Origin: Exiguobacterium sp. s122
Lineage (GTDB): Bacteria; Bacillota; Bacilli; Exiguobacteriales; Exiguobacteriaceae
Reading direction: 5' to 3'
Assembly: GCF_018618475.1 (NCBI RefSeq)
Contig: NZ_JACSMD010000003.1
Coordinates: 62,001-126,000, forward strand
DNA length: 64,000 bases
In this document: piece by piece, positions 1 through 64,000 of the stretch
Position numbering within the stretch: position 1 is the stretch's first letter
Layout: every line of letters starts with the position of its first letter
Notes under the pieces: model-generated
Told to the model about the DNA's origin: nothing
Databases searched by the model: none
Seen by the model: the letters and a program-made list of their open reading frames with translations, nothing else
Program-made: the position numbers and the translations under genes

Positions 1-1939
1 CGAGCATTTCCTTGTCCTCGACACCTTCCGCGACGACATGGAGGTTCAAGCTCTTGCCGAGGTGAACGATGACATCGAGTAAATGGGACCTTGAAGCGAG
101 CCAATCGTCTAAAAAGACTTTATCGATTTTCAACTCATCGACCGGAAACGATTTTAAGTATTGGAGCGAGGAGAAGCCGGTGCCGAAGTCGTCAATCGAC
201 AGGCGGTAGTCGAGACGTTTGATTTGGTTCATTCGGGCGATGATTTCCTCGGTCTGTTGCATGACGAGACTTTCCGTGATTTCGAGAATCACGTCTGTCG
301 GATTCAAATGTAACTGCTGTTTAATATTTCGAAGCGTGTTGATGAAACTTTCGCTTCGGAATTGGTTTGGCGAGATGTTGACGGCCATCGACAAGGAATG
401 GTCGACGAGCGGCTGCCACGCTTTTAATTGTTTCGCTGCTTCTAGAATGACCCAGTTGTTGATTGGCACGATGAGCGCCATCTCTTCGGCGAGCGGGATA
501 AACTCAGACGGCGGGATTTGGCCGAGCTCGTCGTGATGCCAGCGTAGTAGCGCCTCGAACCCAATGAGTCGATCGGTCTTTAACTCATATTTTGGCTGAT
601 ACTCCAAATAAAAATGTTTTTCTTCGAGCGCTTGATAGAGCGCTTTTTCAATATGGATTTGCCGTGAGAACGCATCATCCATATCTTTCGTGACGAACTG
701 AATTGTCCCGACACCGATTCGCTTCCCTTTAAACAAGGCGCTTTCCGCTCGGGCATATAATTCTTCGAGCGAATTCGTCGCCGACGGATAAAAGACGCAC
801 CCGATCGAAATCGACAGCATGATGGAATGATGATAGATGCGGAACGGACGCTGCAACTCATATTGAAGTTGACGCAACAGCCGAAACACGTCCTCTTTCG
901 ACTGTTCTAAAAAGAGGACGCCGAACAAACCACCGGAAGGGTGGAACATGACGCTCGTGTCTGGCAAATGACGGTACGCCCGTTCTTTGATTTGGAGCAA
1001 TAGCTCATTCCCGACGCGGGAACCAAACGATTCATTAATAATTTTAAAGCGGTCGATGTCAAATAGGGCGATGTGAACAATTCCTCCAGACTCATTCGCC
1101 GTCTGAAGGAGATCGCGATATTTGCGCAACCATCCTTTCTTATTCAATAAACCGGTCAAGTCGTTGTGATACGCCAAATATTCGACTTCTCGCTCGAGCC
1201 GTTTCTTGTCGGAGACGTCAAAGCCAAATGCCGTATATTGAAGAATTTCACCGTGCTCACTTAAAATCGGGACAACGGTGAGGTTCAGCCAACAAACATT
1301 CGTCGTATGACGTGTTGATTGAATCGGCATCTCGCCGTTCCAAATCCGATCAGAAAAAAGAGATGCTCGAACCGTGTCAGCAATCGGTTGCTTCTCATGC
1401 ATCGGGTGCACAAGGTCGAACCAATCCCGCCCGATGAAGTGGTGTTCTGATTCGCCAATCAGGTCACAGAGCATCGGGTTGACAGCGGTGATTCTCCCAT
1501 CGGCATCGGCTGATAAATAGTACGTCGTCTGTTCGATCATCGCTTGAAAGTGATGCAACAAGTTGAACTGTTCGGTACTGATGAGTGGACCGAATCCTTT
1601 CGGTAAGAAGGCGAGGAAATAGCCGTTATAGTCGGCGATGGCGAATGATTGCAAATAAGCGGTCGCATAGACGAGTGACCCGTCTTTATGTTGGAACGGC
1701 GTCATCGCTGTCGTCGAGAACGGATATTGAAGGAGAAGGGGTGCCCACGTTTCGAGCGCACTGTCTAATTGCTCGACGACGGGCAACGCTTGATGAAGCA
1801 CCTCGTCTCGTTCCCATCCAAACAGCGCGGTCGCGTGTTCGTTCCAAAGCAGGACCTCGCCATCGAGATCGATATAACAGCACGGGATTGATAACGCATC
1901 GATGAACGTATCAATCGGCAAGTCACGTAACGAAGCCAC
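1..1939 (-). CDS. PAS-PAS-GGDEF-EAL protein, 3' end outside window (c-di-GMP phosphodiesterase with degenerate GGDEF)
   Basis: This frame is open on the minus strand from 1939 to the window edge (about 646 codons). The start is GTG at 1937-1939, with GGGAGG seven bases upstream. Residues 1-260 hold two PAS-type sensor regions with no membrane segment, so the protein is probably cytoplasmic. A GGDEF domain follows, but its signature reads SGGLF instead of GGDEF, so cyclase activity is unlikely. The EAL domain keeps its key motifs: EALLRW, the EITES glutamate, IDDFGTGFSSL, DELKID and VAEGVE. The likely role is to degrade cyclic di-GMP, with the dead GGDEF domain perhaps binding GTP to modulate it. 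The stop lies outside the window. There is no visible operon partner; rocD is divergent. Confidence 0.85.
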   Translation of the reverse strand, partial: MASLRDLPIDTFIDALSIPCCYIDLDGEVLLWNEHATALFGWERDEVLHQALPVVEQLDSALETWAPLLLQYPFSTTAMTPFQHKDGSLVYATAYLQSFAIADYNGYFLAFLPKGFGPLISTEQFNLLHHFQAMIEQTTYYLSADADGRITAVNPMLCDLIGESEHHFIGRDWFDLVHPMHEKQPIADTVRASLFSDRIWNGEMPIQSTRHTTNVCWLNLTVVPILSEHGEILQYTAFGFDVSDKKRLEREVEYLAYHNDLTGLLNKKGWLRKYRDLLQTANESGGIVHIALFDIDRFKIINESFGSRVGNELLLQIKERAYRHLPDTSVMFHPSGGLFGVLFLEQSKEDVFRLLRQLQYELQRPFRIYHHSIMLSISIGCVFYPSATNSLEELYARAESALFKGKRIGVGTIQFVTKDMDDAFSRQIHIEKALYQALEEKHFYLEYQPKYELKTDRLIGFEALLRWHHDELGQIPPSEFIPLAEEMALIVPINNWVILEAAKQLKAWQPLVDHSLSMAVNISPNQFRSESFINTLRNIKQQLHLNPTDVILEITESLVMQQTEEIIARMNQIKRLDYRLSIDDFGTGFSSLQYLKSFPVDELKIDKVFLDDWLASRSHLLDVIVHLGKSLNLHVVAEGVEDKEML

Positions 1940-2097
1940 ACGAATTCCTCCCATCTATCTCAAATGAATGAATGTCTACGTTCAGTGTACCTTATTTTCC
2001 CAAACCGAGGAATGGGCAAGTTCGCCGTTGTCAAAAGAAAGACGGTCATCATATACTGAAAGAGTAAGAATGACTTTTTAGACAAGGGGGAAACGAA

Positions 2098-3300
2098 ATG
2101 TCAAAAACACAAGACGTGATTCAATTGACAGAGAAGTTCGGGGCGCACAACTATCATCCGCTACCAATCGTCATCTCGGAGGCGAAAGGGATTTGGGTGA
2201 CGGATCCGGAAGGAAACCGTTACATGGATATGTTGAGTGCATATTCGGCTGTCAACCAGGGGCATTGTCATCCGAAGATCATTCAAGCGTTAAAGGATCA
2301 GGCGGATAAAATCACGCTGACGTCACGGGCGTTTTATAACGATCAGCTCGGTCGCTTCTATGAAAAAGTGGTAACGCTTACAAATAAACAAATGGTGTTA
2401 CCGATGAACACAGGAGCCGAAGCAGTCGAAACAGCCGTCAAGGCAGCGCGTCGTTGGGCGTATGAAGTGAAACAGATTCCGGGTCAGGCAGAAATCATCG
2501 TCTGTTCAGGAAACTTCCATGGACGGACGATGGCAGCTGTGTCGATGTCGACAGAGGCGGAATACCAACGCGGGTTCGGACCGCTCTTGCCAGGCTTTAA
2601 AGTTGTCCCTTACGGCGACATCGACGCGTTCGAAGCAGCCTTAACAGAGAACACGGCCGCGTTCATCGTGGAACCGATTCAAGGCGAAGCCGGAATCATC
2701 ATTCCACCAGAAGGCTATTTGAAACGGGCGAGTGAGTTGTGCCGTGAGCAGAACGTCTTGTTCGTCGCCGATGAGATTCAATCGGGGCTTGGTCGTTCTG
2801 GGAAATGGTTCGCCATCGAGTGGGAAGATGTCGAGCCAGATATGTTCATCCTTGGAAAAGCACTCGGGGGCGGTGTGTTCCCAGTATCGTGTGTGGCGGC
2901 CAACGAAGATGTGCTCAGCGTGTTTAGTCCAGGTTCGCACGGTTCGACGTTTGGGGGGAACCCGCTCGCGGCAGCTGTCTCGATCGCCTCGCTTGAAGTG
3001 CTCGAAGAAGAGAAACTTCCGGAGCGTTCACTTGAGCTCGGCACGTACTTCATGGACCGCTTAAAGTCGATTGACAACCCGCTCATCAAAGAAGTGCGTG
3101 GACGCGGCTTATTTATCGGTATCGAATTGACTGAAGCGGCACGTCCGTATTGTGAAGCACTCAAAGAGCGTGGGTTGTTATGTAAAGAGACGCATGAGAC
3201 GGTCATTCGCCTCGCGCCTCCGCTCGTGATTACGAAAGAAGAACTCGATGAGGCGTTCGAAGCGATCTCGGCTGTGTTCGCGCCTGCCGCTATTTCATAA
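2098..3300 (+). CDS. rocD: ornithine aminotransferase
   Basis: The 400-residue class III PLP aminotransferase should convert ornithine plus 2-oxoglutarate to glutamate semialdehyde plus glutamate, in the cytoplasm, linking arginine breakdown to proline and glutamate. The N-terminal segment around [20 protein letters not shown], the motif [15 protein letters not shown] near residue 105 and the PLP lysine in ILGKALGGG (about K254) fit RocD well. Length is normal. ATG 2098 follows AAGGGGG at good spacing. It stands alone with no other roc genes beside it, followed by a terminator. The product could feed the ProC encoded at 19.6 kb after spontaneous ring closure. GABA aminotransferase is a less likely alternative. 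Confidence 0.92.
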
Positions 3301-3334
3301 GCGAAAACGCTTTGTTATAATTTAAGAAGCAATC

Positions 3335-3370
3335 AAACACCTGCCGCAACTAATGGCAGGTGTTTTCGTT
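3335..3370 (+). terminator. terminator after rocD
   Basis: Eleven-base stem (AAACACCTGCC / GGCAGGTGTTT) with a nine-base loop, followed by a short T-rich stretch. It separates rocD from the crcB pair. Confidence 0.75.
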
Positions 3371-3384
3371 AGGGAGGAACCGTG

Positions 3385-3792
3385 ATGCTGTATGTATACG
3401 TTGGACTGGCCGGAGCGCTCGGTGCGTTACTCCGCTATGAGATTGGTGTTGGCGTGCACAATTTTTATGGCGGGGCGTTTCCGTTCGAGACGCTCGCGGT
3501 CAACTTGATCGGAAGCTTTCTGCTCGGCTGGCTCACGCATTTCTTGTTTCGGACAGGCCGCCTCTCCCCGATGGTCGTGACCGCGCTCGGAACGGGTTTC
3601 ATCGGGTCGTTTACGACGTTTTCGACGTTCAGTGTCGAGACGATCGTGATGATTGAGGCGAGAAACTTGGTCGGCGCGCTCGTTTACGTCACGCTCAGCA
3701 TCGGGCTTGGTTTGTTCAGCTCCTGGTTCGGCTATAAATTAGGCCATAGGCGTTTCCGCCGATTTGAACATCGGAAGGGGGACGTGTCATGA
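3385..3792 (+). CDS. crcB: fluoride channel CrcB/Fluc, first subunit
   Basis: This 135-residue, four-helix membrane protein of the CrcB/Fluc family exports fluoride passively. It shows the family pattern: GALLRYEIG at the first helix, VNLIGSFLLG in helix 2, and GFIGSFTTFSTFSVE, where the conserved phenylalanines line the pore. ATG 3385 sits seven bases after GGGAGG; a GTG one codon upstream is possible. It overlaps the next crcB by ATGA, so the two are translationally coupled. As in other Gram-positive bacteria, the two paralogues probably form a heterodimer. No fluoride riboswitch is visible upstream. Confidence 0.92.
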   Translation: MLYVYVGLAGALGALLRYEIGVGVHNFYGGAFPFETLAVNLIGSFLLGWLTHFLFRTGRLSPMVVTALGTGFIGSFTTFSTFSVETIVMIEARNLVGALVYVTLSIGLGLFSSWFGYKLGHRRFRRFEHRKGDVS

Positions 3793-4133
3793 CGATTTTG
3801 GCTATCATGCTTGGTGCGTTCTTCGGGGCGATGGCTCGCTTTGGCATCGGTCAACTCGTAAAAAGATGGACGGCCTCTGTCTTTCCATGGGCGACGCTAT
3901 TCGTGAACGTGACGGGTTCGTTTTTTCTTGGCTATTTGTTCAATGCGTCGATCAGCGAGACGGTACTACTTGGAATCGGGGTCGGCTTTCTCGGTTCGTT
4001 CACGACATTCTCGACGTTCAAACTCGAAGTCATGCGTTTTGTGACGAAAGATTGGATTCGGTTTGGGCTCTATTTATTCGCCACGTATGTAGGTGGAATC
4101 CTTGCCGCGTATGCAGGGTATCATCTCGGTTAA
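3789..4133 (+). CDS. crcB: fluoride channel CrcB/Fluc, second subunit
   Basis: The 114-residue partner of the preceding CrcB starts inside its stop codon (ATGA overlap at 3789-3792). Motifs are GAMARFGIG, VNVTGSFFLG and GFLGSFTTFSTFKLE, with four predicted membrane helices. Paired crcB genes are common in Firmicutes and are thought to act as a heterodimeric fluoride channel; I infer that here from the overlap. A strong terminator follows. Confidence 0.92.
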   Translation: MTILAIMLGAFFGAMARFGIGQLVKRWTASVFPWATLFVNVTGSFFLGYLFNASISETVLLGIGVGFLGSFTTFSTFKLEVMRFVTKDWIRFGLYLFATYVGGILAAYAGYHLG

Positions 4134-4135
4134 CG

Positions 4136-4171
4136 AACAATCCCCTCGGAAATGATTCCGAGGGGATTGTT
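4136..4171. terminator. bidirectional terminator between crcB and the YhfH-like gene
   Basis: Perfect 16-base stem around an ATGA loop, A-rich on one side and T-rich on the other. It can serve both convergent genes. Confidence 0.88.
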
Positions 4172-4329
4172 TATTCGGCAAGTTGAAGTTTTTCGGCACA
4201 TGAGGAGCAGGTGGTCTCGTAAGACTCGCACTGTTCATCCATATGTTGCCCACATTCTTGACATGTCTTATCGGGTAACTTCCGATAAAATTCAACCGAT
4301 GATTCGAGACGGCTTGCCCATTCGTTCAT
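4171..4329 (-). CDS. YhfH-like zinc-ribbon mini-protein
   Basis: This frame of 52 residues runs from ATG 4329 (AAGGAGG upstream at good spacing) to TAA at 4171. The product has two CxxC pairs, CQEC near residue 23 and CSSC near residue 41, in an acidic and polar chain. This fits a single zinc ribbon and resembles the roughly 46-residue YhfH family of Bacillales, whose function is unknown. It lies convergent to crcB and divergent from cadC. Family assignment is from pattern only. Confidence 0.75.
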   Translation of the reverse strand: MNEWASRLESSVEFYRKLPDKTCQECGQHMDEQCESYETTCSSCAEKLQLAE

Positions 4330-4476
4330 GATAAAGTGCCTCCTTCAAGATAGGGGATTCGTGTTTAATTAATTTGATTGTATTATAACAGATGGTAATA
4401 AGTCAATAATAATATATAACAGACTTTTGCGAAGTGGTTTGATAAACTAAAGGTAACGAGAAATGAGGTGACATCG

Positions 4477-4845
4477 ATGAAGACACCCCAATGCGAGACG
4501 ATTGCGATTCAACTAGAAGAAGTAGCTGTGTTACAAACGAAACTCGACCAATTTGACGCCTCACGCGTCAGTCGGTTATTTAAAGCGTTTGCTGATCCGA
4601 CACGATTGAAGGTGTTGTATGTCTTGACGCTCGAAGCGGAGCTGTGCGTGTGTGACGTCGCAGCCGTCATCGGTCATTCCAACGCGACGGCGTCCCATCA
4701 CTTACGGACACTCCTCGACCAAGGGCTCGTCAAGTATCGGAAAGACGGAAAAGTCGTCTATTACTCACTCGATGATGACCATGTCCGCTCGCTTGTCGAG
4801 ATTGCGATGGCGCACAGCGCTGAACAACATCCGAACGAACGTTAA
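4477..4845 (+). CDS. cadC: ArsR/SmtB-family metal-sensing repressor (CadC type)
   Basis: The winged-helix repressor of 122 residues should release DNA when it binds Cd, Zn or Pb. The recognition helix region is HSNATASHHLRTL, followed by the wing RKDGKVVYYSL. The helix-4 metal motif ELCVCD supplies C57 and C59, and the N-terminal arm supplies C6. The second arm cysteine of Staphylococcus CadC (its C11) is missing here, which could change metal preference. ATG 4477 is six bases after GAGGTG; a GTG at 4468 overlaps the ribosome site and is less likely. Its own terminator separates it from cadA, whose promoter carries the expected operator. Confidence 0.88.
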   Translation: MKTPQCETIAIQLEEVAVLQTKLDQFDASRVSRLFKAFADPTRLKVLYVLTLEAELCVCDVAAVIGHSNATASHHLRTLLDQGLVKYRKDGKVVYYSLDDDHVRSLVEIAMAHSAEQHPNER

Positions 4846-4847
4846 GC

Positions 4848-4879
4848 ATCTTCCGCTTCTATAGCGGAAGATTTTTTTT
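4848..4879 (+). terminator. terminator between cadC and cadA
   Basis: Ten-base stem ATCTTCCGCT / AGCGGAAGAT with a five-base loop and a run of seven or more T. Its presence implies cadA has its own promoter. Confidence 0.88.
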
Positions 4880-4881
4880 GG

Positions 4882-4935
4882 TTGCAGATAGGAGAAGGCG
4901 GTATTATGATATATTCAAACGGACATTTGAATATA
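4882..4935 (+). promoter_or_regulatory. cadA promoter with CadC-type operator
   Basis: A -35 TTGCAG (4882-4887), 17-base spacer and -10 TATGAT (4905-4910) are followed at once by a perfect inverted repeat TATATTCAAA-N6-TTTGAATATA (4910-4935). The repeat closely matches the known CadC operator core (TTCAAA ... TTTGAA) and covers the start of transcription, so repression by the neighbouring CadC is expected. Confidence 0.88.
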
Positions 4936-4951
4936 AGAGGAGGACTGCTTG

Positions 4952-7009
4952 ATGACAAGTCGAGATATCTTGCCGATTGAAGGCGTGACGTGTACAAACT
5001 GTGCGGCTAAAATCGAACGGCGCGTCGAAGACCGGGCGAGTGTCGCGTCATGCCAAATTGATTTTGCGACGAGTCGCATGATTATTGAATGGAACGAAAC
5101 AAATGATCATGAAGCTGAATTACAATCGATTGAACGGGTAATGGAACAGATTGAACCAGGGGCCCACTTTGCTCAAAAAAAGGGGGCGGATCAACATGTT
5201 GATCGACTCCTATGGCGCTTTGGAACGGCCCTTGTCATATTCGGACTCGGTGTGTTTACCGACTCGCTTATCCTTTATGTCCTGGCCTATGTAATCGTCG
5301 GATATGACGTCGTGTATGCGGCCGTTCGGAACGTCTGGCAACGAGAATGGTTCGACGAGAAGTTCTTAATGACGATTGCGACGTTCGGTGCGTTCGCCAT
5401 CTCAGAATATCCCGAGGCGGTAGCCGTCATGTTGTTCTATCAGCTCGGTGAGTATGTGCAAGGGCGAGCGGTTCGTGCCTCCCGTAGGTCAATTCAATCG
5501 TTGTTGACGATGAAACCGACGATGGCGCGGGTCGTTGAATCGACCCGAGAAGTCGTGCGACGACCCGAGGACGTGTCAATCGGCTCAATCATTGTCGTGT
5601 TACCAGGCGAGCTAGTTCCAATGGACGGGAGCGTTGTAAAAGGAGCAAGTTCACTCAATACCGCTTCCCTCACAGGAGAGGCCGTCCCGCGTCCGATTCG
5701 GCCGGGCGAACCAGTTTTGGCGGGCATGTTGAATTTGGAAGGACGGCTTGAAGTCGCTGTCGAGCGTCGCTCGACGGAATCAAGTTTACAGAAGATGATT
5801 ACCCTCGTCGAAGAAGCGAGTGCGAAAAAAGCGCAGACCGAACAAATGATCACGCGTCTCGCAAAAATCTATACACCCGTCGTCGTCGGTCTGGCGGCAC
5901 TTGTTGCTTTCATTCCACCGCTCTTTGTCGGTGGATTAGAAGAGTGGGTGTATCGTGCCTTGATTTTTCTCGTCATCAGTTGCCCGTGTGCGCTCGTCAT
6001 CTCGATTCCACTCGGTTATTTTGGTGGAATCGGAGCTGGGTCGAGACGAGGTATTTTAGTGAAAGGGGGCGAGTACTTAGATGTGCTCGCCGAAGTGGAC
6101 ACCGTTATTTTCGATAAGACGGGAACGCTCACGACCGGTGAATTTAACGTCACAGCAGTCGAGACAAATGGCAACTTATCAGCAATCGAACTCATACAGA
6201 TTGCGGCGAGTGTCGAGCGTGCGTCGACGCATCCACTCGCAAAGGCTATTGTCGACCATGCTGGTGAAGGAAGAACGTTTTCCGATATCCGTGAAGAACC
6301 AGGTTATGGTCTCATGGCAATGGATGGGAACGATTGCATCTATGTCGGAGGTACCCGTTATATGGAGAAGTTAGGGCACAAGGTCCATGAAGAGAGCGTT
6401 GGAACGCATGTGCATGTCGTTAAAAATGATGTGTGGCTTGGTCGTATTGAATTGACAGACTCGATTAAACGCGATGCGCGCGAAACCATCGCTGCATTGA
6501 AACGGAACGGGTACCGGACAGTCATGTTGACCGGGGACCGGGCTGTCGTCGCAGAAGCAGTAGGAGCGGAACTCGGGCTTGATGAAGTGAGAAGCGACCT
6601 TTTGCCCCATGAGAAAGTTGAAGTGGTAGAACGATTCGTAAAAGACGGGAAAGTTGCGTTTGTCGGTGATGGTTTAAATGATGCGGCCGCTTTAGCTCGG
6701 GCCGATGTCGGTCTTGTTATGGGTGGGATCGGAAGTGACGCGGCAGTAGAAGCTGCTGACGTCGTCATCATGAACGACGAACCACATGACCTGCTCACAG
6801 CGATGAAGTTAGGCAAGCGGACGAAACAAATCGTATGGCAAAATATTGCCTTCGCTTTTTTGATGAAAGCAATATTCATGCTCCTTGGTTTATGGGGAAT
6901 TGCCACGATGTGGGAAGCCGTTTTCGCTGACGTGGGAGTTGCGTTGATTGCGATTGGAAATGCGACCCGATTAATTCGAGAAACAAAAAAAGACCTCAAC
7001 CAAGGTTGA
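4952..7009 (+). CDS. cadA: Cd/Zn/Pb-exporting P1B-type ATPase
   Basis: The heavy-metal efflux ATPase has 685 residues. A single N-terminal HMA domain carries GVTCTNC. Then come membrane helices, the actuator TGEAVP, the metal-site motif SCPCALVIS, the phosphorylated aspartate in DKTGTLT, the HP motif in ASTHPLAKA and the hinge GDGLNDAAAL. The CPC site with the CadC-type regulator points to Cd/Zn/Pb rather than copper. ATG 4952 is eight bases after GAGGAGG; a TTG one codon upstream is possible. It is transcribed from its own operator-bearing promoter. Confidence 0.92.
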   Translation: MTSRDILPIEGVTCTNCAAKIERRVEDRASVASCQIDFATSRMIIEWNETNDHEAELQSIERVMEQIEPGAHFAQKKGADQHVDRLLWRFGTALVIFGLGVFTDSLILYVLAYVIVGYDVVYAAVRNVWQREWFDEKFLMTIATFGAFAISEYPEAVAVMLFYQLGEYVQGRAVRASRRSIQSLLTMKPTMARVVESTREVVRRPEDVSIGSIIVVLPGELVPMDGSVVKGASSLNTASLTGEAVPRPIRPGEPVLAGMLNLEGRLEVAVERRSTESSLQKMITLVEEASAKKAQTEQMITRLAKIYTPVVVGLAALVAFIPPLFVGGLEEWVYRALIFLVISCPCALVISIPLGYFGGIGAGSRRGILVKGGEYLDVLAEVDTVIFDKTGTLTTGEFNVTAVETNGNLSAIELIQIAASVERASTHPLAKAIVDHAGEGRTFSDIREEPGYGLMAMDGNDCIYVGGTRYMEKLGHKVHEESVGTHVHVVKNDVWLGRIELTDSIKRDARETIAALKRNGYRTVMLTGDRAVVAEAVGAELGLDEVRSDLLPHEKVEVVERFVKDGKVAFVGDGLNDAAALARADVGLVMGGIGSDAAVEAADVVIMNDEPHDLLTAMKLGKRTKQIVWQNIAFAFLMKAIFMLLGLWGIATMWEAVFADVGVALIAIGNATRLIRETKKDLNQG

Positions 7010-7015
7010 GGCGAG

Positions 7016-7046
7016 AAGGCCAATCAAGTGCGATTGGCCTTTCTTT
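7016..7046. terminator. bidirectional terminator between cadA and the convergent membrane protein gene
   Basis: Ten-base stem AAGGCCAATC / GATTGGCCTT with T-rich flank. A smaller hairpin (CCTCAAC / GTTGAGG) overlaps the cadA stop. Confidence 0.8.
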
Positions 7047-7644
7047 TCGTATGTGTCATTAAGAAAATGAGAATGACGAGGATGGCGATGAGAAGAATGG
7101 CGACGGAAATGAGTGCCTGAATCGCAATGTCGATTTCCCGTTGTGTTGCTGTCAGCTGTTTGCGAATGTCGTTATACTGCATCTTCTTCAACGATCGCAA
7201 ATCCTCTAAAATCGTCTGGCGCTGATCGGTCATCGTCTCGGCGACAGCGGTCGCTTGTTCGAGGTCGCCGGTCTCATAGATGACGACCACACGGTCCGCT
7301 TCTTGTTCCCAAATGCCGTCTCGATACAATAAGTCGAGAAGCGAGCTCGGTGTATCCGGGTCGCCAGCGATGGAGGCCTTCAACTCTTTCGCACGTTGGG
7401 ACATGCTGTAGTACGCTTCGAGGAAACGTCGGTCTTCGTAGGCGAGAAGTCCACGAATCGCATTGGCTCGCTCGATGTTATAGTACATAATCTCTTCGAT
7501 GGCTTGATAGGAATCTAGTCGAGGCCCGTAAATATCCTCGATTCGTTCGTTTGTATTGCGTAATTGCACGATAAAACTGGCGATGACAAGCACGAGTAAA
7601 ATGGCCAAGGCCCCGAATAATGCTAACCACTTCCGCTGTGACAT
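7024..7644 (-). CDS. two-helix membrane protein with extracellular four-helix-bundle sensor-like domain
   Basis: The 206-residue product has an N-terminal membrane helix (about 7-28), a charged helical region of about 150 residues and a second membrane helix (about 178-200). A basic tail (THTKRKANRT) follows. This is the layout of the ligand-binding half of a chemoreceptor (four-helix-bundle MCP type), but there is no HAMP or signalling domain: the protein stops just after helix 2. The start ATG 7644 follows GGGAGGG; an upstream ATG at 7698 lacks a ribosome site. Function is unknown. It might be a truncated chemoreceptor or a stand-alone sensor that pairs with a partner encoded elsewhere. Confidence 0.7.
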   Translation of the reverse strand: MSQRKWLALFGALAILLVLVIASFIVQLRNTNERIEDIYGPRLDSYQAIEEIMYYNIERANAIRGLLAYEDRRFLEAYYSMSQRAKELKASIAGDPDTPSSLLDLLYRDGIWEQEADRVVVIYETGDLEQATAVAETMTDQRQTILEDLRSLKKMQYNDIRKQLTATQREIDIAIQALISVAILLIAILVILIFLMTHTKRKANRT

Positions 7645-7815
7645 GGCACTTCCCTCCCTTCTGATGACAATCGTACAACAATTTCTTTCATTCGGCATAA
7701 ATTATTTTTTTGGAAAAGGAAAAAAACGGGTAAACGTTTAAATACATAGGATGGCGTACTATGTTATCGTTTACAATTGATGAGGGGTACGATTTTAATC
7801 ATAAGGAGAATAACT

Positions 7816-9885
7816 ATGCCAGAGAACTCGTCGTTAAAAAAGTTACACCAAGTTTTAAAAGATAAACGGACCGATTTGCACTATGAGATCCCGTCCTTAT
7901 GGAATCGAATGCGCTTCTTATCCGAACCGGTCCGCGATGGTGTCGAACGGGTCAACCCATACGATTTCTTAATCGAGACGATCGAGAAAGGCATTCTTCC
8001 GCATGCGGTCGACGGCCGTGATTACACCGAATCAGTCGCGAAGGCGGACGCTTACTTGGAGACAGGTGGCGATTGGATTAAGCGTGCTTCGGTTTACTCG
8101 ATGCAAGTGCGGACATCAACGTCTTGGGATCATGATGGGTCTGGTTATGTCGAAATGAAGAATACACAAGGAATGAAAGATACGGGGACGTTCGTAAAGA
8201 CGCTTGCCTTGTTGCCTCATCTCCTTTACATGGGAATCGATACGTTATTCATGTTGCCAATCTCGCAACATAGCCATAAAAATAAAAAAGGCGAGTTCGG
8301 CTCTCCGTATGCCGTCCAAGATTTCTTCGCCATCGATGAAGAGCTCAAAGAGACGCTCACAGGGGACGACATGACCGTCGAGGAAGAGTTTGCCGCTTTC
8401 GTCGAAGCTTGTCATATGGTCGGCATCCGTGTTGTCATCGACGTCATTCCTCGAACGTGTGCCCGTGACAACCGATTAATTTTAGAAAATCCAGAATGGT
8501 TCTATTGGATTCCGGTTACCGAGCTCGACTATTACCATCCGCCGCACGTACCGGGAATCGGTGAGAACGTGAAGCCAGAATATGCGTTCTTGCCGATGAT
8601 TTACGGATCAGAAGAAGTGTGGCACCATCTGCGTCGTTTCTCGATGGCACCGAACTTAGTCGATGCGGCGAAATGGGAACAGGTGAAAGCATACTTGCTC
8701 GACCATCCGGAAGAGAACTTGCTCGCCGTCATCGAGCGGGAATTCGGTTTAACGACCGCTCCGGCGTTCTCCGACTGCATCAACGACCCGCAACCGCCCT
8801 GGTCTGACGTCACGTATTTCCGCTTGTTCCTGGATCATCCGATGGCGGCAGCGCCATACGTGAACGAAGCGAACCTCGCACCGTACATTTTATTCGATTC
8901 GATTAAATCGAATCAGTTCCGAGGCGAACAAATCAATGAGCCGCTCTGGGCGATGCTGACGGACATCATCCCGCACTATCAGCGGGAATATGGGATTGAT
9001 GGCGCACGGATCGATATGGGCCATGCGTTACCGGTCGATTTGGCTCAACGGATTTTGACGGAGCCACGAGCACTCGACTCGAACTTCAGCTTTATCGCCG
9101 AAGAGTTGATTGAGATTGGGGCGTGGGCGGCACGCGATGCCGGTTATAATATGATTATCGGCTATGGTTTTTATAAAGAACCACGTTTTGACACGCACGA
9201 TACACACCAATTCTTTTACGATTCACGCTTCTTGCCACTCCCTGTGTTCGCTGCCGGGGAGACCGCGGATACCCGCCGCATCGCCACTCGTGACGGCGGT
9301 CGTCAAGCGAGTCGATTGCTCACTGTCTTGAACGGGTTCATGCCGAACGGGGTGCCGATGACGAACTCCGGACTCGAACTCTATGAGACACAGCCGATGA
9401 ACACCGGGCTCGACTGTCGTCCGGAAGAAGCGTATCAGCTTTTCCCGACTGATCCTTATTTCGGCAAACTCGCCTTCTTCGACGCGTATCAGTTCCATTG
9501 GGATCACCCAGAACGGGACGAGATGATCGAACTGATGCATCAAGTGGCTGGAATTCGTCGTCGTTGGCTGGACGTACTCGTCAATCCGAGCCATTTTGAG
9601 CCGTTGACGATGGGGCAGATGGATGCGCCGTTTATTGGTCTGGCCTGGTTGCGTCCGGACACGAACGAGACACTCCTCGTCGTCGCCAATACGAATATGC
9701 ACCAATCGCTTCAGGGCACGGTCGCCCTCGACGGCGTACGTCGCCGGAACTGGAACGCGAGCCGTTTCGCCGAGATGGTCTACTCCCCGAATTCGTGGCC
9801 GTACGCGGAGCACAGTTTTGATGACAATTGGAACTTGTGGGTCGATTTGAAACCAGGTGAAGTGAAAGTATATGAGATGAAATAA
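7816..9885 (+). CDS. GH13 enzyme resembling Thermotoga maltosyltransferase
   Basis: The protein has 689 residues with a GH13 (alpha-amylase clan) barrel. Region I is unusual, VVIDVIPRTCARDN, with no histidine where amylases have VNH. Region II is GIDGARIDMGHALP (nucleophile D400) and region III is FIAEEL (acid/base near E429). Long segments, such as the ACHMVGIRVVIDVIPRT region, SDCINDPQPPW, ETADTRRIATR and FDAYQFHWDHP, match what I recall of the T. maritima maltosyltransferase, which moves maltosyl units between alpha-1,4-glucans. There is no signal peptide, so it acts inside the cell. ATG 7816 follows AAGGAGA. It is monocistronic. GlgE-like or generic glycosidase activity is the alternative. 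Confidence 0.75.
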   Translation: MPENSSLKKLHQVLKDKRTDLHYEIPSLWNRMRFLSEPVRDGVERVNPYDFLIETIEKGILPHAVDGRDYTESVAKADAYLETGGDWIKRASVYSMQVRTSTSWDHDGSGYVEMKNTQGMKDTGTFVKTLALLPHLLYMGIDTLFMLPISQHSHKNKKGEFGSPYAVQDFFAIDEELKETLTGDDMTVEEEFAAFVEACHMVGIRVVIDVIPRTCARDNRLILENPEWFYWIPVTELDYYHPPHVPGIGENVKPEYAFLPMIYGSEEVWHHLRRFSMAPNLVDAAKWEQVKAYLLDHPEENLLAVIEREFGLTTAPAFSDCINDPQPPWSDVTYFRLFLDHPMAAAPYVNEANLAPYILFDSIKSNQFRGEQINEPLWAMLTDIIPHYQREYGIDGARIDMGHALPVDLAQRILTEPRALDSNFSFIAEELIEIGAWAARDAGYNMIIGYGFYKEPRFDTHDTHQFFYDSRFLPLPVFAAGETADTRRIATRDGGRQASRLLTVLNGFMPNGVPMTNSGLELYETQPMNTGLDCRPEEAYQLFPTDPYFGKLAFFDAYQFHWDHPERDEMIELMHQVAGIRRRWLDVLVNPSHFEPLTMGQMDAPFIGLAWLRPDTNETLLVVANTNMHQSLQGTVALDGVRRRNWNASRFAEMVYSPNSWPYAEHSFDDNWNLWVDLKPGEVKVYEMK

Positions 9886-9890
9886 GGCAA

Positions 9891-9925
9891 AAACGCCTCG
9901 GACCGAGAACAGGTCCGAGGCGTTT
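9891..9925. terminator. bidirectional terminator
   Basis: Fourteen-base perfect stem AAACGCCTCGGACC / GGTCCGAGGCGTTT with a seven-base loop, between two convergent genes. Confidence 0.88.
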
Positions 9926-9926
9926 G

Positions 9927-12530
9927 CTATTGTCGTTGTTTCATGTAGAAGATGACGAACTCATCGAGTGGCATCGGTTTCGCATATCGATAGCCTTGCA
10001 TCGAGTCACAGCCGATTCGGCGTAAAAACGTCTCTTGGTATTCGGTTTCGACGCCTTCTGCGACAAGCGCCATTCCAAGTTGTCTCGCCATGGCGACAAT
10101 GGTCGCCGTGACCGTCTGGTACTCTCGATTTTCTTCGAGTTGCATCGTGAACTCGCGTGGAATCTTGAGTTCGTCGATCGGATAGCGGACGAGGTAGGCG
10201 AGCGAGCTATAGCCGGTACCGAAATCGTCAATCGACAGTTTGATGCCGAGTGCCTTCAGTTCGAGGATACGATTCAAGACGCGGTCGGAATGGTGTGCTG
10301 CGACCGTCTCCGTCAATTCGAAGTTCAATCGGCTCGGCTCAATCGGGAATCGCTCAAAGAGTGACGTCAAATACTCGATTAAGTGTTCATCGAACAATTG
10401 GCGGACCGATAAGTTGACCGACAGCTTCGGTAAATCGATTTCGCCTTGTTCGAACGCATACATGAGCTGGAACGTCTCGTGAATCATCCAACGGCCGAGG
10501 TCTTGAATATGTCCTGTCTCTTCGGCGATCGGGATGAACTCACTCGGCGGGACGAAGACGCCGTCGCGCTGCCAACGCATGAGCGCTTCGGCACCGATGA
10601 TCCGCTTCGTCGCCGCATCGACCTGAGGCTGAAGGTAAAGCGAGATCTCGCCTTTTTCTAAAGCGGTATCGAGTCCTTCCATCAACAGTTTACGCTCTTC
10701 TTTGTCTTCACGGAGCTCTGGTGCGAACAGGACGGTCTCATCCCGTCCTTTTTCTTTTGCCTTATACATGGCCAAATCAGCGTTTGACAGTAGATGTTTG
10801 AGTGTCGCCCCGTGATGAGGATAACGAACGATTCCGATGGAGGCGTGAATTTCGACAAGCGTCCCGGCCAAGTAGTAGGGAGGACTGTAGACAAGACGAC
10901 GTAGTCGTTCAATCAACATCTCATCGTCATCGTGTTCGGCGACGACGATGAACTCATCCCCACCGAGGCGTCCGGCGTATTCGTTCGGCAATAGGGCGAG
11001 GCGGAGCCGTTTGCCGATGTGTTGTAACAATTGGTCGCCCATATGGTGACCGAATTGATCGTTGATTTCTTTAAAGCCATCCAAGTCAGAAAACATTAAC
11101 GTGAACGGGCGTCCGTCTTCGATGAGCCGTTCAATCTGCTCCTGGAGGGCATAGCGGTTATGTAACCCGGTCAAGCTGTCATGGTTCGCTTGATACAGAA
11201 TTTGTTCTTGCTGTACGATCATTTGCGTGATGTCTTTGACGATGGCATAGATGCCCTCGACGTCTCCATTGATAATCATCGGGATGTTCATCAATTGCCA
11301 CACACGTTTCGTCCCGTCATCGGTCACGATATTGACTTCGAGCGTTTCCGGACGTCCGGTCGTCAAGTCGTGAAGGGCGGTGGCGTAAGCCCCTCGGTCC
11401 TTCGGTTCGATCACGTCGAGAATGTTTGTCCCGATTAGCGTGTCGGCGGTGTGGCCGAGAACGGAACTCCCCGCCTCATTGACCGACAGCACTTCGCCGT
11501 CCAAGTCGAATAAAAAAATTGGTTCCGCATGATAGGCGAATAGCGAGCGATATTGTTGTTCGCGAATTTCGAGTTCGTGTGCTTTTGTCGTCACGGCAGT
11601 CTCGAGGTCGGTGTTGACGGTATGTAGGCGATGACTGATTAACGCGTTTTGTTTCGTCACGACGAACTGACGAATGAGTAAAAGCAACACGGCGTTCGCA
11701 ATCATGGAATCGAGGACGGACGTACCGAGCAGCCGGTCGGATGCAAGCATGAAAAGCATGACGATCATGCTGTAGACAGTATAATCAATCACCGAATCAT
11801 GGATGAGAACGTCTTCGCTTGGTTCATCGTACAAAAAACTAATGGAGATGAGGAAGATGCTACTGACTTGGAGCACATGAACAAGGTCGTGGCCAATTCC
11901 AGCGAAGGCAATCACTTGATTCACGATTGAGGCGGTCGTAAACCCGAGAATCCCGACGAGAAGGAGGATTCGAAACGTATGACCCGGCGTGACAAAACGA
12001 TTCAAGTACAAAAAAGCGAGCGCCATATACAAACTGACGAGCACCATCTGCTCTTCGAATCCATTCAATTGATTGCGATACGCTTCTCCGTGAGAAGAAT
12101 AAAAATAAAGATGGAGCGCACCGACAAGTAAAAAACTGAACAGGGCGAACACATCGAATGTCCGGAGTTTCAGCGTGCGCATCTCAATCGATTGTGTGAT
12201 GACAATCAAAGCCATAATTAAATAAAAAAAGTTTTGGCTAAACAAAATCAAATCACTCGAAACAGGAACTTCGTAATGTAGCGCGGTCAAGTACGTCATG
12301 AAGCACACGTTTCCAGCACTAATCAGGATGTAAATGAAGCGTCGCATCCCGCGATGGGCCGCAGCCGCGTAACCGCTAAATAAGGTTGCGATGAACGTGA
12401 TGACGATGAAATAGACGAACAGACTCGTCTCACGTAGCGAATAAGGACTGAAAATAATCAATAAAAGTCCAAGAAAAAATGTCCCGACGAGCAGGGCGGG
12501 TACTGATTGGCGCAAGGAGTGGCTAGACAA
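9927..12530 (-). CDS. multi-pass membrane PAS-GGDEF-EAL protein (c-di-GMP turnover)
   Basis: The product is about 867 residues. Residues 1-290 hold roughly eight hydrophobic helices, then a coiled linker, a PAS domain (about 325-440), GGDEF (about 450-610) and EAL (about 620-865). The cyclase signature GGDEF is intact, and EALMRW, LTETV, IDDFGTGYSSL and VAEGVE are present in EAL. One oddity is DELKIPREF where most EAL domains have KID, so a normally conserved metal-site aspartate is proline. Either activity could dominate. AAGGAGG is placed for TTG 12530 (eight bases); GTG 12539 in the same frame overlaps the ribosome site. It sits alone between two terminators. Confidence 0.88.
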   Translation of the reverse strand: MSSHSLRQSVPALLVGTFFLGLLLIIFSPYSLRETSLFVYFIVITFIATLFSGYAAAAHRGMRRFIYILISAGNVCFMTYLTALHYEVPVSSDLILFSQNFFYLIMALIVITQSIEMRTLKLRTFDVFALFSFLLVGALHLYFYSSHGEAYRNQLNGFEEQMVLVSLYMALAFLYLNRFVTPGHTFRILLLVGILGFTTASIVNQVIAFAGIGHDLVHVLQVSSIFLISISFLYDEPSEDVLIHDSVIDYTVYSMIVMLFMLASDRLLGTSVLDSMIANAVLLLLIRQFVVTKQNALISHRLHTVNTDLETAVTTKAHELEIREQQYRSLFAYHAEPIFLFDLDGEVLSVNEAGSSVLGHTADTLIGTNILDVIEPKDRGAYATALHDLTTGRPETLEVNIVTDDGTKRVWQLMNIPMIINGDVEGIYAIVKDITQMIVQQEQILYQANHDSLTGLHNRYALQEQIERLIEDGRPFTLMFSDLDGFKEINDQFGHHMGDQLLQHIGKRLRLALLPNEYAGRLGGDEFIVVAEHDDDEMLIERLRRLVYSPPYYLAGTLVEIHASIGIVRYPHHGATLKHLLSNADLAMYKAKEKGRDETVLFAPELREDKEERKLLMEGLDTALEKGEISLYLQPQVDAATKRIIGAEALMRWQRDGVFVPPSEFIPIAEETGHIQDLGRWMIHETFQLMYAFEQGEIDLPKLSVNLSVRQLFDEHLIEYLTSLFERFPIEPSRLNFELTETVAAHHSDRVLNRILELKALGIKLSIDDFGTGYSSLAYLVRYPIDELKIPREFTMQLEENREYQTVTATIVAMARQLGMALVAEGVETEYQETFLRRIGCDSMQGYRYAKPMPLDEFVIFYMKQRQ

Positions 12531-12599
12531 CTCATGCACCTCCTTCTATATTCTATGAGGCTCATTCGTATTATCGGAACGAATTCTGGTTTGTTACAC

Positions 12600-12630
12600 T
12601 AAAAAATCGACAACCACGCGTTGTCGATTA
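12600..12630 (-). terminator. terminator after yitT-like gene
   Basis: On the minus strand, ten-base stem AATCGACAAC / GTTGTCGATT followed by a T run. Confidence 0.85.
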
Positions 12631-13494
12631 AAGGGTGTATGAATGTTCCTTGAAGTTTCCGACGACCGAATCAATTTCTGACACCGTAATGAACGCTTCT
12701 GAGTCGATATCCGACACGATTTGACGCAATTTTGGGATCTCATTGTTTTGGACGACGACGTATAGCATTTTTTTCGTATCGTTCGAATATCCGCCAATCG
12801 CATCCATGATCGTGACACCACGCTTCAAGTTCTGCTTAATCACCAAATTGATTTCATCCGACTTTTTACAGATGATAAAGCACTGCTTTTGAGCCGAGAA
12901 GAAACGGTGAATCGTCAACAACGTCCGTGAGCGAACGAAGCTCAAGACGAGGGCATACATGACGGCTTTGATGTCGAATGTAATGAAGACGAGCACGTAG
13001 ACGACGATGTCTTGCGTCAAAAAGATTTTAGGGAGCGAGAGGTTTCGGTTCGTCGTATAGATGACTTTTCCGAGAATATCGAGTCCACCTGTCGAGGCTC
13101 CAGCAAATAAGAGTAGCGCCAACCCGAGCCCAGAAACGATGCCGCTGAAGACGGAAGCGACAAGCGGGTCATCGAGCGGGGTCGGTGGAATGAGGACCGG
13201 TAGCGCATCGATTAAAATCGAGGACAAGACGACGACGATTCCCGTCATGAAAATGAATCGCTTCCCTAAAAATTTGATTCCGACGATAAAGAGCGGGATA
13301 TTCAGCAAGAGTTGCGTGAGCCCGATTGGCGTCCCGAAGAGTTCGTTGACAATAAGTGTGATCCCGACGATTCCTCCCGAGCCGATTTCGTTTGGCTTGA
13401 GAAGCAAACCGACGAAGATGGATTGTAGAATCGTTCCGGCAATAATGAACAGGACCGTTTCGACGGCGATTCGTTTTCTTGATTTTGCGTACAT
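12628..13494 (-). CDS. YitT family membrane protein (DUF161/DUF2179)
   Basis: The protein has 288 residues with about six membrane helices (1-195) and a C-terminal soluble DUF2179 domain (about 200-285) starting near KQCFIICKK. Glycine-rich NEIGSGGIVGI and GASTGGLDILG motifs are typical of YitT proteins, which are abundant in Bacillales and mostly of unknown function. The only in-frame ATG near the family's usual start is 13494, since a TAG lies just upstream, and it has no Shine-Dalgarno site. An AAAGGGGG instead precedes an out-of-frame ATG at 13514. This may mean weak or coupled translation, or a small sequence change near the start. Confidence 0.88.
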   Translation of the reverse strand: MYAKSRKRIAVETVLFIIAGTILQSIFVGLLLKPNEIGSGGIVGITLIVNELFGTPIGLTQLLLNIPLFIVGIKFLGKRFIFMTGIVVVLSSILIDALPVLIPPTPLDDPLVASVFSGIVSGLGLALLLFAGASTGGLDILGKVIYTTNRNLSLPKIFLTQDIVVYVLVFITFDIKAVMYALVLSFVRSRTLLTIHRFFSAQKQCFIICKKSDEINLVIKQNLKRGVTIMDAIGGYSNDTKKMLYVVVQNNEIPKLRQIVSDIDSEAFITVSEIDSVVGNFKEHSYTL

Positions 13495-13580
13495 AGAAGT
13501 TGGCTAGGCGCCATACGCCCCCTTTGATATAGTTCTCAAGCAAGCGTACTTCGACCGACGCAGAATTTCAAGCGTATGAT

Positions 13581-13988
13581 TTACATCTCGTGATGAAACC
13601 GGTCAATATCACTGGCGAGTTGTTCGTGAACATAATCGATGACTTGGGCATCATCGAACAATCCAAGCGGTGCATCATCCGGAATGGCATCGAATGGCGA
13701 GACGAAATACAGCACGGCCGCGACGAGCGCATCTTCTTTTTCTGGTTGCATGTCGAACTGGTCGTTATAGATTGCCCGTAATATATTGAGCAACTGTTTC
13801 ATCTGGAAATAAAGCGTCAATTCTTCTTCGCGCTCGATGTTCGAGATGTCATAGGAAGCGACGTCGACAGTCACTTTGGCGAGGGCTAGTTCGCCTTGGA
13901 CGAGCAAGTCTCCGCGCTGCTCATTATCGGTGTATGACGTTTTCGCTGTATCTAGAAAGTGTGCATACGTTGTTTTCCAATCTGGCAT
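13581..13988 (-). CDS. DUF1232 (YkvA-like) protein
   Basis: The 135-residue protein carries the DUF1232 signature near residues 88-115, AAVLYFVSPFDAIPDDAP followed by a DDAQVI motif. Members of this family often have a short membrane-associated helix at this motif; function is unknown. ATG 13988 follows GAAGGAGG. It is monocistronic and divergent from the aminopeptidase gene. Confidence 0.8.
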   Translation of the reverse strand: MPDWKTTYAHFLDTAKTSYTDNEQRGDLLVQGELALAKVTVDVASYDISNIEREEELTLYFQMKQLLNILRAIYNDQFDMQPEKEDALVAAVLYFVSPFDAIPDDAPLGLFDDAQVIDYVHEQLASDIDRFHHEM

Positions 13989-14103
13989 ATTAAATTCCTC
14001 CTTCTTTCTTCATCTACTAATATGCCCGTTTTTGCGATTTGGTTGCAACTTTTCCGAAAATTTAAGAAAATAAGAAAGAACGAAAAAAGGAGGAACTGTA
14101 CAT

Positions 14104-15342
14104 ATGTCTACTTATACAATCCCGACCGAAGCGGAGTTTGCCCGTTATGCGGAACTCGCCGTAAAAAAAGGTGTCAATATCCAACCGGGCCAACAGCTTG
14201 AAATCCGTGCCGATATCAGCCAAGCGCCACTCGTCCGTCAAGTCGTCAAAGCAGCATACGCTGCTGGAGCCAAACAAGTTTTCGTTAACTGGAGCGACGA
14301 GGAGTCGACGAAGATTCGTTATTTTGACGCGCCACAAGACTCATTTAAAGAATTCCCAGAATGGTTGAAAGCTCGTTTTGAGCAACTTGCAGAAGAGAAG
14401 ACAGCGTTCTTGTCGATTGTCAGTGATGATCCCGATGCGTTAAACGGTGTCGACTCGTCTCGAATCGCGGATTCGAACCGGGCCGCCGGCGTGGCGCTCG
14501 CTACATGGCGCAAGTACGTCATGAGCGACAACGTGAGCTGGTCAATCGTTGCCGGTGCCTCAGAGGCATGGGCGAAAAAGGTATTCCCAGACCGTGAAGA
14601 TGCGGTTGCTGCACTTTGGCGTGCTATTTTTGCGGCAACCCGCATGGACGAGACAGACGTCGTCGCCGCTTGGGACGAGCACGATCAAGCGCTCCGGACC
14701 CGTGCGAAGCTGTTGACGGAAAAGAAATATGCGAAATTGCACTATAAGGCGCCGGGTACGGAATTGACGATTGGCCTTCCGAAGAAGCACGTCTTCCTTG
14801 GTGGTGGCGGACCGAACACGGATGGCGTCGATTTCATCGCCAACATGCCGACGGAGGAAGTGTTTACGCTTGCCGATAAAGATGCGGTCGAAGGGCATGT
14901 ATCGAGCACGAAGCCACTCAGCTACAGCGGAAACTTGATTGACGAGTTCACGCTTTGGTTCGAAGGTGGAAAAGTCGTGAAAGCGGAAGCGAAACAAGGT
15001 CAGGCTGCACTTGATGAGTTGCTGAACCTCGATGAAGGGGCGCGTCGTATCGGTGAAGTGGCGCTCGTTCCGGACGATTCACCAATCTCGAACTCGGGCC
15101 TCCTCTTCTACAATACGTTGTTTGATGAGAACGCCTCGTGCCACTTGGCGCTCGGACGTGCCTACTCGACATGCCTAGAAGGCGGACCATCGATGTCAGC
15201 GGAAGAACTCGCCGAGAACGGGGCGAACGATTCGATGACACACGTCGACTTCATGATTGGGTCAGCCGAGATGGATATCGACGGGGAGCGGGAAGACGGT
15301 TCACGCGAAGCGATCATGCGTGCTGGGAACTGGGTGATTTAA
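14104..15342 (+). CDS. ampS: M29 family metallo-aminopeptidase
   Basis: This cytoplasmic aminopeptidase of 412 residues belongs to the AmpS/PepS/AmpT (M29) family and removes N-terminal residues from peptides with two metal ions. Expected ligands are visible: the glutamate of PTEEVFT, IGEVALVPDDS, the histidine of ENASCHLALG, and MTHVDFMIGS near residue 380. Length equals the family norm. ATG 14104 follows AGGAGG. Single gene with a terminator downstream. Confidence 0.92.
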   Translation: MSTYTIPTEAEFARYAELAVKKGVNIQPGQQLEIRADISQAPLVRQVVKAAYAAGAKQVFVNWSDEESTKIRYFDAPQDSFKEFPEWLKARFEQLAEEKTAFLSIVSDDPDALNGVDSSRIADSNRAAGVALATWRKYVMSDNVSWSIVAGASEAWAKKVFPDREDAVAALWRAIFAATRMDETDVVAAWDEHDQALRTRAKLLTEKKYAKLHYKAPGTELTIGLPKKHVFLGGGGPNTDGVDFIANMPTEEVFTLADKDAVEGHVSSTKPLSYSGNLIDEFTLWFEGGKVVKAEAKQGQAALDELLNLDEGARRIGEVALVPDDSPISNSGLLFYNTLFDENASCHLALGRAYSTCLEGGPSMSAEELAENGANDSMTHVDFMIGSAEMDIDGEREDGSREAIMRAGNWVI

Positions 15343-15348
15343 AGAGGG

Positions 15349-15382
15349 AAGAGACGAATCCGATACGGGTTCGTCTCTTTTG
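15349..15382 (+). terminator. terminator after ampS
   Basis: Stem AAGAGACGAA / TTCGTCTCTT with an inner TCC/GGG pairing and a short T run. Confidence 0.82.
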
Positions 15383-15448
15383 GTATGAAGGAAAAAAACA
15401 TGGCCGGCTCGAATGATTCAGGAACGACTACATAAAGGGGAAATGAGC

Positions 15449-15754
15449 GTGAAAAAAGGCTTACTTTCAATCGGCGTGACTTGTCTCGTTTTGATGGTGT
15501 TACACGCGACGCCGCACGCGGCGCTCCGGACATACGTCTGTCTAATGGGGCACCCAATCGCCGCACTCACATCGCCGATTACAGAAGACGATTCGCGAAA
15601 CGAGCTAGAGCAGACAGCATTTGAAGAACGGGGCGGGAGGATTTATACGTTGACGGACCCACCAGTGGAACGCGCGACACAAGGTCGGCTCGAGAGCTAT
15701 TTCGTACGGAAAGTCGGACCGTTCTATTTGGCGGAACATTATGGGGGCGGATAA
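15449..15754 (+). CDS. small exported or membrane-anchored protein of unknown function
   Basis: The product is 101 residues, with a basic start (MKKGLL) and a hydrophobic segment to about residue 25 ending near HATPHA, which looks like a signal peptide or membrane anchor. The rest is polar with no motif I recognise. GTG 15449 is eight bases after AAGGGG; an ATG six bases upstream is too close to the ribosome site. It is bounded by terminators on both sides. Confidence 0.6.
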   Translation: MKKGLLSIGVTCLVLMVLHATPHAALRTYVCLMGHPIAALTSPITEDDSRNELEQTAFEERGGRIYTLTDPPVERATQGRLESYFVRKVGPFYLAEHYGGG

Positions 15755-15784
15755 AAGGGAGGCAGCAGACGCTGCCTCCCTTTT
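15753..15784. terminator. bidirectional terminator
   Basis: Perfect 14-base stem AAAAGGGAGGCAGC / GCTGCCTCCCTTTT with AGAC loop between convergent genes. Confidence 0.9.
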
Positions 15785-16553
15785 AAGAATGGTCGTACAA
15801 ATAGGCGAGTGCGTTCGGCAAGCGACGGCACCACGCCGACTCGTGATGAATTGCACCCGGTTCGACTTCATAACGGAACATGATTCCGCTCCTCGCAATC
15901 GTCTCGACCAATTTGGCGTTCGTATACAGATAGTCTTCTGGAGTGAACGGGCCGCTCGTCTCGTCCGTTCCGAGGTCCATGTAAAGCCGGGCCGACAGTT
16001 CCGCTTGTTTCAGCTCCCGGATGAGCGGGTCCAAGTTCGACCAGGCGGCCGTCGATAACGATCCGACACGACGAATCGAAGGATACGTCATCATCATATA
16101 GAGTGAAATGACTCCGCCCATCGAGCTGCCCATCACGCCGACGTCGTCCATATCTGTCGCGTATCGCGCATCAATCCACGGTTTCAACTCGTTCATAATC
16201 CAGTCGGTATACCGTCGTCCTTTTCCGCCGAGCGTCGGCCGTGTCTTCGCGAGTTCGGGTCCGATTCGCCGAACCAGCATCTCATCTTCAAAAAAAGAGT
16301 AGTCGTCATAACGATCGAGCCAATCCGGCGGGCTAGCGATTGCAACGACCATGAGCGGCAAACGGGACGTCTCGATGAATCGATCGATGCCCCAGTTCGC
16401 TTTCGTTTCATGGTGAAAGACGTTTTGACCGTCATGCATATAGAGGACAGGCAACCCTTCGTCATCGGAAACGAAATCCGGGCGAAACACGGATACGAGT
16501 CGTTTTTGACCGGTTTGGTCGCTCGGTAGGTTAAAGCTGAACTGTTCAATCAT
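15783..16553 (-). CDS. esterase-family alpha/beta hydrolase (PF00756 type)
   Basis: The 256-residue protein matches the esterase D / siderophore-esterase fold. LPVLYMHDGQNVF precedes the oxyanion region, the nucleophile elbow is GSSMGG (about 120), there is an acid in the DLGTDE area, and the final histidine is in GAIHHESAW. No signal peptide is seen. Relatives cleave acyl or enterobactin-type esters; the substrate is not evident here. ATG 16553 follows GAAAGGAAG. It is divergent from the tetR gene. Confidence 0.82.
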   Translation of the reverse strand: MIEQFSFNLPSDQTGQKRLVSVFRPDFVSDDEGLPVLYMHDGQNVFHHETKANWGIDRFIETSRLPLMVVAIASPPDWLDRYDDYSFFEDEMLVRRIGPELAKTRPTLGGKGRRYTDWIMNELKPWIDARYATDMDDVGVMGSSMGGVISLYMMMTYPSIRRVGSLSTAAWSNLDPLIRELKQAELSARLYMDLGTDETSGPFTPEDYLYTNAKLVETIARSGIMFRYEVEPGAIHHESAWCRRLPNALAYLYDHS

Positions 16554-16622
16554 ATATACGCTTCCTTTCACTATTTCTAAATTGATTGTGACGTTGTTTC
16601 ATCAAAAGTTCAATCACCACAC

Positions 16623-16651
16623 TTGACTACCTACCGTTCGTTAGGTAAAGT
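16623..16651 (+). promoter_or_regulatory. tetR-smr operon promoter with overlapping operator
   Basis: The -35 TTGACT (16623-16628), 17-base spacer and -10 TAAAGT (16646-16651) enclose the imperfect palindrome TACCTACCGTTCGTTAGGTA (16628-16647, 16 of 20 symmetric). The position inside the spacer fits autorepression by the TetR protein encoded next. Confidence 0.75.
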
Positions 16652-16680
16652 AAATGGAGAAGATAGGAGGACGAACGAAT

Positions 16681-17259
16681 ATGAATACAAAACAACGAAT
16701 CGAGCAAGCGGCGACGCGCCGTTTTGCGTTAGAAGGATACGAAGGACTCTCACTCGCCACACTTGCCGAGGACGTCGGGATTAAAAAGGCCTCCCTCTAT
16801 GCCCATATTGAAGGAAAAGAGCAACTGTTTAAACAAGTGGTCGAAGCGATGGCCGCTCGGTATGACCTCGCTTGGAAAGAAGCGCGTGACGAATCGTGTG
16901 CTGCGCCGCCACTTGAACGAATCGAAGCAATCGTACATGCACTGATCTGTTTCTTCGGGGAAGAAGAGACGTGGATGCTGACGAAACGGATGCTTCTTGT
17001 CCCACCACCGGAGCTGAGACCGTTCATCGAGTCGACGCTCGGGAATGTGGAGGCAGAACTGCAGGCGTTTGAAAAGGAACAGTTCCGCCTCGCGATGGAG
17101 CAGGGGGCATTGCCGGAGCAATCGCTTGACGACATATATGACGCCTATTATTGCTTTTTAGACGGGGCGCTCATCTCGCTCTTCACATTTGAAACGAATC
17201 GCTCTGCGCGTCAACGCGCTGCTTTTAACATCTTTAAGAAAGGAATTGGATGGACATGA
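16681..17259 (+). CDS. TetR-family repressor of the adjacent SMR efflux pair
   Basis: The 192-residue regulator has a helix-turn-helix in residues 5-50 (LATLAEDVGIKKASLYAHI) and a helical ligand domain. ATG 16681 follows ATAGGAGG; an earlier in-frame ATG at 16654 has no clear ribosome site. It overlaps the next gene by 10 bases. Such QacR/YxaF-type regulators normally repress the efflux genes in their own operon when no drug is bound; the upstream palindrome supports that here. Confidence 0.88.
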   Translation: MNTKQRIEQAATRRFALEGYEGLSLATLAEDVGIKKASLYAHIEGKEQLFKQVVEAMAARYDLAWKEARDESCAAPPLERIEAIVHALICFFGEEETWMLTKRMLLVPPPELRPFIESTLGNVEAELQAFEKEQFRLAMEQGALPEQSLDDIYDAYYCFLDGALISLFTFETNRSARQRAAFNIFKKGIGWT

Positions 17260-17600
17260 AACGAGATCAACTAGCGTGGCTTTGGCTCGTCATCGCCGGT
17301 CTACTCGAGATCGTCTGGGCGACGACGATGAAACTATCGAACGGCTTCACTGTTCTTCTCCCGACTGTGATAACGTTCGTTTTATTGATCGTCAGCTTCG
17401 GCTTATTGGCTTTATCGTTCCGGGTGTTACCAGCCGGAACGGGCTATGCCGTTTTTACCGGGATTGGCGCTGTCGGAACGGTCATTGTCGGAAATATATT
17501 GTTTGATGAGGTGCTCACCGGTATGAAGCTTCTTTTTATTAGTACGTTGTTAATTGGTGTGATTGGTTTGAAACAAGTGACAGGAGGAGAGACGGGATGA
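17250..17600 (+). CDS. small multidrug resistance (SMR) transporter subunit, YkkC-like
   Basis: This four-helix SMR protein of 116 residues has the membrane glutamate in AGLLEIVWA (helix 1) and the late motif TGYAVFTGIGAVGTV in helix 3. It resembles B. subtilis YkkC. With the next gene it should form a heterodimeric drug/proton or guanidinium/proton antiporter. ATG 17250 is used because AAGAAAGGA lies five bases upstream. Unlike many ykkCD-type genes, it has no guanidine riboswitch and is controlled by TetR. Confidence 0.9.
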   Translation: MDMKRDQLAWLWLVIAGLLEIVWATTMKLSNGFTVLLPTVITFVLLIVSFGLLALSFRVLPAGTGYAVFTGIGAVGTVIVGNILFDEVLTGMKLLFISTLLIGVIGLKQVTGGETG

Positions 17601-17911
17601 GTTGGGCATTTTTAATTGGGGCGGGACTTGCCGAAATGATCGCTGTCTTCTTCATGGGGAAATCAAAAGGCTATCAAATTTTGAAATGGTCCGTGCTATC
17701 GGTTATGACGTTCGCGCTCAGTTTCTATTTATTGTCCCGTTCGCTTGAGACGTTGCCACTCGGACTCGCCTACTCGATTTGGGTCGGGATTGGGGCAGCC
17801 GGTGGCGTCATCCTCGGTATGCTCTATTTGAATGAATCGACAGATCGCCGGCGTATCTTCTTTTTAACGCTCATTATCGGAAGCGTCGTCGGCTTAAAAG
17901 TCATCGCTTAA
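17597..17911 (+). CDS. SMR transporter subunit, YkkD-like
   Basis: The 104-residue partner overlaps the previous gene by ATGA. Helix 1 carries the essential glutamate (GAGLAEMIAV), and helix 3 holds LGLAYSIWVGIGAAGG. The two subunits differ enough to suggest an obligate pair with opposite membrane orientation, as in YkkCD and EbrAB. No obvious terminator follows. Confidence 0.9.
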   Translation: MSWAFLIGAGLAEMIAVFFMGKSKGYQILKWSVLSVMTFALSFYLLSRSLETLPLGLAYSIWVGIGAAGGVILGMLYLNESTDRRRIFFLTLIIGSVVGLKVIA

Positions 17912-17978
17912 CGAGGATTCAACTTGCCTCAAAACGGGAATTAATGAGTAAAGACTGTGAATGAAAGGGGCGGGAACG

Positions 17979-18536
17979 ATGAAGCATGTCGAGTTACACT
18001 CTGAACGCTTACGGCTTGAACCCTATACGATTTCCGATTTTTATTTCGTGAAGTCTTTACTCCAAGACCCGCGTGTCATGAGGTTTATCAGTCCGGACGG
18101 GAAACCGTTCACGGACGAGCAGACGATTGAATGGTTCGAGCGGCAGCTTGCGCGTTACAAGACAGGACGACAAACCGGGTTACTCAAATTGATGACGTTC
18201 AATAGTGATGAGCCAATTGGTCATGCCGGGACGTTACTGCACGATTTGGATGGTAACGTGGAATTAGAGGTCGGCTACTGGCTTGCGCCGAAACATTGGC
18301 ATATGGGTTATGGCCGGGAAGCGGCTGCCCGACTCATGCAACATGCGTTTGAGGAAGGCGAGACGGGGATCATCTCCCTCATCCATCCTGACAACGTGCC
18401 TTCCCAACGTGTGGCGAAAGCGAACGGCCTACATTGGGATCGCGACACGGTGTATGAGGGCATGGTCGTGTCCGTTTACGCAGGCGATTTAGAACGGCTA
18501 TGCCGACATATGCAACGGCAAGAACTGTCTCGCTAA
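17979..18536 (+). CDS. GNAT acetyltransferase, RimJ/RimL-like
   Basis: The 185-residue GNAT protein opens with LHSERLRLEPYTISDF, typical of the RimJ/RimL/SpeG-like group. The acetyl-CoA loop reads GYGREAAARL (about residue 110), followed by NVPSQRVAKANGL. It may acetylate a protein N-terminus or a small amine. ATG 17979 follows GGGGCGGG; an upstream GTG/ATG frame extension lacks support. No operon partner. Confidence 0.82.
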   Translation: MKHVELHSERLRLEPYTISDFYFVKSLLQDPRVMRFISPDGKPFTDEQTIEWFERQLARYKTGRQTGLLKLMTFNSDEPIGHAGTLLHDLDGNVELEVGYWLAPKHWHMGYGREAAARLMQHAFEEGETGIISLIHPDNVPSQRVAKANGLHWDRDTVYEGMVVSVYAGDLERLCRHMQRQELSR

Positions 18537-18564
18537 AAAAAATAAAAAAATTTTTAAAAACTTG

Positions 18565-18593
18565 TTGCCAAGTGATTAGTTTCTTGATATATT
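18565..18593 (+). promoter_or_regulatory. tRNA-Val promoter
   Basis: -35 TTGCCA (18565-18570), 17-base spacer, -10 TATATT (18588-18593), about 30 bases before the tRNA. Confidence 0.75.
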
Positions 18594-18622
18594 AATAGTG
18601 TCCTTAAGAGAGGACACGACCT

Positions 18623-18695
18623 GATTCTGTAGCTCAGCTGGGAGAGCGCTACCTTGACAGGGTAGAGGTCGCTGGTTCGAGCCCAGTCAGAATCA
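18623..18695 (+). tRNA. tRNA-Val (GAC)
   Basis: The cloverleaf is complete: acceptor GATTCTG / CAGAATC, D arm GCTCAGCTGGGAGAGC, anticodon stem CTACC / GGTAG with loop TTGACAG giving anticodon GAC, and T arm CTGGTTCGAGCCCAG. Discriminator A is followed by CTT, so CCA is not encoded and must be added enzymatically. Confidence 0.95.
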
Positions 18696-18745
18696 CTTGG
18701 GTGCCAAACCCGATGCGAAACCCACCGGAACATGGGTTTCCGCGA

Positions 18746-18778
18746 AGCCACTTCTTGCGAGAAGTGGCTCTTTTTTTG
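18746..18778 (+). terminator. terminator after tRNA-Val
   Basis: Ten-base stem AGCCACTTCT / AGAAGTGGCT, TGCG loop and eight T. Confidence 0.9.
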
Positions 18779-18853
18779 TTCTTTTTTCAATTGACAGACG
18801 TTGGAACGGATTGGTATATTGCTTTCAATACATATAGAAACGGGGGATACCGG

Positions 18854-19558
18854 ATGGTGTTGTTAGGGACGATCGTCAACGCGGCGCTCATCGTCGTCGG
18901 GACGTTGCTCGGCCTTTTATTCCATCGAATCCCTGAGCGGATGAAAGAGACGGTCACAGCGGCGATCGGGCTTGCGGTCGTCGTGCTCGGTGTGCAGATG
19001 GGGATGAAAAGTGAGAACTTCTTAATCGTGATCGGCAGCCTTGTCGCCGGGGCGGCGCTCGGGGAATGGTGGAAACTCGATGAAAAATTGAATGAAGTCG
19101 GCTACCAATTGGAACGCCGCATCGGCGGGAAAAGCAAGTCGAGCATTGCCGAAGGATTTATTACAGCGACGCTCATTTTCGTCATCGGGGCGATGGCTGT
19201 CATCGGGGCGCTCGACAGCGGCTTACGTGGCGACCACGATGTATTGTATACGAAAGGATTAATCGATGGGTTTACCGCCCTCGTCCTCGCCTCCTCGCTC
19301 GGAATCGGAGTCATGTTTTCGGCCGTTCCGGTCTTGCTGTATCAAGGGGCGATTGCCTTATTGGCGATTCAAATTATGAAAATCGTACCCGAAACACTCA
19401 TGGACAGCTTTATTTTAGAGATGACGGCAACGGGCGGGGTGATGATTGTGGCGATTGGTTTGAACTTGGCTGGTATCACTCGGATTCGAGTCGCAAACTT
19501 GTTACCTGGTATTTTAGTCGTAGGCATCATTGTTTCCATCTTACATATGCTCGCATAA
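18854..19558 (+). CDS. DUF554 membrane protein (YdfK/YqgA-like)
   Basis: This polytopic protein of 234 residues has about six to seven helices. The opening LLGTIVNAALIVVGTLLG, the central IGALDSGLRGDH and the repeated TEGFI/GFTALVLASS-like pattern are marks of DUF554. Function is unknown; relatives are suspected transporters. ATG 18854 follows GGGGGAT; an in-frame upstream extension would run through the tRNA terminator and is rejected. Confidence 0.85.
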   Translation: MVLLGTIVNAALIVVGTLLGLLFHRIPERMKETVTAAIGLAVVVLGVQMGMKSENFLIVIGSLVAGAALGEWWKLDEKLNEVGYQLERRIGGKSKSSIAEGFITATLIFVIGAMAVIGALDSGLRGDHDVLYTKGLIDGFTALVLASSLGIGVMFSAVPVLLYQGAIALLAIQIMKIVPETLMDSFILEMTATGGVMIVAIGLNLAGITRIRVANLLPGILVVGIIVSILHMLA

Positions 19559-19560
19559 GA

Positions 19561-19598
19561 AAAGGTCCGAACGTGATGATCAACGTTTCGGACCTTTC
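19561..19598. terminator. bidirectional terminator
   Basis: AAAGGTCCGAA-type stem with TTCGGACCTTT across an AT-rich loop, between convergent genes. Confidence 0.82.
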
Positions 19599-19599
19599 G

Positions 19600-20382
19600 T
19601 CATTCTTGATGTTGTTCAACATCTTCTTTCGCACTTTCACGGAGCGCGGCCGACATCACGTCAGATAAATTGCGATCACGCAACACGCCGACGCCACGAT
19701 CGGTTGGCCCGCCCGGGGCAGCCACGTCTGAGATAAGCGCGTCAGTCGGACGCGTCTCGTTCAACAGTAGTTCAGCCGATCCTTTCATCGCTTGAGCGAC
19801 GATTTGTCGTGCCGTCGTCTCGTCAAATCCGGCATCGGTCAACACCGGTGTCATCGACCCGACGATTTCATAAAAGAACGCTGGACTGCAACCGGCGGCG
19901 GCCATGAAGGCAGACATCGTTTTCGCGTCTGTCACGGCGGTTCGGCCGACCCGTTCAAATAGCGCCGTCGCCGTCGCGCGCACGACCTCGTCCGTCTCCG
20001 GTCCGAACCAAAGCCCTGTCATCCCGTCACGGAAAGCGACCGGCGTGTTCGGCATGGCGCAAACGGCTGGGAGCCCTGAAGCGGCCTCGAGTTCCGCAGG
20101 CTCGATATGTGCGGCAACTGAGATTAAAAGTGGGGCATGCCATGTCTTCGAGCGCACGTATGGGAGCACACCGTCTGGTTGCATGGCGAGTACGACGATG
20201 TCGTATGCGTTCACGTCTTCGTCTTCTACGACTTGGACGCCGAGTTCATTGTGGAGTTGGTCCAATCGAGCCCGGTCACTCCGATTCGTCATCGTGATCG
20301 TCTCCGGCGAAAGACCGGAGTCAATCCAACCTCGGACGAGTGCCTCACTCATCGAACCGGCTCCTATCATTAATAATTTCAT
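19600..20382 (-). CDS. proC: pyrroline-5-carboxylate reductase family protein
   Basis: The 260-residue cytoplasmic enzyme has an N-terminal NAD(P) site IGAGSMSEALVRGW, AMPNTPVAFRDG near residue 108 and the C-terminal signature region VAAPGGPTDRGV. This should reduce P5C to proline, the last step of proline synthesis. Proteins of this family include the paralogue ComER, so a housekeeping ProC is likely but not certain. ATG 20382 starts the frame. RocD at 2.1 kb makes the same pathway precursor. Confidence 0.85.
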   Translation of the reverse strand: MKLLMIGAGSMSEALVRGWIDSGLSPETITMTNRSDRARLDQLHNELGVQVVEDEDVNAYDIVVLAMQPDGVLPYVRSKTWHAPLLISVAAHIEPAELEAASGLPAVCAMPNTPVAFRDGMTGLWFGPETDEVVRATATALFERVGRTAVTDAKTMSAFMAAAGCSPAFFYEIVGSMTPVLTDAGFDETTARQIVAQAMKGSAELLLNETRPTDALISDVAAPGGPTDRGVGVLRDRNLSDVMSAALRESAKEDVEQHQE

Positions 20383-20528
20383 GTTTCGTCACCTCTTCTG
20401 TTAGATTCGGTCTTGTACATGGTGCCTATCATAACAAATGTTCCGCTGAATATCCCCTTCTATGCTCGAATTGTAAAAGAAAGGAAATAATGTAACCACT
20501 TCTTCACACGTCATATCGGACAGTGAAA

Positions 20529-20557
20529 GTGACAGAATCCGTTCGACGAGCTATGAT
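20529..20557 (+). promoter_or_regulatory. yidD promoter
   Basis: -35 GTGACA (20529-20534), 17-base spacer, -10 TATGAT (20552-20557), 31 bases before the yidD start. The rest of the 205-base gap between proC and yidD shows nothing else I can name. Confidence 0.65.
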
Positions 20558-20588
20558 GGCAGTAATCTATTCGAGCGAGGCGATTTTC

Positions 20589-20858
20589 ATGAAACGAATT
20601 CTTGTGCGTGGCATAAAAGGGTACCAGCGTGTCCTCTCTCCCTTAAAACCTCCGACATGTCGCTTCTATCCGACGTGCTCCCATTACGGGATTGAGGCGA
20701 TTGAAAAGCATGGTGCGGTCAAAGGCGGTTACTTGACGGCGCGACGTTTATTACGGTGTCAGCCGTTCCATTCGGGTGGACTAGACTATGTGCCGGACGA
20801 ATTTGACTGGAAAGCCCCTTTACAACGAGAAAAACCGCCTTCACAGCGAGATGCCTAA
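20589..20858 (+). CDS. yidD: membrane protein insertion efficiency factor YidD
   Basis: The 89-residue protein has the unmistakable YidD core: [20 protein letters not shown] (up to about residue 23), [14 protein letters not shown] with conserved cysteines, and [11 protein letters not shown]. It binds the inner face of the membrane and helps YidC/Sec insert proteins. It stands alone here, away from yidC and rnpA. The upstream in-frame ATGs have no ribosome site; ATG 20589 matches the family start. Confidence 0.95.
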
Positions 20859-20877
20859 GCAGCGTCTCGCTGTTTTA
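20844..20877 (+). terminator. terminator overlapping the yidD stop
   Basis: CAGCGAGA / TCTCGCTG stem with TTTT; the left arm lies inside the last yidD codons. Confidence 0.75.
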
Positions 20878-20988
20878 GGTACAGAACCTTTCTGTCACTA
20901 TTGTTTTAGTACAATACTTTTGACAAGGTTCTAAGTAGTCTGAAAAAATAGAGAGGTACAACTACATAAGGGGAAAGGGGATTTCAGC

Positions 20989-22347
20989 ATGAGTCAATCG
21001 TTCAGTGAACTAATCGGTACGATTTCAGACTTTGTGTGGGGACCACCGCTGTTAATTTTGCTTGTGGGGACAGGCGTTTATTTGACAGTACGTTTAGGTG
21101 GCCTTCAAATCACAAAACTGCCTTACGCATTAAAGCTCGCCTTCTCGAAAAATCAAGACAAGACGTCACGGGGGGACATCAGTCACTTTCAAGCCCTCAT
21201 GACGGCCCTTGCAGCCACCGTCGGTACGGGGAATATCGTCGGGGTCGCCACGGCCGTCGTCCTTGGTGGACCAGGCGCCATCGTTTGGATGTGGCTGTCC
21301 GGGTTCTTTGGGATGGCGACGAAGTATGCCGAAGCCGTGCTTGCCGTCAAATATCGGGTGACGGATGAGCGCGGACAAATGGCCGGAGGCCCGATGTATT
21401 ATTTGGAACGTGGGTTAAAACAACGGTGGCTCGCCGTTCTCTTCGCCGCGTTCGCCTCGATCGCCGCCTTTGGAATCGGCAACGGCGTCCAGACGAACTC
21501 GGTCGCGCTCGCGCTCAAGTCGACGTTTGACGTTCCGCTCTACGTGTCTGGTATTTTGGTAATGGTGTTCACGGGTGCCGTCATTCTCGGTGGTGTGAAA
21601 TCCATCGGACGTGTCGTCAGTTATTTCGTTCCGATTATGATCATCTTCTATTTAGGTAGCGGTCTTATTATTATGGTCATGAACTTCACGCTTATTCCGG
21701 ATGCGATCGCACTCATCTTCAGCAGCACGTTCAGTGCCGAGGCCATCGGCGGAGGAGCCATCGGGGCCGCGATTCGTTACGGTGTCGCGCGCGGCGTCTT
21801 CTCAAACGAAGCGGGTCTCGGTTCGGCTCCAATCGCTGCGGCCGCGGCGAAAACGGATATGCCGGGTCGGCAAGCGCTCGTGTCGATGACACAAGTCTTT
21901 CTCGATACGCTCGTTGTCTGTTCCATCACGGGAATCACGCTCGTTATGGGCGGACAAATCGGCTCGGGACTTGAAGGTGTCGATTTGACAGCGGCTACGT
22001 TTGAACAGTTCCTCGGGCCGTTCGGTCGCTACGTCGTTACGATCGGTCTCGTCATGTTCGCCTATTCGACGGTCCTCGGTTGGTCGTATTATGGGGAACG
22101 CTCGATTCACTACTTGTTCGGACAAAAGTCGATTATCCCGTATCGGATCGCGTTCGTCCTTGTCGCCGGTCTCGGTGCGATGACGACGAACTTGAACTTG
22201 GTGTGGGCGCTCTCGGACGTGTTCAACGGATTGATGGCCATCCCGAACTTGATTGGTCTCTTGTTCTTGTCAGGGGTCGTCATCGCCGAGACGAAACGAT
22301 TCAATCAACAACTCGCGCTCGAAAACCGCAATCGAAAGGCGTCCTGA
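20989..22347 (+). CDS. alsT: sodium:alanine/glycine symporter (AGCS family)
   Basis: The 452-residue secondary transporter has about 11 helices and imports alanine or glycine with Na+. Family marks: ALAATVGTGNIVGVATAV near residue 75, GGPMYYLERGLK near 135, and RGVFSNEAGLGSAPIAAAAA near 275. ATG 20989 follows AAAGGGG. The gap upstream contains TTGACA at 20920-20925, a plausible -35. It is a single gene closed by a bidirectional terminator. Confidence 0.93.
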   Translation: MSQSFSELIGTISDFVWGPPLLILLVGTGVYLTVRLGGLQITKLPYALKLAFSKNQDKTSRGDISHFQALMTALAATVGTGNIVGVATAVVLGGPGAIVWMWLSGFFGMATKYAEAVLAVKYRVTDERGQMAGGPMYYLERGLKQRWLAVLFAAFASIAAFGIGNGVQTNSVALALKSTFDVPLYVSGILVMVFTGAVILGGVKSIGRVVSYFVPIMIIFYLGSGLIIMVMNFTLIPDAIALIFSSTFSAEAIGGGAIGAAIRYGVARGVFSNEAGLGSAPIAAAAAKTDMPGRQALVSMTQVFLDTLVVCSITGITLVMGGQIGSGLEGVDLTAATFEQFLGPFGRYVVTIGLVMFAYSTVLGWSYYGERSIHYLFGQKSIIPYRIAFVLVAGLGAMTTNLNLVWALSDVFNGLMAIPNLIGLLFLSGVVIAETKRFNQQLALENRNRKAS

Positions 22348-22351
22348 CGCC

Positions 22352-22386
22352 AAAACGCCACCTCTCACGTTGGAGGTGGCGTTTTT
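22352..22386. terminator. bidirectional terminator
   Basis: Thirteen-base perfect stem AAAACGCCACCTC / GAGGTGGCGTTTT plus T run, between convergent genes. Confidence 0.9.
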
Positions 22387-22724
22387 TTCTGTTTCACTTC
22401 TTTGAGTCGGGCTTGTTGCAAGTGATTGAATACTTGGGTGACGAACCCGACCATGATGCCCGTACCCGTAATCACGTAGCCAATCGTGAACGCTTTTCCG
22501 AGGTCTGTTGTCGGAACGAAATCACCATAGCCGATCGTCGTCAGCGTGATGACGCTGAAATAGAGTGAATCGAGCCAACGCAAGTTCTCGAAACTGGAAT
22601 AAAACAACGTACCCGACAAGATTGTGAAGAAAGCGAGGCTGAACAACACTTGAAATTCAGGTTCTTTTAACCCACGCCAGATTCCTCGAAACATACGACG
22701 GAACGTCAAGATGAATGAAAGCAT
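22365..22724 (-). CDS. two-helix potassium channel
   Basis: The 119-residue channel subunit has helix 1 (about 21-42), a pore helix and selectivity filter TTIGYGDFVP, and helix 2 (about 78-100). There is no RCK domain, so it is a minimal tetrameric K+ channel like the pore of MthK or NaK without its regulator. ATG 22724 follows GGGGAAAAG. The stop overlaps the right arm of the terminator. Confidence 0.9.
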   Translation of the reverse strand: MLSFILTFRRMFRGIWRGLKEPEFQVLFSLAFFTILSGTLFYSSFENLRWLDSLYFSVITLTTIGYGDFVPTTDLGKAFTIGYVITGTGIMVGFVTQVFNHLQQARLKEVKQKKTPPPT

Positions 22725-22808
22725 ACTCTTTTCCCCTTTCTCTAATAGGTTTGTTCGTGACAAAGGAGGGAACATCCTCTATAGCTCAACGAAGAAAGGG
22801 TGAAGGAG

Positions 22809-24050
22809 ATGACGAAACCGATACCAAAAGAACAAGGTCTCGATCACAGCCTCGATTTTTTACGGGAAGGCTATCATTTTGTCCCGAACCGTCGAACGAG
22901 TTTTCAGTCGAACGTGTTTGAGACGCGTTTGTTAGGGGAGCGTGCGATTTGTCTCGGCGGAGAAGAAGGAGCGGCGTTGTTTTATGATGCTGAACGATTC
23001 ATGCGACAAGACGCGGCCCCGAAACGGCTATTGAAGACGCTATTCGGGGAAAGCGGCGTACAGACACTCGACGGTCCTGCCCACACGCATCGGAAGCGCA
23101 TGTTCATGTCGCTCATGTTTCCGGAAAATATTGACCGCCTGATCCGTCTTGTCGGTCGGGAATGGGAAAAAGAACTCGATCAAGCGAGCGGGGAGACAGT
23201 TCTTTACGAAACGGCTCAACGCGTATTGATGCGGGCCGTTTGCGAATGGGCGGGGGTGCCCCTTGCCGAATCCGAAGTTGACAAGCGCACGAACGAGATG
23301 CGGCTGTTGTTCGAATCGGGGACAGCACTCGGACCTAAGCATTTTCTTGGGCGCAAGGCACGCGCGTCTGCCGAGGCATGGATCACATCGATGGTCGAAG
23401 AAGTGCGTACGAAGCGCTTGTTGCCGAATGAGAAGACGGCCTTATACGAGTTCTCGTGGCATCGCGATGAGTCGGGCGAACTGTTACCGGCAAACGTCGT
23501 GGCCGTTGAAGTGATCAATATATTACGGCCGACCGTCGCCGTGTCCATTTACGTCTTGTTCACGGTGCTCGCACTTCATCAGTTTGAAGAAGCGCGTGAG
23601 AAACTTGCAGCGGGATCGGTCGATTCGCGAGCGTTTGTGCAAGAAGTGCGACGGTTTTATCCGTTCTTCCCGGTGACCGCCGCGCGAGTGAAGCGAGATT
23701 TTGAATGGAACGGCTATGCGTTCGAGCAAGGGACGCTCGTCTTGTTGGATTTATATGGGACGAATCATGATCCGGCGCATTGGGAAGAACCTGGACAGTT
23801 TAAACCGGAACGGTTCGAAGATTGGAAAGAAAGTCCGTTTACCTTCATCCCGCAAGGTGGAGGAGATGTCGATTTCGGACATCGTTGTGCGGGTGAACAC
23901 GTCACCATTGCGATTATGAACGAGACGATTGATGTGTTCCTCCGTCGCTATCGCTATGACGTTCCCTCGCAGGACCTCAGTTATAGCTTCGTCGACTTGC
24001 CGAGTCTACCGAAAAGTAAGCTCATCTTGGCAAACATTGAACGTAAATAA
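22809..24050 (+). CDS. CYP152-family fatty acid peroxygenase (P450)
   Basis: The P450 of 413 residues uses hydrogen peroxide directly to hydroxylate fatty acids. The heme cysteine lies in FGHRCAGEHV (C360). NILRPTVAV supplies R240, which matches the carboxylate-binding arginine (R242) of B. subtilis YbdT. Q85 in GVQTLDGP equals the glutamine of the hydroxylase YbdT, rather than the histidine of the decarboxylase OleT, so hydroxylation should dominate. ATG 22809 is eight bases after AAAGGG; GTG 22800 is less well placed. No redox partner gene is needed or seen. Confidence 0.92.
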   Translation: MTKPIPKEQGLDHSLDFLREGYHFVPNRRTSFQSNVFETRLLGERAICLGGEEGAALFYDAERFMRQDAAPKRLLKTLFGESGVQTLDGPAHTHRKRMFMSLMFPENIDRLIRLVGREWEKELDQASGETVLYETAQRVLMRAVCEWAGVPLAESEVDKRTNEMRLLFESGTALGPKHFLGRKARASAEAWITSMVEEVRTKRLLPNEKTALYEFSWHRDESGELLPANVVAVEVINILRPTVAVSIYVLFTVLALHQFEEAREKLAAGSVDSRAFVQEVRRFYPFFPVTAARVKRDFEWNGYAFEQGTLVLLDLYGTNHDPAHWEEPGQFKPERFEDWKESPFTFIPQGGGDVDFGHRCAGEHVTIAIMNETIDVFLRRYRYDVPSQDLSYSFVDLPSLPKSKLILANIERK

Positions 24051-24051
24051 A

Positions 24052-24083
24052 AAATGAACCACCCGAAGGGGTGGTTCATTTCG
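24052..24083. terminator. bidirectional terminator
   Basis: Perfect 13-base stem AAATGAACCACCC / GGGTGGTTCATTT between convergent genes. Confidence 0.88.
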
Positions 24084-24825
24084 TGTGGAGCGATAGCCGT
24101 TTCGTAATCGGTTCGATGCGACTGTTCGTGTCCACCATCCGATTATCTCGTTTTGGTTCATCGGCTCGTTCGATACGCCACGGACGATCGTGAAGTTCAG
24201 CGAGAGCGGACGCGATGTCATACAACGAATAACTTGTGTTTCCGTTCAGTTGGTAAAGGCCAGGACCTCGTTTCGTCAAGATGTTAAAGAGAGCATCGGC
24301 CGTATCTTCTAGAAACGAGCACGAGGGGTACCAGTGAACGCTCGCGACGATTGCGCCTTTTTGCTCCATTTCGGCTTCGAAAAAGTCCATCATATTGTTT
24401 GAACCAGCTGTGTCGCCGATTTGCCATCCGAGCCGGACGATTTGAGCGCCAGGGTTGGCACGGGCGACGGCTTGCTCACACGCACGTTTATATGCGCCAT
24501 ATTCGTCTTCAGCGTCAGGCGGTGTGTCCGGTGTGATGGGCCCGGTCACCTTGTCCGAGAAGACGGAAACGGTACTCGTAAATAGGAACGGAATCTCGTA
24601 TTCCCCACATAGTTTGGCGAGCGACGCAGCCCATTCAACTGATCCCATCCCGATATGAAGGAAATAATCAGGACGCACCGATTCGATGAATGCTCGCATC
24701 TCCGCTTCCTTATCGGTCGAGACTTTGGAACGGTCCCAAGCGACAGATTCAATCCCGTGTCGCTTTAACGTGGCGGCGACGACTGGAGCGACCGTCCCGT
24801 TCATCCCTGTAATGATTGCTTTCAT
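24076..24825 (-). CDS. NAD-dependent epimerase/dehydratase, RmlD-like
   Basis: The 249-residue extended short-chain dehydrogenase has the nucleotide loop TGMNGTVAPVVA at residues 6-17, the serine region FTSTVSVF and the catalytic YGAYK (Tyr-x-x-x-Lys, near 110). The shape is close to dTDP-4-dehydrorhamnose reductase (RmlD), but there are no other rhamnose genes nearby, so the substrate is open. ATG 24825 follows GAAAGGAGG. Confidence 0.78.
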   Translation of the reverse strand: MKAIITGMNGTVAPVVAATLKRHGIESVAWDRSKVSTDKEAEMRAFIESVRPDYFLHIGMGSVEWAASLAKLCGEYEIPFLFTSTVSVFSDKVTGPITPDTPPDAEDEYGAYKRACEQAVARANPGAQIVRLGWQIGDTAGSNNMMDFFEAEMEQKGAIVASVHWYPSCSFLEDTADALFNILTKRGPGLYQLNGNTSYSLYDIASALAELHDRPWRIERADEPKRDNRMVDTNSRIEPITKRLSLHTK

Positions 24826-24923
24826 ATATCTTCCTCCTTTCTGTTTCTATCATCCCACAGTTCGCACGTTAACAAACACACTCTTTTTATCAATATGATA
24901 AAGTGGGAAGTGGAGGAGATACG

Positions 24924-25478
24924 ATGAACATTCGACAAGCAAGAAAAACCGATGCAACGAACGTGGCCCCGCTCGTCTACGCGGCCATCCATGACATCGC
25001 GTATACGTTGACGGGAACGAAAGAAAAAGAACAAGTCCTCGACCGGCTCGCGATGTGGATTGGCCGGCCCGCGAACCGTCTGAGCTACGAAAACATTTGG
25101 GTCGCGGAGAGTGAAGAGACCATCGCGGGGATCATCATTGCCTACGCAGGAGCGGACGCGGCTAAATTAGACGAGCCGATTCGACAGTGGTTGGTAGAAG
25201 CGGGAGAAACAGGGGAACTCGACGTCGAGACAGAAGGCGATGTGTTTTACATCGATTCCGTCGCGGTCGATTCACAGTTCGGCGGACGTGGAATCGGGAC
25301 GACGCTCATTCGTCACGTCATTGCACACGCCCGCACGTTAAACATCCCGGTCGTCACGTTGAACGTGGACCAGACGAATCCTGCGGCAACGCGCCTTTAC
25401 GAGCGACTCGGATTTTATAAACAAAAAGAGATTAAAATCTCTGGTGGACGGTTCGATTATATGGTGCTCGATTTATGA
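24924..25478 (+). CDS. GNAT N-acetyltransferase
   Basis: The 184-residue GNAT-fold protein has the beta4/alpha3 region FYIDSVAVDSQFGGRGIGTT with an RGIGT acetyl-CoA loop, and NPAATRLYERLGF at the end. Substrate unknown. ATG 24924 follows GGAGGA. Divergent from the RmlD-like gene. Confidence 0.85.
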   Translation: MNIRQARKTDATNVAPLVYAAIHDIAYTLTGTKEKEQVLDRLAMWIGRPANRLSYENIWVAESEETIAGIIIAYAGADAAKLDEPIRQWLVEAGETGELDVETEGDVFYIDSVAVDSQFGGRGIGTTLIRHVIAHARTLNIPVVTLNVDQTNPAATRLYERLGFYKQKEIKISGGRFDYMVLDL

Positions 25479-25480
25479 AG

Positions 25481-25501
25481 ACGGACGAAAGTCCGTTTTT
25501 T
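25481..25501 (+). terminator. terminator after GNAT gene
   Basis: Short stem ACGGAC / GTCCGT with GAAA tetraloop and six T. Confidence 0.8.
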
Positions 25502-25586
25502 CAGTCTTGAAACCGATGCATTTGTCGACGCTGTCCGCTATACTAAATGCTTGAAACGAACTTGCGGATAAAGGAGCCTTTTACTT

Positions 25587-26396
25587 ATGGAATGGAGAAA
25601 TATATTACGCGGCATCGCAATGGGGACGAGTGACTTAATCCCTGGCGTCAGCGGCGGAACGATTGCGGTCATTTTAGGGATTTACGACCGATTGATTGAA
25701 GCGATTAGCGGTGTGTTTAGCCGGTATTGGAAAAAACATATCGGTTTTTTGATTCCGCTCGCAATTGGGATGGGCGGTGCGATTTTAGGACTGAGCCGTC
25801 TCATTGAATTTTTATTGTTAAATTATCATGCGCCGACCCAGTTTTTCTTTATCGGGCTGATTTTAGGGATTATCCCGCTCTTGTTGTTCGAGTTTAAATC
25901 GCGGGCAACGATGCGGCCAATTCATATCATCGCGATGATTGTCGGGACGATCCTTGTCGCGAGTATGGCAATCATCAAACCTGCCGATACGGCAATCATT
26001 ACCGACGTGACGATGGGGACAGCGCTCCTTCTCTTCTTCTCGGGGTGGCTCGGCAGTATGGCCATGCTCTTACCCGGCATTAGCGGTTCGTTCGTCTTAT
26101 TGTTGATCGGTGTCTATCCGACAGTCATTAGCGCCTTATCGAACTTGAACGTGATCGTCATTGGAATTGTCGGTCTCGGTGTCGCCGTCGGATTTATCGT
26201 CAGCAGTAAAGTGATTCGCCATCTACTCGCGAACTATCCAGGCATGACGTTCTCTGTCATCCTTGGACTGGTGATTGGTTCGCTCGCCGTCGTCTTCCCA
26301 GGCCTTCCGGAGACGACTGTCATGTGGGGATTGAGCATCGTCTCGTTCCTTGCTGGCTTTATCATCGTACGATTGCTTGGAAAATTCTCGGCATAA
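25587..26396 (+). CDS. popT: DUF368 membrane protein (PopT-type undecaprenyl phosphate translocase)
   Basis: The 269-residue protein has seven to eight helices and opens with GIAMGTSDLIPGVSGGTIAV, the hallmark of DUF368. A second inverted-repeat copy, MAMLLPGISGSFVLLLIG, lies near residue 155. DUF368 proteins were shown to recycle the lipid carrier undecaprenyl phosphate across the membrane (PopT), working in parallel with DedA-type UptA. Activity here is inferred from the family. RBS AAGGAG upstream of ATG 25587. Confidence 0.9.
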   Translation: MEWRNILRGIAMGTSDLIPGVSGGTIAVILGIYDRLIEAISGVFSRYWKKHIGFLIPLAIGMGGAILGLSRLIEFLLLNYHAPTQFFFIGLILGIIPLLLFEFKSRATMRPIHIIAMIVGTILVASMAIIKPADTAIITDVTMGTALLLFFSGWLGSMAMLLPGISGSFVLLLIGVYPTVISALSNLNVIVIGIVGLGVAVGFIVSSKVIRHLLANYPGMTFSVILGLVIGSLAVVFPGLPETTVMWGLSIVSFLAGFIIVRLLGKFSA

Positions 26397-26403
26397 ACAA
26401 AAG

Positions 26404-26437
26404 ACGCGGTGCTCGCTTTTGCGAGACCGCGTTTTTT
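26404..26437. terminator. bidirectional terminator
   Basis: Stem ACGCGGT / ACCGCGT enclosing a second pairing CTCGC / GCGAG, followed by T run. Confidence 0.82.
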
Positions 26438-26990
26438 AGTAGATGAACGGAAGCAGACGCTTCCGAGACTTTGACCACACGGCATAAGCCTCACCAAAAT
26501 GTGCGGTCAACATCTTCTCTTCGATTTGAATGCGCCATAAAAGGGCCGCTCCCATGGCAATCGTTCCGAGCATCGCAAACCAGAAGAAGCTGAAGGTAAG
26601 CGAGAACCCGAACGTGATGAACAACAGTCCCGTATAGAGTGGATGCCGTAAAAACCGATACGGACCTGAGCTCACAATTTCATCCGTCGGCCGGACGACG
26701 ACGTGACGTGTGAATTGATGCCGTAAATGAATGATGCCCCAGTACCTTAGGGCGACACCGGCGATGTAACACACAAGCCCAATGACGCGCAACGAAACGT
26801 CTTGACGCTCGTCCGTTAAGACAGAGAAACCGAATGAACCTGCAAAAACAATCACCATGACGAACGAGACGATGTAAAAACTCATATGCTCGCTTCGACC
26901 ATCTTTCGAGTCGTCACGGTTTCGATAGCGCCATAGCTCATAGAGCCAAGCCATCGAGGTGACAACGAACAACCCGTCAAGCCAATCCAT
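26436..26990 (-). CDS. isoprenylcysteine/phospholipid methyltransferase-family membrane protein (ICMT/PEMT-like)
   Basis: The 184-residue protein has about five helices. VSSGPYRFLRHPLYTGLL near residue 107 is the conserved SAM-binding segment of the ICMT/NnrU-like family, and the C-terminal IEEKMLTAHFGEAYAVW segment is also typical. It probably methylates a lipid or membrane substrate. ATG 26990 follows AAGGGGGAG. Confidence 0.85.
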   Translation of the reverse strand: MDWLDGLFVVTSMAWLYELWRYRNRDDSKDGRSEHMSFYIVSFVMVIVFAGSFGFSVLTDERQDVSLRVIGLVCYIAGVALRYWGIIHLRHQFTRHVVVRPTDEIVSSGPYRFLRHPLYTGLLFITFGFSLTFSFFWFAMLGTIAMGAALLWRIQIEEKMLTAHFGEAYAVWSKSRKRLLPFIY

Positions 26991-27096
26991 AGTTTCTCCC
27001 CCTTCACTCTCTTTTCACTCATACCCGTGCCGCTTTGACTAAAAACGGACGAATCAAGTCGGCGTGTGCTCCCTTCCACTTGTTCGAGGTCGAATC

Positions 27097-27130
27097 AAAA
27101 AGACCCTGCCTGAAAATCGAACAGGCAGGG
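27097..27130 (-). terminator. terminator after siderophore ABC ATPase gene
   Basis: On the minus strand, stem CCCTGCCTG / CAGGCAGGG followed by TCTTTTTG. Confidence 0.85.
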
Positions 27131-27132
27131 GA

Positions 27133-27969
27133 TTATGCGTGAATCAATTGGGGGCGTGGCGCCTCCATCTCGACAGCGGGCTCTTCTTTTATTAAATGAT
27201 ACGTTAAGCACATCGGCTTCTCGGTGCGCGGGTCACGACCGATGATGGCGTCGATGTGGAACACTTGGCGCAGGACGAGCGGGCAGATGACTTCCTCGGC
27301 AGAACCCGTCGCGAGCACTTCGCCTTCTTTCATCGCCACGATATGGTCAGCGAAACGAGCGGCTTGGTTCAAATCGTGCAGGACCATGACGATCGTCCGG
27401 CCTTGCTCACGATTCAGCGTCTCGAGCAGTTCGAGCACCTCAAGTTGATGAGCCAAGTCGAGGTACGTCGTCGGTTCGTCTAGGAAAATCAAATCGGTCT
27501 CTTGGGCGAGCGCCATCGCAATCCAGACACGTTGACGTTGACCGCCGGACAAGGCGTCGACGCTACGATCTTTATAGTCAAGCGTGCCGGTGACGTCGAG
27601 CGCCCAATCGATGACTTCGTGGTCACGTTTGGTCAATCGGCCGAATCCGGATTGATACGGGAAACGTCCGTAAGCGACTAGTTCGCCGACGGTCAAGCCG
27701 CTTGCGCCTTCTGGTGTTTGCGGTAGGATCGCCATTTTTTTAGCGATTTCTTTCGTCTTACACTTGGCGATGTCGGCGCCGTCTAGATGGACCGACCCGT
27801 TCGAAGGGGAGAGAATTCGTGTCATCGCTTTCAACAGCGTCGACTTGCCGCAACCGTTCGGTCCGATAATGGTCGTGATTTGACGGTCCGGAATCGTTAA
27901 ACTGAGCTGTTTGACGATCGTCTTATCGCCATAACCGACTTCGATGTCTGTTGTATGTATCCGTGACAT
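27133..27969 (-). CDS. iron-siderophore ABC transporter ATP-binding protein (FhuC/YusV type)
   Basis: The 278-residue ATPase has Walker A GPNGCGKST (about 36), the Q loop in AILPQTPEG, signature LSGGQRQR (about 139), Walker B LIFLDEPTTYLDL and the switch HDLNQAARFADH. It energises Fe3+-siderophore or heme importers at the inner membrane. No permease or binding protein is adjacent, which fits the B. subtilis YusV model of one ATPase serving several importers. A Fur box overlaps its promoter. ATG 27969 is preceded by AGAGGAG. Confidence 0.9.
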   Translation of the reverse strand: MSRIHTTDIEVGYGDKTIVKQLSLTIPDRQITTIIGPNGCGKSTLLKAMTRILSPSNGSVHLDGADIAKCKTKEIAKKMAILPQTPEGASGLTVGELVAYGRFPYQSGFGRLTKRDHEVIDWALDVTGTLDYKDRSVDALSGGQRQRVWIAMALAQETDLIFLDEPTTYLDLAHQLEVLELLETLNREQGRTIVMVLHDLNQAARFADHIVAMKEGEVLATGSAEEVICPLVLRQVFHIDAIIGRDPRTEKPMCLTYHLIKEEPAVEMEAPRPQLIHA

Positions 27970-27997
27970 GATAATTCTCCTCTCGGGGTGCCAAATG

Positions 27998-28052
27998 TGA
28001 TAATGATTCTCAATGTCGTACTCACTATAGCAAGCGCTTCACTTTATGTCAA
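27998..28052 (-). promoter_or_regulatory. promoter and Fur box of the siderophore ATPase gene
   Basis: On the minus strand, -35 TTGACA (28047-28052), 17-base spacer, -10 TATAGT (28024-28029). The Fur box TGATAATGATTCTCA (plus-strand reading, 27998-28012) differs from the consensus 15-mer TGATAATNATTATCA at a single position and covers the likely start of transcription. Confidence 0.9.
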
Positions 28053-28075
28053 TCTTCAATCTGAGAGAAAACGGA

Positions 28076-28122
28076 TTGTACTTCCTTACGATACGCGGTA
28101 TAGTGAATGAGAATGATAATCA
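28076..28122 (+). promoter_or_regulatory. promoter and Fur box of the ferredoxin-NADP reductase gene
   Basis: -35 TTGTAC (28076-28081), 17-base spacer, -10 TATAGT (28099-28104). The Fur box TGAGAATGATAATCA (28108-28122) lies at the start of transcription, so iron should repress it. Confidence 0.9.
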
Positions 28123-28158
28123 ATGACGAGTGGACACGTGGAAGGATGGTTGAGTAGG

Positions 28159-29208
28159 ATGAAAGAACAAGACGTATTCGATGTGACGATTATCGGCGGC
28201 GGGCCAGCAGGATTGTATGCGGCGTTTTATAGCGGCCTGCGCGGAATGAAGACAAAAATAATCGAATTTCAACCGCACCTCGGGGGGAAAATCCATGTCT
28301 ATCCTGAAAAGATGATTTGGGATGTCGGCGGTGTGACGCCGACGACCGGGGCAAAACTGATTGAACAGTTAATCGAACAAGGGCTCACGTTTGACCCGAC
28401 CGTCGTCTTAGGGGAAAAAGTGGAGTCGATGACGAAAGATCACAACGGCTATTTCATTTTAGACGGCACCCACGGGCGTCACGTCTCAAAGACGGTCATC
28501 GTCGCGACCGGAAGCGGGATCCTTCAACCACAAAAGATTGAAATCAGCGGAGCCGAGCGCTTCGAAGTATCCAATCTTCATTACACGGTGAAATCACTCA
28601 TGCGTTTCAAAGGGAAGACGGTACTTATTTCGGGTGGGGGAAACAGCGCCATCGACTGGGCGAATGAACTCGAACCGATTGCAGAACGTGTCATTTTGAC
28701 GTATCGAAAAGAGGCGTTGAAAGGACATGAGTCACAAGTTGATAAGTTACGTTGCGGCCGCGTCGACTGTCGATTGTCGACTCGAATCCAGGACTTGATC
28801 TCACGTGACGGACAGCAAATTGATGCAGTCGAGCTTGTGGACTGCGTCACTGGTGAAACGGAGCAAGTGGAAGTGGACGAAGTCGTGATTAACCACGGCT
28901 ACGAACAAGATGCGACGCTACTAGGCGATAGCGAGCTTCAAGTCGAAATGAAAGATGGGTTTTACGTGTCAGGGAATGCGCGGAGCGAGTCGTCAGTGCC
29001 AGGATTATATGCAGCAGGGGATATTTTGACGCATGAGGGGAAAGTGCATTTGATTGCCGGGGCGTTCCAAGACGCGGCGAACGCTGTGAACAGTGCGAAG
29101 ACGTTCATCGATCCTGAGGCGACGAAAGCGGCCATGGTGTCTTCTCATAACGAACGGTTGAAGTCAAAAAACCGGGCCATCATTGAACAGACAATCATCA
29201 AGCAGTGA
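28159..29208 (+). CDS. thioredoxin-reductase-like ferredoxin/flavodoxin-NADP+ reductase (YcgT/YumC type)
   Basis: The 349-residue FAD enzyme passes electrons between NADPH and ferredoxin or flavodoxin. The FAD loop is IIGGGPAGLYAAF (about 10-22), the NADPH loop is LISGGGNSAIDWA (about 157), and the C-terminal FAD motif is GLYAAGDILTHEGK (about 285). The thioredoxin-reductase CxxC is absent, as expected. Family members start near MKEQDVFDVTI, supporting ATG 28159; ATG 28123 lies too close to the promoter and within the regulatory site. Under Fur control it may reduce ferric siderophores, as proposed for Bacillus homologues. Confidence 0.88.
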   Translation: MKEQDVFDVTIIGGGPAGLYAAFYSGLRGMKTKIIEFQPHLGGKIHVYPEKMIWDVGGVTPTTGAKLIEQLIEQGLTFDPTVVLGEKVESMTKDHNGYFILDGTHGRHVSKTVIVATGSGILQPQKIEISGAERFEVSNLHYTVKSLMRFKGKTVLISGGGNSAIDWANELEPIAERVILTYRKEALKGHESQVDKLRCGRVDCRLSTRIQDLISRDGQQIDAVELVDCVTGETEQVEVDEVVINHGYEQDATLLGDSELQVEMKDGFYVSGNARSESSVPGLYAAGDILTHEGKVHLIAGAFQDAANAVNSAKTFIDPEATKAAMVSSHNERLKSKNRAIIEQTIIKQ

Positions 29209-29225
29209 GGATGTCCTCACTGCTT
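29200..29225. terminator. bidirectional terminator overlapping two stop codons
   Basis: Perfect 12-base palindrome AAGCAGTGAGGA / TCCTCACTGCTT with only TG between the arms. Both convergent genes end inside it. Confidence 0.75.
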
Positions 29226-29630
29226 GAGTTTTGGATAGTCACATAGCTCGACGATGACACCGCCTGAATGGCGCGGATCCATATAGATGAGACGCCGTCC
29301 TTTTACTGTCGTACGTAACGTTTCTTCTAAAAATGTAATCCCGTCTCGTTTCAGTGATTCAATCGAGGCTTCTAAATCCTCAACCCGATAGGCGATATGG
29401 TGAACCCCTTTGCCTCGTGCTTTCATAAATCGGGCGATTGGACTCGTCGGACTCGTTGGTAACAATAATTCGACAACATCGTCCCCGACATGAATGACGG
29501 CGATTTCTGTCTCGACGCCGACGGCTGTATTTGTATAGCGGTCAACGAGCTCGCCTTGGAGGACGGTCGTGTAAAACGTGATGGCTTCGTCTAAATCACG
29601 GACGGCAATCCCAGTGTGGTCAATGTGCAT
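29217..29630 (-). CDS. VOC-superfamily protein, glyoxalase or methylmalonyl-CoA-epimerase-like
   Basis: This metal-binding VOC protein of 137 residues has two beta-alpha-beta-beta-beta units. MHIDHTGIAVRDLDEAITFY is the first unit with its histidine ligand; GVHHIAYRVEDLEASI and VIVELCDY give the later histidine and glutamate ligands. This pattern fits methylmalonyl-CoA epimerase or glyoxalase I; no mutase genes are nearby. ATG 29630 follows GGGAGGAA; the longer frame has no ribosome site. Confidence 0.82.
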   Translation of the reverse strand: MHIDHTGIAVRDLDEAITFYTTVLQGELVDRYTNTAVGVETEIAVIHVGDDVVELLLPTSPTSPIARFMKARGKGVHHIAYRVEDLEASIESLKRDGITFLEETLRTTVKGRRLIYMDPRHSGGVIVELCDYPKLKQ

Positions 29631-29733
29631 AGTTATTCCTCCCTCTCTGTCTAGTGTGCCGAAAGTTGAACAAATTGTCACTTCACAACGTTTTCCAATA
29701 ATCCGATATACTAAGAGAGGGAGGGACGGCGAA

Positions 29734-30105
29734 ATGAACGGAAAGATCACTCTTGGATTGATCAGCGCGTTCGCGCTGGTGTCATTTATGTTTGGGCTCT
29801 CACTTGCGACATTTGTCGATTACCGCATTAATGAAGAACAAGTCGTGCTCGAACGGTTGACGACTCATAAAAAAATAGGGCCGGCCGAAATCCTTTCGAC
29901 GGAAGTGGATTTTCATTTGAACGGATCGAACTACGCTATCCGTTTCACAGATGAACCGCACATTACGTATTGGTTCAGTGTCATCGAACGCGAGATTCAA
30001 TTCGACCGAATCGAGTCGCTCGACCCACGTGATGTCGGCCTGAGGACTGCTTTATTTGAGGAGATGCCGCCGTTGGCCATCGAATCGACAACTGCCGCTG
30101 AATGA
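29734..30105 (+). CDS. small single-helix membrane protein, unknown function
   Basis: The product is 123 residues, with one N-terminal helix (about 5-27) and an outside or cytoplasmic domain. The spaced pattern NGSNYAIRFTDEPHITYWFSV is reminiscent of DUF3139-type proteins, but I would not press this. ATG 29734 follows GGGAGGGA. Confidence 0.6.
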   Translation: MNGKITLGLISAFALVSFMFGLSLATFVDYRINEEQVVLERLTTHKKIGPAEILSTEVDFHLNGSNYAIRFTDEPHITYWFSVIEREIQFDRIESLDPRDVGLRTALFEEMPPLAIESTTAAE

Positions 30106-30163
30106 AAAAGCGCCTGTACCCCTTTCTTTTTGACTGAAAAGAATGGGAGATAGGCGTTTTTTT
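30105..30163. terminator. bidirectional terminator
   Basis: Long hairpin: AAAAAGCGCCT / AGGCGTTTTT outer stem with inner CTTTT / AAAAG pairing; serves both convergent genes. Confidence 0.72.
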
Positions 30164-31037
30164 AGTTGAAACGGGCTGCACGCGCGGGCAAGATATTCGT
30201 CATCGTATAAAAGGCCGACTGCTTCGCTACAGCTTCTTGTTTGATGATGGCATATTGTAAATCGGGTTGAAGCGACGTGACGGTTAGGCGGAGTCGCCTT
30301 GACGGTTTCAATTGATGGCAAAACGTCCGTTGAAGGAAAGGGATGGCTTCTTGTGTGACTTCTTCTTGTTCGAAGAGATGTATTTCATGAATCATGACAC
30401 AGTCTTGATGGTAATGGGCGCGAAAAATACCGACGGCTTTCCCTTTCCGGTGCAAGGTGTAACAACAATGATTGCGTGCGAGGAAGCGTCGCAACCGTTC
30501 TTCCGTCAACGGGAAGACGTCGGGCAACACGAGCGCATGCTCGTTTCGATGATGTAGCCATGTCGCATAGTTGCTCGGGTCCACGACGGAGAGTTTCCAA
30601 TGGTCGAACGTGGCTTTTTCGTATGGGACGAGCGGAAGGACATAGTTGAATGACGTGTGATAAGGATCGAAGCCGAGCGAGGTAAACAGATTTAGCTTGT
30701 CTTGGTCCTCGTCGTGGACGACTTGCAACAGCACCATCGTCTCCTGTACGCTTTCTCTACTTAATTTATGGAGGAGCCGATTCATCAACCCGTGAAAGAC
30801 GTGCCGATTTCGATACGCTTCATGTCGAAGCCGAATTACCCGGTCCGTCCCTTCATCGAGTCGCTCGGTCGCTAAGGCAGCAATCGGCGTCTGACCCTCT
30901 AACGCCACATAAACGTGGTGCTGAGGTGAGGAGCAAAAAAAGTCCGGACCATGACCGTTTGCGTACATCGCCTTCACGCCAAATCGAGCTCTTGCTGATA
31001 AGTTTGACCATTCCACGTAACTGATTTCAGAATTCAA
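30162..31037 (-). CDS. putative GNAT-fold protein, possibly tandem
   Basis: The product is 291 residues. The first half has VYVALEGQTPIAALATERL and LFTSLGFDPYHTSF, which match GNAT strands and the final helix-strand. The second half repeats a looser GNAT-like layout (KGKAVGIFRAHYH), so this may be a double-GNAT protein. The classic RGxGxA loop is not obvious in either half. TTG 31037 has AGTAGGA seven bases upstream; the longer frame to TTG 31061 has no ribosome site. A cre-like site lies upstream at 31079-31092. Confidence 0.55.
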   Translation of the reverse strand: MNSEISYVEWSNLSARARFGVKAMYANGHGPDFFCSSPQHHVYVALEGQTPIAALATERLDEGTDRVIRLRHEAYRNRHVFHGLMNRLLHKLSRESVQETMVLLQVVHDEDQDKLNLFTSLGFDPYHTSFNYVLPLVPYEKATFDHWKLSVVDPSNYATWLHHRNEHALVLPDVFPLTEERLRRFLARNHCCYTLHRKGKAVGIFRAHYHQDCVMIHEIHLFEQEEVTQEAIPFLQRTFCHQLKPSRRLRLTVTSLQPDLQYAIIKQEAVAKQSAFYTMTNILPARAARFN

Positions 31038-31078
31038 GCGGGTTCCTACTTTCTGATTCAAGGTAAGTACAGTTAAAT

Positions 31079-31092
31079 TGTAAGCGCTACCA
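31079..31092. promoter_or_regulatory. cre-like CcpA site
   Basis: TGTAAGCGCTACCA matches the cre consensus TGWAANCGNTNWCA at 13 of 14 positions, 42 bases upstream of the minus-strand TTG 31037. The following stretch (31093-31334) before the next plus-strand gene holds a 33-codon frame (31124-31225) without ribosome site and no feature I can name. Confidence 0.5.
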
Positions 31093-31334
31093 AATAAAAG
31101 TGATAATGTAAAAATAATGAATTAATGAGGGTGGATCCACACGGGCCTAAGTCTTTTAAACTAGCAAGAGCTAGGTCGAAAGCGCCAAATGAAGGGAGAA
31201 TTGACTTCCTGTTTCAAAAATTATAGACACAAACGATTAGATTGTTTGAGGAGATGTGAGATTTGTCGTTGAATTCAATCGAAGGAAAGTTCTGCGTGCT
31301 ATACTATTCACATGAATCGATAAAGAGGTGTGCA

Positions 31335-31556
31335 ATGAGATACGTACTAACTTGTTTCATGGCATTGAGCTTTGTGTTTGCACCGCTCGTGTCATATGCA
31401 GAAACGGAACCGGTTGTTGTTCACGAAAACGTCATCGTCGAGAACGACGTGGAACTATATGAGGGATTTCGCTCGCCGAACGAGATGGTGTTTATTTTCA
31501 TCTTGATCGTGTTATTGTCTGTCATCGGACTCGGGATAATAAATGCAATCGAATAA
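31335..31556 (+). CDS. small membrane protein with signal-peptide-like N-terminus
   Basis: The 73-residue protein has a hydrophobic start ending in VSYAE, a likely signal-peptidase site near residue 22. A short acidic segment (VIVENDVELYEG) and a C-terminal helix (about 48-70) follow. ATG 31335 follows AGAGGTG; the longer frame to 31263 has no support. A perfect cre site follows its stop. Confidence 0.55.
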   Translation: MRYVLTCFMALSFVFAPLVSYAETEPVVVHENVIVENDVELYEGFRSPNEMVFIFILIVLLSVIGLGIINAIE

Positions 31557-31558
31557 CG

Positions 31559-31572
31559 TGAAAACGTTCACA
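31559..31572. promoter_or_regulatory. perfect cre (CcpA) site
   Basis: TGAAAACGTTCACA fits all 14 positions of TGWAANCGNTNWCA. It is 43 bases upstream of the -10 of a likely small RNA. A second cre-like sequence, CGTAAGCGTTTCCA (31591-31604, 12 of 14), overlaps the same promoter. Confidence 0.65.
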
Positions 31573-31626
31573 AAAATGCAATAAGTGATGCGTAAGCGTT
31601 TCCAGTTTTTCTTTTATACTAAAGAT

Positions 31627-31733
31627 GTAGGAAAGAGGTTCTGCACCAACTTCAATCCTCCTTTTCAGATGAACACCCCTCGTTCATATCATGTTATTCG
31701 GACCTGTCGATTTCCGTCGATGGGTCCCTTTTT
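31627..31733 (+). ncRNA. candidate small regulatory RNA with C-rich loop
   Basis: There is no frame with a ribosome site here, yet the signals of a transcript are present. The -10 TATACT lies at 31615-31620. A hairpin ATGAAC-ACCCCTC-GTTCAT (31669-31687) exposes a C-rich loop, and there is an upstream CCTCC (31657-31661). A terminator GGACC..TCGA / TCGA..GGTCC ends in T (31700-31733). This is the architecture of C-rich Gram-positive small RNAs such as RoxS/RsaE and FsrA, which pair with Shine-Dalgarno sequences. Length is about 107 bases. No -35 match is clear, and two cre-like sites flank the promoter. Identity with a known family is not claimed. Confidence 0.5.
31700..31733 (+). terminator. 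terminator of the candidate small RNA
   Basis: GGACCTGTCGA pairs with TCGATGGGTCC around a short loop, followed by CTTTTTG. Confidence 0.75.
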
Positions 31734-31741
31734 GCTATACG

Positions 31742-31776
31742 AAAAACGAACCCCTAAAACGGGATTCGTTTTTCTT
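31742..31776 (-). terminator. terminator overlapping the stop of the next minus-strand gene
   Basis: On the minus strand, AAAAACGAA / TTCGTTTTT with an inner CCCG / GGGG-type pairing and T run. Confidence 0.75.
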
Positions 31777-32668
31777 TGGCTAGTCGCCGCAGCCGTTTCG
31801 TCTCATCGAGATGACCTCGGCTTTCAAGCAAGTTGATATACACCTTGAACGGTTCCGAGCGATGTGAAAAAAAGGGGATATATTCGGTAAATAATTTTTG
31901 TTCTGCTTCAGAAAACTGGCCGCGCTCGACGAGCAATTCGAGCTCAAGCATTTTTAAGGCTTGATAGTCTGCGAGCGCTTGTTCATCGTCAGCCGACTTC
32001 GCTAACACGCGTTCGCAAAGGGTGACGACGCGTTGGTGGAACGTGGACCATTCTGAAGCGGTAAACGAATGGGCGAGCAGGGTCGAAAGTAAATCGACGC
32101 GAGACGAATCGACGTCTTTTGCGACATGAAGGGCGGTATAGAGCGACCGATCGATCCATACTTCGGAATTCGGTGCATCGAGCCGATAGTAGTGAACGAG
32201 TTGGGTAAGCATGTCGGTTTGGGAAAGTTTTAACAGACGAAATGGGTCGCTCGTCGTAAACAGGGGTTCTTCGCCAGCGGAAGACGAGAGGAGGAAGAAC
32301 ATTTCCTCATACATGGTACGGGCTTGCGCGTCTTCCTCGGCGTAATAGGCTAAATCTCGGATGATTTTTTTGGCGTGAATATACCAGTTTTTTTGATCAC
32401 GTTCGGTCATCACTTGATTCGGCAACACATATAAATGGTCGTAAGCAAGTTCGATAAAACGCTCGGCGAGAATGATGGTTTGTGAGAGCGAATGGCGCTC
32501 ATCTGACGACTTTTGCTCTTTATAGCGAGTGAATTGACTGAGCATAAAGTCAATGTCTTTCTCTTCAATCACGTGCTTCGGAGTATGGCGATACATCTCG
32601 ACGATAATGTCGCGAAGTGTTGCCTCTCCGTACTGTTCTAACAACATACGAAGCTTTCCGATGCGCAT
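31754..32668 (-). CDS. helical hypothetical protein
   Basis: The soluble protein has 304 residues, predicted almost fully helical, rich in Leu, Glu and Arg. Its repeated helix-turn-helix spacing near the end (AEQKLFTEYIPFF, YINLLESRGHLDE) suggests a TPR-like alpha solenoid. I do not recognise the family. ATG 32668 is preceded by GGAGGGAG. It is divergent from the LCP gene. Confidence 0.7.
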   Translation of the reverse strand: MRIGKLRMLLEQYGEATLRDIIVEMYRHTPKHVIEEKDIDFMLSQFTRYKEQKSSDERHSLSQTIILAERFIELAYDHLYVLPNQVMTERDQKNWYIHAKKIIRDLAYYAEEDAQARTMYEEMFFLLSSSAGEEPLFTTSDPFRLLKLSQTDMLTQLVHYYRLDAPNSEVWIDRSLYTALHVAKDVDSSRVDLLSTLLAHSFTASEWSTFHQRVVTLCERVLAKSADDEQALADYQALKMLELELLVERGQFSEAEQKLFTEYIPFFSHRSEPFKVYINLLESRGHLDETKRLRRLAKEKRIPF

Positions 32669-32861
32669 TTGCTCTCCCTCCTTTCAAGAGGACGTCGAAC
32701 CGTCTACCTCAAAGGGCAGACACCAATTAATATTCCTTTCCCGGTTTTGATTTGAAACAATCCTTTCAACTCATGCTTAAGGCGTATTTTTCCGCCATCC
32801 GTTGTCAGGAGTGAATTTCTCCGCAATAATAGAAGAAAATCTAAAGGTAGAGGTAAAGACT

Positions 32862-34103
32862 ATGAATGATGATCAACATTTGTCACGCGTCGAACGACGA
32901 AAGCGAGAGCTTGAACGCGAACGGGCTGATGCCGAGCGACAACATAAAGAAGTTGAAGAACAGGACAATCATACGGAAATGAACGACCACGAAGCGTCTC
33001 CAATTGATCGGGAACAGCGAACAGAGGCGTCAGAGCATCCGTTCTTGAACCAAACGGAAGCGCAGCGTACATCTAACCAGAATTCAAAAGCGCGCGATCG
33101 TAAACCGTCGGTCCGGGCACCGAAACCGAAATGGGGTTTACCGATCGGCAAAGGTTCGAAACGGAAACGGGAAACGCGTGAGCAACAAGCACGTCCGGCC
33201 GAAGCGAAACGGCGTGAACCAACGCGGGACAGCTCGCAGCCACGGGAACAGCCGCCGAAAGAAAAGCGCAAGCGCCGCGGCTGGAAAGGGAAGATGTTCC
33301 TTTTCTTGTTGCTTGTGACGGTGATTGTCGGATATCTTGCGACGAACCCGTTTACGTTCCTCGTCATGGGAAGCGACGCCCGTGTCGGAGAATCACTTTC
33401 CGGTTCACGGACGGACTCGCTGCAACTGATTGAATTTGTTCCGCGCTCACGGGCGGTGCAAAACGTCTCCATTCCGCGTGACACGTATACGGCCATCCCG
33501 TGTGAACCGGACCGCGAAGGTGATAAAATTACCCATGCGTTCGCTTATGGGGGCGCGACATGTACGGTGGGAGCGGTCGAAGGGTTGACCGATGCTTCTG
33601 TTGACGGTCAAATCGTCATCACGTTCGAAACGTTCATGGAGTTGATTGATACGGTCGGCGGCGTCAATGTGACGGCGACACACTCGTTCAGCGAGAAAGG
33701 GTTCAATCAGACGTATGAGTATACGGAAGGGGTCTCTTACTCGATGGACGGGGACATGGCCCTCGCCTATGCACGCCACCGGAAATCGGATACGGACGGG
33801 GCGAGATCGAGCCGTCAAACCGAAGTGATGGGCGCCGTAGCCGACAAGTTAGCGAGTCCGTCAGGCTGGACGAAGATTCCTGCGACGTACCGCTTCATGA
33901 AAGACGAGATGGGACTCGAAATGAACCCGCTTCAGATGGCATCCGTCGGCTTGACGATGCTCCTCCGACCAGACGTCAATAAGATGCAAGTCGAAGGACA
34001 GGACGCCTACATCAATAACGTCTATTATTATCAGCCAAACGAGGAGAGTGTCCAAGCGATTCGAGACGCGTTGGATTTGACGCTATGGGGCACCGTCAGA
34101 TAA
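32862..34103 (+). CDS. LytR-CpsA-Psr (LCP) family cell-wall polymer ligase
   Basis: The protein has 413 residues. The first 140 are a very polar, charged cytoplasmic tail, far longer than the usual 10-20 residues. One membrane helix (about 145-165, FLFLLLVTVIVGYL) is followed by the LCP domain outside the cell. LCP marks: VMGSDAR, SRTDSLQLIEFVP, VSIPRDTYT and AYARHRKSDTDGARSSRQ, the last carrying the arginines that bind the pyrophosphate lipid. LCP enzymes attach teichoic acids or capsule to peptidoglycan. ATG 32862 follows GTAGAGGT. Confidence 0.92.
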   Translation: MNDDQHLSRVERRKRELERERADAERQHKEVEEQDNHTEMNDHEASPIDREQRTEASEHPFLNQTEAQRTSNQNSKARDRKPSVRAPKPKWGLPIGKGSKRKRETREQQARPAEAKRREPTRDSSQPREQPPKEKRKRRGWKGKMFLFLLLVTVIVGYLATNPFTFLVMGSDARVGESLSGSRTDSLQLIEFVPRSRAVQNVSIPRDTYTAIPCEPDREGDKITHAFAYGGATCTVGAVEGLTDASVDGQIVITFETFMELIDTVGGVNVTATHSFSEKGFNQTYEYTEGVSYSMDGDMALAYARHRKSDTDGARSSRQTEVMGAVADKLASPSGWTKIPATYRFMKDEMGLEMNPLQMASVGLTMLLRPDVNKMQVEGQDAYINNVYYYQPNEESVQAIRDALDLTLWGTVR

Positions 34104-34182
34104 TTTCGTGAAACGGGTTTGATTCCATGACGAAAGAGGAATTTTAATCAAATGAACTACTCTTTTGAGGAGGGAAATTTGA

Positions 34183-34887
34183 ATGAAAGTTTTAGTCATT
34201 GGAGCAACCGGCAAGATCGGAAGACGCGTCTTGAAAAGTCTAGCGAAAACTCACCAAGTGACCGCTTTAATTCGTTATCCTGAACTGCAAGCAGAGTACG
34301 AGAAGATGGGTGCGCGCGTGCTGACGGTCGACGTCGAGAAAGAGCTCGATAAAAAGATTCACGAAGCAACGTCTGGTCAAGACGCGGTCATCATCGCCGC
34401 GACGGCCGGTGCCGACGGATCGAGTAAAGAGATCGAACTGCTCGACAGAAGCGTCGCCATGAAAGCGATCGATGCAGCGAAAAAGGAACGGGTTCGCCAC
34501 GTCGTCCTGCTCAGCGCATACGGTGCCGATCAACCGGACGCCGCACCGAAAGAACTGTTTAACTTTTTGTCAGCCAATAACGCAGCCGATGAGTATATCG
34601 AACATAGCGGTTTAAACTATACGATCATTTGCCCAGTGACCATTGTCGATGGGGTCGGGAAAGGCTCGATTGAAGCATCGGAAGATTTGAACGACCCGAA
34701 CGGTGCAACCATCTCCGAAACGGATGTTGCGACCGTGATCGCCGCCTCGCTCGACAATCGCGGTTTATACGGTCGCCGGATTGAAATCATGTCCGGTAGC
34801 ACACCAATCAATGAAGCGCTCGATTTTGATAGTCGCGGTGAGGCGGCGACGGCCGGTCGGACGACGCTCCGTCGACCACAACGATAA
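34183..34887 (+). CDS. NAD(P)-binding atypical SDR (NmrA/YwnB-like)
   Basis: The protein has 234 residues with loop GATGKIGRRVLKSL at 7-20 and VVLLSAYGAD near 106, but it lacks the full catalytic YxxxK of classical SDRs. Related Bacillus proteins act as redox sensors or reductases of unknown substrate. RBS GAGGAGG upstream of ATG 34183. It forms a likely two-gene unit with pspC 17 bases downstream. Confidence 0.85.
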   Translation: MKVLVIGATGKIGRRVLKSLAKTHQVTALIRYPELQAEYEKMGARVLTVDVEKELDKKIHEATSGQDAVIIAATAGADGSSKEIELLDRSVAMKAIDAAKKERVRHVVLLSAYGADQPDAAPKELFNFLSANNAADEYIEHSGLNYTIICPVTIVDGVGKGSIEASEDLNDPNGATISETDVATVIAASLDNRGLYGRRIEIMSGSTPINEALDFDSRGEAATAGRTTLRRPQR

Positions 34888-34904
34888 AGGGAGGAATACA
34901 TTTG

Positions 34905-35123
34905 ATGGAACGTAAACTGTACAAAGACCCGTCTGATCAAATGATTGCCGGTGTTTGTTCCGGCTTAGGGAGATATCTCGGGGTCGACGTGACGCTCATG
35001 CGAATCATCTTCGTCGCACTCGCACTGTTCGGCGGACCGGGTATTCTCATCTATATCGTCTTGGCGATCGTCATGAAAAAACCGCCGTCAGAATATGAGG
35101 CGGAACAAGAAAGTCGTTATTAA
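34905..35123 (+). CDS. PspC domain membrane protein
   Basis: The 72-residue protein has the PspC signature LYKDPSDQMIAGVCSGLGRY, then a VDVTLMRIIFVALALFGG helix and a second helix. Such proteins sense or respond to membrane stress. ATG 34905 follows GGGAGGAATACA. A terminator follows. Confidence 0.9.
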   Translation: MERKLYKDPSDQMIAGVCSGLGRYLGVDVTLMRIIFVALALFGGPGILIYIVLAIVMKKPPSEYEAEQESRY

Positions 35124-35125
35124 AT

Positions 35126-35158
35126 AACAGGCTGACCTTTAGGGGGTCAGCCTGTTTT
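35126..35158. terminator. bidirectional terminator
   Basis: Twelve-base stem AACAGGCTGACC / GGTCAGCCTGTT, seven-base loop, T run. Confidence 0.88.
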
Positions 35159-36015
35159 CATGTCTCGAGATAAAGCGTATAGGTGGCTTCGAACATTTCG
35201 CGCGGCGGGAGGAGTTGCATGTCCTCTTTCTGGCGGATATCTTTTTGATGGCCAGTATAATCGGCGTGCCCGAACCATGGCTCGAGGCAGACGAACGGTG
35301 CCTCAGACTGCGGTGGTGACCAAATGCCGAAATGAGTGAACGCCGGACATTCCATGACAATCGCTTTGCCTGAAGGATCGTGACGAAGTGCGGCATAGTC
35401 CACGTTCTCAAAAATCAACGCGTCCTGGTCGAACAATGGGTGGGTAAGTGGGATATAGCGCCGGTCGCCGAGCGGTTCATACGCGCCGCTTAAATAAGGA
35501 CCTTCGAGGAGAAGACGGTCGAGTGTGCGCGACGTTCCGAAGTCGATCGTGTAATCTTCAAACACACCGCCCGCAAACGGAACATTGAACGCGGGATGAC
35601 CGCCGATACTAAACGGAAGGACGTCGTCGCCAACGTTGTGGACACGGTACGTGACGGACAGCTCTTGTCCGATTAAACGGTACTCGACTTGGAGCTTGAA
35701 CGCGAACGGATAATGGCTACGTGTCTCGGCAGAGTCTTGTAGTTCAAACAGGGCGTACGTATCGGATGAATCGATTAAATCAAAGTGTTCATCACGTGCG
35801 AACCCATGTTGACTCATCGTATAAATGGATGCGTCGTAACAATAGCGGTCGTCAAGCAAGCGGCCGACAAACGGGAAGAGGATGGGCGCTTGGCGTCCCC
35901 AATAGGTCGGGTCCCCTTGCCAGAGGAGTTCGGTCTCACCGACTTGCCAACTCGTCATCTCGGCGCCGTGGGCTTTTAGCGTGACGCGCACGTTTTCATT
36001 TTGAAGAGATATCAT
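35158..36015 (-). CDS. aldose 1-epimerase family protein (LacX-like)
   Basis: The 285-residue galactose-mutarotase fold protein has the histidine of MSQHGFARD, the catalytic histidine region SIGGHPAFN and the glutamate base in FVCLEPWFG. It should interconvert sugar anomers; LacX-type relatives have unknown exact substrate. ATG 36015 follows GAAGGAG. No sugar-use genes are directly beside it. Confidence 0.87.
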   Translation of the reverse strand: MISLQNENVRVTLKAHGAEMTSWQVGETELLWQGDPTYWGRQAPILFPFVGRLLDDRYCYDASIYTMSQHGFARDEHFDLIDSSDTYALFELQDSAETRSHYPFAFKLQVEYRLIGQELSVTYRVHNVGDDVLPFSIGGHPAFNVPFAGGVFEDYTIDFGTSRTLDRLLLEGPYLSGAYEPLGDRRYIPLTHPLFDQDALIFENVDYAALRHDPSGKAIVMECPAFTHFGIWSPPQSEAPFVCLEPWFGHADYTGHQKDIRQKEDMQLLPPREMFEATYTLYLET

Positions 36016-36089
36016 GTGTTAGGCTCCTTCGTACGAATATGATAAGTTAAGTGTAGAAAATGTATCGCATCGACGACAAGGGGTAAATC

Positions 36090-36641
36090 ATGAAAATCCA
36101 TAAATTATTCATAGGTTTGATTATGTTGGCGCTGATCGGCGGCCTCGCGTATAAAGGATATGGGGAATATCAGGCGAGCCAACAACCTGAGCCGATGAGC
36201 ATCAACGGCGACTCATCGGTTCTTGGCGGGCTCGAGGTCGGGCAACGCGCACCGGATTTTGAATTAAGTACGATTGACGGGAAGACTGTCTCGCTCGCTG
36301 ACTTCGCTGGTGAACAGATTGTATTAAATTTTTGGGCGACGTGGTGTCCGCCATGCCGAGAGGAGTTGCCGGAATTGATTTCGTTCAGTGAGGAGACCGG
36401 CATCCCGGTCCTCGGGATTAACGTCACAAAAAACGAACGACGCGGTCAATCGGACGTCGAAGCGTTTTTAAAAGAAGTACCGCTCAGTTTCCCGGTTTTG
36501 TTGGATGAGGCGGGCGCGGTCGAGCGGACGTACCGTGTCGTCGCCCTCCCGACGACGTACGTGATTGCCCCGGACGGCACGGTCACCGCCAAACAAGTCG
36601 GTCCCGTCGACTTCGATTGGCTGCATGGACAGACAAATTGA
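36090..36641 (+). CDS. membrane-anchored thioredoxin-like protein (TlpA/ResA/StoA family)
   Basis: The 183-residue protein has an N-terminal helix (7-24) and then a thioredoxin fold facing outside. The active site is WCPPC (as in StoA; ResA has CEPC), followed by the cis-proline loop ALPTTYV. It would reduce disulfides for cytochrome c maturation or another exported substrate. ATG 36090 follows AAGGGG. No cytochrome c assembly genes are adjacent. Confidence 0.87.
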   Translation: MKIHKLFIGLIMLALIGGLAYKGYGEYQASQQPEPMSINGDSSVLGGLEVGQRAPDFELSTIDGKTVSLADFAGEQIVLNFWATWCPPCREELPELISFSEETGIPVLGINVTKNERRGQSDVEAFLKEVPLSFPVLLDEAGAVERTYRVVALPTTYVIAPDGTVTAKQVGPVDFDWLHGQTN

Positions 36642-36645
36642 ACAG

Positions 36646-36681
36646 ACAAAAGCAGACTGGGACGGACCGGTCTGCTTTTGT
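36646..36681. terminator. bidirectional terminator
   Basis: Stem ACAAAAGCAGAC / GTCTGCTTTTGT between convergent genes. Confidence 0.85.
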
Positions 36682-36888
36682 TTACTTTTTATAATGTTGT
36701 TTGATCAATGCGTCAAAATTCGGTGTCATGTCTTCCTCGAGATAATAGTGATGATTATCTCGAATGATCGTATCGCCAACTCGTGCTTCTGATGGCAAGA
36801 ATCGTCTAGGGATAAAGCTCGAGCCGTTATTCCAACGCAACACGGCGTATTTCCCTTCAACTCGCACCAACGTGCCATACTTGATCAT
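36682..36888 (-). CDS. small beta-rich protein (DUF3006-like)
   Basis: The 68-residue product has the pattern VRVEGKYAVLRWNNG...FLPSEARVGDTII, which is that of small DUF3006-type beta-barrel proteins: 'binding strand, LP turn, G-D turn'. Function is unknown. ATG 36888 follows GAGGAGGAAG. Confidence 0.65.
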   Translation of the reverse strand: MIKYGTLVRVEGKYAVLRWNNGSSFIPRRFLPSEARVGDTIIRDNHHYYLEEDMTPNFDALIKQHYKK

Positions 36889-37034
36889 GCCTCTTCCTCC
36901 TCAACGAACAGCTTTCTGTCTCTTTTATTCTTATAGAGTGTATTCCCAAATTCCACAAAACCTACACATATTTGACTTAGCATGCACAATCAGATAAGAA
37001 GAAAAGAAACAAAAGAATTGTGAAGAAAGTTTGA

Positions 37035-37082
37035 AGAAAACGCTTTCTTTTTAGAAAAGTTTCTTCTATAATAAAACCACGG
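37035..37082 (+). promoter_or_regulatory. promoter region with cre-like element
   Basis: A -10 TATAAT (37077-37082) precedes the small membrane gene. AGAAAACGCTTTCT (37035-37048) is a symmetrical cre-like element with 12 of 14 consensus matches. No good -35 is visible. The rest of the gap from 36889 is AT-rich with nothing I recognise. Confidence 0.4.
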
Positions 37083-37122
37083 GGTGATTATGACGAATTT
37101 GTGAACAATGGGGGTATGGTCA

Positions 37123-37227
37123 ATGTTTTCAACAGCCATGATAGGGTTGCTTGCGCTCACGGGCGTAACGGTTTTTGGGATTGACCGTATGTTCACGGTC
37201 CGTTCAGAACGCGTCACAAAGAAATAG
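37123..37227 (+). CDS. 34-residue membrane peptide
   Basis: The short frame starts at ATG 37123, eight bases after GGGGG, and ends at TAG 37227. The peptide has one hydrophobic helix (about 4-22, STAMIGLLALTGVTVFGI) and a basic tail (RMFTVRSERVTKK). A TATAAT lies 41 bases upstream and a strong terminator follows, so it forms its own transcription unit. It has no Cys and is not toxin-like by obvious motif. It may be a small stress or complex-associated membrane protein. Confidence 0.5.
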   Translation: MFSTAMIGLLALTGVTVFGIDRMFTVRSERVTKK

Positions 37228-37242
37228 TTCTACATAGGGGGG

Positions 37243-37278
37243 ATCGCAACGTCTTGGGGAGACGTTGCGATTTTTTTA
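37243..37278 (+). terminator. terminator after the small membrane peptide gene
   Basis: Twelve-base stem ATCGCAACGTCT / AGACGTTGCGAT, TGGGG loop and T run. It lies 16 bases after the stop. Confidence 0.88.
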
Positions 37279-37279
37279 T

Positions 37280-38080
37280 TTAATAATCTTGACGCCGTGC
37301 TTCACGTTCTTGCATCTTTTGTTCCACGTGCTTGCGATTGCGTTCATGGACGCGGTCAAAGAAAGCGTGGGTGGGCCAAAGTGGAGACCATACCCGTTCT
37401 TCTGGTAACGCGAGGATATACTCTTCGGCAGCGCTCAGCCGTTCAATCATCTTGCTCCGGTCGTCACAGACGTCGCCATGGCCCGGGACGAGCCAGCGGA
37501 TTTCATGCTCATACACGGCGGTCTGTAACGTTTGCAGCGAATGGATGTATGCTTCGGCGTCATGCTCGATAAACGGCGGCTCGATATTCGATCCGTAGTC
37601 TCCACAGATGAGAAGTTTGAGCGGTTCGACGACAAGAGATAGATGCGTCGAGTCGTGCCCCGGTGTCAAATAGAACGTAATCGGGGTCGCGCCGAGCTCT
37701 AGCGTCCCGTCTTCAGCGATAATCAGGTCGACGTTTGGTTTTTGAATCGGCCGATCGATATAGTTCTGTTCATAGAACGACTGGATTTCATGTAGCTGTT
37801 CGTCCGAGTTTGTCTCGACGAACGCCCGTGAGGCAATGACGGTCGCATCCGGGAATGCGTAGGCACCGATCAAATGGTCATAATGATGGTGTGTATAGAT
37901 GACGTACAGCTTCTTGCCGTTTCGAGTCAATTCGATGTCGCGGCGAATCATCGCGACTTCTTCGGGTAACCAAGTCGGATCGACTAAAATGAGGCTCTCC
38001 TCCGTATGGATTAATGTCGATGTCGTACGCATAAGTGCACTTTCGTACACGGTGAACGATTGTAAGCGAACTTGAATCAC
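37280..38080 (-). CDS. MBL-fold metallo-hydrolase
   Basis: The 266-residue protein has the metal motif THHHYDHLIG (HxHxDH variant, near 63), TPGHDSTHLS near 138, GDYGSN near 160 and the last histidine in VPGHGDV. Two-zinc hydrolase of unknown substrate (glyoxalase II, lactonase or other). GTG 38080 follows GAGGAGGG. Confidence 0.82.
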   Translation of the reverse strand: MIQVRLQSFTVYESALMRTTSTLIHTEESLILVDPTWLPEEVAMIRRDIELTRNGKKLYVIYTHHHYDHLIGAYAFPDATVIASRAFVETNSDEQLHEIQSFYEQNYIDRPIQKPNVDLIIAEDGTLELGATPITFYLTPGHDSTHLSLVVEPLKLLICGDYGSNIEPPFIEHDAEAYIHSLQTLQTAVYEHEIRWLVPGHGDVCDDRSKMIERLSAAEEYILALPEERVWSPLWPTHAFFDRVHERNRKHVEQKMQEREARRQDY

Positions 38081-38144
38081 GGCGCATCCCTCCTCTTGAA
38101 TCTATCTACCTTTTCCCGATTTCAAGCGACGTATGCGTTATCGT

Positions 38145-38181
38145 GAAAAACAAAAAGCAGGAAGTCCGAAGACTTCCTGCT
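38145..38181 (-). terminator. terminator of the tRNA-Gly pair
   Basis: On the minus strand, AGCAGGAAGTC-TTCG-GACTTCCTGCT then TTTTTG; a UUCG tetraloop hairpin. Confidence 0.9.
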
Positions 38182-38245
38182 CGCTGCATGATGTGCACCA
38201 TGCGGGTTATGTGTGCGAGTCGTTTCTCGCGTATATGTTGAAAGT

Positions 38246-38319
38246 TGGAGCGGGTGAAGAGAATCGAACTCTCGTCATCAGCTTGGAAGGCTGAGGTTTT
38301 ACCATTAAACTACACCCGC
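38246..38319 (-). tRNA. tRNA-Gly (TCC), copy 2 of the transcript
   Basis: Reverse-complement cloverleaf: GCGGGTG acceptor, anticodon stem-loop CAGC-CTTCCAA-GCTG (anticodon TCC), T arm GAGAGTTCGATTCTCTT, discriminator T and encoded CCA. Identical to the copy 18 bases upstream in the same transcript. Confidence 0.95.
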
Positions 38320-38337
38320 AAATCAATTCAATTAAAA

Positions 38338-38411
38338 TGGAGCGGGTGAAGAGAATCGAACTCTCGTCATCAGCTTGGAAGGCTGAGGTTTTACCATTAA
38401 ACTACACCCGC
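38338..38411 (-). tRNA. tRNA-Gly (TCC), copy 1 of the transcript
   Basis: Same sequence as the other copy, CCA encoded. Both probably come from one precursor started at the upstream promoter (TTGCAA/TATTAT). Confidence 0.95.
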
Positions 38412-38435
38412 GAAACGCTTAACGTTACGATAAAT

Positions 38436-38463
38436 ATAATAGCATAGGAATTTAAGTTTGCAA
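38436..38463 (-). promoter_or_regulatory. tRNA-Gly promoter
   Basis: Minus strand -35 TTGCAA (38458-38463), 16-base spacer, -10 TATTAT (38436-38441). Confidence 0.72.
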
Positions 38464-38540
38464 ACCCTTTTTTGAAAAAACATTGGTTGTGGCGCGGTAC
38501 GTTGTCTTGCTAAGATAATAGAAGAGGGGAGTGAACGGCC

Positions 38541-38900
38541 GTGAGCGAACGAAAATCATATTTGCAATTAATGAGTGATGGATTTCGGATGATGAAACAA
38601 GCGAAAGAAACCGAGCAGACCATCCTCCTCCGAGACTGGACGTTCTCGTTTCGGCATGATCGACAGTGGACGGTCATTTTACGGACGGAACGTGTCAAAT
38701 GGGTCAGTCGGCCGTTCGAGCAATTCACGATCGAACCGACATGGGTTCAGTTTGGCGATGCGTTGCTTCACCGTCACGTCGAGTCGAACGAGGTACGTTT
38801 GAAGGTCGACGAAGAATGGGGAATTGAAAGTAAGGTCGTCTGTGACAATCAGGAGTGGGACCGATTCGTCGAGGCGCTCAAACAATTGAAGGGGGAGTAG
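38541..38900 (+). CDS. hypothetical protein, first gene of a three-gene unit
   Basis: The soluble product is 119 residues, mixed alpha and beta, with many aromatic and basic residues in strands (WTFSFRHDRQWTVILRTERVKW). I do not recognise a family. GTG 38541 follows GAGGGGAG. The next gene starts three bases after its stop, so the three genes 38541-39867 form one unit. Confidence 0.6.
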   Translation: MSERKSYLQLMSDGFRMMKQAKETEQTILLRDWTFSFRHDRQWTVILRTERVKWVSRPFEQFTIEPTWVQFGDALLHRHVESNEVRLKVDEEWGIESKVVCDNQEWDRFVEALKQLKGE

Positions 38901-38902
38901 TC

Positions 38903-39457
38903 GTGAGTGGAGAGAGGCTGTATCGGATTGAAGCGGAAGCACGTGGAAGTGCTTGGCGTGCCCGTGTATTGACCGGTATCCAGCGGTTCCGCTTCTTTAA
39001 AGGGGAATTGCTCGCACCGACAGAACGTCCATACGTCGTCTTGAGTATCTCGCAAGACAAAGGGACACTGCCTGACTTGATTGAGAGCGATATGGGCGTA
39101 CTTTTGATTCATGAACGAATCGCCCCGGTCTTTATGAACCTATGCCCTTATGACGTTCAGCTCGTCCGTGTGGAACTGCACACGACGACGGGGCGATCCG
39201 ATGAATATTGTGCACTCAACGTATTGAGACGTTTTGAAATCGAGCATTTGGAGGACTCTGGAGAATACCGTCCCCTTAGTTCCGAACGCCTTTATTTTCT
39301 CTCGCATCAAACCGTTCGCATGAATTTATTTGGGCATATGATCGCCCAAGACATAAACAGCCAACGCCTGTACGTGACGGAGCGATTAAAGTATGCGCTC
39401 CAAGCAAAAATGGTGACCGGCTTAGCATTTAAAAAGACGAAGGAGAAGACTGCATGA
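38903..39457 (+). CDS. DUF1629/Imm11-like protein
   Basis: The 184-residue protein shows the order of elements common to DUF1629 (Imm11-type) proteins: a 'vlliHERIAPVF' helix, 'YCALNVLRRFEIEHLE', and a late strand-helix LYVTERLKYALQAKMVTGLAFKK. Imm11 proteins often neutralise polymorphic toxins. The match is by pattern only. GTG 38903 follows GGGGGAG; it overlaps the next gene by four bases. Confidence 0.5.
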   Translation: MSGERLYRIEAEARGSAWRARVLTGIQRFRFFKGELLAPTERPYVVLSISQDKGTLPDLIESDMGVLLIHERIAPVFMNLCPYDVQLVRVELHTTTGRSDEYCALNVLRRFEIEHLEDSGEYRPLSSERLYFLSHQTVRMNLFGHMIAQDINSQRLYVTERLKYALQAKMVTGLAFKKTKEKTA

Positions 39458-39867
39458 AAGAATATGAAATCGATGGCTGGATTCGTTTGGCGTATCCAGA
39501 ACACTTTGAATATAACGAAGAAGAAGACCACGTCAGTTTTTACTCGGTAGAGCCTGACGCTCAAGGTACGTTACAGATGTCCATCTATGAGGCGGAGGCC
39601 GAACAAAGCCCGGAAGACGCAGCGTTACAAGAGTTGAACACGTTCTTAGGTGAATTCCCAATCGATGTGAAAGTCGCGCCGAGTGTGACCGATCAGTCGG
39701 CAGGCATGACGACCGCTTATGCGAGCGGAATCGAGGACGGGATGCATTTGGACGTCTGGTCACTCACTGACGGAAAACGTCTCTTGTTCTTGACGTACGT
39801 CGCCGATAAGCGGACAGATGAAAAATTAGAGATTGAAGCGATCATCGATTCGATTGAATGGACATGA
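39454..39867 (+). CDS. hypothetical protein, PsbP/DcrB-like fold
   Basis: This cytoplasmic protein of 137 residues, with no signal peptide, opens EYEIDGWIRLAYPEHFEYNE and ends EKLEIEAIIDSIEW. The pattern is that of small DUF1795/PsbP-like alpha-beta sandwiches, many of which act as immunity or chaperone proteins beside secretion toxins. It is translationally coupled to the preceding gene (ATGA overlap). Function is unproven. Confidence 0.55.
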   Translation: MKEYEIDGWIRLAYPEHFEYNEEEDHVSFYSVEPDAQGTLQMSIYEAEAEQSPEDAALQELNTFLGEFPIDVKVAPSVTDQSAGMTTAYASGIEDGMHLDVWSLTDGKRLLFLTYVADKRTDEKLEIEAIIDSIEWT

Positions 39868-39909
39868 AAAGAGACACGATGCCAAGTTTGGCTCGTGTCT
39901 CTTTTTTTG
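39867..39909. terminator. bidirectional terminator
   Basis: Thirteen-base stem AAAAGAGACACGA / TCGTGTCTCTTTT with T run. Confidence 0.88.
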
Positions 39910-42684
39910 TTATTGGAACTTTGGTACGTCGAAGTGGAGCGTGTAAGAATCGAGTGTTTGATACGTTTGATAAATGCGTGTCGTCTGTTTTGTGGCCCAA
40001 CCGATGTCTGTTGCATATTGATGGATGCCTGGATTGGCAGGGTTGAAACGCATTTTATAGAGTGTGTTTTGCTTATGGGTTGGGTGATTGATGTAACTTG
40101 CCCCGATCCAATAAGCTCCACCAACGATGGCAGCTTCAGGAGTGAACCATTTTTGCTCGAAAGCAAATTTTGCTCCTGTAGCGAGAGGACTGCTGTCCAC
40201 CGCTTGAATGCCATACATATTGTACACAGTCGCAGCGACTGCACGATCTGGGTAAATCCGAGTGCCACTTGAATTAATCAAAGCATTTCCATCTTTATCG
40301 ACCGGCACCCCTTGAGCAAGCAATGATTTTCCATGGCCTGTTTCATGTACGGCGTGAGCCAATAAATAGATTTCATTGATGCTATATTGATTACCGGCGT
40401 TAATGAATGCTTGTCCTTGGTTTGTAAGCGTTCCACTATTCGTGAGCACTCGATTCAATGTTGTTGCAGTTGTTCCAGCGCTCTTCGATAAATCAAGGAA
40501 CTGATAGAAAGCTTGTGAATTTTGATCGAAATTAGCTGGATTCACAAACGGCTCGAGGTCTGTAACAGAAGCTCTACGCCACACGTTATCAAAAATTCGA
40601 ATATTATGACCAGCAGGGCGGCGATATGAAACTGTGTAGTAAGTTCCTGTTTGGCCAGTGATGGTCACCGTTTCTCCAGGATTGATTTGTCCGTATGCGT
40701 GTGATGTTAGACTCGGTTGGCTAAGGATATCAGCGGCGCCGACAACAGAGCTAGGTGTGACGAAACCAGTCATTGAACCATATTTGACGCGATACCAGAC
40801 GGTCGTCCCAACAACTTGCCGATCCACATATTCAAGGCTTGTTCCGTTAGGAATTGTCGCGAGCGTAACTGCAGTTGAAGAGGCAGACATTTTAAGCGCT
40901 GTTCCAACCCCAGAAATGACCCGCAACTGATTGTTTACGATGGTGCCGGTGTTCCCGTTAACACTTACCCAAGCACGTGGTAAATAGGCTGGAGCGTTGC
41001 GGTGCGCGTCTGTTTGCCCAAACTGCGCGACTTGCCGTTCCGCCATGGTGCGCACAGAAAGCGGATAAGATGTATAAGACACAACACGTTGAATACCAGT
41101 AGCAGGTGGTGTCGTCGAAACTGGTGCGGTATAGCTCAAATGAATGTATCCACCGACAAAGTTACCACTCGTCAAGATTCCCCATTCTGTATTCAAGACG
41201 GGCTTCACTTTGACGATTGTCCCATGTGCGAGTGTTCCGATTGCTGTATTACTAGTTGACGGAGTCGGTCGTACGTTCAAAGGCGTATTATTTGAGACAA
41301 CTTGTACTTCCCGCTCTGGTCCATACTGCTCGGTTGGCTCTGTCGGTGTCGTTGGTGCCGTCAACGCGAAGTCACGGGCGGCAACAAAACCGACTCGATT
41401 GTTATAACGGATTTCAAACCAGGACCCAGTTGCGCCGTGTGTCGCCAATTGATCCACTTTTGCGCCGAGCGGGATGTCTTGAATCGTCGTACGAGTCGAT
41501 GACATCGACGAGAACATCGGAACTTGGCGTTGTGCATAATAAGGTGTCGCGGTTTGTGGTGCCGTCAACGAAAAGTCGCGAGCGGCCACATAACCTGTCT
41601 GATTGTTGTAACGAACTTTGAACCATGAACCTGTCGCGCCATGGACCGACAACTGGTCGACTTTCGCGCCTGTCGGAATGGTTTGGATGGTTTGAGACGT
41701 TGTCGATGTCGAAGTGTACATCGTCGCCGCTCGTTGTGCGTAATACGGCGTCACCGGTGCGGCAACTTCCGTTTCAGACAAGTTGCGCATCGGGACGTAT
41801 CCGGTCACGGAGCCGGCCGTCACTTTTGCCCAAGAACCAGTCGCCCCATGAGTAGAGACGAGTCTCACGCTAGACCCGACCGCTAGCAAGCCGAGCGATT
41901 GACCTGACGTCGACATCGAGTTGAACACGCTCGTTGCCGTCTTGACGTAAAGCGTCGTTGGAGACGAAGTGACGATGGCTTGGAGACTGCGCATCGCTAC
42001 ATAACCTGTTTGTCCGGCATATGTGACTTTCGCCCAAGAACCAGTCGCACCATGCGTCGATACGAGTGTGACGCTCGCGCCTTTCGGAATCGTCGCGAGT
42101 ACAGGTGCCGTTGAAATCATCGAACTATGCATCGTCGTATTTGTCACGGTCGTATGTGTGGCGTTCGATTGAGGAGTCACGGTTGTCCCTCCTGAAAGCG
42201 TGAAGTAACGTTGTGCAACGTAACCTGTTTTCCCACCGTAGGTCACTTTTAACCATGAGCCTGTCGCACCATGTGTCGAAATGTAGGTGACCGTTGCACC
42301 TTTTGGGACCGTCGTGACGATTGGAGCGGTCGTCGTCATCGCCGAGCGCATATTGACGTTCTCGTTAGCCGTATAGGTTTGTACACTCGTCTTCGTGACG
42401 GTTGTTGGTTTGAGCGTCAAATAGGAAGAGGATACGTACCGTTTTTGGCCTTCGAAGTCGATTTCGGCCCAGTTGTTGCTTGTCGAATAGACGTGAACCG
42501 TCGTCCCTTGCGTCAGCTTGCCGACGATGGATGATGTGGTCGAAGTTGAAGAACGTACGTTCAGAATAGAGGTATTTACCGTACCTTCGTATGTTGCTGC
42601 GTATGACTGAGTCGGGCCAATCGTGCTGAGCACAGTGCTCGTGACGAGGACGGCCACACTAAGTCTTGTCATCGTTGGTTTCAA
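39910..42684 (-). CDS. secreted SH3b-repeat N-acetylglucosaminidase (autolysin)
   Basis: The protein has 924 residues. A signal peptide (1-29, ending SYAA) is followed by about seven SH3b cell-wall-binding modules. Five internal modules share the turn HGATGSW, spaced about 75-80 residues apart. The C-terminal glucosaminidase domain (about 730-924) has the catalytic glutamate in AHAVHETGHGKSLLA. It should cut the glycan chain of peptidoglycan, like LytG/GH73. TTG 42684 follows GAAAGGGG. The near-identical repeats make it prone to copy-number change by recombination. Closed by terminators. Confidence 0.9.
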   Translation of the reverse strand: MKPTMTRLSVAVLVTSTVLSTIGPTQSYAATYEGTVNTSILNVRSSTSTTSSIVGKLTQGTTVHVYSTSNNWAEIDFEGQKRYVSSSYLTLKPTTVTKTSVQTYTANENVNMRSAMTTTAPIVTTVPKGATVTYISTHGATGSWLKVTYGGKTGYVAQRYFTLSGGTTVTPQSNATHTTVTNTTMHSSMISTAPVLATIPKGASVTLVSTHGATGSWAKVTYAGQTGYVAMRSLQAIVTSSPTTLYVKTATSVFNSMSTSGQSLGLLAVGSSVRLVSTHGATGSWAKVTAGSVTGYVPMRNLSETEVAAPVTPYYAQRAATMYTSTSTTSQTIQTIPTGAKVDQLSVHGATGSWFKVRYNNQTGYVAARDFSLTAPQTATPYYAQRQVPMFSSMSSTRTTIQDIPLGAKVDQLATHGATGSWFEIRYNNRVGFVAARDFALTAPTTPTEPTEQYGPEREVQVVSNNTPLNVRPTPSTSNTAIGTLAHGTIVKVKPVLNTEWGILTSGNFVGGYIHLSYTAPVSTTPPATGIQRVVSYTSYPLSVRTMAERQVAQFGQTDAHRNAPAYLPRAWVSVNGNTGTIVNNQLRVISGVGTALKMSASSTAVTLATIPNGTSLEYVDRQVVGTTVWYRVKYGSMTGFVTPSSVVGAADILSQPSLTSHAYGQINPGETVTITGQTGTYYTVSYRRPAGHNIRIFDNVWRRASVTDLEPFVNPANFDQNSQAFYQFLDLSKSAGTTATTLNRVLTNSGTLTNQGQAFINAGNQYSINEIYLLAHAVHETGHGKSLLAQGVPVDKDGNALINSSGTRIYPDRAVAATVYNMYGIQAVDSSPLATGAKFAFEQKWFTPEAAIVGGAYWIGASYINHPTHKQNTLYKMRFNPANPGIHQYATDIGWATKQTTRIYQTYQTLDSYTLHFDVPKFQ

Positions 42685-42840
42685 TGTCTTACCCCTTTCG
42701 ATCCGTGTGAATCTATGTCATTTGATTTGAATTTCATTGCGTGCGGTCTAAGTATAGCGTACTGAAAAAATGGAAAGAAGAAGAAAAATTTCAAAAAAGG
42801 TAAATGATTTAGAATGGGTATGTCTGAATTTTACAAAAAG

Positions 42841-42870
42841 AAAAAACCTCCAATTAATAGGAGGTTTTTT
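42841..42870 (-). terminator. terminator of the lipase-like gene
   Basis: Perfect stem AAAAAACCTCC / GGAGGTTTTTT, AATTAATA loop; the stop codon of the next minus gene is inside it. Confidence 0.85.
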
Positions 42871-43789
42871 CAAGTGGGATAGAAGTCGTTTGGAGGAGCC
42901 AGGATGTGATGTCATTCCACACTTCGGTCCGGTTTGTTTCGCGTAACACTTCGTGACGTGCTCCGTCATAAGTCAGGGCGGTCACTTCGATGTCAGCAGC
43001 CTGATAGTTCCGGACCATGCCTTTCAGTCCTTCCCCGTCCTGTACGACAGGGTCATCCGCCCCGACGACGAAGAGGAGTGGAAGCGTCTTCGGATGTTCA
43101 TGGATTCGCGGGAGCGACGTGACGTCGAGCGAGGCGCTTGCGACTTCATATAAGTAGCCAAGCGTCGGTAGCCCGCCGCAAAGTGGGTCGCTTCGATATG
43201 CCGCCACTTCTTCGGGGTCACTTGAAATCCAATCGCTTTCCGTCTTAGGTGGATAGAATTTCAGATTATAACGTCCAAACAACACGCGTTCGAATAAGCG
43301 TGACGGATAATCGCTTCCTTTTCGGCGGATGGCCATATCGATGGCGAACCGTCCGATGCGCCCGAGGATGCCAGAGCCGGGGGGAGGCGAGATAGCGACC
43401 ACCCCAGCAAGTTGGTGGCCCATCACTTGACCGAGTCGGAGTGACAACAGGGAGCCGAAACTGTGTCCGAGCACAAAGGTCGGGAGACCTTTGCCATACG
43501 TCTCGATCACGTGCATCGCATCCGTCACCATATGTTCGAACCCTTCATTTGGAAGTAAATGCGCATAAGTCGCCTGCTCTTTCGCAAATTCACCTGCCCC
43601 GCGCATATCACAGACATATACATTAAATCCATTTTCAGCCAAATGACTAGCGAACTCTCGGTAACGTGCATGATGTTCTAACATGCCGTGAAATAAGAAG
43701 CAGTCGGCGACGGCGTTCATCGCTTTCACGGTCAAGATGTTCGTCCGATATCCATCTGCATACGTATGCGCTGTAACGTTCAAACTCAT
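42854..43789 (-). CDS. alpha/beta hydrolase, monoacylglycerol-lipase-like
   Basis: The 311-residue hydrolase has FLFHGMLEHHARY near residue 32 (HG oxyanion), the nucleophile elbow GHSFGS near 110, an aspartate in VVGADDPV and a histidine in DGARHEVL. It matches monoacylglycerol lipases and lysophospholipases, and probably acts on lipid esters. ATG 43789 is preceded by GGAGGGAT. No signal peptide. Confidence 0.87.
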   Translation of the reverse strand: MSLNVTAHTYADGYRTNILTVKAMNAVADCFLFHGMLEHHARYREFASHLAENGFNVYVCDMRGAGEFAKEQATYAHLLPNEGFEHMVTDAMHVIETYGKGLPTFVLGHSFGSLLSLRLGQVMGHQLAGVVAISPPPGSGILGRIGRFAIDMAIRRKGSDYPSRLFERVLFGRYNLKFYPPKTESDWISSDPEEVAAYRSDPLCGGLPTLGYLYEVASASLDVTSLPRIHEHPKTLPLLFVVGADDPVVQDGEGLKGMVRNYQAADIEVTALTYDGARHEVLRETNRTEVWNDITSWLLQTTSIPLEKTSY

Positions 43790-43807
43790 CCCTCCAAAAT
43801 GTAGTCG

Positions 43808-45493
43808 TTAGAATAGCCCAATTGCGTTACCGGTCTCGTCGATGCCCATATTGAGTGCGGCGGGTTGTTTCGGTAGTCCTGGCATCGTCAATACGTTTCC
43901 GGTCAAGGCGACGAGGAAGCCGGCGCCGACGGAAGGCTTTAGTTCTCGGACGGTCACGGTAAAGCCTGCTTGATAACCGATTTTTGTCGGATCATCGGAC
44001 AGTGAGAACGGCGTCTTTGCCATACAGATTGGCAAGTCGGCCCATCCGTTCGTTACAATGTGCGCCATCTGTTTACGAGCTTTCGGCGTGAACGTCACGT
44101 CGGATGCCCCGTACACTTCTCGGGCGATGGTCGTGATTTTGTCTTCGATTGAGTCCGTCACTTCATAAAGCGGGGTCAACGCGGCATCGTTCGACTCGAC
44201 CGCTGCGATGACGGCCTCGGCAAGTGCTTCGCCGCCTTGTCCACCTTGCGCCCATACTTCGCTGAGTGCGACGCGGATTTTTTGTGAGCGGCACCATTCG
44301 AGGACCGCTGTAAGTTCTTCTTCTGTATCGGAGTTGAAGCGGTTGAGGGCGACGACGACCGGGAGGCCGAGTTTCGCCATCGTGTCGACATGTTTCGCGA
44401 GTAGCTGTAAGCCTGTTTTCACAGCTTCCACATGCTCGACGTGAAGCGTGTCTTTCGCGACACCGCCATGCATCTTGAGCGCGCGGACAGTCGCAACGAG
44501 GACGACGGCATCCGGCTTCAATCCGCCAATCCGTGATTTGATATGACAGAACTTTTCAGCACCGAGGTCAGCTCCGAAACCGGCCTCTGTGACGACGTAT
44601 TCGCCCAGTTTCAGCGCGGTCTTCGTCGCGATCAGAGAGTTGCAACCATGAGCGATATTCGCGAACGGTCCACCGTGCACGAGGGCAGGTGTCTGTTCGA
44701 GCGTCTGCACCAAGTTCGGTTTGAACGCTTCTTTCAACAAGAGCGTCGCCGCACCGGCGGCGCCAATCTGTTCGGCCGTTATCGGTTCGTTGTCACGGTC
44801 GTATGCGACGACGATGCGCTTAATGCGAGCCTCTAAGTCGCTGAGCGAGTCGGCGAGGCAAAGGATTGCCATGATTTCTGAAGCGACGGTAATATCGAAT
44901 CCGTCCTCACGCGGGACACCGTGAGCGGGGCCCCCAAGGCCGATCGTTACGTTACGAAGGGCTCGGTCATTCAAATCAAGGACACGTTTCCAGACGATGT
45001 TTCGGACGTCGATTCCGAGGTCATTCCCTTGATGTAAGTGATTGTCAATCATCGCGCTAATTGTATTATGTGCCGCCGTGATGGCATGCATATCTCCAGT
45101 GAAGTGCAGGTTGATGTCTTCCATCGGCAACACTTGGCTGAATCCGCCACCGGCTGCGCCGCCTTTCAAGCCCATCGTCGGACCGAGTGACGGCTCTCTG
45201 AGACAGACGATCGCTTGCTTATCGAGACGATTGAGCGCTTGTCCGAGTCCGACGGTAACGGTCGATTTCCCTTCGCCGGCCGGCGTTGGATTGATCGCTG
45301 TGACGAGGACGAGTTTCCCGTCTGTTCGGGTCTTCACGTCATCAAGCAAATCGAACGATAACTTCGCTTTGTATTTACCATATAGGTCCAGGTCGTCTTC
45401 TTTTAGTCCGAGCTTTTCTGCGATTTGTTTGATGGGAAGCATCTCCGCTTGCTGGGCAATCGTCAGGTCGGTCAAAGGCTTGATGGTCGTCAT
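43808..45493 (-). CDS. fhs: formate-tetrahydrofolate ligase
   Basis: The 561-residue enzyme makes 10-formyl-THF from formate, THF and ATP. Marks: [20 protein letters not shown], the family P-loop; [32 protein letters not shown]; and [11 protein letters not shown] 45493 follows GTGGAGGGAT. The longer frame to 45658 has no support. It provides one-carbon units when formate is available. It sits alone, divergent from the sugar permeases. Confidence 0.95.
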
Positions 45494-45681
45494 ATACAAA
45501 AATCCCTCCACTTTCGAACGTTTTATTAATAAAGTAATCATTTTATTCGTGAATCGAGCCAGAATTGAAGCGGATTTACCTATTTCACCGGACTCGTTCG
45601 TCTTGTCATTGTGTTTATCATACAGTATCACCGTTTGAAATTCATCCGTGAAGTTCAATATATTCCACCCATTTTGTCAAA

Positions 45682-45695
45682 TGTATCCGTTTTCA
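45682..45695. promoter_or_regulatory. cre-like CcpA site before sugar permeases
   Basis: TGTATCCGTTTTCA matches 13 of 14 cre positions. It lies 43 bases before the permease start. The remaining sequence to fhs (45494-45681) shows no other element I can name. Confidence 0.5.
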
Positions 45696-45737
45696 TTGTT
45701 GGTCTATCCATGTAAATTGATAGTGGAGGCGATCAAC

Positions 45738-46643
45738 ATGACAGATACAACGAAACGGATGAAACGAAGACGCAATTGGAAGAAGCCGGCCAGCTTTATC
45801 GGCTTCGTCGGTCCGGCATTTTTAGCATTTGTGGCCATCGTCCTCATCCCGTTCTTTAACGGCATCTATTACAGTTTCACCGACTGGAACGGGGTGACCG
45901 GCCAGTTGAACTTTATCGGCTTCGACAATTACCAGCGGTTACTGTTTGAGGACGAGCAATTTCGGGCGTCATTTTGGATTACAACGAAATATACGCTCGT
46001 CGCCGTTTTATTGACGAATGTCGTCGGCTTTTCGCTCGCATTGTTATTGACGCTCAACATTAAGACACGCAACCTGCTTCGGACCGTCTTTTTTATGCCG
46101 AACTTGATTGGCGGACTGATCCTCGGCTTTATCTGGCAGTTCATCTACGTCAAAGGGTTTGAGTCGATTGGGTCGCTTACCGGCTGGCGTTTGTTTGAAC
46201 TACCTTGGTTAGGTGATGCGCAGACCGCATTTTGGGGAATTGTCATCGTTGCGATTTGGCAAGGTGGCGGCTACGTCATGGTCATCTATATTGCGGCACT
46301 CCAAAACGTGCCGACGGACCTTCTCGAGGCGGCAAAGATTGACGGAGCCAATCGCATGAAGATGTTGCGTCATATTACACTCCCGATGATTATGCCGTCG
46401 ATTACGATTTGTTTATTCTTGACGATCTCTTGGTCGTTCAAAGTGTTCGATACGAACCTTTCACTCACGAACGGTGGGCCGTTCAAGTCGACCGAGATGC
46501 TCGCTTTGAACATTTACACGGAATCGTTCGTGAACAACAATTATGGACTCGGCTCGGCGAAGGCGGTCATCTTCTTCCTCGTCGTCGCAGCGATTACGGT
46601 CACCCAAGTCTACTTGACGAAGAAGCGGGAGGTGGAGGCATGA
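45738..46643 (+). CDS. carbohydrate ABC transporter permease (MalF/UgpA type)
   Basis: The 301-residue protein has six helices. The cytoplasmic EAA loop, LLEAAKIDGANRMKMLRHITLPMI (split here as LLEAAKIDGAN and MLRHITLPM), contacts the ATPase. Together with the next gene it forms the channel of a CUT1 sugar importer. ATG 45738 follows GTGGAGGCG. No ATPase gene is nearby; a shared MsmX-like ATPase is likely. The binding protein is encoded at 49.1 kb. Confidence 0.9.
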   Translation: MTDTTKRMKRRRNWKKPASFIGFVGPAFLAFVAIVLIPFFNGIYYSFTDWNGVTGQLNFIGFDNYQRLLFEDEQFRASFWITTKYTLVAVLLTNVVGFSLALLLTLNIKTRNLLRTVFFMPNLIGGLILGFIWQFIYVKGFESIGSLTGWRLFELPWLGDAQTAFWGIVIVAIWQGGGYVMVIYIAALQNVPTDLLEAAKIDGANRMKMLRHITLPMIMPSITICLFLTISWSFKVFDTNLSLTNGGPFKSTEMLALNIYTESFVNNNYGLGSAKAVIFFLVVAAITVTQVYLTKKREVEA

Positions 46644-47545
46644 CGACGGAAAAAATTGAACAGCTCGAATCAAAGCTTGATCAAACTCCAAGGCGGCTAT
46701 TACCCCAAAAACCACTCCGCACCGGAAGCTATACGGCGAACCTCGGACTAGTTGAACTGATTGCCATCTTACTTGGCCTGCTTTATCTTGTCCCATTCTA
46801 TTACGTGATCGTCAATTCGTTTAAGTCGATTGCGGAAATTTATACGAACACGTCCGCTTTGCCGAACGTGTGGCTCGCCTCTAACTACGCGGAGGCTTGG
46901 GAAGCGATGAACTATGGGCGCGTCTTCTTTAACTCGCTCTTCATCACGGCCGGGGCTAACCTTTTCATCGTCATCTTCACGTCGATGGCGGCATGGAAAC
47001 TCGTACGGACGAAACATTGGATCTCGACAGTCATCTTCTTTTTGTTCGTCGCTGCCATGGTCATCCCGTTCCAATCGATTATGATTCCGCTCGTCAAAGT
47101 GTCGAGCATTCTCGGGCTATTGAACAGTCATTGGGGATTGATGATTATGTATCTCGGGTTCGGTTCCGGCATCTCGGTGTTCTTATATCACGGTTTTATG
47201 AAATCGATTCCCGAGGAAATTGAAGAGGCTGCCATCATCGATGGATGTTCGACGTGGGGTGTGTTTTGGCGCATCGTATTCCCACTGTTAAAACCGATCA
47301 CGGTGACGATCGTCATTTTGAATAGCCTCTGGATTTGGAATGATTTTCTCTTACCTTCACTTGTCCTCCGAGACATCGAACTGCGGACGATTCCGCTCGC
47401 GACGTTCTATTTCTTCGGACAATATACAAAACAATGGGATTTGGCACTCGCTGGATTAGTCCTTGGGATCGTTCCGCTCCTCGTCTTTTTCTTCGGTATG
47501 CAAAAGCATATTATCAAAGGGATTACGAGCGGCTCGATCAAATAA
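46640..47545 (+). CDS. carbohydrate ABC transporter permease (MalG/UgpE type)
   Basis: The 301-residue partner overlaps the previous gene by ATGA. It has six helices and the EAA motif EEIEEAAIIDGCSTWGVFW. Residues 1-35 are a long polar cytoplasmic tail. Substrate is not evident; CUT1 importers take oligosaccharides or glycerol-phosphate. Confidence 0.9.
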   Translation: MTTEKIEQLESKLDQTPRRLLPQKPLRTGSYTANLGLVELIAILLGLLYLVPFYYVIVNSFKSIAEIYTNTSALPNVWLASNYAEAWEAMNYGRVFFNSLFITAGANLFIVIFTSMAAWKLVRTKHWISTVIFFLFVAAMVIPFQSIMIPLVKVSSILGLLNSHWGLMIMYLGFGSGISVFLYHGFMKSIPEEIEEAAIIDGCSTWGVFWRIVFPLLKPITVTIVILNSLWIWNDFLLPSLVLRDIELRTIPLATFYFFGQYTKQWDLALAGLVLGIVPLLVFFFGMQKHIIKGITSGSIK

Positions 47546-47560
47546 CCCTTCCCAAGGGTT

Positions 47561-47597
47561 CTCCTCCGTCCGCTACACGGGGGAGATTTTATTTTTT
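47561..47597 (+). terminator. terminator after permease pair
   Basis: CTCCTCCGT / ACGGGGGAG imperfect stem followed by T-rich sequence; a smaller hairpin AACCCTT/AAGGGTT lies just before it. Confidence 0.65.
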
Positions 47598-47607
47598 AAA
47601 AAGACTG

Positions 47608-47636
47608 TTGACATTCGTCTGAATATTGATAATAAT
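47608..47636 (+). promoter_or_regulatory. promoter of the asnA T-box transcript
   Basis: -35 TTGACA (47608-47613), 17-base spacer and -10 AATAAT (47631-47636). Confidence 0.85.
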
Positions 47637-47642
47637 AGGGTC

Positions 47643-47918
47643 AATTCAATTGTGAACGACATTGAAAGGACGAGTACACAGAAGACGTAAGCAAAGCGAG
47701 CCGGGGGCGGTGAAAGCCCGGTCTGAAATCTCTGTCGAAGAACCTCCTGGAGTCGCTACCCGAACGCTTTGCAAGTAGACGTAGCCGGACCGTTCCCCGT
47801 TATCGGAACTACGAGATGTTCGTCTCGAAAAAGTGAGTAGATTCGTCTACTAATTTGGGTGGCACCGCGGAGCTTGAAGCCTTCCGTCCCATAGTCCATG
47901 GGATTGGAGGGCTTTTTT
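47643..47918 (+). promoter_or_regulatory. T-box riboswitch leader (asparagine)
   Basis: The leader has the base of stem I GCAAAGC paired with GCTTTGC. Directly before the 3' strand is the sequence GAAC, giving specifier codon AAC (Asn). The T-box TGGGTGGCACCGCGG (47856-47870) follows, and then the terminator GCCTTCCGTCCCA / TGGGATTGGAGGGC plus T run (47879-47918). The bulge UGGC would pair with an uncharged end GCCA, and tRNA-Asn of related bacteria has discriminator G, which fits. Uncharged tRNA-Asn should therefore turn on asnA. Confidence 0.95.
47879..47918 (+). terminator. T-box intrinsic terminator
   Basis: GCCTTCC..GTCCCA pairs with TGGGAT..GGAGGGC, followed by TTTTTT. It competes with the antiterminator formed by the T-box sequence. 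Confidence 0.9.
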
Positions 47919-47961
47919 CTATTGCTTCATCCCAAATACCCCACAATTGGAGGAAGACAAA

Positions 47962-48942
47962 ATGACAACAGCAACAAGCATGATGAAAGAAAGACAACAG
48001 GCAATCACTTCGGTAAAGGCAACGTTCGAAGAAAAGTTCAGCACAGCACTCGGCCTCACACAAGTCCAAGCGCCATTGTTCGTCACGTCGGCGAGCGGCG
48101 TGAACGACCATTTGAACGGCGTTGAACGCATCATCCAGTTCGACACGCAGTACCCGGGACATGAGCTCGAAATCGTCCAATCGCTCGCAAAATGGAAACG
48201 TGAGGCGCTCGGCCGTTACGGATTCGATGCCGGGGAAGGGCTTTATACACAAATGCGTGCGATTCGTCGCGACGAGGAACTCGATGCGACGCATTCGCTG
48301 TATGTCGATCAATGGGACTGGGAACGCGTCATCACTCGTGAAGAGCGGACGACGGATTATTTGAAAGCGACGGTCGAATCGATTTATGCGGCTTTGCTTG
48401 AGACGGAGAAGACAGTCGAAGCGAAGCACGGCATCGAAGCAATCCTTCCTGAGGCGATTCATTTCATCACGAGCCAAGAGCTTGAAGATACGTATCCGAC
48501 GCTCTCACCAAAAGATCGGGAAAGCGCGATTTGTAAAGAGTATGGTGCGGTATTTATCTCACAAATCGGTGGTGCGCTCCTCTCGGGCGAAAAGCATGAC
48601 GGCCGAGCGGCAGATTATGACGACTGGTCGCTCAACGGCGATATTCTCGTCTGGCACCCTGAGCTCGAGTCAGCGTTCGAGTTGTCATCGATGGGCATTC
48701 GAGTCGATGAAGCGGCCCTCGCGAAGCAACTTGAAATCGCGGATGCTGAAGAGAAACGGAAGTACCCGTTCCACCAAGCCGTTCTAGAAGGTCGTTTGCC
48801 GCTTACAATCGGTGGAGGTATCGGGCAGTCACGCGTTGCGATGTATCTGCTCCGGGCCCGTCATATCGGCGAGGTCCAATCATCGGTTTGGCCGAGCGAA
48901 GTCGTGGCGGCATGTGAGGAAGCCGGCATCAGCTTGTTGTAA
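47962..48942 (+). CDS. asnA: aspartate-ammonia ligase
   Basis: The 326-residue AsnA makes asparagine from aspartate, ammonia and ATP. It is related to class II aminoacyl-tRNA synthetases. Marks: [45 protein letters not shown] and [15 protein letters not shown] near residue 285. ATG 47962 follows GGAGGA; an in-frame TTG at 47947 is too far upstream. T-box control makes it respond to tRNA-Asn charging. It sits between two parts of a sugar importer. Confidence 0.95.
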
Positions 48943-48965
48943 ACATTATATAGAAGAAACTCGAC

Positions 48966-48999
48966 ACCAGGACTTTCATTTATGGAAGTCCTGGTTTTC
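48966..48999 (+). terminator. terminator after asnA
   Basis: ACCAGGACTT / AAGTCCTGGT stem with TTTT. Confidence 0.85.
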
Positions 49000-49045
49000 T
49001 GTGCAACATTTTCCACCCTACACGTCAATTTTTACACCTACATAA

Positions 49046-49059
49046 TGGAAGCGTTTTCA
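49046..49059. promoter_or_regulatory. cre-like CcpA site before sugar-binding protein
   Basis: TGGAAGCGTTTTCA, 13 of 14 cre positions, overlaps or follows a CATAAT -10 (49041-49046). Confidence 0.6.
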
Positions 49060-49122
49060 TTTACATTTAACATGTACTTAATGGATGGCATCATTCAATC
49101 AGGCATCAAAGGAGGAAACAGA

Positions 49123-50418
49123 ATGAAACGAGCATGGAAATTGTCCACGGCCGTTATGACGGCGGGCATGGTCATGACCCTCGCAGCATGCGGCGGCGGT
49201 TCACTCACAGAGAATGAAGGGTCGAACGATGCGAACGCGAACGAAGGTAATCAAAAAGAAGTGACGCTAAACGTATTCCAATTCAAAGCCGAAATTGCGA
49301 AGGACCTTGAGGCGATGGCGAAAGAATACGAAGAGGAAACAGGCGTCAAAGTGACGGTACAAACCGTCGGTGGTGGTGCGGATTATGGGGCGGCTTTGAA
49401 ATCGCAATTCGCATCAGGCAATGAACCGGACATTTTCAATAACGGTGGATTCACAGAAGCGAAGACGTGGCAAGACAAGCTTGAAGACCTCTCGGATGAG
49501 AAGTGGGTCGGCGACTTGAGTGATGTCGCTAAAGAGCCGATGACAATGGATGGAAAGTTGTACGGGATGCCGATGAACTTAGAAGGGTACGGCTTCATCT
49601 ATAACAAGGAACTGTTCAAGAAGGCAGGCATCGATGAATTGCCGAAGACATTGTCTGAATTGACGGATGCAGCCGAAAAACTCGATCAAGCAGGCATCAC
49701 GCCATTCTCGGTCGGCTACGCCGAGTTTTGGATTCTCGGAATCCATCTTTTAAATATCCCGGTGGCGCAACAAGACGATCCAGATGCCTTTATTCAAGCG
49801 TTGAATGAGAACAAAGCGAAGTTTGAGGACAACGAGCAATTCCAACAGTTCTTGAAACTGTTCGATTTGACGATTAAGTACGGGAACAAGAACCCGCTCA
49901 CGACGGACTATAACACGCAAGTCACACAGTTTGCCCAAGGGGAGACGGCGATGCTCCAGCAAGGGAACTGGGCGCAACAGATGATTCTCGACGTGAATCC
50001 GGACATTGAGATGGGCTTCGTACCGATTCCGATTAACGATGACAAAGAGAAGATGGACCGCTTGCCGGTCGGCGTCCCGAACAACTGGGTCGTCAATAAG
50101 AACTCGCAATATAAAGAAGAAGCGAAAGATTTCCTCGAATGGATGGCGACCTCGGAGACGGGACAAGACTACATGGTCAACAAGTTCAAATTCATCCCGG
50201 CGTTCAAGTCGATTGAAGCGAACGACCTCGGTCCGCTCGCCGATGACATTCTCGCCTATTCGAACGAAGGCAAGACGATTTCGTGGAACTGGTTCAAATA
50301 TCCGGACGGTGCCGTCAACGAGTACGGTGCGTTGATGCAGGCGTATGTCGGCGGACAAAAGACTGGAGACGAGATGCTCCAAGACTTCACGAAAGTATGG
50401 GCCGATAAAACGAAATAA
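49123..50418 (+). CDS. extracellular sugar-binding lipoprotein of a CUT1 ABC importer
   Basis: This solute-binding protein of 431 residues has signal sequence and lipobox TLAACGGG (Cys near 23). It resembles maltose/multiple-sugar binding proteins: VTLNVFQFKAEIAKDLEAM, KSQFASGNEPDIF, GYGFIYNKELFKKAGI and QGNWAQQMI. It is anchored outside the membrane and delivers sugar to the permeases at 45.7-47.5 kb. ATG 49123 follows AAAGGAGG. Confidence 0.92.
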   Translation: MKRAWKLSTAVMTAGMVMTLAACGGGSLTENEGSNDANANEGNQKEVTLNVFQFKAEIAKDLEAMAKEYEEETGVKVTVQTVGGGADYGAALKSQFASGNEPDIFNNGGFTEAKTWQDKLEDLSDEKWVGDLSDVAKEPMTMDGKLYGMPMNLEGYGFIYNKELFKKAGIDELPKTLSELTDAAEKLDQAGITPFSVGYAEFWILGIHLLNIPVAQQDDPDAFIQALNENKAKFEDNEQFQQFLKLFDLTIKYGNKNPLTTDYNTQVTQFAQGETAMLQQGNWAQQMILDVNPDIEMGFVPIPINDDKEKMDRLPVGVPNNWVVNKNSQYKEEAKDFLEWMATSETGQDYMVNKFKFIPAFKSIEANDLGPLADDILAYSNEGKTISWNWFKYPDGAVNEYGALMQAYVGGQKTGDEMLQDFTKVWADKTK

Positions 50419-50425
50419 AGACACG

Positions 50426-50459
50426 GGCGCGAAATGACCCCTTCGCGCCTTTGTTTTTT
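50426..50459 (+). terminator. terminator after sugar-binding protein
   Basis: GGCGCGAA / TTCGCGCC stem, then T run. Confidence 0.85.
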
Positions 50460-50539
50460 GATGACGTGAAATTATTCTTGTTTATAAGTATTCTTTCTTG
50501 TCAAACGGACGTCGCTCAGACAAAATAATAGACAGTGGA

Positions 50540-50568
50540 AGTGGCGTTCGGGATTGACCGGCGCCACT
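50540..50568 (+). other. hairpin upstream of MFS pump
   Basis: AGTGGCG / CGCCACT stem, 15-base loop, followed by ATTTTGTTT, 24 bases before the start codon. It could be an operator, an attenuator or a weak terminator; I cannot tell which. Confidence 0.5.
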
Positions 50569-50591
50569 ATTTTGTTTGGGAGATGAATCGA

Positions 50592-52052
50592 ATGAGAAAG
50601 AATGTTACGGTCGCCTTGCTACTTGCGACCTTTTTAGCCGCGATTGAAGGGACGGTCGTCTCCGTCGCGACACCTGTCATCGCGAGTGAGTTGAACGGCG
50701 CTGCGCTCGTCAGTTGGGTGTTCGCCTCGTATCTGTTGTTCACGGCGGTCTCGACCCCGATTTACGGGAAAGTGGCCGACCTGTTCGGGCGGAAACGCGT
50801 GCTCCTTTTCGGAATTGGTTTGTTCACGGTGGCTTCGCTCCTCTGTGGCCTCGCCGGATCGATGGAACAATTGATTGTCTTTCGGGCGCTCCAAGGACTT
50901 GGCGCCGGTGCGGTACTTCCTATCTCGATGACGATTATCGGGGACTTGTATAAGTACGAGGAACGTGGAAAGATTCAAGGGATTTTAAGTGCGGTGTGGG
51001 GAGTCTCAGGTGTCCTCGGTCCTGTGATTGGCGGATTTTTAGTTGAGGCGTTGTCTTGGCGTTACGTCTTTTTATTGAACGTCCCGTTCGCGCTCATCTC
51101 GTTTTTGATGATCGTCGTGTACTATAAAGAAAATGTAAGCGAGACGACGGAGCGGATTGATGTGAAAGGCGCTTTCTTGTTCGCAGGAGGGACGTCAGCA
51201 TTTCTATACGCACTCATTACGTTCAGTGAAACGAACGTTTGGACGACTCCCGTCGTCATCAGTGGGGTGGCGAGTTTGTTGTTGCTCACAAGCTTTTACG
51301 TGTCCGAACGGCGAGCCAAAACACCACTTTTCCCATTTAAGCTATTGAAGCATCCGGTGATCGCATCGATTAACGGCGCCGTCTTCTTTGCAGCCTGGGT
51401 ACTCGTCTCGATGTCTGCATACATCCCGATTTGGGCGCAAGCGGTCCTCGGAAAAACGGCGACGGAGGCGGGGTTCATGCTCATGCCGCTCTCCGTGTCA
51501 TGGACAGTTACATCGATTATCGGGGGACGGACGCTCGGGGCGGCTTCGCCGAGACGTCGTGCTGTATCGGGAATGAGTCTGTTGCTACTTGGTACGGTTA
51601 TTTTGACAAGCCTCACCCAGGCGAGTCCTGATGTATTCGTCTATCTCGCCGTCGCATTGATTGGCGTCGGTTTCGGATTGTCGCAACCGATGTTTATCGT
51701 CGTCTTGCAAACGGTCGTCTCGTATCGGGAACGGGGGACGGCGACCGCGGCGAACTCGTTTTTGAGCACGGTCGGTCAAACGCTCGGAGTCGCCGTATTC
51801 GGAGCGGTCTTTAACTTTATCGTGTTGAGCGGGTTTCGGACGGAGGAGGCGCTACGCGGCGTCTCGCTCGAGTCGTTCTTTAACCGGGCAGCGAGTACTG
51901 CGCTCGAGGCGGGTGTCCGTCTGCAAGGGGAACAGTTGATTGCAGACGGGTTGAACACCGTGTTTGCCGGGGCCGCGCTTGCTGCGTTCATCGCCCTTCT
52001 CATCGCGCTTCGTTTGCCGGTGCGCCCACCCGAGCCTTCACGTGATAACTAA
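50592..52052 (+). CDS. MFS multidrug efflux transporter (DHA2 family, 14 helices)
   Basis: The 486-residue proton-driven exporter has marks of DHA2: FLAAIEGTVVSVATPVI (helix 1), YGKVADLFGRKRVLL (loop 2-3) and VLGPVIGGFLVEALSWR (motif C). ATG 50592 is nine bases after GGGAG; ATG 50583 overlaps it. Substrate unknown. Confidence 0.9.
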   Translation: MRKNVTVALLLATFLAAIEGTVVSVATPVIASELNGAALVSWVFASYLLFTAVSTPIYGKVADLFGRKRVLLFGIGLFTVASLLCGLAGSMEQLIVFRALQGLGAGAVLPISMTIIGDLYKYEERGKIQGILSAVWGVSGVLGPVIGGFLVEALSWRYVFLLNVPFALISFLMIVVYYKENVSETTERIDVKGAFLFAGGTSAFLYALITFSETNVWTTPVVISGVASLLLLTSFYVSERRAKTPLFPFKLLKHPVIASINGAVFFAAWVLVSMSAYIPIWAQAVLGKTATEAGFMLMPLSVSWTVTSIIGGRTLGAASPRRRAVSGMSLLLLGTVILTSLTQASPDVFVYLAVALIGVGFGLSQPMFIVVLQTVVSYRERGTATAANSFLSTVGQTLGVAVFGAVFNFIVLSGFRTEEALRGVSLESFFNRAASTALEAGVRLQGEQLIADGLNTVFAGAALAAFIALLIALRLPVRPPEPSRDN

Positions 52053-52088
52053 AATCACGTTATGATGGAGGCAAGGGAGGCGATTACA

Positions 52089-53189
52089 GTGAAACGATGG
52101 ATTCTCATGTTAGGCCTAATTTTCGTTGCCGGATGTGCATCTGAACCGGCTGAAGACGGCAGGCAAGACGAAACACCGGTCGAACAGGCGCCTGAACAAA
52201 CGGAAGAAACGGAGAACGGACAAACGAATGACGACGTGGAAGGCTTATCGATTGGGACGAGTGAGGCTGTTGCGAGCCAACTTGAAGCCCCATGGTCGAT
52301 CGCGAGAACCGCAGACGGCTGGCTCGTTTCAGAACGAGGGGGTACGATCGCCGTCATCGATGAGGAGGGGAACGTGGACCGACAAGCTGTCGAGTTGACA
52401 GAAGCGGTCCTTGAGATTGGAGAAGGCGGGCTGCTCGGTCTCGCCCTCGCCTCGGACTTCGATTCGTCGCGCCAGTTGTATGCTTACCATACGTACGGCA
52501 CACCGGGCAATGTTCAAAATCGCGTCGTCGAACTGACTTGGGAAGAGGACCGTTTCGTCGAGACGGACGTCATCCTCGAAGGCATCCCAGGTGCACAGTT
52601 TCATAACGGCGGCCGACTGTTGTTAGACGGTGATGCGCTCTGGGTGACGAACGGCGACGCCCTCGTTCCGGACCTCGCCCAAGACGAGACGTCGCTCGCT
52701 GGGAAAATTCTGCAGATTCCGCTGTCCGGTGAAGGCGAACCGACTGACTGGATCTACTCTTCAGGTCACCGTAATCCTCAAGGGTTGGCGAGTATCGACG
52801 ATGTCCTCTATGCGAGTGAACATGGGGCGTCCGGTCACGATGAAGTCAATCGCATCGAGCAAGGAAAGAATTACGGATGGCCATTGATTGAGGCGGACGA
52901 GTCCGAAGACGGGCTCGAGACACCGTGGTTTGAGGTCGGTCCGACCTCGTGGGCCCCGTCCGGTATCGTCGCGGACGACGCATATGTATATATGGCGACA
53001 TTGCGCGGGAATCGTCTCGTCGCCCTCGGTCGCGAGACGCAAGACGTCATCCCGGTCGTTGAGGACAAGGGACGGATTCGGGACGTCTGGCTCGAAGAAG
53101 ACACGCTATATTACATCACGAACAATACCGATGGACGGGGCAATCCTGGCGCCGACGACGATCAATTGTATCGTGTGAGCATCCGATAG
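52089..53189 (+). CDS. PQQ-dependent sugar dehydrogenase-like lipoprotein
   Basis: The 366-residue protein has a lipobox FVAGCASE, an acidic linker and then a six-blade beta-propeller. Marks are FHNGGRLLLDGDALWVTNGD and GHRNPQGLASIDDVLYASEHG near residue 224, as in Asd/YliI-type soluble aldose dehydrogenases. GTG 52089 follows GGGAGGCG. PQQ synthesis genes are not seen here, so the cofactor, or even activity, is uncertain. Confidence 0.88.
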   Translation: MKRWILMLGLIFVAGCASEPAEDGRQDETPVEQAPEQTEETENGQTNDDVEGLSIGTSEAVASQLEAPWSIARTADGWLVSERGGTIAVIDEEGNVDRQAVELTEAVLEIGEGGLLGLALASDFDSSRQLYAYHTYGTPGNVQNRVVELTWEEDRFVETDVILEGIPGAQFHNGGRLLLDGDALWVTNGDALVPDLAQDETSLAGKILQIPLSGEGEPTDWIYSSGHRNPQGLASIDDVLYASEHGASGHDEVNRIEQGKNYGWPLIEADESEDGLETPWFEVGPTSWAPSGIVADDAYVYMATLRGNRLVALGRETQDVIPVVEDKGRIRDVWLEEDTLYYITNNTDGRGNPGADDDQLYRVSIR

Positions 53190-53221
53190 AAACTGACAAC
53201 TTGTCAGTTTCTATTTTTTTT
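53187..53221 (+). terminator. terminator after PQQ-type dehydrogenase
   Basis: TAGAAACTGAC / GTCAGTTTCTA stem, AACTT loop, eight or more T. Confidence 0.9.
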
Positions 53222-53222
53222 G

Positions 53223-53250
53223 TTGCTTTTTGAAGGTAAGTCGCTATAAT
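53223..53250 (+). promoter_or_regulatory. promoter of M48 peptidase gene
   Basis: -35 TTGCTT (53223-53228), 16-base spacer, -10 TATAAT (53245-53250). Confidence 0.6.
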
Positions 53251-53285
53251 TAGGTTGTTAATTGGAAAATGAAGGGGAATATTAT

Positions 53286-54485
53286 GTGAATCAAACAAAA
53301 CTTATCCATAAGCACGAAAATTTGTATTTCGGCTTGCTCGTCGCATCAAGCATTATGACCATTCTTGTAGCAATCGTTTTAACATTTGCGACTTACGGTT
53401 TCCTTTTAGTGATCATCGGCTTCATCGTGTCGTTATCGATGTTCGCCCACTGGGTTCAAATCGGTTACATCCGAACGAACGGGGTCAAAGTGACCAAACA
53501 TCAATTTACGGATTTATATGAGACCTATCAACGCGTCGGACAAGGGATGGGCATCCGGATGTTACCAGACGTCTACATCTTGCAAGCCGGGGGGATCTTG
53601 AACGCGTTCGCGACTCGGTTCTTCCAAAAGAATATGATCATTTTGTATTCAGACATCGTTGAATTGTCACGAAACGGTCAAGTGAAAGAAGTCGAGTTCG
53701 TCATTGCGCATGAACTGGCACATATTCGCCGTAACCATGTGCAAAAACAATGGCTCGTCTTGCTCGGGAATATCGTCCCGTTCCTCGGGTCAGCCTATTC
53801 ACGGGCTTGCGAATATACGTGCGACCGGATGGCGGCTCACTATATTCAAGACGAAGCGGCAGCGAAACAGGCGCTTACCGTCCTTGCAATCGGTGGCACG
53901 CTCGCCAAGGAAGTAAACGAGTTCGACTATTTACAAGAGGCGAGCCGTGAGAACGGCTTTATCGCCAAATACAGCGAACTCATTTCGACACATCCGACGC
54001 TACCAAAACGAATCGCCGCCATTGCCACGGCAGCTGGCGAAGTGAATGTACCGGTATTTAAGACGGCCGGATATGTCAAAGCGTCAATCATTGGAACAAT
54101 CGCCTTGACGGTCGTGTTGAACGGGGCCATCATCGCATGGCTGGTCATGAGTGACGGGTTCACGAGTCTTGCTTCGACGCCATTTATCGAAGAATTCGAC
54201 GACATGGACCCGATTTTGGAACTGGCCTATGACAATGCGAGCTATGAAGAGTTTGAAGCTGAGATTTCAACTGGCGCCGACGTCAACGTTCAAGATGGAT
54301 TTGGCGATACGCCGCTCCACAACTTGTTCTATAACGAAGAGGTCGACTATGCGACGGTCGAGCTATTGCTCAAGAACGGAGCAGATGCGTCGATTAAGAA
54401 CTTGGACGAGATGACGCCGCGTGATTTGGCCATCGAGGGAGGGTATTCTTTCGAACTGGTGGAATTGTTGCGCAAGTACGAATAA
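53286..54485 (+). CDS. M48 metalloprotease fused to ankyrin repeats
   Basis: The product is 399 residues. Two N-terminal helices (about 15-60), an M48 core with HELAH (about 142) and the zinc-ligand glutamate in ACEYTCDRMA are followed by another helix (about 270-290) and a C-terminal region of two to three ankyrin-like repeats (GDTPLHNLFYN, LLLKNGADASIKN). M48 HtpX-like enzymes clear damaged membrane proteins; ankyrin repeats may bind substrate or inhibitor. GTG 53286 is eight bases after GAAGGGGA. Confidence 0.87.
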   Translation: MNQTKLIHKHENLYFGLLVASSIMTILVAIVLTFATYGFLLVIIGFIVSLSMFAHWVQIGYIRTNGVKVTKHQFTDLYETYQRVGQGMGIRMLPDVYILQAGGILNAFATRFFQKNMIILYSDIVELSRNGQVKEVEFVIAHELAHIRRNHVQKQWLVLLGNIVPFLGSAYSRACEYTCDRMAAHYIQDEAAAKQALTVLAIGGTLAKEVNEFDYLQEASRENGFIAKYSELISTHPTLPKRIAAIATAAGEVNVPVFKTAGYVKASIIGTIALTVVLNGAIIAWLVMSDGFTSLASTPFIEEFDDMDPILELAYDNASYEEFEAEISTGADVNVQDGFGDTPLHNLFYNEEVDYATVELLLKNGADASIKNLDEMTPRDLAIEGGYSFELVELLRKYE

Positions 54486-54488
54486 AGG

Positions 54489-54533
54489 AAAGATTCGTTC
54501 TATAGTACATCTATGGAGCGAATCTTTTTTTAT
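54489..54533 (+). terminator. terminator after M48 gene
   Basis: AAAGATTCG / CGAATCTTT stem with a 21-base loop and T run. Confidence 0.75.
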
Positions 54534-54540
54534 GTTTCTT

Positions 54541-54570
54541 TGCAAGCGTTTGCATTGGGCGTGATATAAT
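54541..54570 (+). promoter_or_regulatory. cre-like site and extended -10 of the two-component operon
   Basis: TGCAAGCGTTTGCA (54541-54554, 12 of 14 cre positions) is just upstream of TGATATAAT (54562-54570), an extended -10. CcpA control is plausible. Confidence 0.5.
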
Positions 54571-54589
54571 GGCAAGAGGAGGGATGAGA

Positions 54590-56341
54590 GTGAACAGCAT
54601 ACGGACGAAGCTGACGGGGATGATCGCGCTAACGATTCTCGTCCCGGTCATTTTAGCGACGGTTGTCTCATATTGGTATGTGAAGGATCGTGAGCGTGAG
54701 CGGGGCTTACAGCTGACCGAATGGTCGCTCGAGCGTGGCACGCTACAATTCGAACGTTACATATCGGACTTGAGTCGTCTCCCGACGAGTCTTTATGCGA
54801 ATCGGGACGTACTCGACATTTTAGAGTACGGTCCGGGTCTATCCCTCGAACAGACCGAGATTGAGGTGCGTCGAGCGCTACTTGGGATGTATTTATCACG
54901 AGAAGACGTCGCACAAATTCAATTGCTCATCCTTGAAGACATGGATTCATTTGCGGCTTATAAAATGAAAGTGTCACCTCGCTCGAAAAAAGAACCGAGT
55001 TCAATTCAGCAACAATTGCTTGAGAATAAGGAGAGCCGTGTGTTGCTCGAGGCGTCGCATTCGCTCGTTCCGTATCATGATTTCGGACCGATCGTATCCG
55101 AGCAAGAAGTCGTCACGCTCCATTTCCGGCTCGATAAAATCGAAACGGATACGCCGCTCGCCGTCTTATCCATCGACATTCCGGAAGACGTCTTCATCGG
55201 TCAACTCGCGTCATTACAAAACAATCCCGATGAGAGCCTCTGGTTCGTCGGGGCAGGTGAGCAAGTGTTCGCCCATCTCGGTGACGAAGTGATTCCAGAC
55301 ACGGTCGCACCGATGTCTGTGTCTACGGACGGAAAACATCATCGGATCATCAAATCGTTTGAGTTCGAGAATCAGCGGTTTTACGTCGGAAAATCGATTC
55401 CGGACCGCTTGCTGACGGAGCCGGCTTCTCGAACGTCGTTTATTATTTTTGTGGTTGGGGTGGTGTCACTTATTTTGGCGCTCATCGGCGCTACTTATGC
55501 ATCGATGCGCTTGACGACCCCGATTAAGACGCTCACGTCAAACATTTGGCGAATCGAGCAAGGGGATATGACCGTCTCGTTCGATTCCCTCGGAAATGAC
55601 GAGTTCGGGGTGCTCGGTCGACAATTTAAACGAATGATTGAACGCATCGATGATTTGATTCAGCGGGAATATCGGCTCGCGCTCGAGAATCGAACGAATG
55701 AGCTTCGAGCGCTCCAGGCCCAGACGAATCCACACTTTTTATTCAATGCGTTGCAGTCCATCGGAACACTGGCGCTGAAGGGCGACGGGAAAGTAGTGTA
55801 TCGCCTGATTACGCAACTGTCCTCGATGATGCGCTATACGATGCATCCGGATGAATCATTGGTCATGTTGAAACGAGAGGTCGATCATTTGCATTCATAC
55901 GTCCGGCTTCAGCACGTCCGTTTCCCAGACCAGTTCAACGTTGACGTCGACGTCCCTGAAGAGTTGCAGACGCTCACCGTCCCAAAGATGATTTTACAGC
56001 CGCTTGCCGAGAACTTTTTCAAGCACGGATTCGAGCGTGACGGGGCCTCGACATCAAACCGTTTTTCTCTTCGCATCCGTCAAGTCGGTCAGGAGCTCGT
56101 CATCCATTGTGAGAACAGCGGGCGAAAAATACCGAATGATCAACTGGACGCGTTAAACGAACGTATGGAACAGACGACCGAATTACGTACTGGGGCGGAA
56201 GGTACCGGTTTAAAGAACATTCGCGATCGTCTCATGTTAAACTATAAACGGGAGGCTGAATTTATGTTGGCTACGCCAGAGACAGGCGGTTTTCGCATTA
56301 TCATGCGTTTTCCAGCGGTGAAGGAGGCAGATGCGTCATGA
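54590..56341 (+). CDS. sensor histidine kinase, YesM family
   Basis: The 583-residue kinase has helix 1 (about 10-30), a large extracellular sensor domain (30-285), helix 2 (about 290-310), HAMP, then HisK with QTNPHFLFNALQSI (phosphorylated His near 380) and an ATP domain ending GTGLKNIRDRL. YesM-type kinases sense sugars and are usually beside sugar ABC genes. GTG 54590 is six bases after GGAGGG; the upstream ATG overlaps it. Confidence 0.9.
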   Translation: MNSIRTKLTGMIALTILVPVILATVVSYWYVKDRERERGLQLTEWSLERGTLQFERYISDLSRLPTSLYANRDVLDILEYGPGLSLEQTEIEVRRALLGMYLSREDVAQIQLLILEDMDSFAAYKMKVSPRSKKEPSSIQQQLLENKESRVLLEASHSLVPYHDFGPIVSEQEVVTLHFRLDKIETDTPLAVLSIDIPEDVFIGQLASLQNNPDESLWFVGAGEQVFAHLGDEVIPDTVAPMSVSTDGKHHRIIKSFEFENQRFYVGKSIPDRLLTEPASRTSFIIFVVGVVSLILALIGATYASMRLTTPIKTLTSNIWRIEQGDMTVSFDSLGNDEFGVLGRQFKRMIERIDDLIQREYRLALENRTNELRALQAQTNPHFLFNALQSIGTLALKGDGKVVYRLITQLSSMMRYTMHPDESLVMLKREVDHLHSYVRLQHVRFPDQFNVDVDVPEELQTLTVPKMILQPLAENFFKHGFERDGASTSNRFSLRIRQVGQELVIHCENSGRKIPNDQLDALNERMEQTTELRTGAEGTGLKNIRDRLMLNYKREAEFMLATPETGGFRIIMRFPAVKEADAS

Positions 56342-57045
56342 CAAAAGTGTTGATTGTCGATGATGAGTCGCCGGTACGGGAAGCTGTCAAGTTACTCGGG
56401 GAATGGGAGCGTCTCGGTGTCACGACCTTGATGGAGGCGAGTGACGGGAATGAGGCGAAAGCATTGATTGCCAAAGAACGTCCCGCCCTCGTCCTATCGG
56501 ACATTCAAATGCCAGGGTGCAACGGAATCGAGTTGATGGAGTGGGTCCATCAAGAAGCAGATTCGACAAAGTTGATCGTCTTGACCGGATACGATGAATA
56601 TTCGTATATGCGGCGTGCGATTCAGCTCGGGAGCTTTGACTATCTCTTGAAACCGATTGACCCAGACGTGTTGAATGACACTCTCGAACGGGCACTTGTC
56701 GACATCTGCCCCTCGCTAGAAGACCCGATTGTCCAAATCGGTGCGTTCATCGAACGGCATTATGCGGAAGAACTGAGTCTGCAGGGAATGAGTGAGCGCT
56801 TTTTTTTAAGCCGTGAATACATATCGCGGCGCTTCAAGCAACATTATGGCGTCAACTTATCAGAGTATTTGCTCTCGATTCGCATGCTCGAGGCCAAACG
56901 TCTCCTTGAGACGAGTAGACAACGTATTTACGAGGTCGCCCAAGCGGTAGGCTTTTCGGACGATAAATACTTCCGAAAGGTCTTCAAGAAACACGTTGGT
57001 GTTACCCCGAATGAATATCGGGAACAAGATCAACGACAACCTTAA
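56338..57045 (+). CDS. response regulator with AraC output (YesN family)
   Basis: The 235-residue protein has a receiver domain (1-120) with phosphate site SDIQMPG (Asp54 region), and KPID. A C-terminal AraC helix-turn-helix pair (about 135-230) ends VAQAVGFSDDKYFRKVFKKHVGVTP. Overlaps the kinase by ATGA. It is shorter than B. subtilis YesN (368 residues), lacking the middle region. Its targets probably include the sugar importer at 45.7-50.4 kb. Confidence 0.92.
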   Translation: MTKVLIVDDESPVREAVKLLGEWERLGVTTLMEASDGNEAKALIAKERPALVLSDIQMPGCNGIELMEWVHQEADSTKLIVLTGYDEYSYMRRAIQLGSFDYLLKPIDPDVLNDTLERALVDICPSLEDPIVQIGAFIERHYAEELSLQGMSERFFLSREYISRRFKQHYGVNLSEYLLSIRMLEAKRLLETSRQRIYEVAQAVGFSDDKYFRKVFKKHVGVTPNEYREQDQRQP

Positions 57046-57060
57046 AGGAGGACATGAATC

Positions 57061-57774
57061 ATGAGTGTACACATTGGAGCAAAAGAAGGACAAATCGCAG
57101 AAACGGTATTACTTCCAGGAGATCCGCTTCGTGCGAAATATATCGCCGAGACGTTCCTTGAAGACGTCGAATTGTACAATGAAGTCCGTGGCATGTACGG
57201 CTTCACAGGTACGTATAAAGGCAAACGCATCTCGGTGCAAGGGACAGGGATGGGTGTACCGTCGATGTCGATTTATGTGAATGAGTTGATCATGTCATAT
57301 GGCGCAAAAAACTTGATTCGTGTTGGGACGGCCGGTGGAATTCAGGAAGACGTCAAAGTCCGTGACGTTGTCATCGCCATGAGTGCATCAAGTGAGATGG
57401 GACAAAACCGTGTCCGTTTCAACGGTATGGATTATGCACCGACTGCGACGTTCGACCTCCTACATCGTGCGTATATGAACGCCGAGAAAGCCGGCATCCC
57501 GGTTAAGGTCGGTCAAATCTTCACAGCGGATCAGTTCTATCAAGATGATTTCCATCACTTCAAGAAGTGGGCTGACTTCGGTTGTCTCGCCATCGAGATG
57601 GAAGCAGCTGGTCTCTACACGCTTGCAGCTAAACATAAAGTCAACGCGTTGACGATTCTTACAATCTCAGACCACTTGTTGACGGGGGAAGAGACGACGT
57701 CTGAAGAGCGTCAGTCGACGTTTGACGAGATGATTCGTGTCGCCCTCGACACAGCTGTCGAAGTAACCAACTAA
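57061..57774 (+). CDS. deoD: purine-nucleoside phosphorylase, DeoD type
   Basis: The 237-residue hexameric enzyme splits purine nucleosides with phosphate. Marks: [38 protein letters not shown] and [14 protein letters not shown] with the nucleoside-binding glutamate. ATG 57061 follows AAAGGAGG, 15 bases after the response regulator gene, so it can be co-transcribed with it. Confidence 0.95.
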
Positions 57775-57779
57775 TCGTG

Positions 57780-57811
57780 TGCCCTACAAATTCGTTTGTA
57801 GGGCATTTTTG
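57780..57811 (+). terminator. terminator after deoD
   Basis: TGCCCTACAAA / TTTGTAGGGCA, TTCG loop and T run. Confidence 0.88.
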
Positions 57812-57908
57812 TGTCGGTGTGCTCAGTCGTCTATACAAAAGAAAGACGGCAAGCTAGACTGAAGCTGAAAACGTAGTCCTCACCGACTATGCCGAGGAGT
57901 TGAAACGA

Positions 57909-59075
57909 TTGAATAAGACGTCAGCGTTTGTCATCTACAGTATCGTCTTTTTTGCCTTCTTTGATTTATTCGCTCAGCTTCCCGTCATGAGCACGTTCGC
58001 CGTCTCAGTCGGGGCGACGCCGTTCATCGCCGGCGTCGCGATTGCTATCTACTCGTTATCGAACACGTTCGGCAATATCTTGTCTGGCGTGTGGACGGAT
58101 AAGATTGGTCCGAATCGCATCTTGCTAGCAGGTCTCCTGTTGTCGAGTGTGAGCCTGCTGTCCTACCACATCGTCGATCACCCGACGACGTTACTTGTCG
58201 TCCGTGTCGTCCACGGGTTTGTGGCCGGACTCATCGTCCCGGCCGCCTTCACCTTGTCCGCCAATTTGACGGTTGCGAACCGTCAAGGGAAGAAAGTCGC
58301 GCTCACCGGGAGCTTCGTCGGACTCGCCGCCATCCTCGGACCTGCCTTTAGCGGCATACTAGCGAGCCGCACGTCGGTGCCTGCCGTCTTTTCATTCGTT
58401 GCGCTCTACGGCGTGATTGTTGCTATCTTGACGTTGTTCGTCATGCGGTCATCCCGTTTGCCGGAACGGCCATCGGATGATGAGTCGCACGTGACGTCCC
58501 ACGGGTTACAGCGCGACGTCTTCAAAGCATATGTCGGCGCGTTCTTGCTCATGTTTTCGCAAGGGGCGCTCGCTTACTTGTTGCCACTCTACGTCCAAAC
58601 GCTCGGGTACGACTCCCGGTTGAGCGGGACGCTACTCAGTACGTTTGGTGTCGTGGCGGTCCTCGTCTTCGTCTTACCGACGAACCGATTATTCGACCGT
58701 CTTGAACCGACGAAACTTGCCGCATTCGGCATCGGCATCCTCGGCCTCAGTCAACTGCTCATCGGGAGCTCGACGAGTGCGATGGCGCTTTACGGGGTGC
58801 TCGCCGTTTACGGGCTCGGTTTTGCGATTTTATTCCCGGCCATCAACACCCTATTAATTCGCGCGACGACGCGAACGAATCGAGGGAAATCATACGGTTA
58901 TTTTTATGCCTTCTTCTCGCTCGGCACGGTCGTCGGATCTGCATTGCTTGGCTGGATCACCATCGCGTTACCGTATAAATTCACGGTCACAGGTGTCGTC
59001 TTGCTTAGTGCTGCCGTCGGATTCAGCTTATTCGAACAGTTGCGCCGACGTGTCTTGACTACGAAGTCGGAGTGA
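57909..59075 (+). CDS. MFS transporter (12 helices)
   Basis: The 388-residue transporter has VWTDKIGPNRILL (loop 2-3) and the GLAAILGPAFSGIL pattern near helix 5, typical of small-solute MFS exporters. TTG 57909 is nine bases after GAGGAG; an in-frame TTG at 57900 is adjacent to it. No clear partner. Substrate unknown. Confidence 0.87.
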   Translation: MNKTSAFVIYSIVFFAFFDLFAQLPVMSTFAVSVGATPFIAGVAIAIYSLSNTFGNILSGVWTDKIGPNRILLAGLLLSSVSLLSYHIVDHPTTLLVVRVVHGFVAGLIVPAAFTLSANLTVANRQGKKVALTGSFVGLAAILGPAFSGILASRTSVPAVFSFVALYGVIVAILTLFVMRSSRLPERPSDDESHVTSHGLQRDVFKAYVGAFLLMFSQGALAYLLPLYVQTLGYDSRLSGTLLSTFGVVAVLVFVLPTNRLFDRLEPTKLAAFGIGILGLSQLLIGSSTSAMALYGVLAVYGLGFAILFPAINTLLIRATTRTNRGKSYGYFYAFFSLGTVVGSALLGWITIALPYKFTVTGVVLLSAAVGFSLFEQLRRRVLTTKSE

Positions 59076-59168
59076 CGAGTCGTTTCCCATGAGAGGATTC
59101 AAAATGGTCGCGAGGGAAGCGAAAATGATAAGATGGAGGTAGCGTTATGACTCAAGGGAGGAACTTTC

Positions 59169-60554
59169 ATGCTCGCACCGATTGAACAATTGTCAGTCAA
59201 GGAACTGATTCAGAAGCAACGCCGTTTCTATAAGACACAAGCGACCAAATCGCTCGCGTTTCGACTCAGTATGTTGACGTTTTTGAAAGAAGCCATCAAG
59301 CATCATGAACCAGAAATCATCGAGGCGCTCAAGACGGATTTGAACAAATCGGAACTCGATGCGTTCACGACTGAGATTGGCTTCATTTATGATGAAATCA
59401 ATCGAACGACGCGCGAATTGAAACGCTGGATGCGCCCGAAACGTGTGAGCGGCGCGACGATTCATCTAGGGACGAAGAGTGAGATTATGTATGAACCGTA
59501 TGGGACGGTCCTCGTCATCGCACCTTGGAATTATCCGTTCCAGCTTGCTATTGCCCCGCTCATCGGAGCCATCGCAGCCGGAAATACAGCCGTCGTCAAG
59601 CCATCGGAACTGACCCCGAACGTGGCCCGCATGATTACGACCGTGCTCGAACGCGCCTTCACTGACCGTTACGTCGTCAGCGTGGAGGGGGACAAAGACG
59701 TCGCTTCTGCGCTTCTCGCCGAGAAATGGGACCATATTTTCTTCACCGGGTCGACTGCTGTCGGGAAAATCGTAATGGATGCGGCGGCGAAACATTTGAC
59801 GCCGGTCACACTTGAACTCGGCGGCAAATCACCTGCCATCGTGCATGAAGATGCGGTCATTGACATCGCGGCGAAACGGATCGCCTGGGGCAAATGGATG
59901 AACGCCGGTCAAACATGCGTCGCACCCGACTATGTTCTCGTTCACGAATCACGCCGAGATGAGTTTTTAGAGGCGATTAAGCGGGAGGCGTTTGCGATGT
60001 TCGGCAATGGGGTCGGGACAAAACGATTCACGCGCATCGTCAACACGAATCATTTTGACCGAATCACTCGTTATTTGGACGAGGGCGAGATTTACTTTGG
60101 CGGGGAGACTGACCGTGACCTCTTAAAAATTGCACCGACTGTGATGACAGACATCCAAGCGGAGGCGAACGTCATGAAGGATGAGATTTTCGGTCCGATT
60201 TTACCGGTTCTGACATATCGTGATTTGGACGAGGCGATTGAATTCGTTTCCGAACGTCCGCATCCGCTCGCACTTTATTTATTCACCGAATCGAAATCGG
60301 TCGAACAGAAGGCGTTCAAACATCTTGCATTCGGCGGAGGATGTGTCAACGATGTCCTCATGCATTTGACGAACCCGAACTTACCGTTTGGCGGAGTCGG
60401 CGACAGCGGCATCGGGTCGTACCACGGACGATACAGCTTTGAGACGTTCAGCCATGCGAAATCGATTTTACGAAACACGACAAAGTTTGATTTGCCGCTT
60501 CGGTACCCGAACTTTAAGGCGGCCGAGAAATTAATTCGTCTCGTCTACCGTTGA
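59169..60554 (+). CDS. aldehyde dehydrogenase (YwdH-like, long-chain type)
   Basis: The 461-residue enzyme has IAPWNYPFQL, the glycine motif FFTGSTAVGK, catalytic glutamate in LELGGKSPA and cysteine in NAGQTCVAPDY. The C-terminal hydrophobic anchor of FALDH is shortened. This class oxidises medium to long aldehydes to acids. ATG 59169 follows GGGAGGA. It might process aldehydes of lipid origin such as those linked to CYP152 chemistry, which is inference only. Confidence 0.9.
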   Translation: MLAPIEQLSVKELIQKQRRFYKTQATKSLAFRLSMLTFLKEAIKHHEPEIIEALKTDLNKSELDAFTTEIGFIYDEINRTTRELKRWMRPKRVSGATIHLGTKSEIMYEPYGTVLVIAPWNYPFQLAIAPLIGAIAAGNTAVVKPSELTPNVARMITTVLERAFTDRYVVSVEGDKDVASALLAEKWDHIFFTGSTAVGKIVMDAAAKHLTPVTLELGGKSPAIVHEDAVIDIAAKRIAWGKWMNAGQTCVAPDYVLVHESRRDEFLEAIKREAFAMFGNGVGTKRFTRIVNTNHFDRITRYLDEGEIYFGGETDRDLLKIAPTVMTDIQAEANVMKDEIFGPILPVLTYRDLDEAIEFVSERPHPLALYLFTESKSVEQKAFKHLAFGGGCVNDVLMHLTNPNLPFGGVGDSGIGSYHGRYSFETFSHAKSILRNTTKFDLPLRYPNFKAAEKLIRLVYR

Positions 60555-60558
60555 ATGT

Positions 60559-60590
60559 AAACTGCAACCTAGAAGGGTTGCAGTTTTTGT
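60559..60590 (+). terminator. terminator after aldehyde dehydrogenase
   Basis: AAACTGCAACC / GGTTGCAGTTT stem with T run. Confidence 0.85.
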
Positions 60591-60719
60591 ATGCGTAAAA
60601 ACGAAGATTGTTTGAAATGTCACATACTTCTGTGATGAAGCTACCTGTTCTCCTGTATAATAAATCCATACGATCAACAGGTACGAGACATTCATAAAGA
60701 ATGATGGAGGGAGCAGGGC

Positions 60720-61433
60720 ATGATGTCGACGAAATGTGGAACGACCCAACCGAACAGTTTCATCTTCTCGAGCGAGACAAAACAATTGTTGCTTGAAATG
60801 ATGACGACGCAAGAGTACCCAAAGGCGAGCATCGTCTGTTGGGAAGGTGAAAAGTGTGACAAATTCTTTTATATAAAGAGTGGTGCGGTCAAGTTTACAA
60901 AAATCACGAAAAAAGGAAATCCACTTGTCATGTTTTTATTCGGCGCAGACGACTTTTTTGGTGAGTTCGACATCGTGGAATCCTACCCGAGTTCATATAG
61001 CATCGAGACGACAGAAGAAAGTGTCATCGGCACGATTTCGAAGCAAGAACTCGAGAAGCTCATGCAACAAGATATCCGGTTCGCAGGCGAGATCATTCGT
61101 TGGACCTCCATGATGCGGAAGCATTCAGAAATGAAAGTGCGCGACTTGCTGCTTTACGGAAAACCGGGAGCACTTGCCTCGACGTTGCTTCGGATGGCCG
61201 CGATGCATGGGATTGAAGAGGATGGTTGTGTCGTCATACCGAGACATCCGTCGGACGGGGAACTTGGTCAATTGATTGGTGCACCTCGAGAAACGGTCAA
61301 TCGCCTCATGAGCCAATGGCGGAAGGATGGCGTCTTGACGACATCGTCTAATACGATTGCGATCCAAAATCTCGAATTCTTAAAAGAGCTATGTCACTGC
61401 GAAGGCTGTCCGGTTGGGATCTGCCGATTATAA
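60720..61433 (+). CDS. fnr: Fnr oxygen-sensing regulator (4Fe-4S, Bacillus type)
   Basis: The 237-residue Crp-family activator has a cAMP-binding-like fold (about 20-140), a long dimer helix (118-145) and a helix-turn-helix with DGELGQLIGAPRETVNRLMS (about 185-205). The C-terminal CHCEGCPVGICRL places cysteines at 227, 230 and 235, the same numbers as the cluster ligands of B. subtilis Fnr. An aspartate near 142 fits the fourth ligand. ATG 60720 follows GGAGGGA; ATG 60723 is possible. It probably activates the oxidase operon downstream. Confidence 0.93.
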   Translation: MMSTKCGTTQPNSFIFSSETKQLLLEMMTTQEYPKASIVCWEGEKCDKFFYIKSGAVKFTKITKKGNPLVMFLFGADDFFGEFDIVESYPSSYSIETTEESVIGTISKQELEKLMQQDIRFAGEIIRWTSMMRKHSEMKVRDLLLYGKPGALASTLLRMAAMHGIEEDGCVVIPRHPSDGELGQLIGAPRETVNRLMSQWRKDGVLTTSSNTIAIQNLEFLKELCHCEGCPVGICRL

Positions 61434-61441
61434 CGATTTTG

Positions 61442-61470
61442 AAACCGTCTCGTCACGAGACGGTTTTTCT
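61442..61470 (+). terminator. terminator after fnr
   Basis: AAACCGTCTCG / CGAGACGGTTT stem with TTTTT. Confidence 0.88.
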
Positions 61471-61532
61471 TATGGCATTTGTGAATTTTATGTGTTGAAA
61501 CTAAGCAAAAATGATGTGATTGTCACTTTTCG

Positions 61533-61576
61533 AGTGATAAAAGTCACATATTAATAGGGATTCGATTTCATACAAT
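61533..61576 (+). promoter_or_regulatory. FNR box and -10 of the oxidase operon
   Basis: AGTGA-TAAAAG-TCACA (61533-61548) matches TGTGA-N6-TCACA at nine of ten positions. The -10 TACAAT is at 61571-61576. With the start about seven bases beyond, the box centre lies near -41.5, the classical class II activation position. A second palindrome GTGA-TTG-TCAC is just upstream (61516-61526). Confidence 0.85.
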
Positions 61577-61611
61577 GAAGGTGGAAAACAAAGCGGAAAG
61601 GGGTGCTTCAC

Positions 61612-61731
61612 GTGGATAAAAATAATGGGAAAGAGCCAGACTTGAGAGGCACGTTCACATCAGTCATGATCGTCGCGGGCGTCATCATCGCCATGTGGTC
61701 GTCGGTCTTTTACTTATTCCTTACACGATAA
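61612..61731 (+). CDS. cytochrome oxidase subunit IIa-like small protein
   Basis: The 39-residue product starts at GTG 61612 after AAAGGGG. A polar head (GKEPDLRGTF) is followed by one helix (VMIVAGVIIAMWSSVFYLF). This matches the single-helix subunit IIa of ba3-type oxidases both in size and in position, directly before subunit II. No separate ORF call would catch it because it is so short. Confidence 0.8.
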   Translation: MDKNNGKEPDLRGTFTSVMIVAGVIIAMWSSVFYLFLTR

Positions 61732-61752
61732 TTCAGAAAGGAGTGACAGACA

Positions 61753-62223
61753 TTGCATATTCATAAACTTGAAAAATATTGGTTAGGTTTCGGCATCATA
61801 TTATTAGGCGTCTTCTTGACCGTCCTTGGCATTTCTGCATTTGCAGCAGGGAATCAACCGGCTTCTGATGCCGACTTGATCGATCCGGCCACCGTCCATC
61901 AGACGGCGCCGTTCGACAATCCGGGCTTACACAAAATCGGGGACAACGAATACGAGCTCGTCATGGTTGCCCAAGCGTTCACGTTCACACCAGGTAACGT
62001 CGAGATTCCAAAGGGTGCGAAAGTGACGTTCCTCGTCACGTCACCTGACGTCGTCCACGGCTTCCAGCTCGTCGGGACACCGGTCAACATGATGGTCGTA
62101 CCGGGTCATATCAACTCACTCACGTATACGTTTAAAGAAACAGGAGAATTTCTAATCCTTTGTAACGAATATTGTGGGACCGGTCATCATATGATGTCGA
62201 CAAAAATTAAGGTGGTGGAGTAA
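61753..62223 (+). CDS. ba3-type cytochrome c oxidase subunit II
   Basis: The 156-residue protein has one N-terminal helix and an outside cupredoxin domain with the CuA site CNEYCGTGHHMM near the end and an earlier histidine in DVVHGFQL. A single helix is the form used by ba3 oxidases, in contrast to two helices in aa3. TTG 61753 follows GGAGTGA. It receives electrons from cytochrome c and hands them to subunit I. Confidence 0.92.
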   Translation: MHIHKLEKYWLGFGIILLGVFLTVLGISAFAAGNQPASDADLIDPATVHQTAPFDNPGLHKIGDNEYELVMVAQAFTFTPGNVEIPKGAKVTFLVTSPDVVHGFQLVGTPVNMMVVPGHINSLTYTFKETGEFLILCNEYCGTGHHMMSTKIKVVE

Positions 62224-62224
62224 C

Positions 62225-63910
62225 ATGAACGACGTAGCTTCGAAATTAAAACAGTGGGAAATGGAACGGGGTGTGCCGGTACCGAGTATCGGTGTTAAAG
62301 AAGCACGCCTCGCCTATGCCCACGTCGTCATCTCGGTCCTTGCCGTCTTAATCGGTGGGTTGGCGGGACTCATGCAGACATTGATTCGAACCGGTGTCAT
62401 TCCGGAAATCTTCGGTTATTATCAACTGTTGACCGCGCACGGCATCATGCTCGGTCTTGTCTTTACAACGATGTTCATTATCGGTCTTCTTTATGCGCTG
62501 CTCGCCAAGTCGTTCGGACGGTTCGAAGCCTTCCCGACACGCCTCGCCTGGCTCGGTTTTTGGATGATTATCGCCGGTGCGGTGCTCGTCACGATTATGG
62601 TACTCGCCAATAAGGCGACGGTGCTCTATACATTTTACGCGCCGCTCATGGCCGATCCGGTGTTTTATATCGGTCTCGTCTTGTTCGTCGTCGGGACGTG
62701 GCTCTCGGCGTTCGCCATGTTCCGAATGTACGCGGACTACAAGCGAGAGAATCCAGGGATTCACCCTCCACTTCCGGCGTTCATGAGTATTATGACGATG
62801 CTCCTTTGGGTCATCGCCACGCTCGGTGTCGCAGGGACAATCTTGTTCCAATTGCTCCCGCTCTCGCTCGGATGGACAGATACGGTCGGAATCGAGTTGT
62901 CGCGGACACTGTTCTGGTACTTCGGCCATCCACTCGTTTACTTTTGGCTCATGCCGGCCTATATCGTCTGGTATACGGTCGTGCCGAAAGTCATCGGTGG
63001 GAAGATCTTCTCGGATGCCCTCGCTCGAATGGCATTCCTGTTATTCTTGTTGTTCTCGTTCCCGGTCGGCTTCCACCATCAATTGACGGAGCCTGGAATC
63101 GATCCGTTCTGGAAGTTCGTCCAAGTCATTTTGACGTTCCTCGTCGTCATCCCATCGTTCATGACCGCGTTCTCGCTCTTTGCGACGTTTGAACTTCGGG
63201 GACGTACCCTCGGTGCTCGCGGCTTATTCGGCTGGGTGAAGAAGATGCCGTACAGTGACGTCCGCTTCCTCGCACCGTTCGTCGGCATGCTGTTCTTCAT
63301 TCCGGCGGGTGCGGGCGGCATCATCAACGCTTCCCATCAATTGAACGCGATGGTGCACAACACATTGTGGGTGACCGGTCACTTCCATATCACGGTCGGT
63401 ACGGCTGTCGCCTTGACGTTCTTCGGAACCGCGTATTGGCTCGTCCCTGTCCTACGTGGTCGTACCCTCACGAAAGCGATGAACCGCCTTGGATTACTTC
63501 AAACGGCAACATGGGCGTTCGGGATGTCGATTATGTCATATGCGATGCATATCTCAGGACTCCAAGGGAACCCGCGACGAACCGGTCCGGCGACATATTT
63601 CTCGGACGCGCTCACGCGGGAATGGATTCCGTACCATATCGCCATGGCAATTGGTGGGACAATCCTCTTACTCTCGGTCCTCATCTTCGTCTACTCGATG
63701 TTCAATTTATCGTTCCTCGCACCGAAAGGAGAGGAAGAGTTCCCGCTCGCCGAGACGGAAGAGGCCGCGATGGAGACGCCGCGCTTCTTCGAGAACTGGA
63801 AGCTTTGGATCACCGTCACGTTTGTCTTGATTGCGTTCGCTTATACGATTCCGATTTGGCACTTGATTGAAAGTGCGCCACCTGGCGCACGCGGTTGGGT
63901 GCTCTGGTAA
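62225..63910 (+). CDS. ba3-type cytochrome c oxidase subunit I
   Basis: The 561-residue protein has about 13 helices. The low-spin heme histidine is in TAHGIMLGL (about 72). Other ligands: HPLVYFWLMP (CuB histidine with tyrosine cross-link), FHHQL (CuB histidines) and TGHFHITVG (heme histidines). The B-type heme-copper family generally lacks the D proton channel, fitting a high-affinity oxidase. RBS AAGGTGGTGGAG upstream of ATG 62225, three bases after subunit II. Confidence 0.94.
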   Translation: MNDVASKLKQWEMERGVPVPSIGVKEARLAYAHVVISVLAVLIGGLAGLMQTLIRTGVIPEIFGYYQLLTAHGIMLGLVFTTMFIIGLLYALLAKSFGRFEAFPTRLAWLGFWMIIAGAVLVTIMVLANKATVLYTFYAPLMADPVFYIGLVLFVVGTWLSAFAMFRMYADYKRENPGIHPPLPAFMSIMTMLLWVIATLGVAGTILFQLLPLSLGWTDTVGIELSRTLFWYFGHPLVYFWLMPAYIVWYTVVPKVIGGKIFSDALARMAFLLFLLFSFPVGFHHQLTEPGIDPFWKFVQVILTFLVVIPSFMTAFSLFATFELRGRTLGARGLFGWVKKMPYSDVRFLAPFVGMLFFIPAGAGGIINASHQLNAMVHNTLWVTGHFHITVGTAVALTFFGTAYWLVPVLRGRTLTKAMNRLGLLQTATWAFGMSIMSYAMHISGLQGNPRRTGPATYFSDALTREWIPYHIAMAIGGTILLLSVLIFVYSMFNLSFLAPKGEEEFPLAETEEAAMETPRFFENWKLWITVTFVLIAFAYTIPIWHLIESAPPGARGWVLW

Positions 63911-63916
63911 ACTGAA

Positions 63917-63945
63917 GTCAGCCCTCATGTGAGGGCTGGCTTTTT
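63917..63945 (+). terminator. terminator after oxidase operon
   Basis: AGCCCTCA / TGAGGGCT stem with two-base loop and T run. Confidence 0.82.
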
Positions 63946-63964
63946 CGTGAGAGGAGTGGGGAAG

Positions 63965-64000
63965 GTGAACATCCTTCGGAAAAACATAAATCAGGCATAC
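63965..64000 (+). CDS. start of an unidentified gene, cut by window edge
   Basis: GTG 63965 has AGGAG eight bases upstream. The 12 visible residues, MNILRKNINQAY, are too few for assignment. Confidence 0.5.
   Translation, partial: MNILRKNINQAY

Follow-up and report, generated by a model that had tools for sequence, protein, structure and literature searches.

A predicted class II Crp/Fnr promoter upstream of a ba3-type cytochrome c oxidase operon in Exiguobacterium, and its counterparts in other Bacilli

In Proteobacteria, the low-oxygen Crp/Fnr activators FNR and FixK switch on the alternative terminal oxidase cbb3. B. subtilis is not known to possess a ba3 oxidase. The B. subtilis Fnr consensus, as quoted from Reents 2006 in Table 1 of PMC8151001, is TGTGA-N6-TCACA, and the ligands of the B. 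subtilis Fnr cluster are C227, C230, C235 and D141 (PMC3520743); the B. cereus Fnr is able to bind DNA without its cluster (PMC3520743). FNR sites have been predicted at the ba3 operons of Candidatus Accumulibacter, where the transcript is lower when FNR is active (PMC6446978). The ba3 oxidase of Thermus thermophilus (PDB 1ehk, 1xme) comprises the subunits I, II and IIa, and NO-reductase relatives contain an asparagine in place of the cross-linking tyrosine (PMC3475470). Here we describe an Exiguobacterium locus in which an fnr-type gene adjoins a ba3 oxidase operon (Table 1). It lies in a window of 64 kb, the term used here for the whole stretch of DNA that was analysed, which spans 62001-126000 of contig 12. 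The nearest named relatives of the fnr gene are all from Exiguobacterium, which places the DNA in that genus.

Table 1. Predicted features of the fnr-oxidase locus (window coordinates)
Feature	Position	Strand	Basis and remarks
fnr-type Crp/Fnr regulator, 237 aa	60720..61433	+	C225, C227, C230, C235, D142; recognition helix RETVNR
Intrinsic terminator after fnr	61443..61465 (stem)	+	10-bp stem, loop TCA, T-run
Distal element TGTGAATTTTATGTG	61480..61494	+	Direct repeat of TGTG with 11-bp period, lying 53 bp 5' of box
Inverted repeat GTGATTGTCAC	61516..61526	.	Invariant in 19 genomes of own genus, not in sister genus
Extra TCAC half-site	61523..61526	.	7 bp upstream of box GTGA; TCAC 34/38, TCAT 4/38
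Predicted Crp/Fnr box AGTGATAAAAGTCACA	61533..61548	+	Sequence match, conservation in order
-10 hexamer TACAAT	61571..61576	+	22 bp 3' of box, no -35 hexamer; 38/38 genomes
Predicted transcription start	61583	+	Inferred from -10
Cytochrome oxidase subunit IIa, 39 aa, GTG start	61612..61731	+	Pfam CoxIIa; conserved in relatives
Oxidase subunit II	61753..62223	+	CuA motif CNEYCGTGHHMM
Oxidase subunit I, Thermus ba3 type	62225..63910	+	Cross-linking Tyr in FGHPLVY

The oxidase operon (61612-63910) has the gene order IIa, II, I. Its subunit I is homologous to that of the Thermus ba3 oxidase over 530 residues (E about 1e-119) and contains the cross-linking tyrosine, and it is accompanied by a CuA subunit II and a short subunit IIa, in agreement with the ba3-type cytochrome c oxidase named in the earlier note on this DNA. 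Subunit IIa scores 19.7 bits with Pfam CoxIIa, slightly below the cut-off of 20.7, and its placement and conservation are as expected. The subunit IIa reading frame, the terminator after fnr and the direct repeat TGTGAATTTTATGTG were absent from that note. The genome encodes one other COX1-family oxidase, and the ba3 enzyme is described here as a back-up respiratory oxidase, beside an oxygen-sensor gene.

Between fnr and the oxidase operon, the sequence AGTGATAAAAGTCACA (AGTGA-TAAAAG-TCACA) is found exactly at 61533-61548, and the hexamer TACAAT at 61571-61576, both as first noted. The box matches the B. subtilis Fnr consensus TGTGA-N6-TCACA, and WGTGA-N6-TCACW occurs nowhere else in the 64 kb of the window, against an expectation of 0.24; at least one was present in 22 of 100 shuffled windows. 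With a start at 61583, seven bases past the -10 hexamer, the centre of the box lies at -42.5, and with a start at 61582 at -41.5; the GTGA-N6-TCAC match at 61533-61548 thus has the class II layout (centre at -41.5 +/- 1 and a fixed distance to the -10 hexamer), the start position being predicted from the -10 hexamer. A good -35 hexamer is lacking, the best match reaching just 2/6 in 34 of the 38 genomes of the order.

These 38 genomes represent two genera. All of them have fnr directly 5' of the oxidase, exactly one strict box (GTGA-N6-TCAC) in the intervening region, and a distance of exactly 22 bp from the box to a TANAAT hexamer, which bears out the class II position proposed for the box. 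The 22-bp spacer itself varies in sequence, with a mean commonest-base frequency of 0.58 vs 1.0 in the box core. Because Fnr is just 57-60% identical between the two genera, the conserved arrangement is not a mere reflection of recent ancestry. In G034 and G026 (L113, L116), about 500 extra bp separate fnr from the oxidase promoter; fnr is that much further off, yet the distal element, box and -10 hexamer stay together. A class II Crp/Fnr reading of the promoter is strongly supported by these comparisons of sequence, since the arrangement of box and -10 hexamer is conserved within and beyond the order, including at ctaA (see below).

A second palindrome next to the box, GTGATTGTCAC, had been suggested to allow binding of two dimers. 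As a second Fnr dimer site it was rejected: its half-sites are separated by 3 bp, not 6, and the palindrome is not kept in the sister genus, where just the TCAC half persists. Two helical turns (21 bp) separate this extra half-site from the second half of the box. More conserved than the palindrome is the distal element (61480-61494), which occurs as TGTGAAYTTTNTGTG in every one of the 38 genomes, 53 bp before the box (52 bp in two). TTTGTGAAT may be a ResD-like motif, and ResD as the protein bound at the distal element is a guess. The ResD consensus in PMC8151001 differs from TTTGTGAAT, and a genome-wide pattern search gave matches at control level when two mismatches were allowed. A further exact copy of TGTGAATTTTATGTG occurs about 110 bp upstream of an amino-acid-carrier-like open reading frame (L257, G000:C2:219444-219458).

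The fnr gene ends (61433) 100 bp before the box. Its product scores above the Pfam cut-offs for PF00027, PF13545 and PF00325, corresponding to a cNMP-binding-like domain and a Crp helix-turn-helix, and its cysteines follow the pattern C225-x-C227-x2-C230-x4-C235. The C-terminal cysteine cluster and the upstream location described earlier were therefore both found, with synteny in 38/38 genomes. C227, C230 and C235, together with D142, constitute the three cysteines and one aspartate of B. subtilis-type ligands, the aspartate occurring in an RDL motif and corresponding to the B. subtilis ligand aspartate; this comparison was made by residue number, with the numbers published in PMC3520743. The protein falls outside the E. 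coli-type FNR subfamily NF008365, its score being 35.1 bits where the cut-off is 228. Its helix RETVNR presumably suits TGTGA half-sites under the general Crp rule. Five Crp/Fnr proteins are encoded in the genome. One is a second Fnr, 30-33% identical to the neighbouring Fnr, with a similar helix (RERVNR) and an identical set of C-terminal cysteines, present in 7 of the 38 genomes and missing from the other 31. The remaining three have the helices YRHVNR, YRHLNR and RETVSS, without the RExxxR pattern and without the C-terminal cysteines. The gene for the second Fnr (L021, G000:C2:156902-157555) adjoins a molybdopterin nitrate-reductase-like cluster with ferredoxin and Rieske.

Autoregulation of fnr through the same box was considered and discarded, as no strict box is present upstream of fnr in the 30 genomes checked. 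The promoter region of fnr (60610-60640 in the window) lacks an Fnr box but has an extended stretch, AAGATTGTTTGAAATGTCACATACTT, that is almost unchanged across 19 genomes of the genus. A terminator search recovered part of the 61443-61465 stem (1 terminator vs 1.2 expected). Given this terminator after fnr, the oxidase operon probably has a transcript separate from that of fnr.

Counts of the motif across the 2.98-Mb genome (20 sites, vs 18 for a reversed control) are at chance level, and were dropped as evidence by themselves. Requiring a -10-like TANNNT 21-22 bp away leaves 7 matches, vs 1 and 1 in the controls; among them are the ctaA/ctaB intergenic region, in both directions, and the ric/scdA gene. 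The ctaA promoter has a TGTGAT-N5-TCACA box followed at 21-22 bp by TAGAAT or TAGGAT in all 30 relatives tested. The intergenic site itself (L015:1501-1516, G000:C1:1684763-1684778) is of class II Fnr type and has a -10-like hexamer on each side; the ctaA-side arrangement is kept in 30/30 relatives. As ctaA encodes heme A synthase, this shared arrangement would link oxidase synthesis with heme supply. Directly 5' of the ric/scdA-type iron-sulfur repair gene, a box is followed by TACGCT at 21 bp (L032:10350-10365, G000:C2:165349-165364). Sites matching TGTGA-N6-TCACA also occur at ldh, adhE and an NADH-oxidase-like gene (L009, L013, L035); of these, the ldh and adhE sites have a closer likeness to Rex operators.

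Across 398 genomes of the class, a ba3 subunit I homologue was found in 169. Outside the order, the analysis covered 99 upstream regions in which a subunit II was recognisable, the best-scoring among the matches listed and thus not a random sample. A strict box was present in 62 of these 99, compared with 2, 1 and 0 matches for control patterns (reversed halves, N5 and N7) in the same 85 kb, and among the matches listed a strict box precedes a ba3 oxidase at least once in 17 of 25 families. Downstream of the box in these listed regions, TA...T is found at 21 bp in 53/62 and at 22 bp in 3/62; compared with 21 bp in other Bacilli, the 22 bp of the present order is one longer. Presence of the box is associated with presence of an Fnr homologue (E at most 1e-25, among the matches listed): both occur in 53 genomes and neither in 28, with 7 and 9 discordant, the 9 having the box without a homologue (Fisher p = 1.7e-10, treating related genomes as independent). 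The fnr gene adjoins the oxidase in several f3 genomes, and is near it in G075. The ba3 upstream regions of G271 and G128 (L137, L139) contain two strict boxes 65 bp apart. NO reductases were ruled out among the box-less ba3 homologues, as all 24 checked keep the oxidase tyrosine.

Taken as a whole, 61480-61583 is quite likely an activator-dependent class II Crp/Fnr promoter of the ba3 oxidase operon on which the neighbouring Fnr acts. At low oxygen, this Fnr would keep its [4Fe-4S] cluster (C227, C230, C235, D142) intact, and as a dimer would bind 61533-61548 at about -42 and contact RNA polymerase, with transcription starting near 61583. There are good grounds to infer from the sequence both that Fnr is the protein binding the box and that the oxidase would be activated at low oxygen. 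The same Fnr probably also turns on ctaA, the oxidase needing the product of heme A synthase, and the distal element (61480-61494) is probably the site of a second factor. Counting against this reading are the cluster-independent DNA binding of B. cereus Fnr (PMC3520743) and the spacing of 22 bp in this order in place of 21.

The identity of the binding protein bears on the most serious alternative, in which the box is bound mainly by the second Fnr or by one of the three cysteine-free paralogues. The earlier note spoke of "the fnr gene", and the gene in question does adjoin the oxidase in 38/38 genomes, but it is not the only one of its type in the genome. Such binding by another family member is suggested by the presence of five Crp/Fnr proteins, by the similar helix and identical C-terminal cysteines of the second Fnr, and by the 9 genomes outside the order with a box and no listed homologue at E 1e-25. 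It is nevertheless unlikely, because the second Fnr is found in just 7 of the 38 genomes, yet box and spacing in all 38, and the three paralogues lack both the RExxxR pattern and the C-terminal cysteines. A different doubt concerns the signal and the sign of the response, the neighbouring Fnr controlling the oxidase but sensing chiefly nitric oxide, or repressing instead of activating. In its favour, NO is known to react with FNR clusters, and the ric/scdA repair gene of this genome has a possible class II site in front of it. In Accumulibacter, ba3 transcripts drop when FNR is active (PMC6446978). A position near -42, a fixed -10 distance and the lack of a -35 hexamer are, however, the layout of activation, making this reading very unlikely.

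The core GTGA-N6-TCAC is also shared by the consensus of the NADH/NAD-responsive regulator Rex, TTGTGAAW4TTCACAA (PMC2883068), and the adhE and ldh sites of this genome resemble Rex sites. However, a Rex operator (TTGTGAA-N4-TTCACAA) requires an A after GTGA, where every listed box of the order has T or C and only 2 of the 62 elsewhere have A; the leading TT is missing from the box, and a repressor has no need of an exact -10 spacing. With base preferences against it, the Rex operator was rejected at this box, and we consider it highly improbable. A chance match without function would fit the genome-wide count (20 sites against 18 for the reversed pattern), but is refuted by conservation with exact spacing in 38/38 genomes; the 62 boxes among the 99 listed regions elsewhere, against 0-2 in controls, likewise leave its probability close to nil.

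The activator-dependent class II promoter may have a wider significance. It is an evenly balanced proposition that this promoter is the ancestral, class-wide form of ba3 control in Bacilli, to which Exiguobacterium adds, 53 bp upstream, another conserved activator site and also an extra half-site; the low-oxygen switch would then have two inputs and be shared with heme A synthesis. The distribution across the class is the most interesting part: 17 of the 25 families sampled have the same box, at near-equal spacing, ahead of the ba3 oxidase, which points to a general rule, testable in any tractable member. The proposed switch offers a concrete and testable explanation of when Gram-positive bacteria turn to the ba3 oxidase. 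It also suggests that the role of Fnr, studied in Bacilli mostly in connection with fermentation and nitrate respiration, extends to driving an enzyme that consumes oxygen when growth is microaerobic. A search of the open literature yielded no description of ba3 oxidases under Fnr control in Bacilli, most subscription journals being outside the search. An Fnr-type switch of alternative oxidases is already known; the new element is the ba3 oxidase of Bacilli as its predicted target, a reading that is well supported.

Among described systems, the B. subtilis Fnr and its regulon share with this locus the box consensus, the cysteine residue numbers, the aspartate ligand position and the Crp-type helix; by contrast, fnr here adjoins the ba3 oxidase operon, and B. 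subtilis fnr is part of narK-fnr. The likeness to the FNR/FixK-driven cbb3 of Proteobacteria is a low-oxygen Crp/Fnr activator on an alternative oxidase, here predicted, whereas the oxidase is a B-type ba3 enzyme and the sensor has another cysteine arrangement. The Accumulibacter ba3 operons have an upstream FNR motif in common with this one, but belong to a Proteobacterium, and the predicted sign there is repression vs activation here. Finally, the Thermus thermophilus ba3 oxidase has a homologous subunit I and the same three subunits, and differs in operon order and in the Fnr-type control proposed here.
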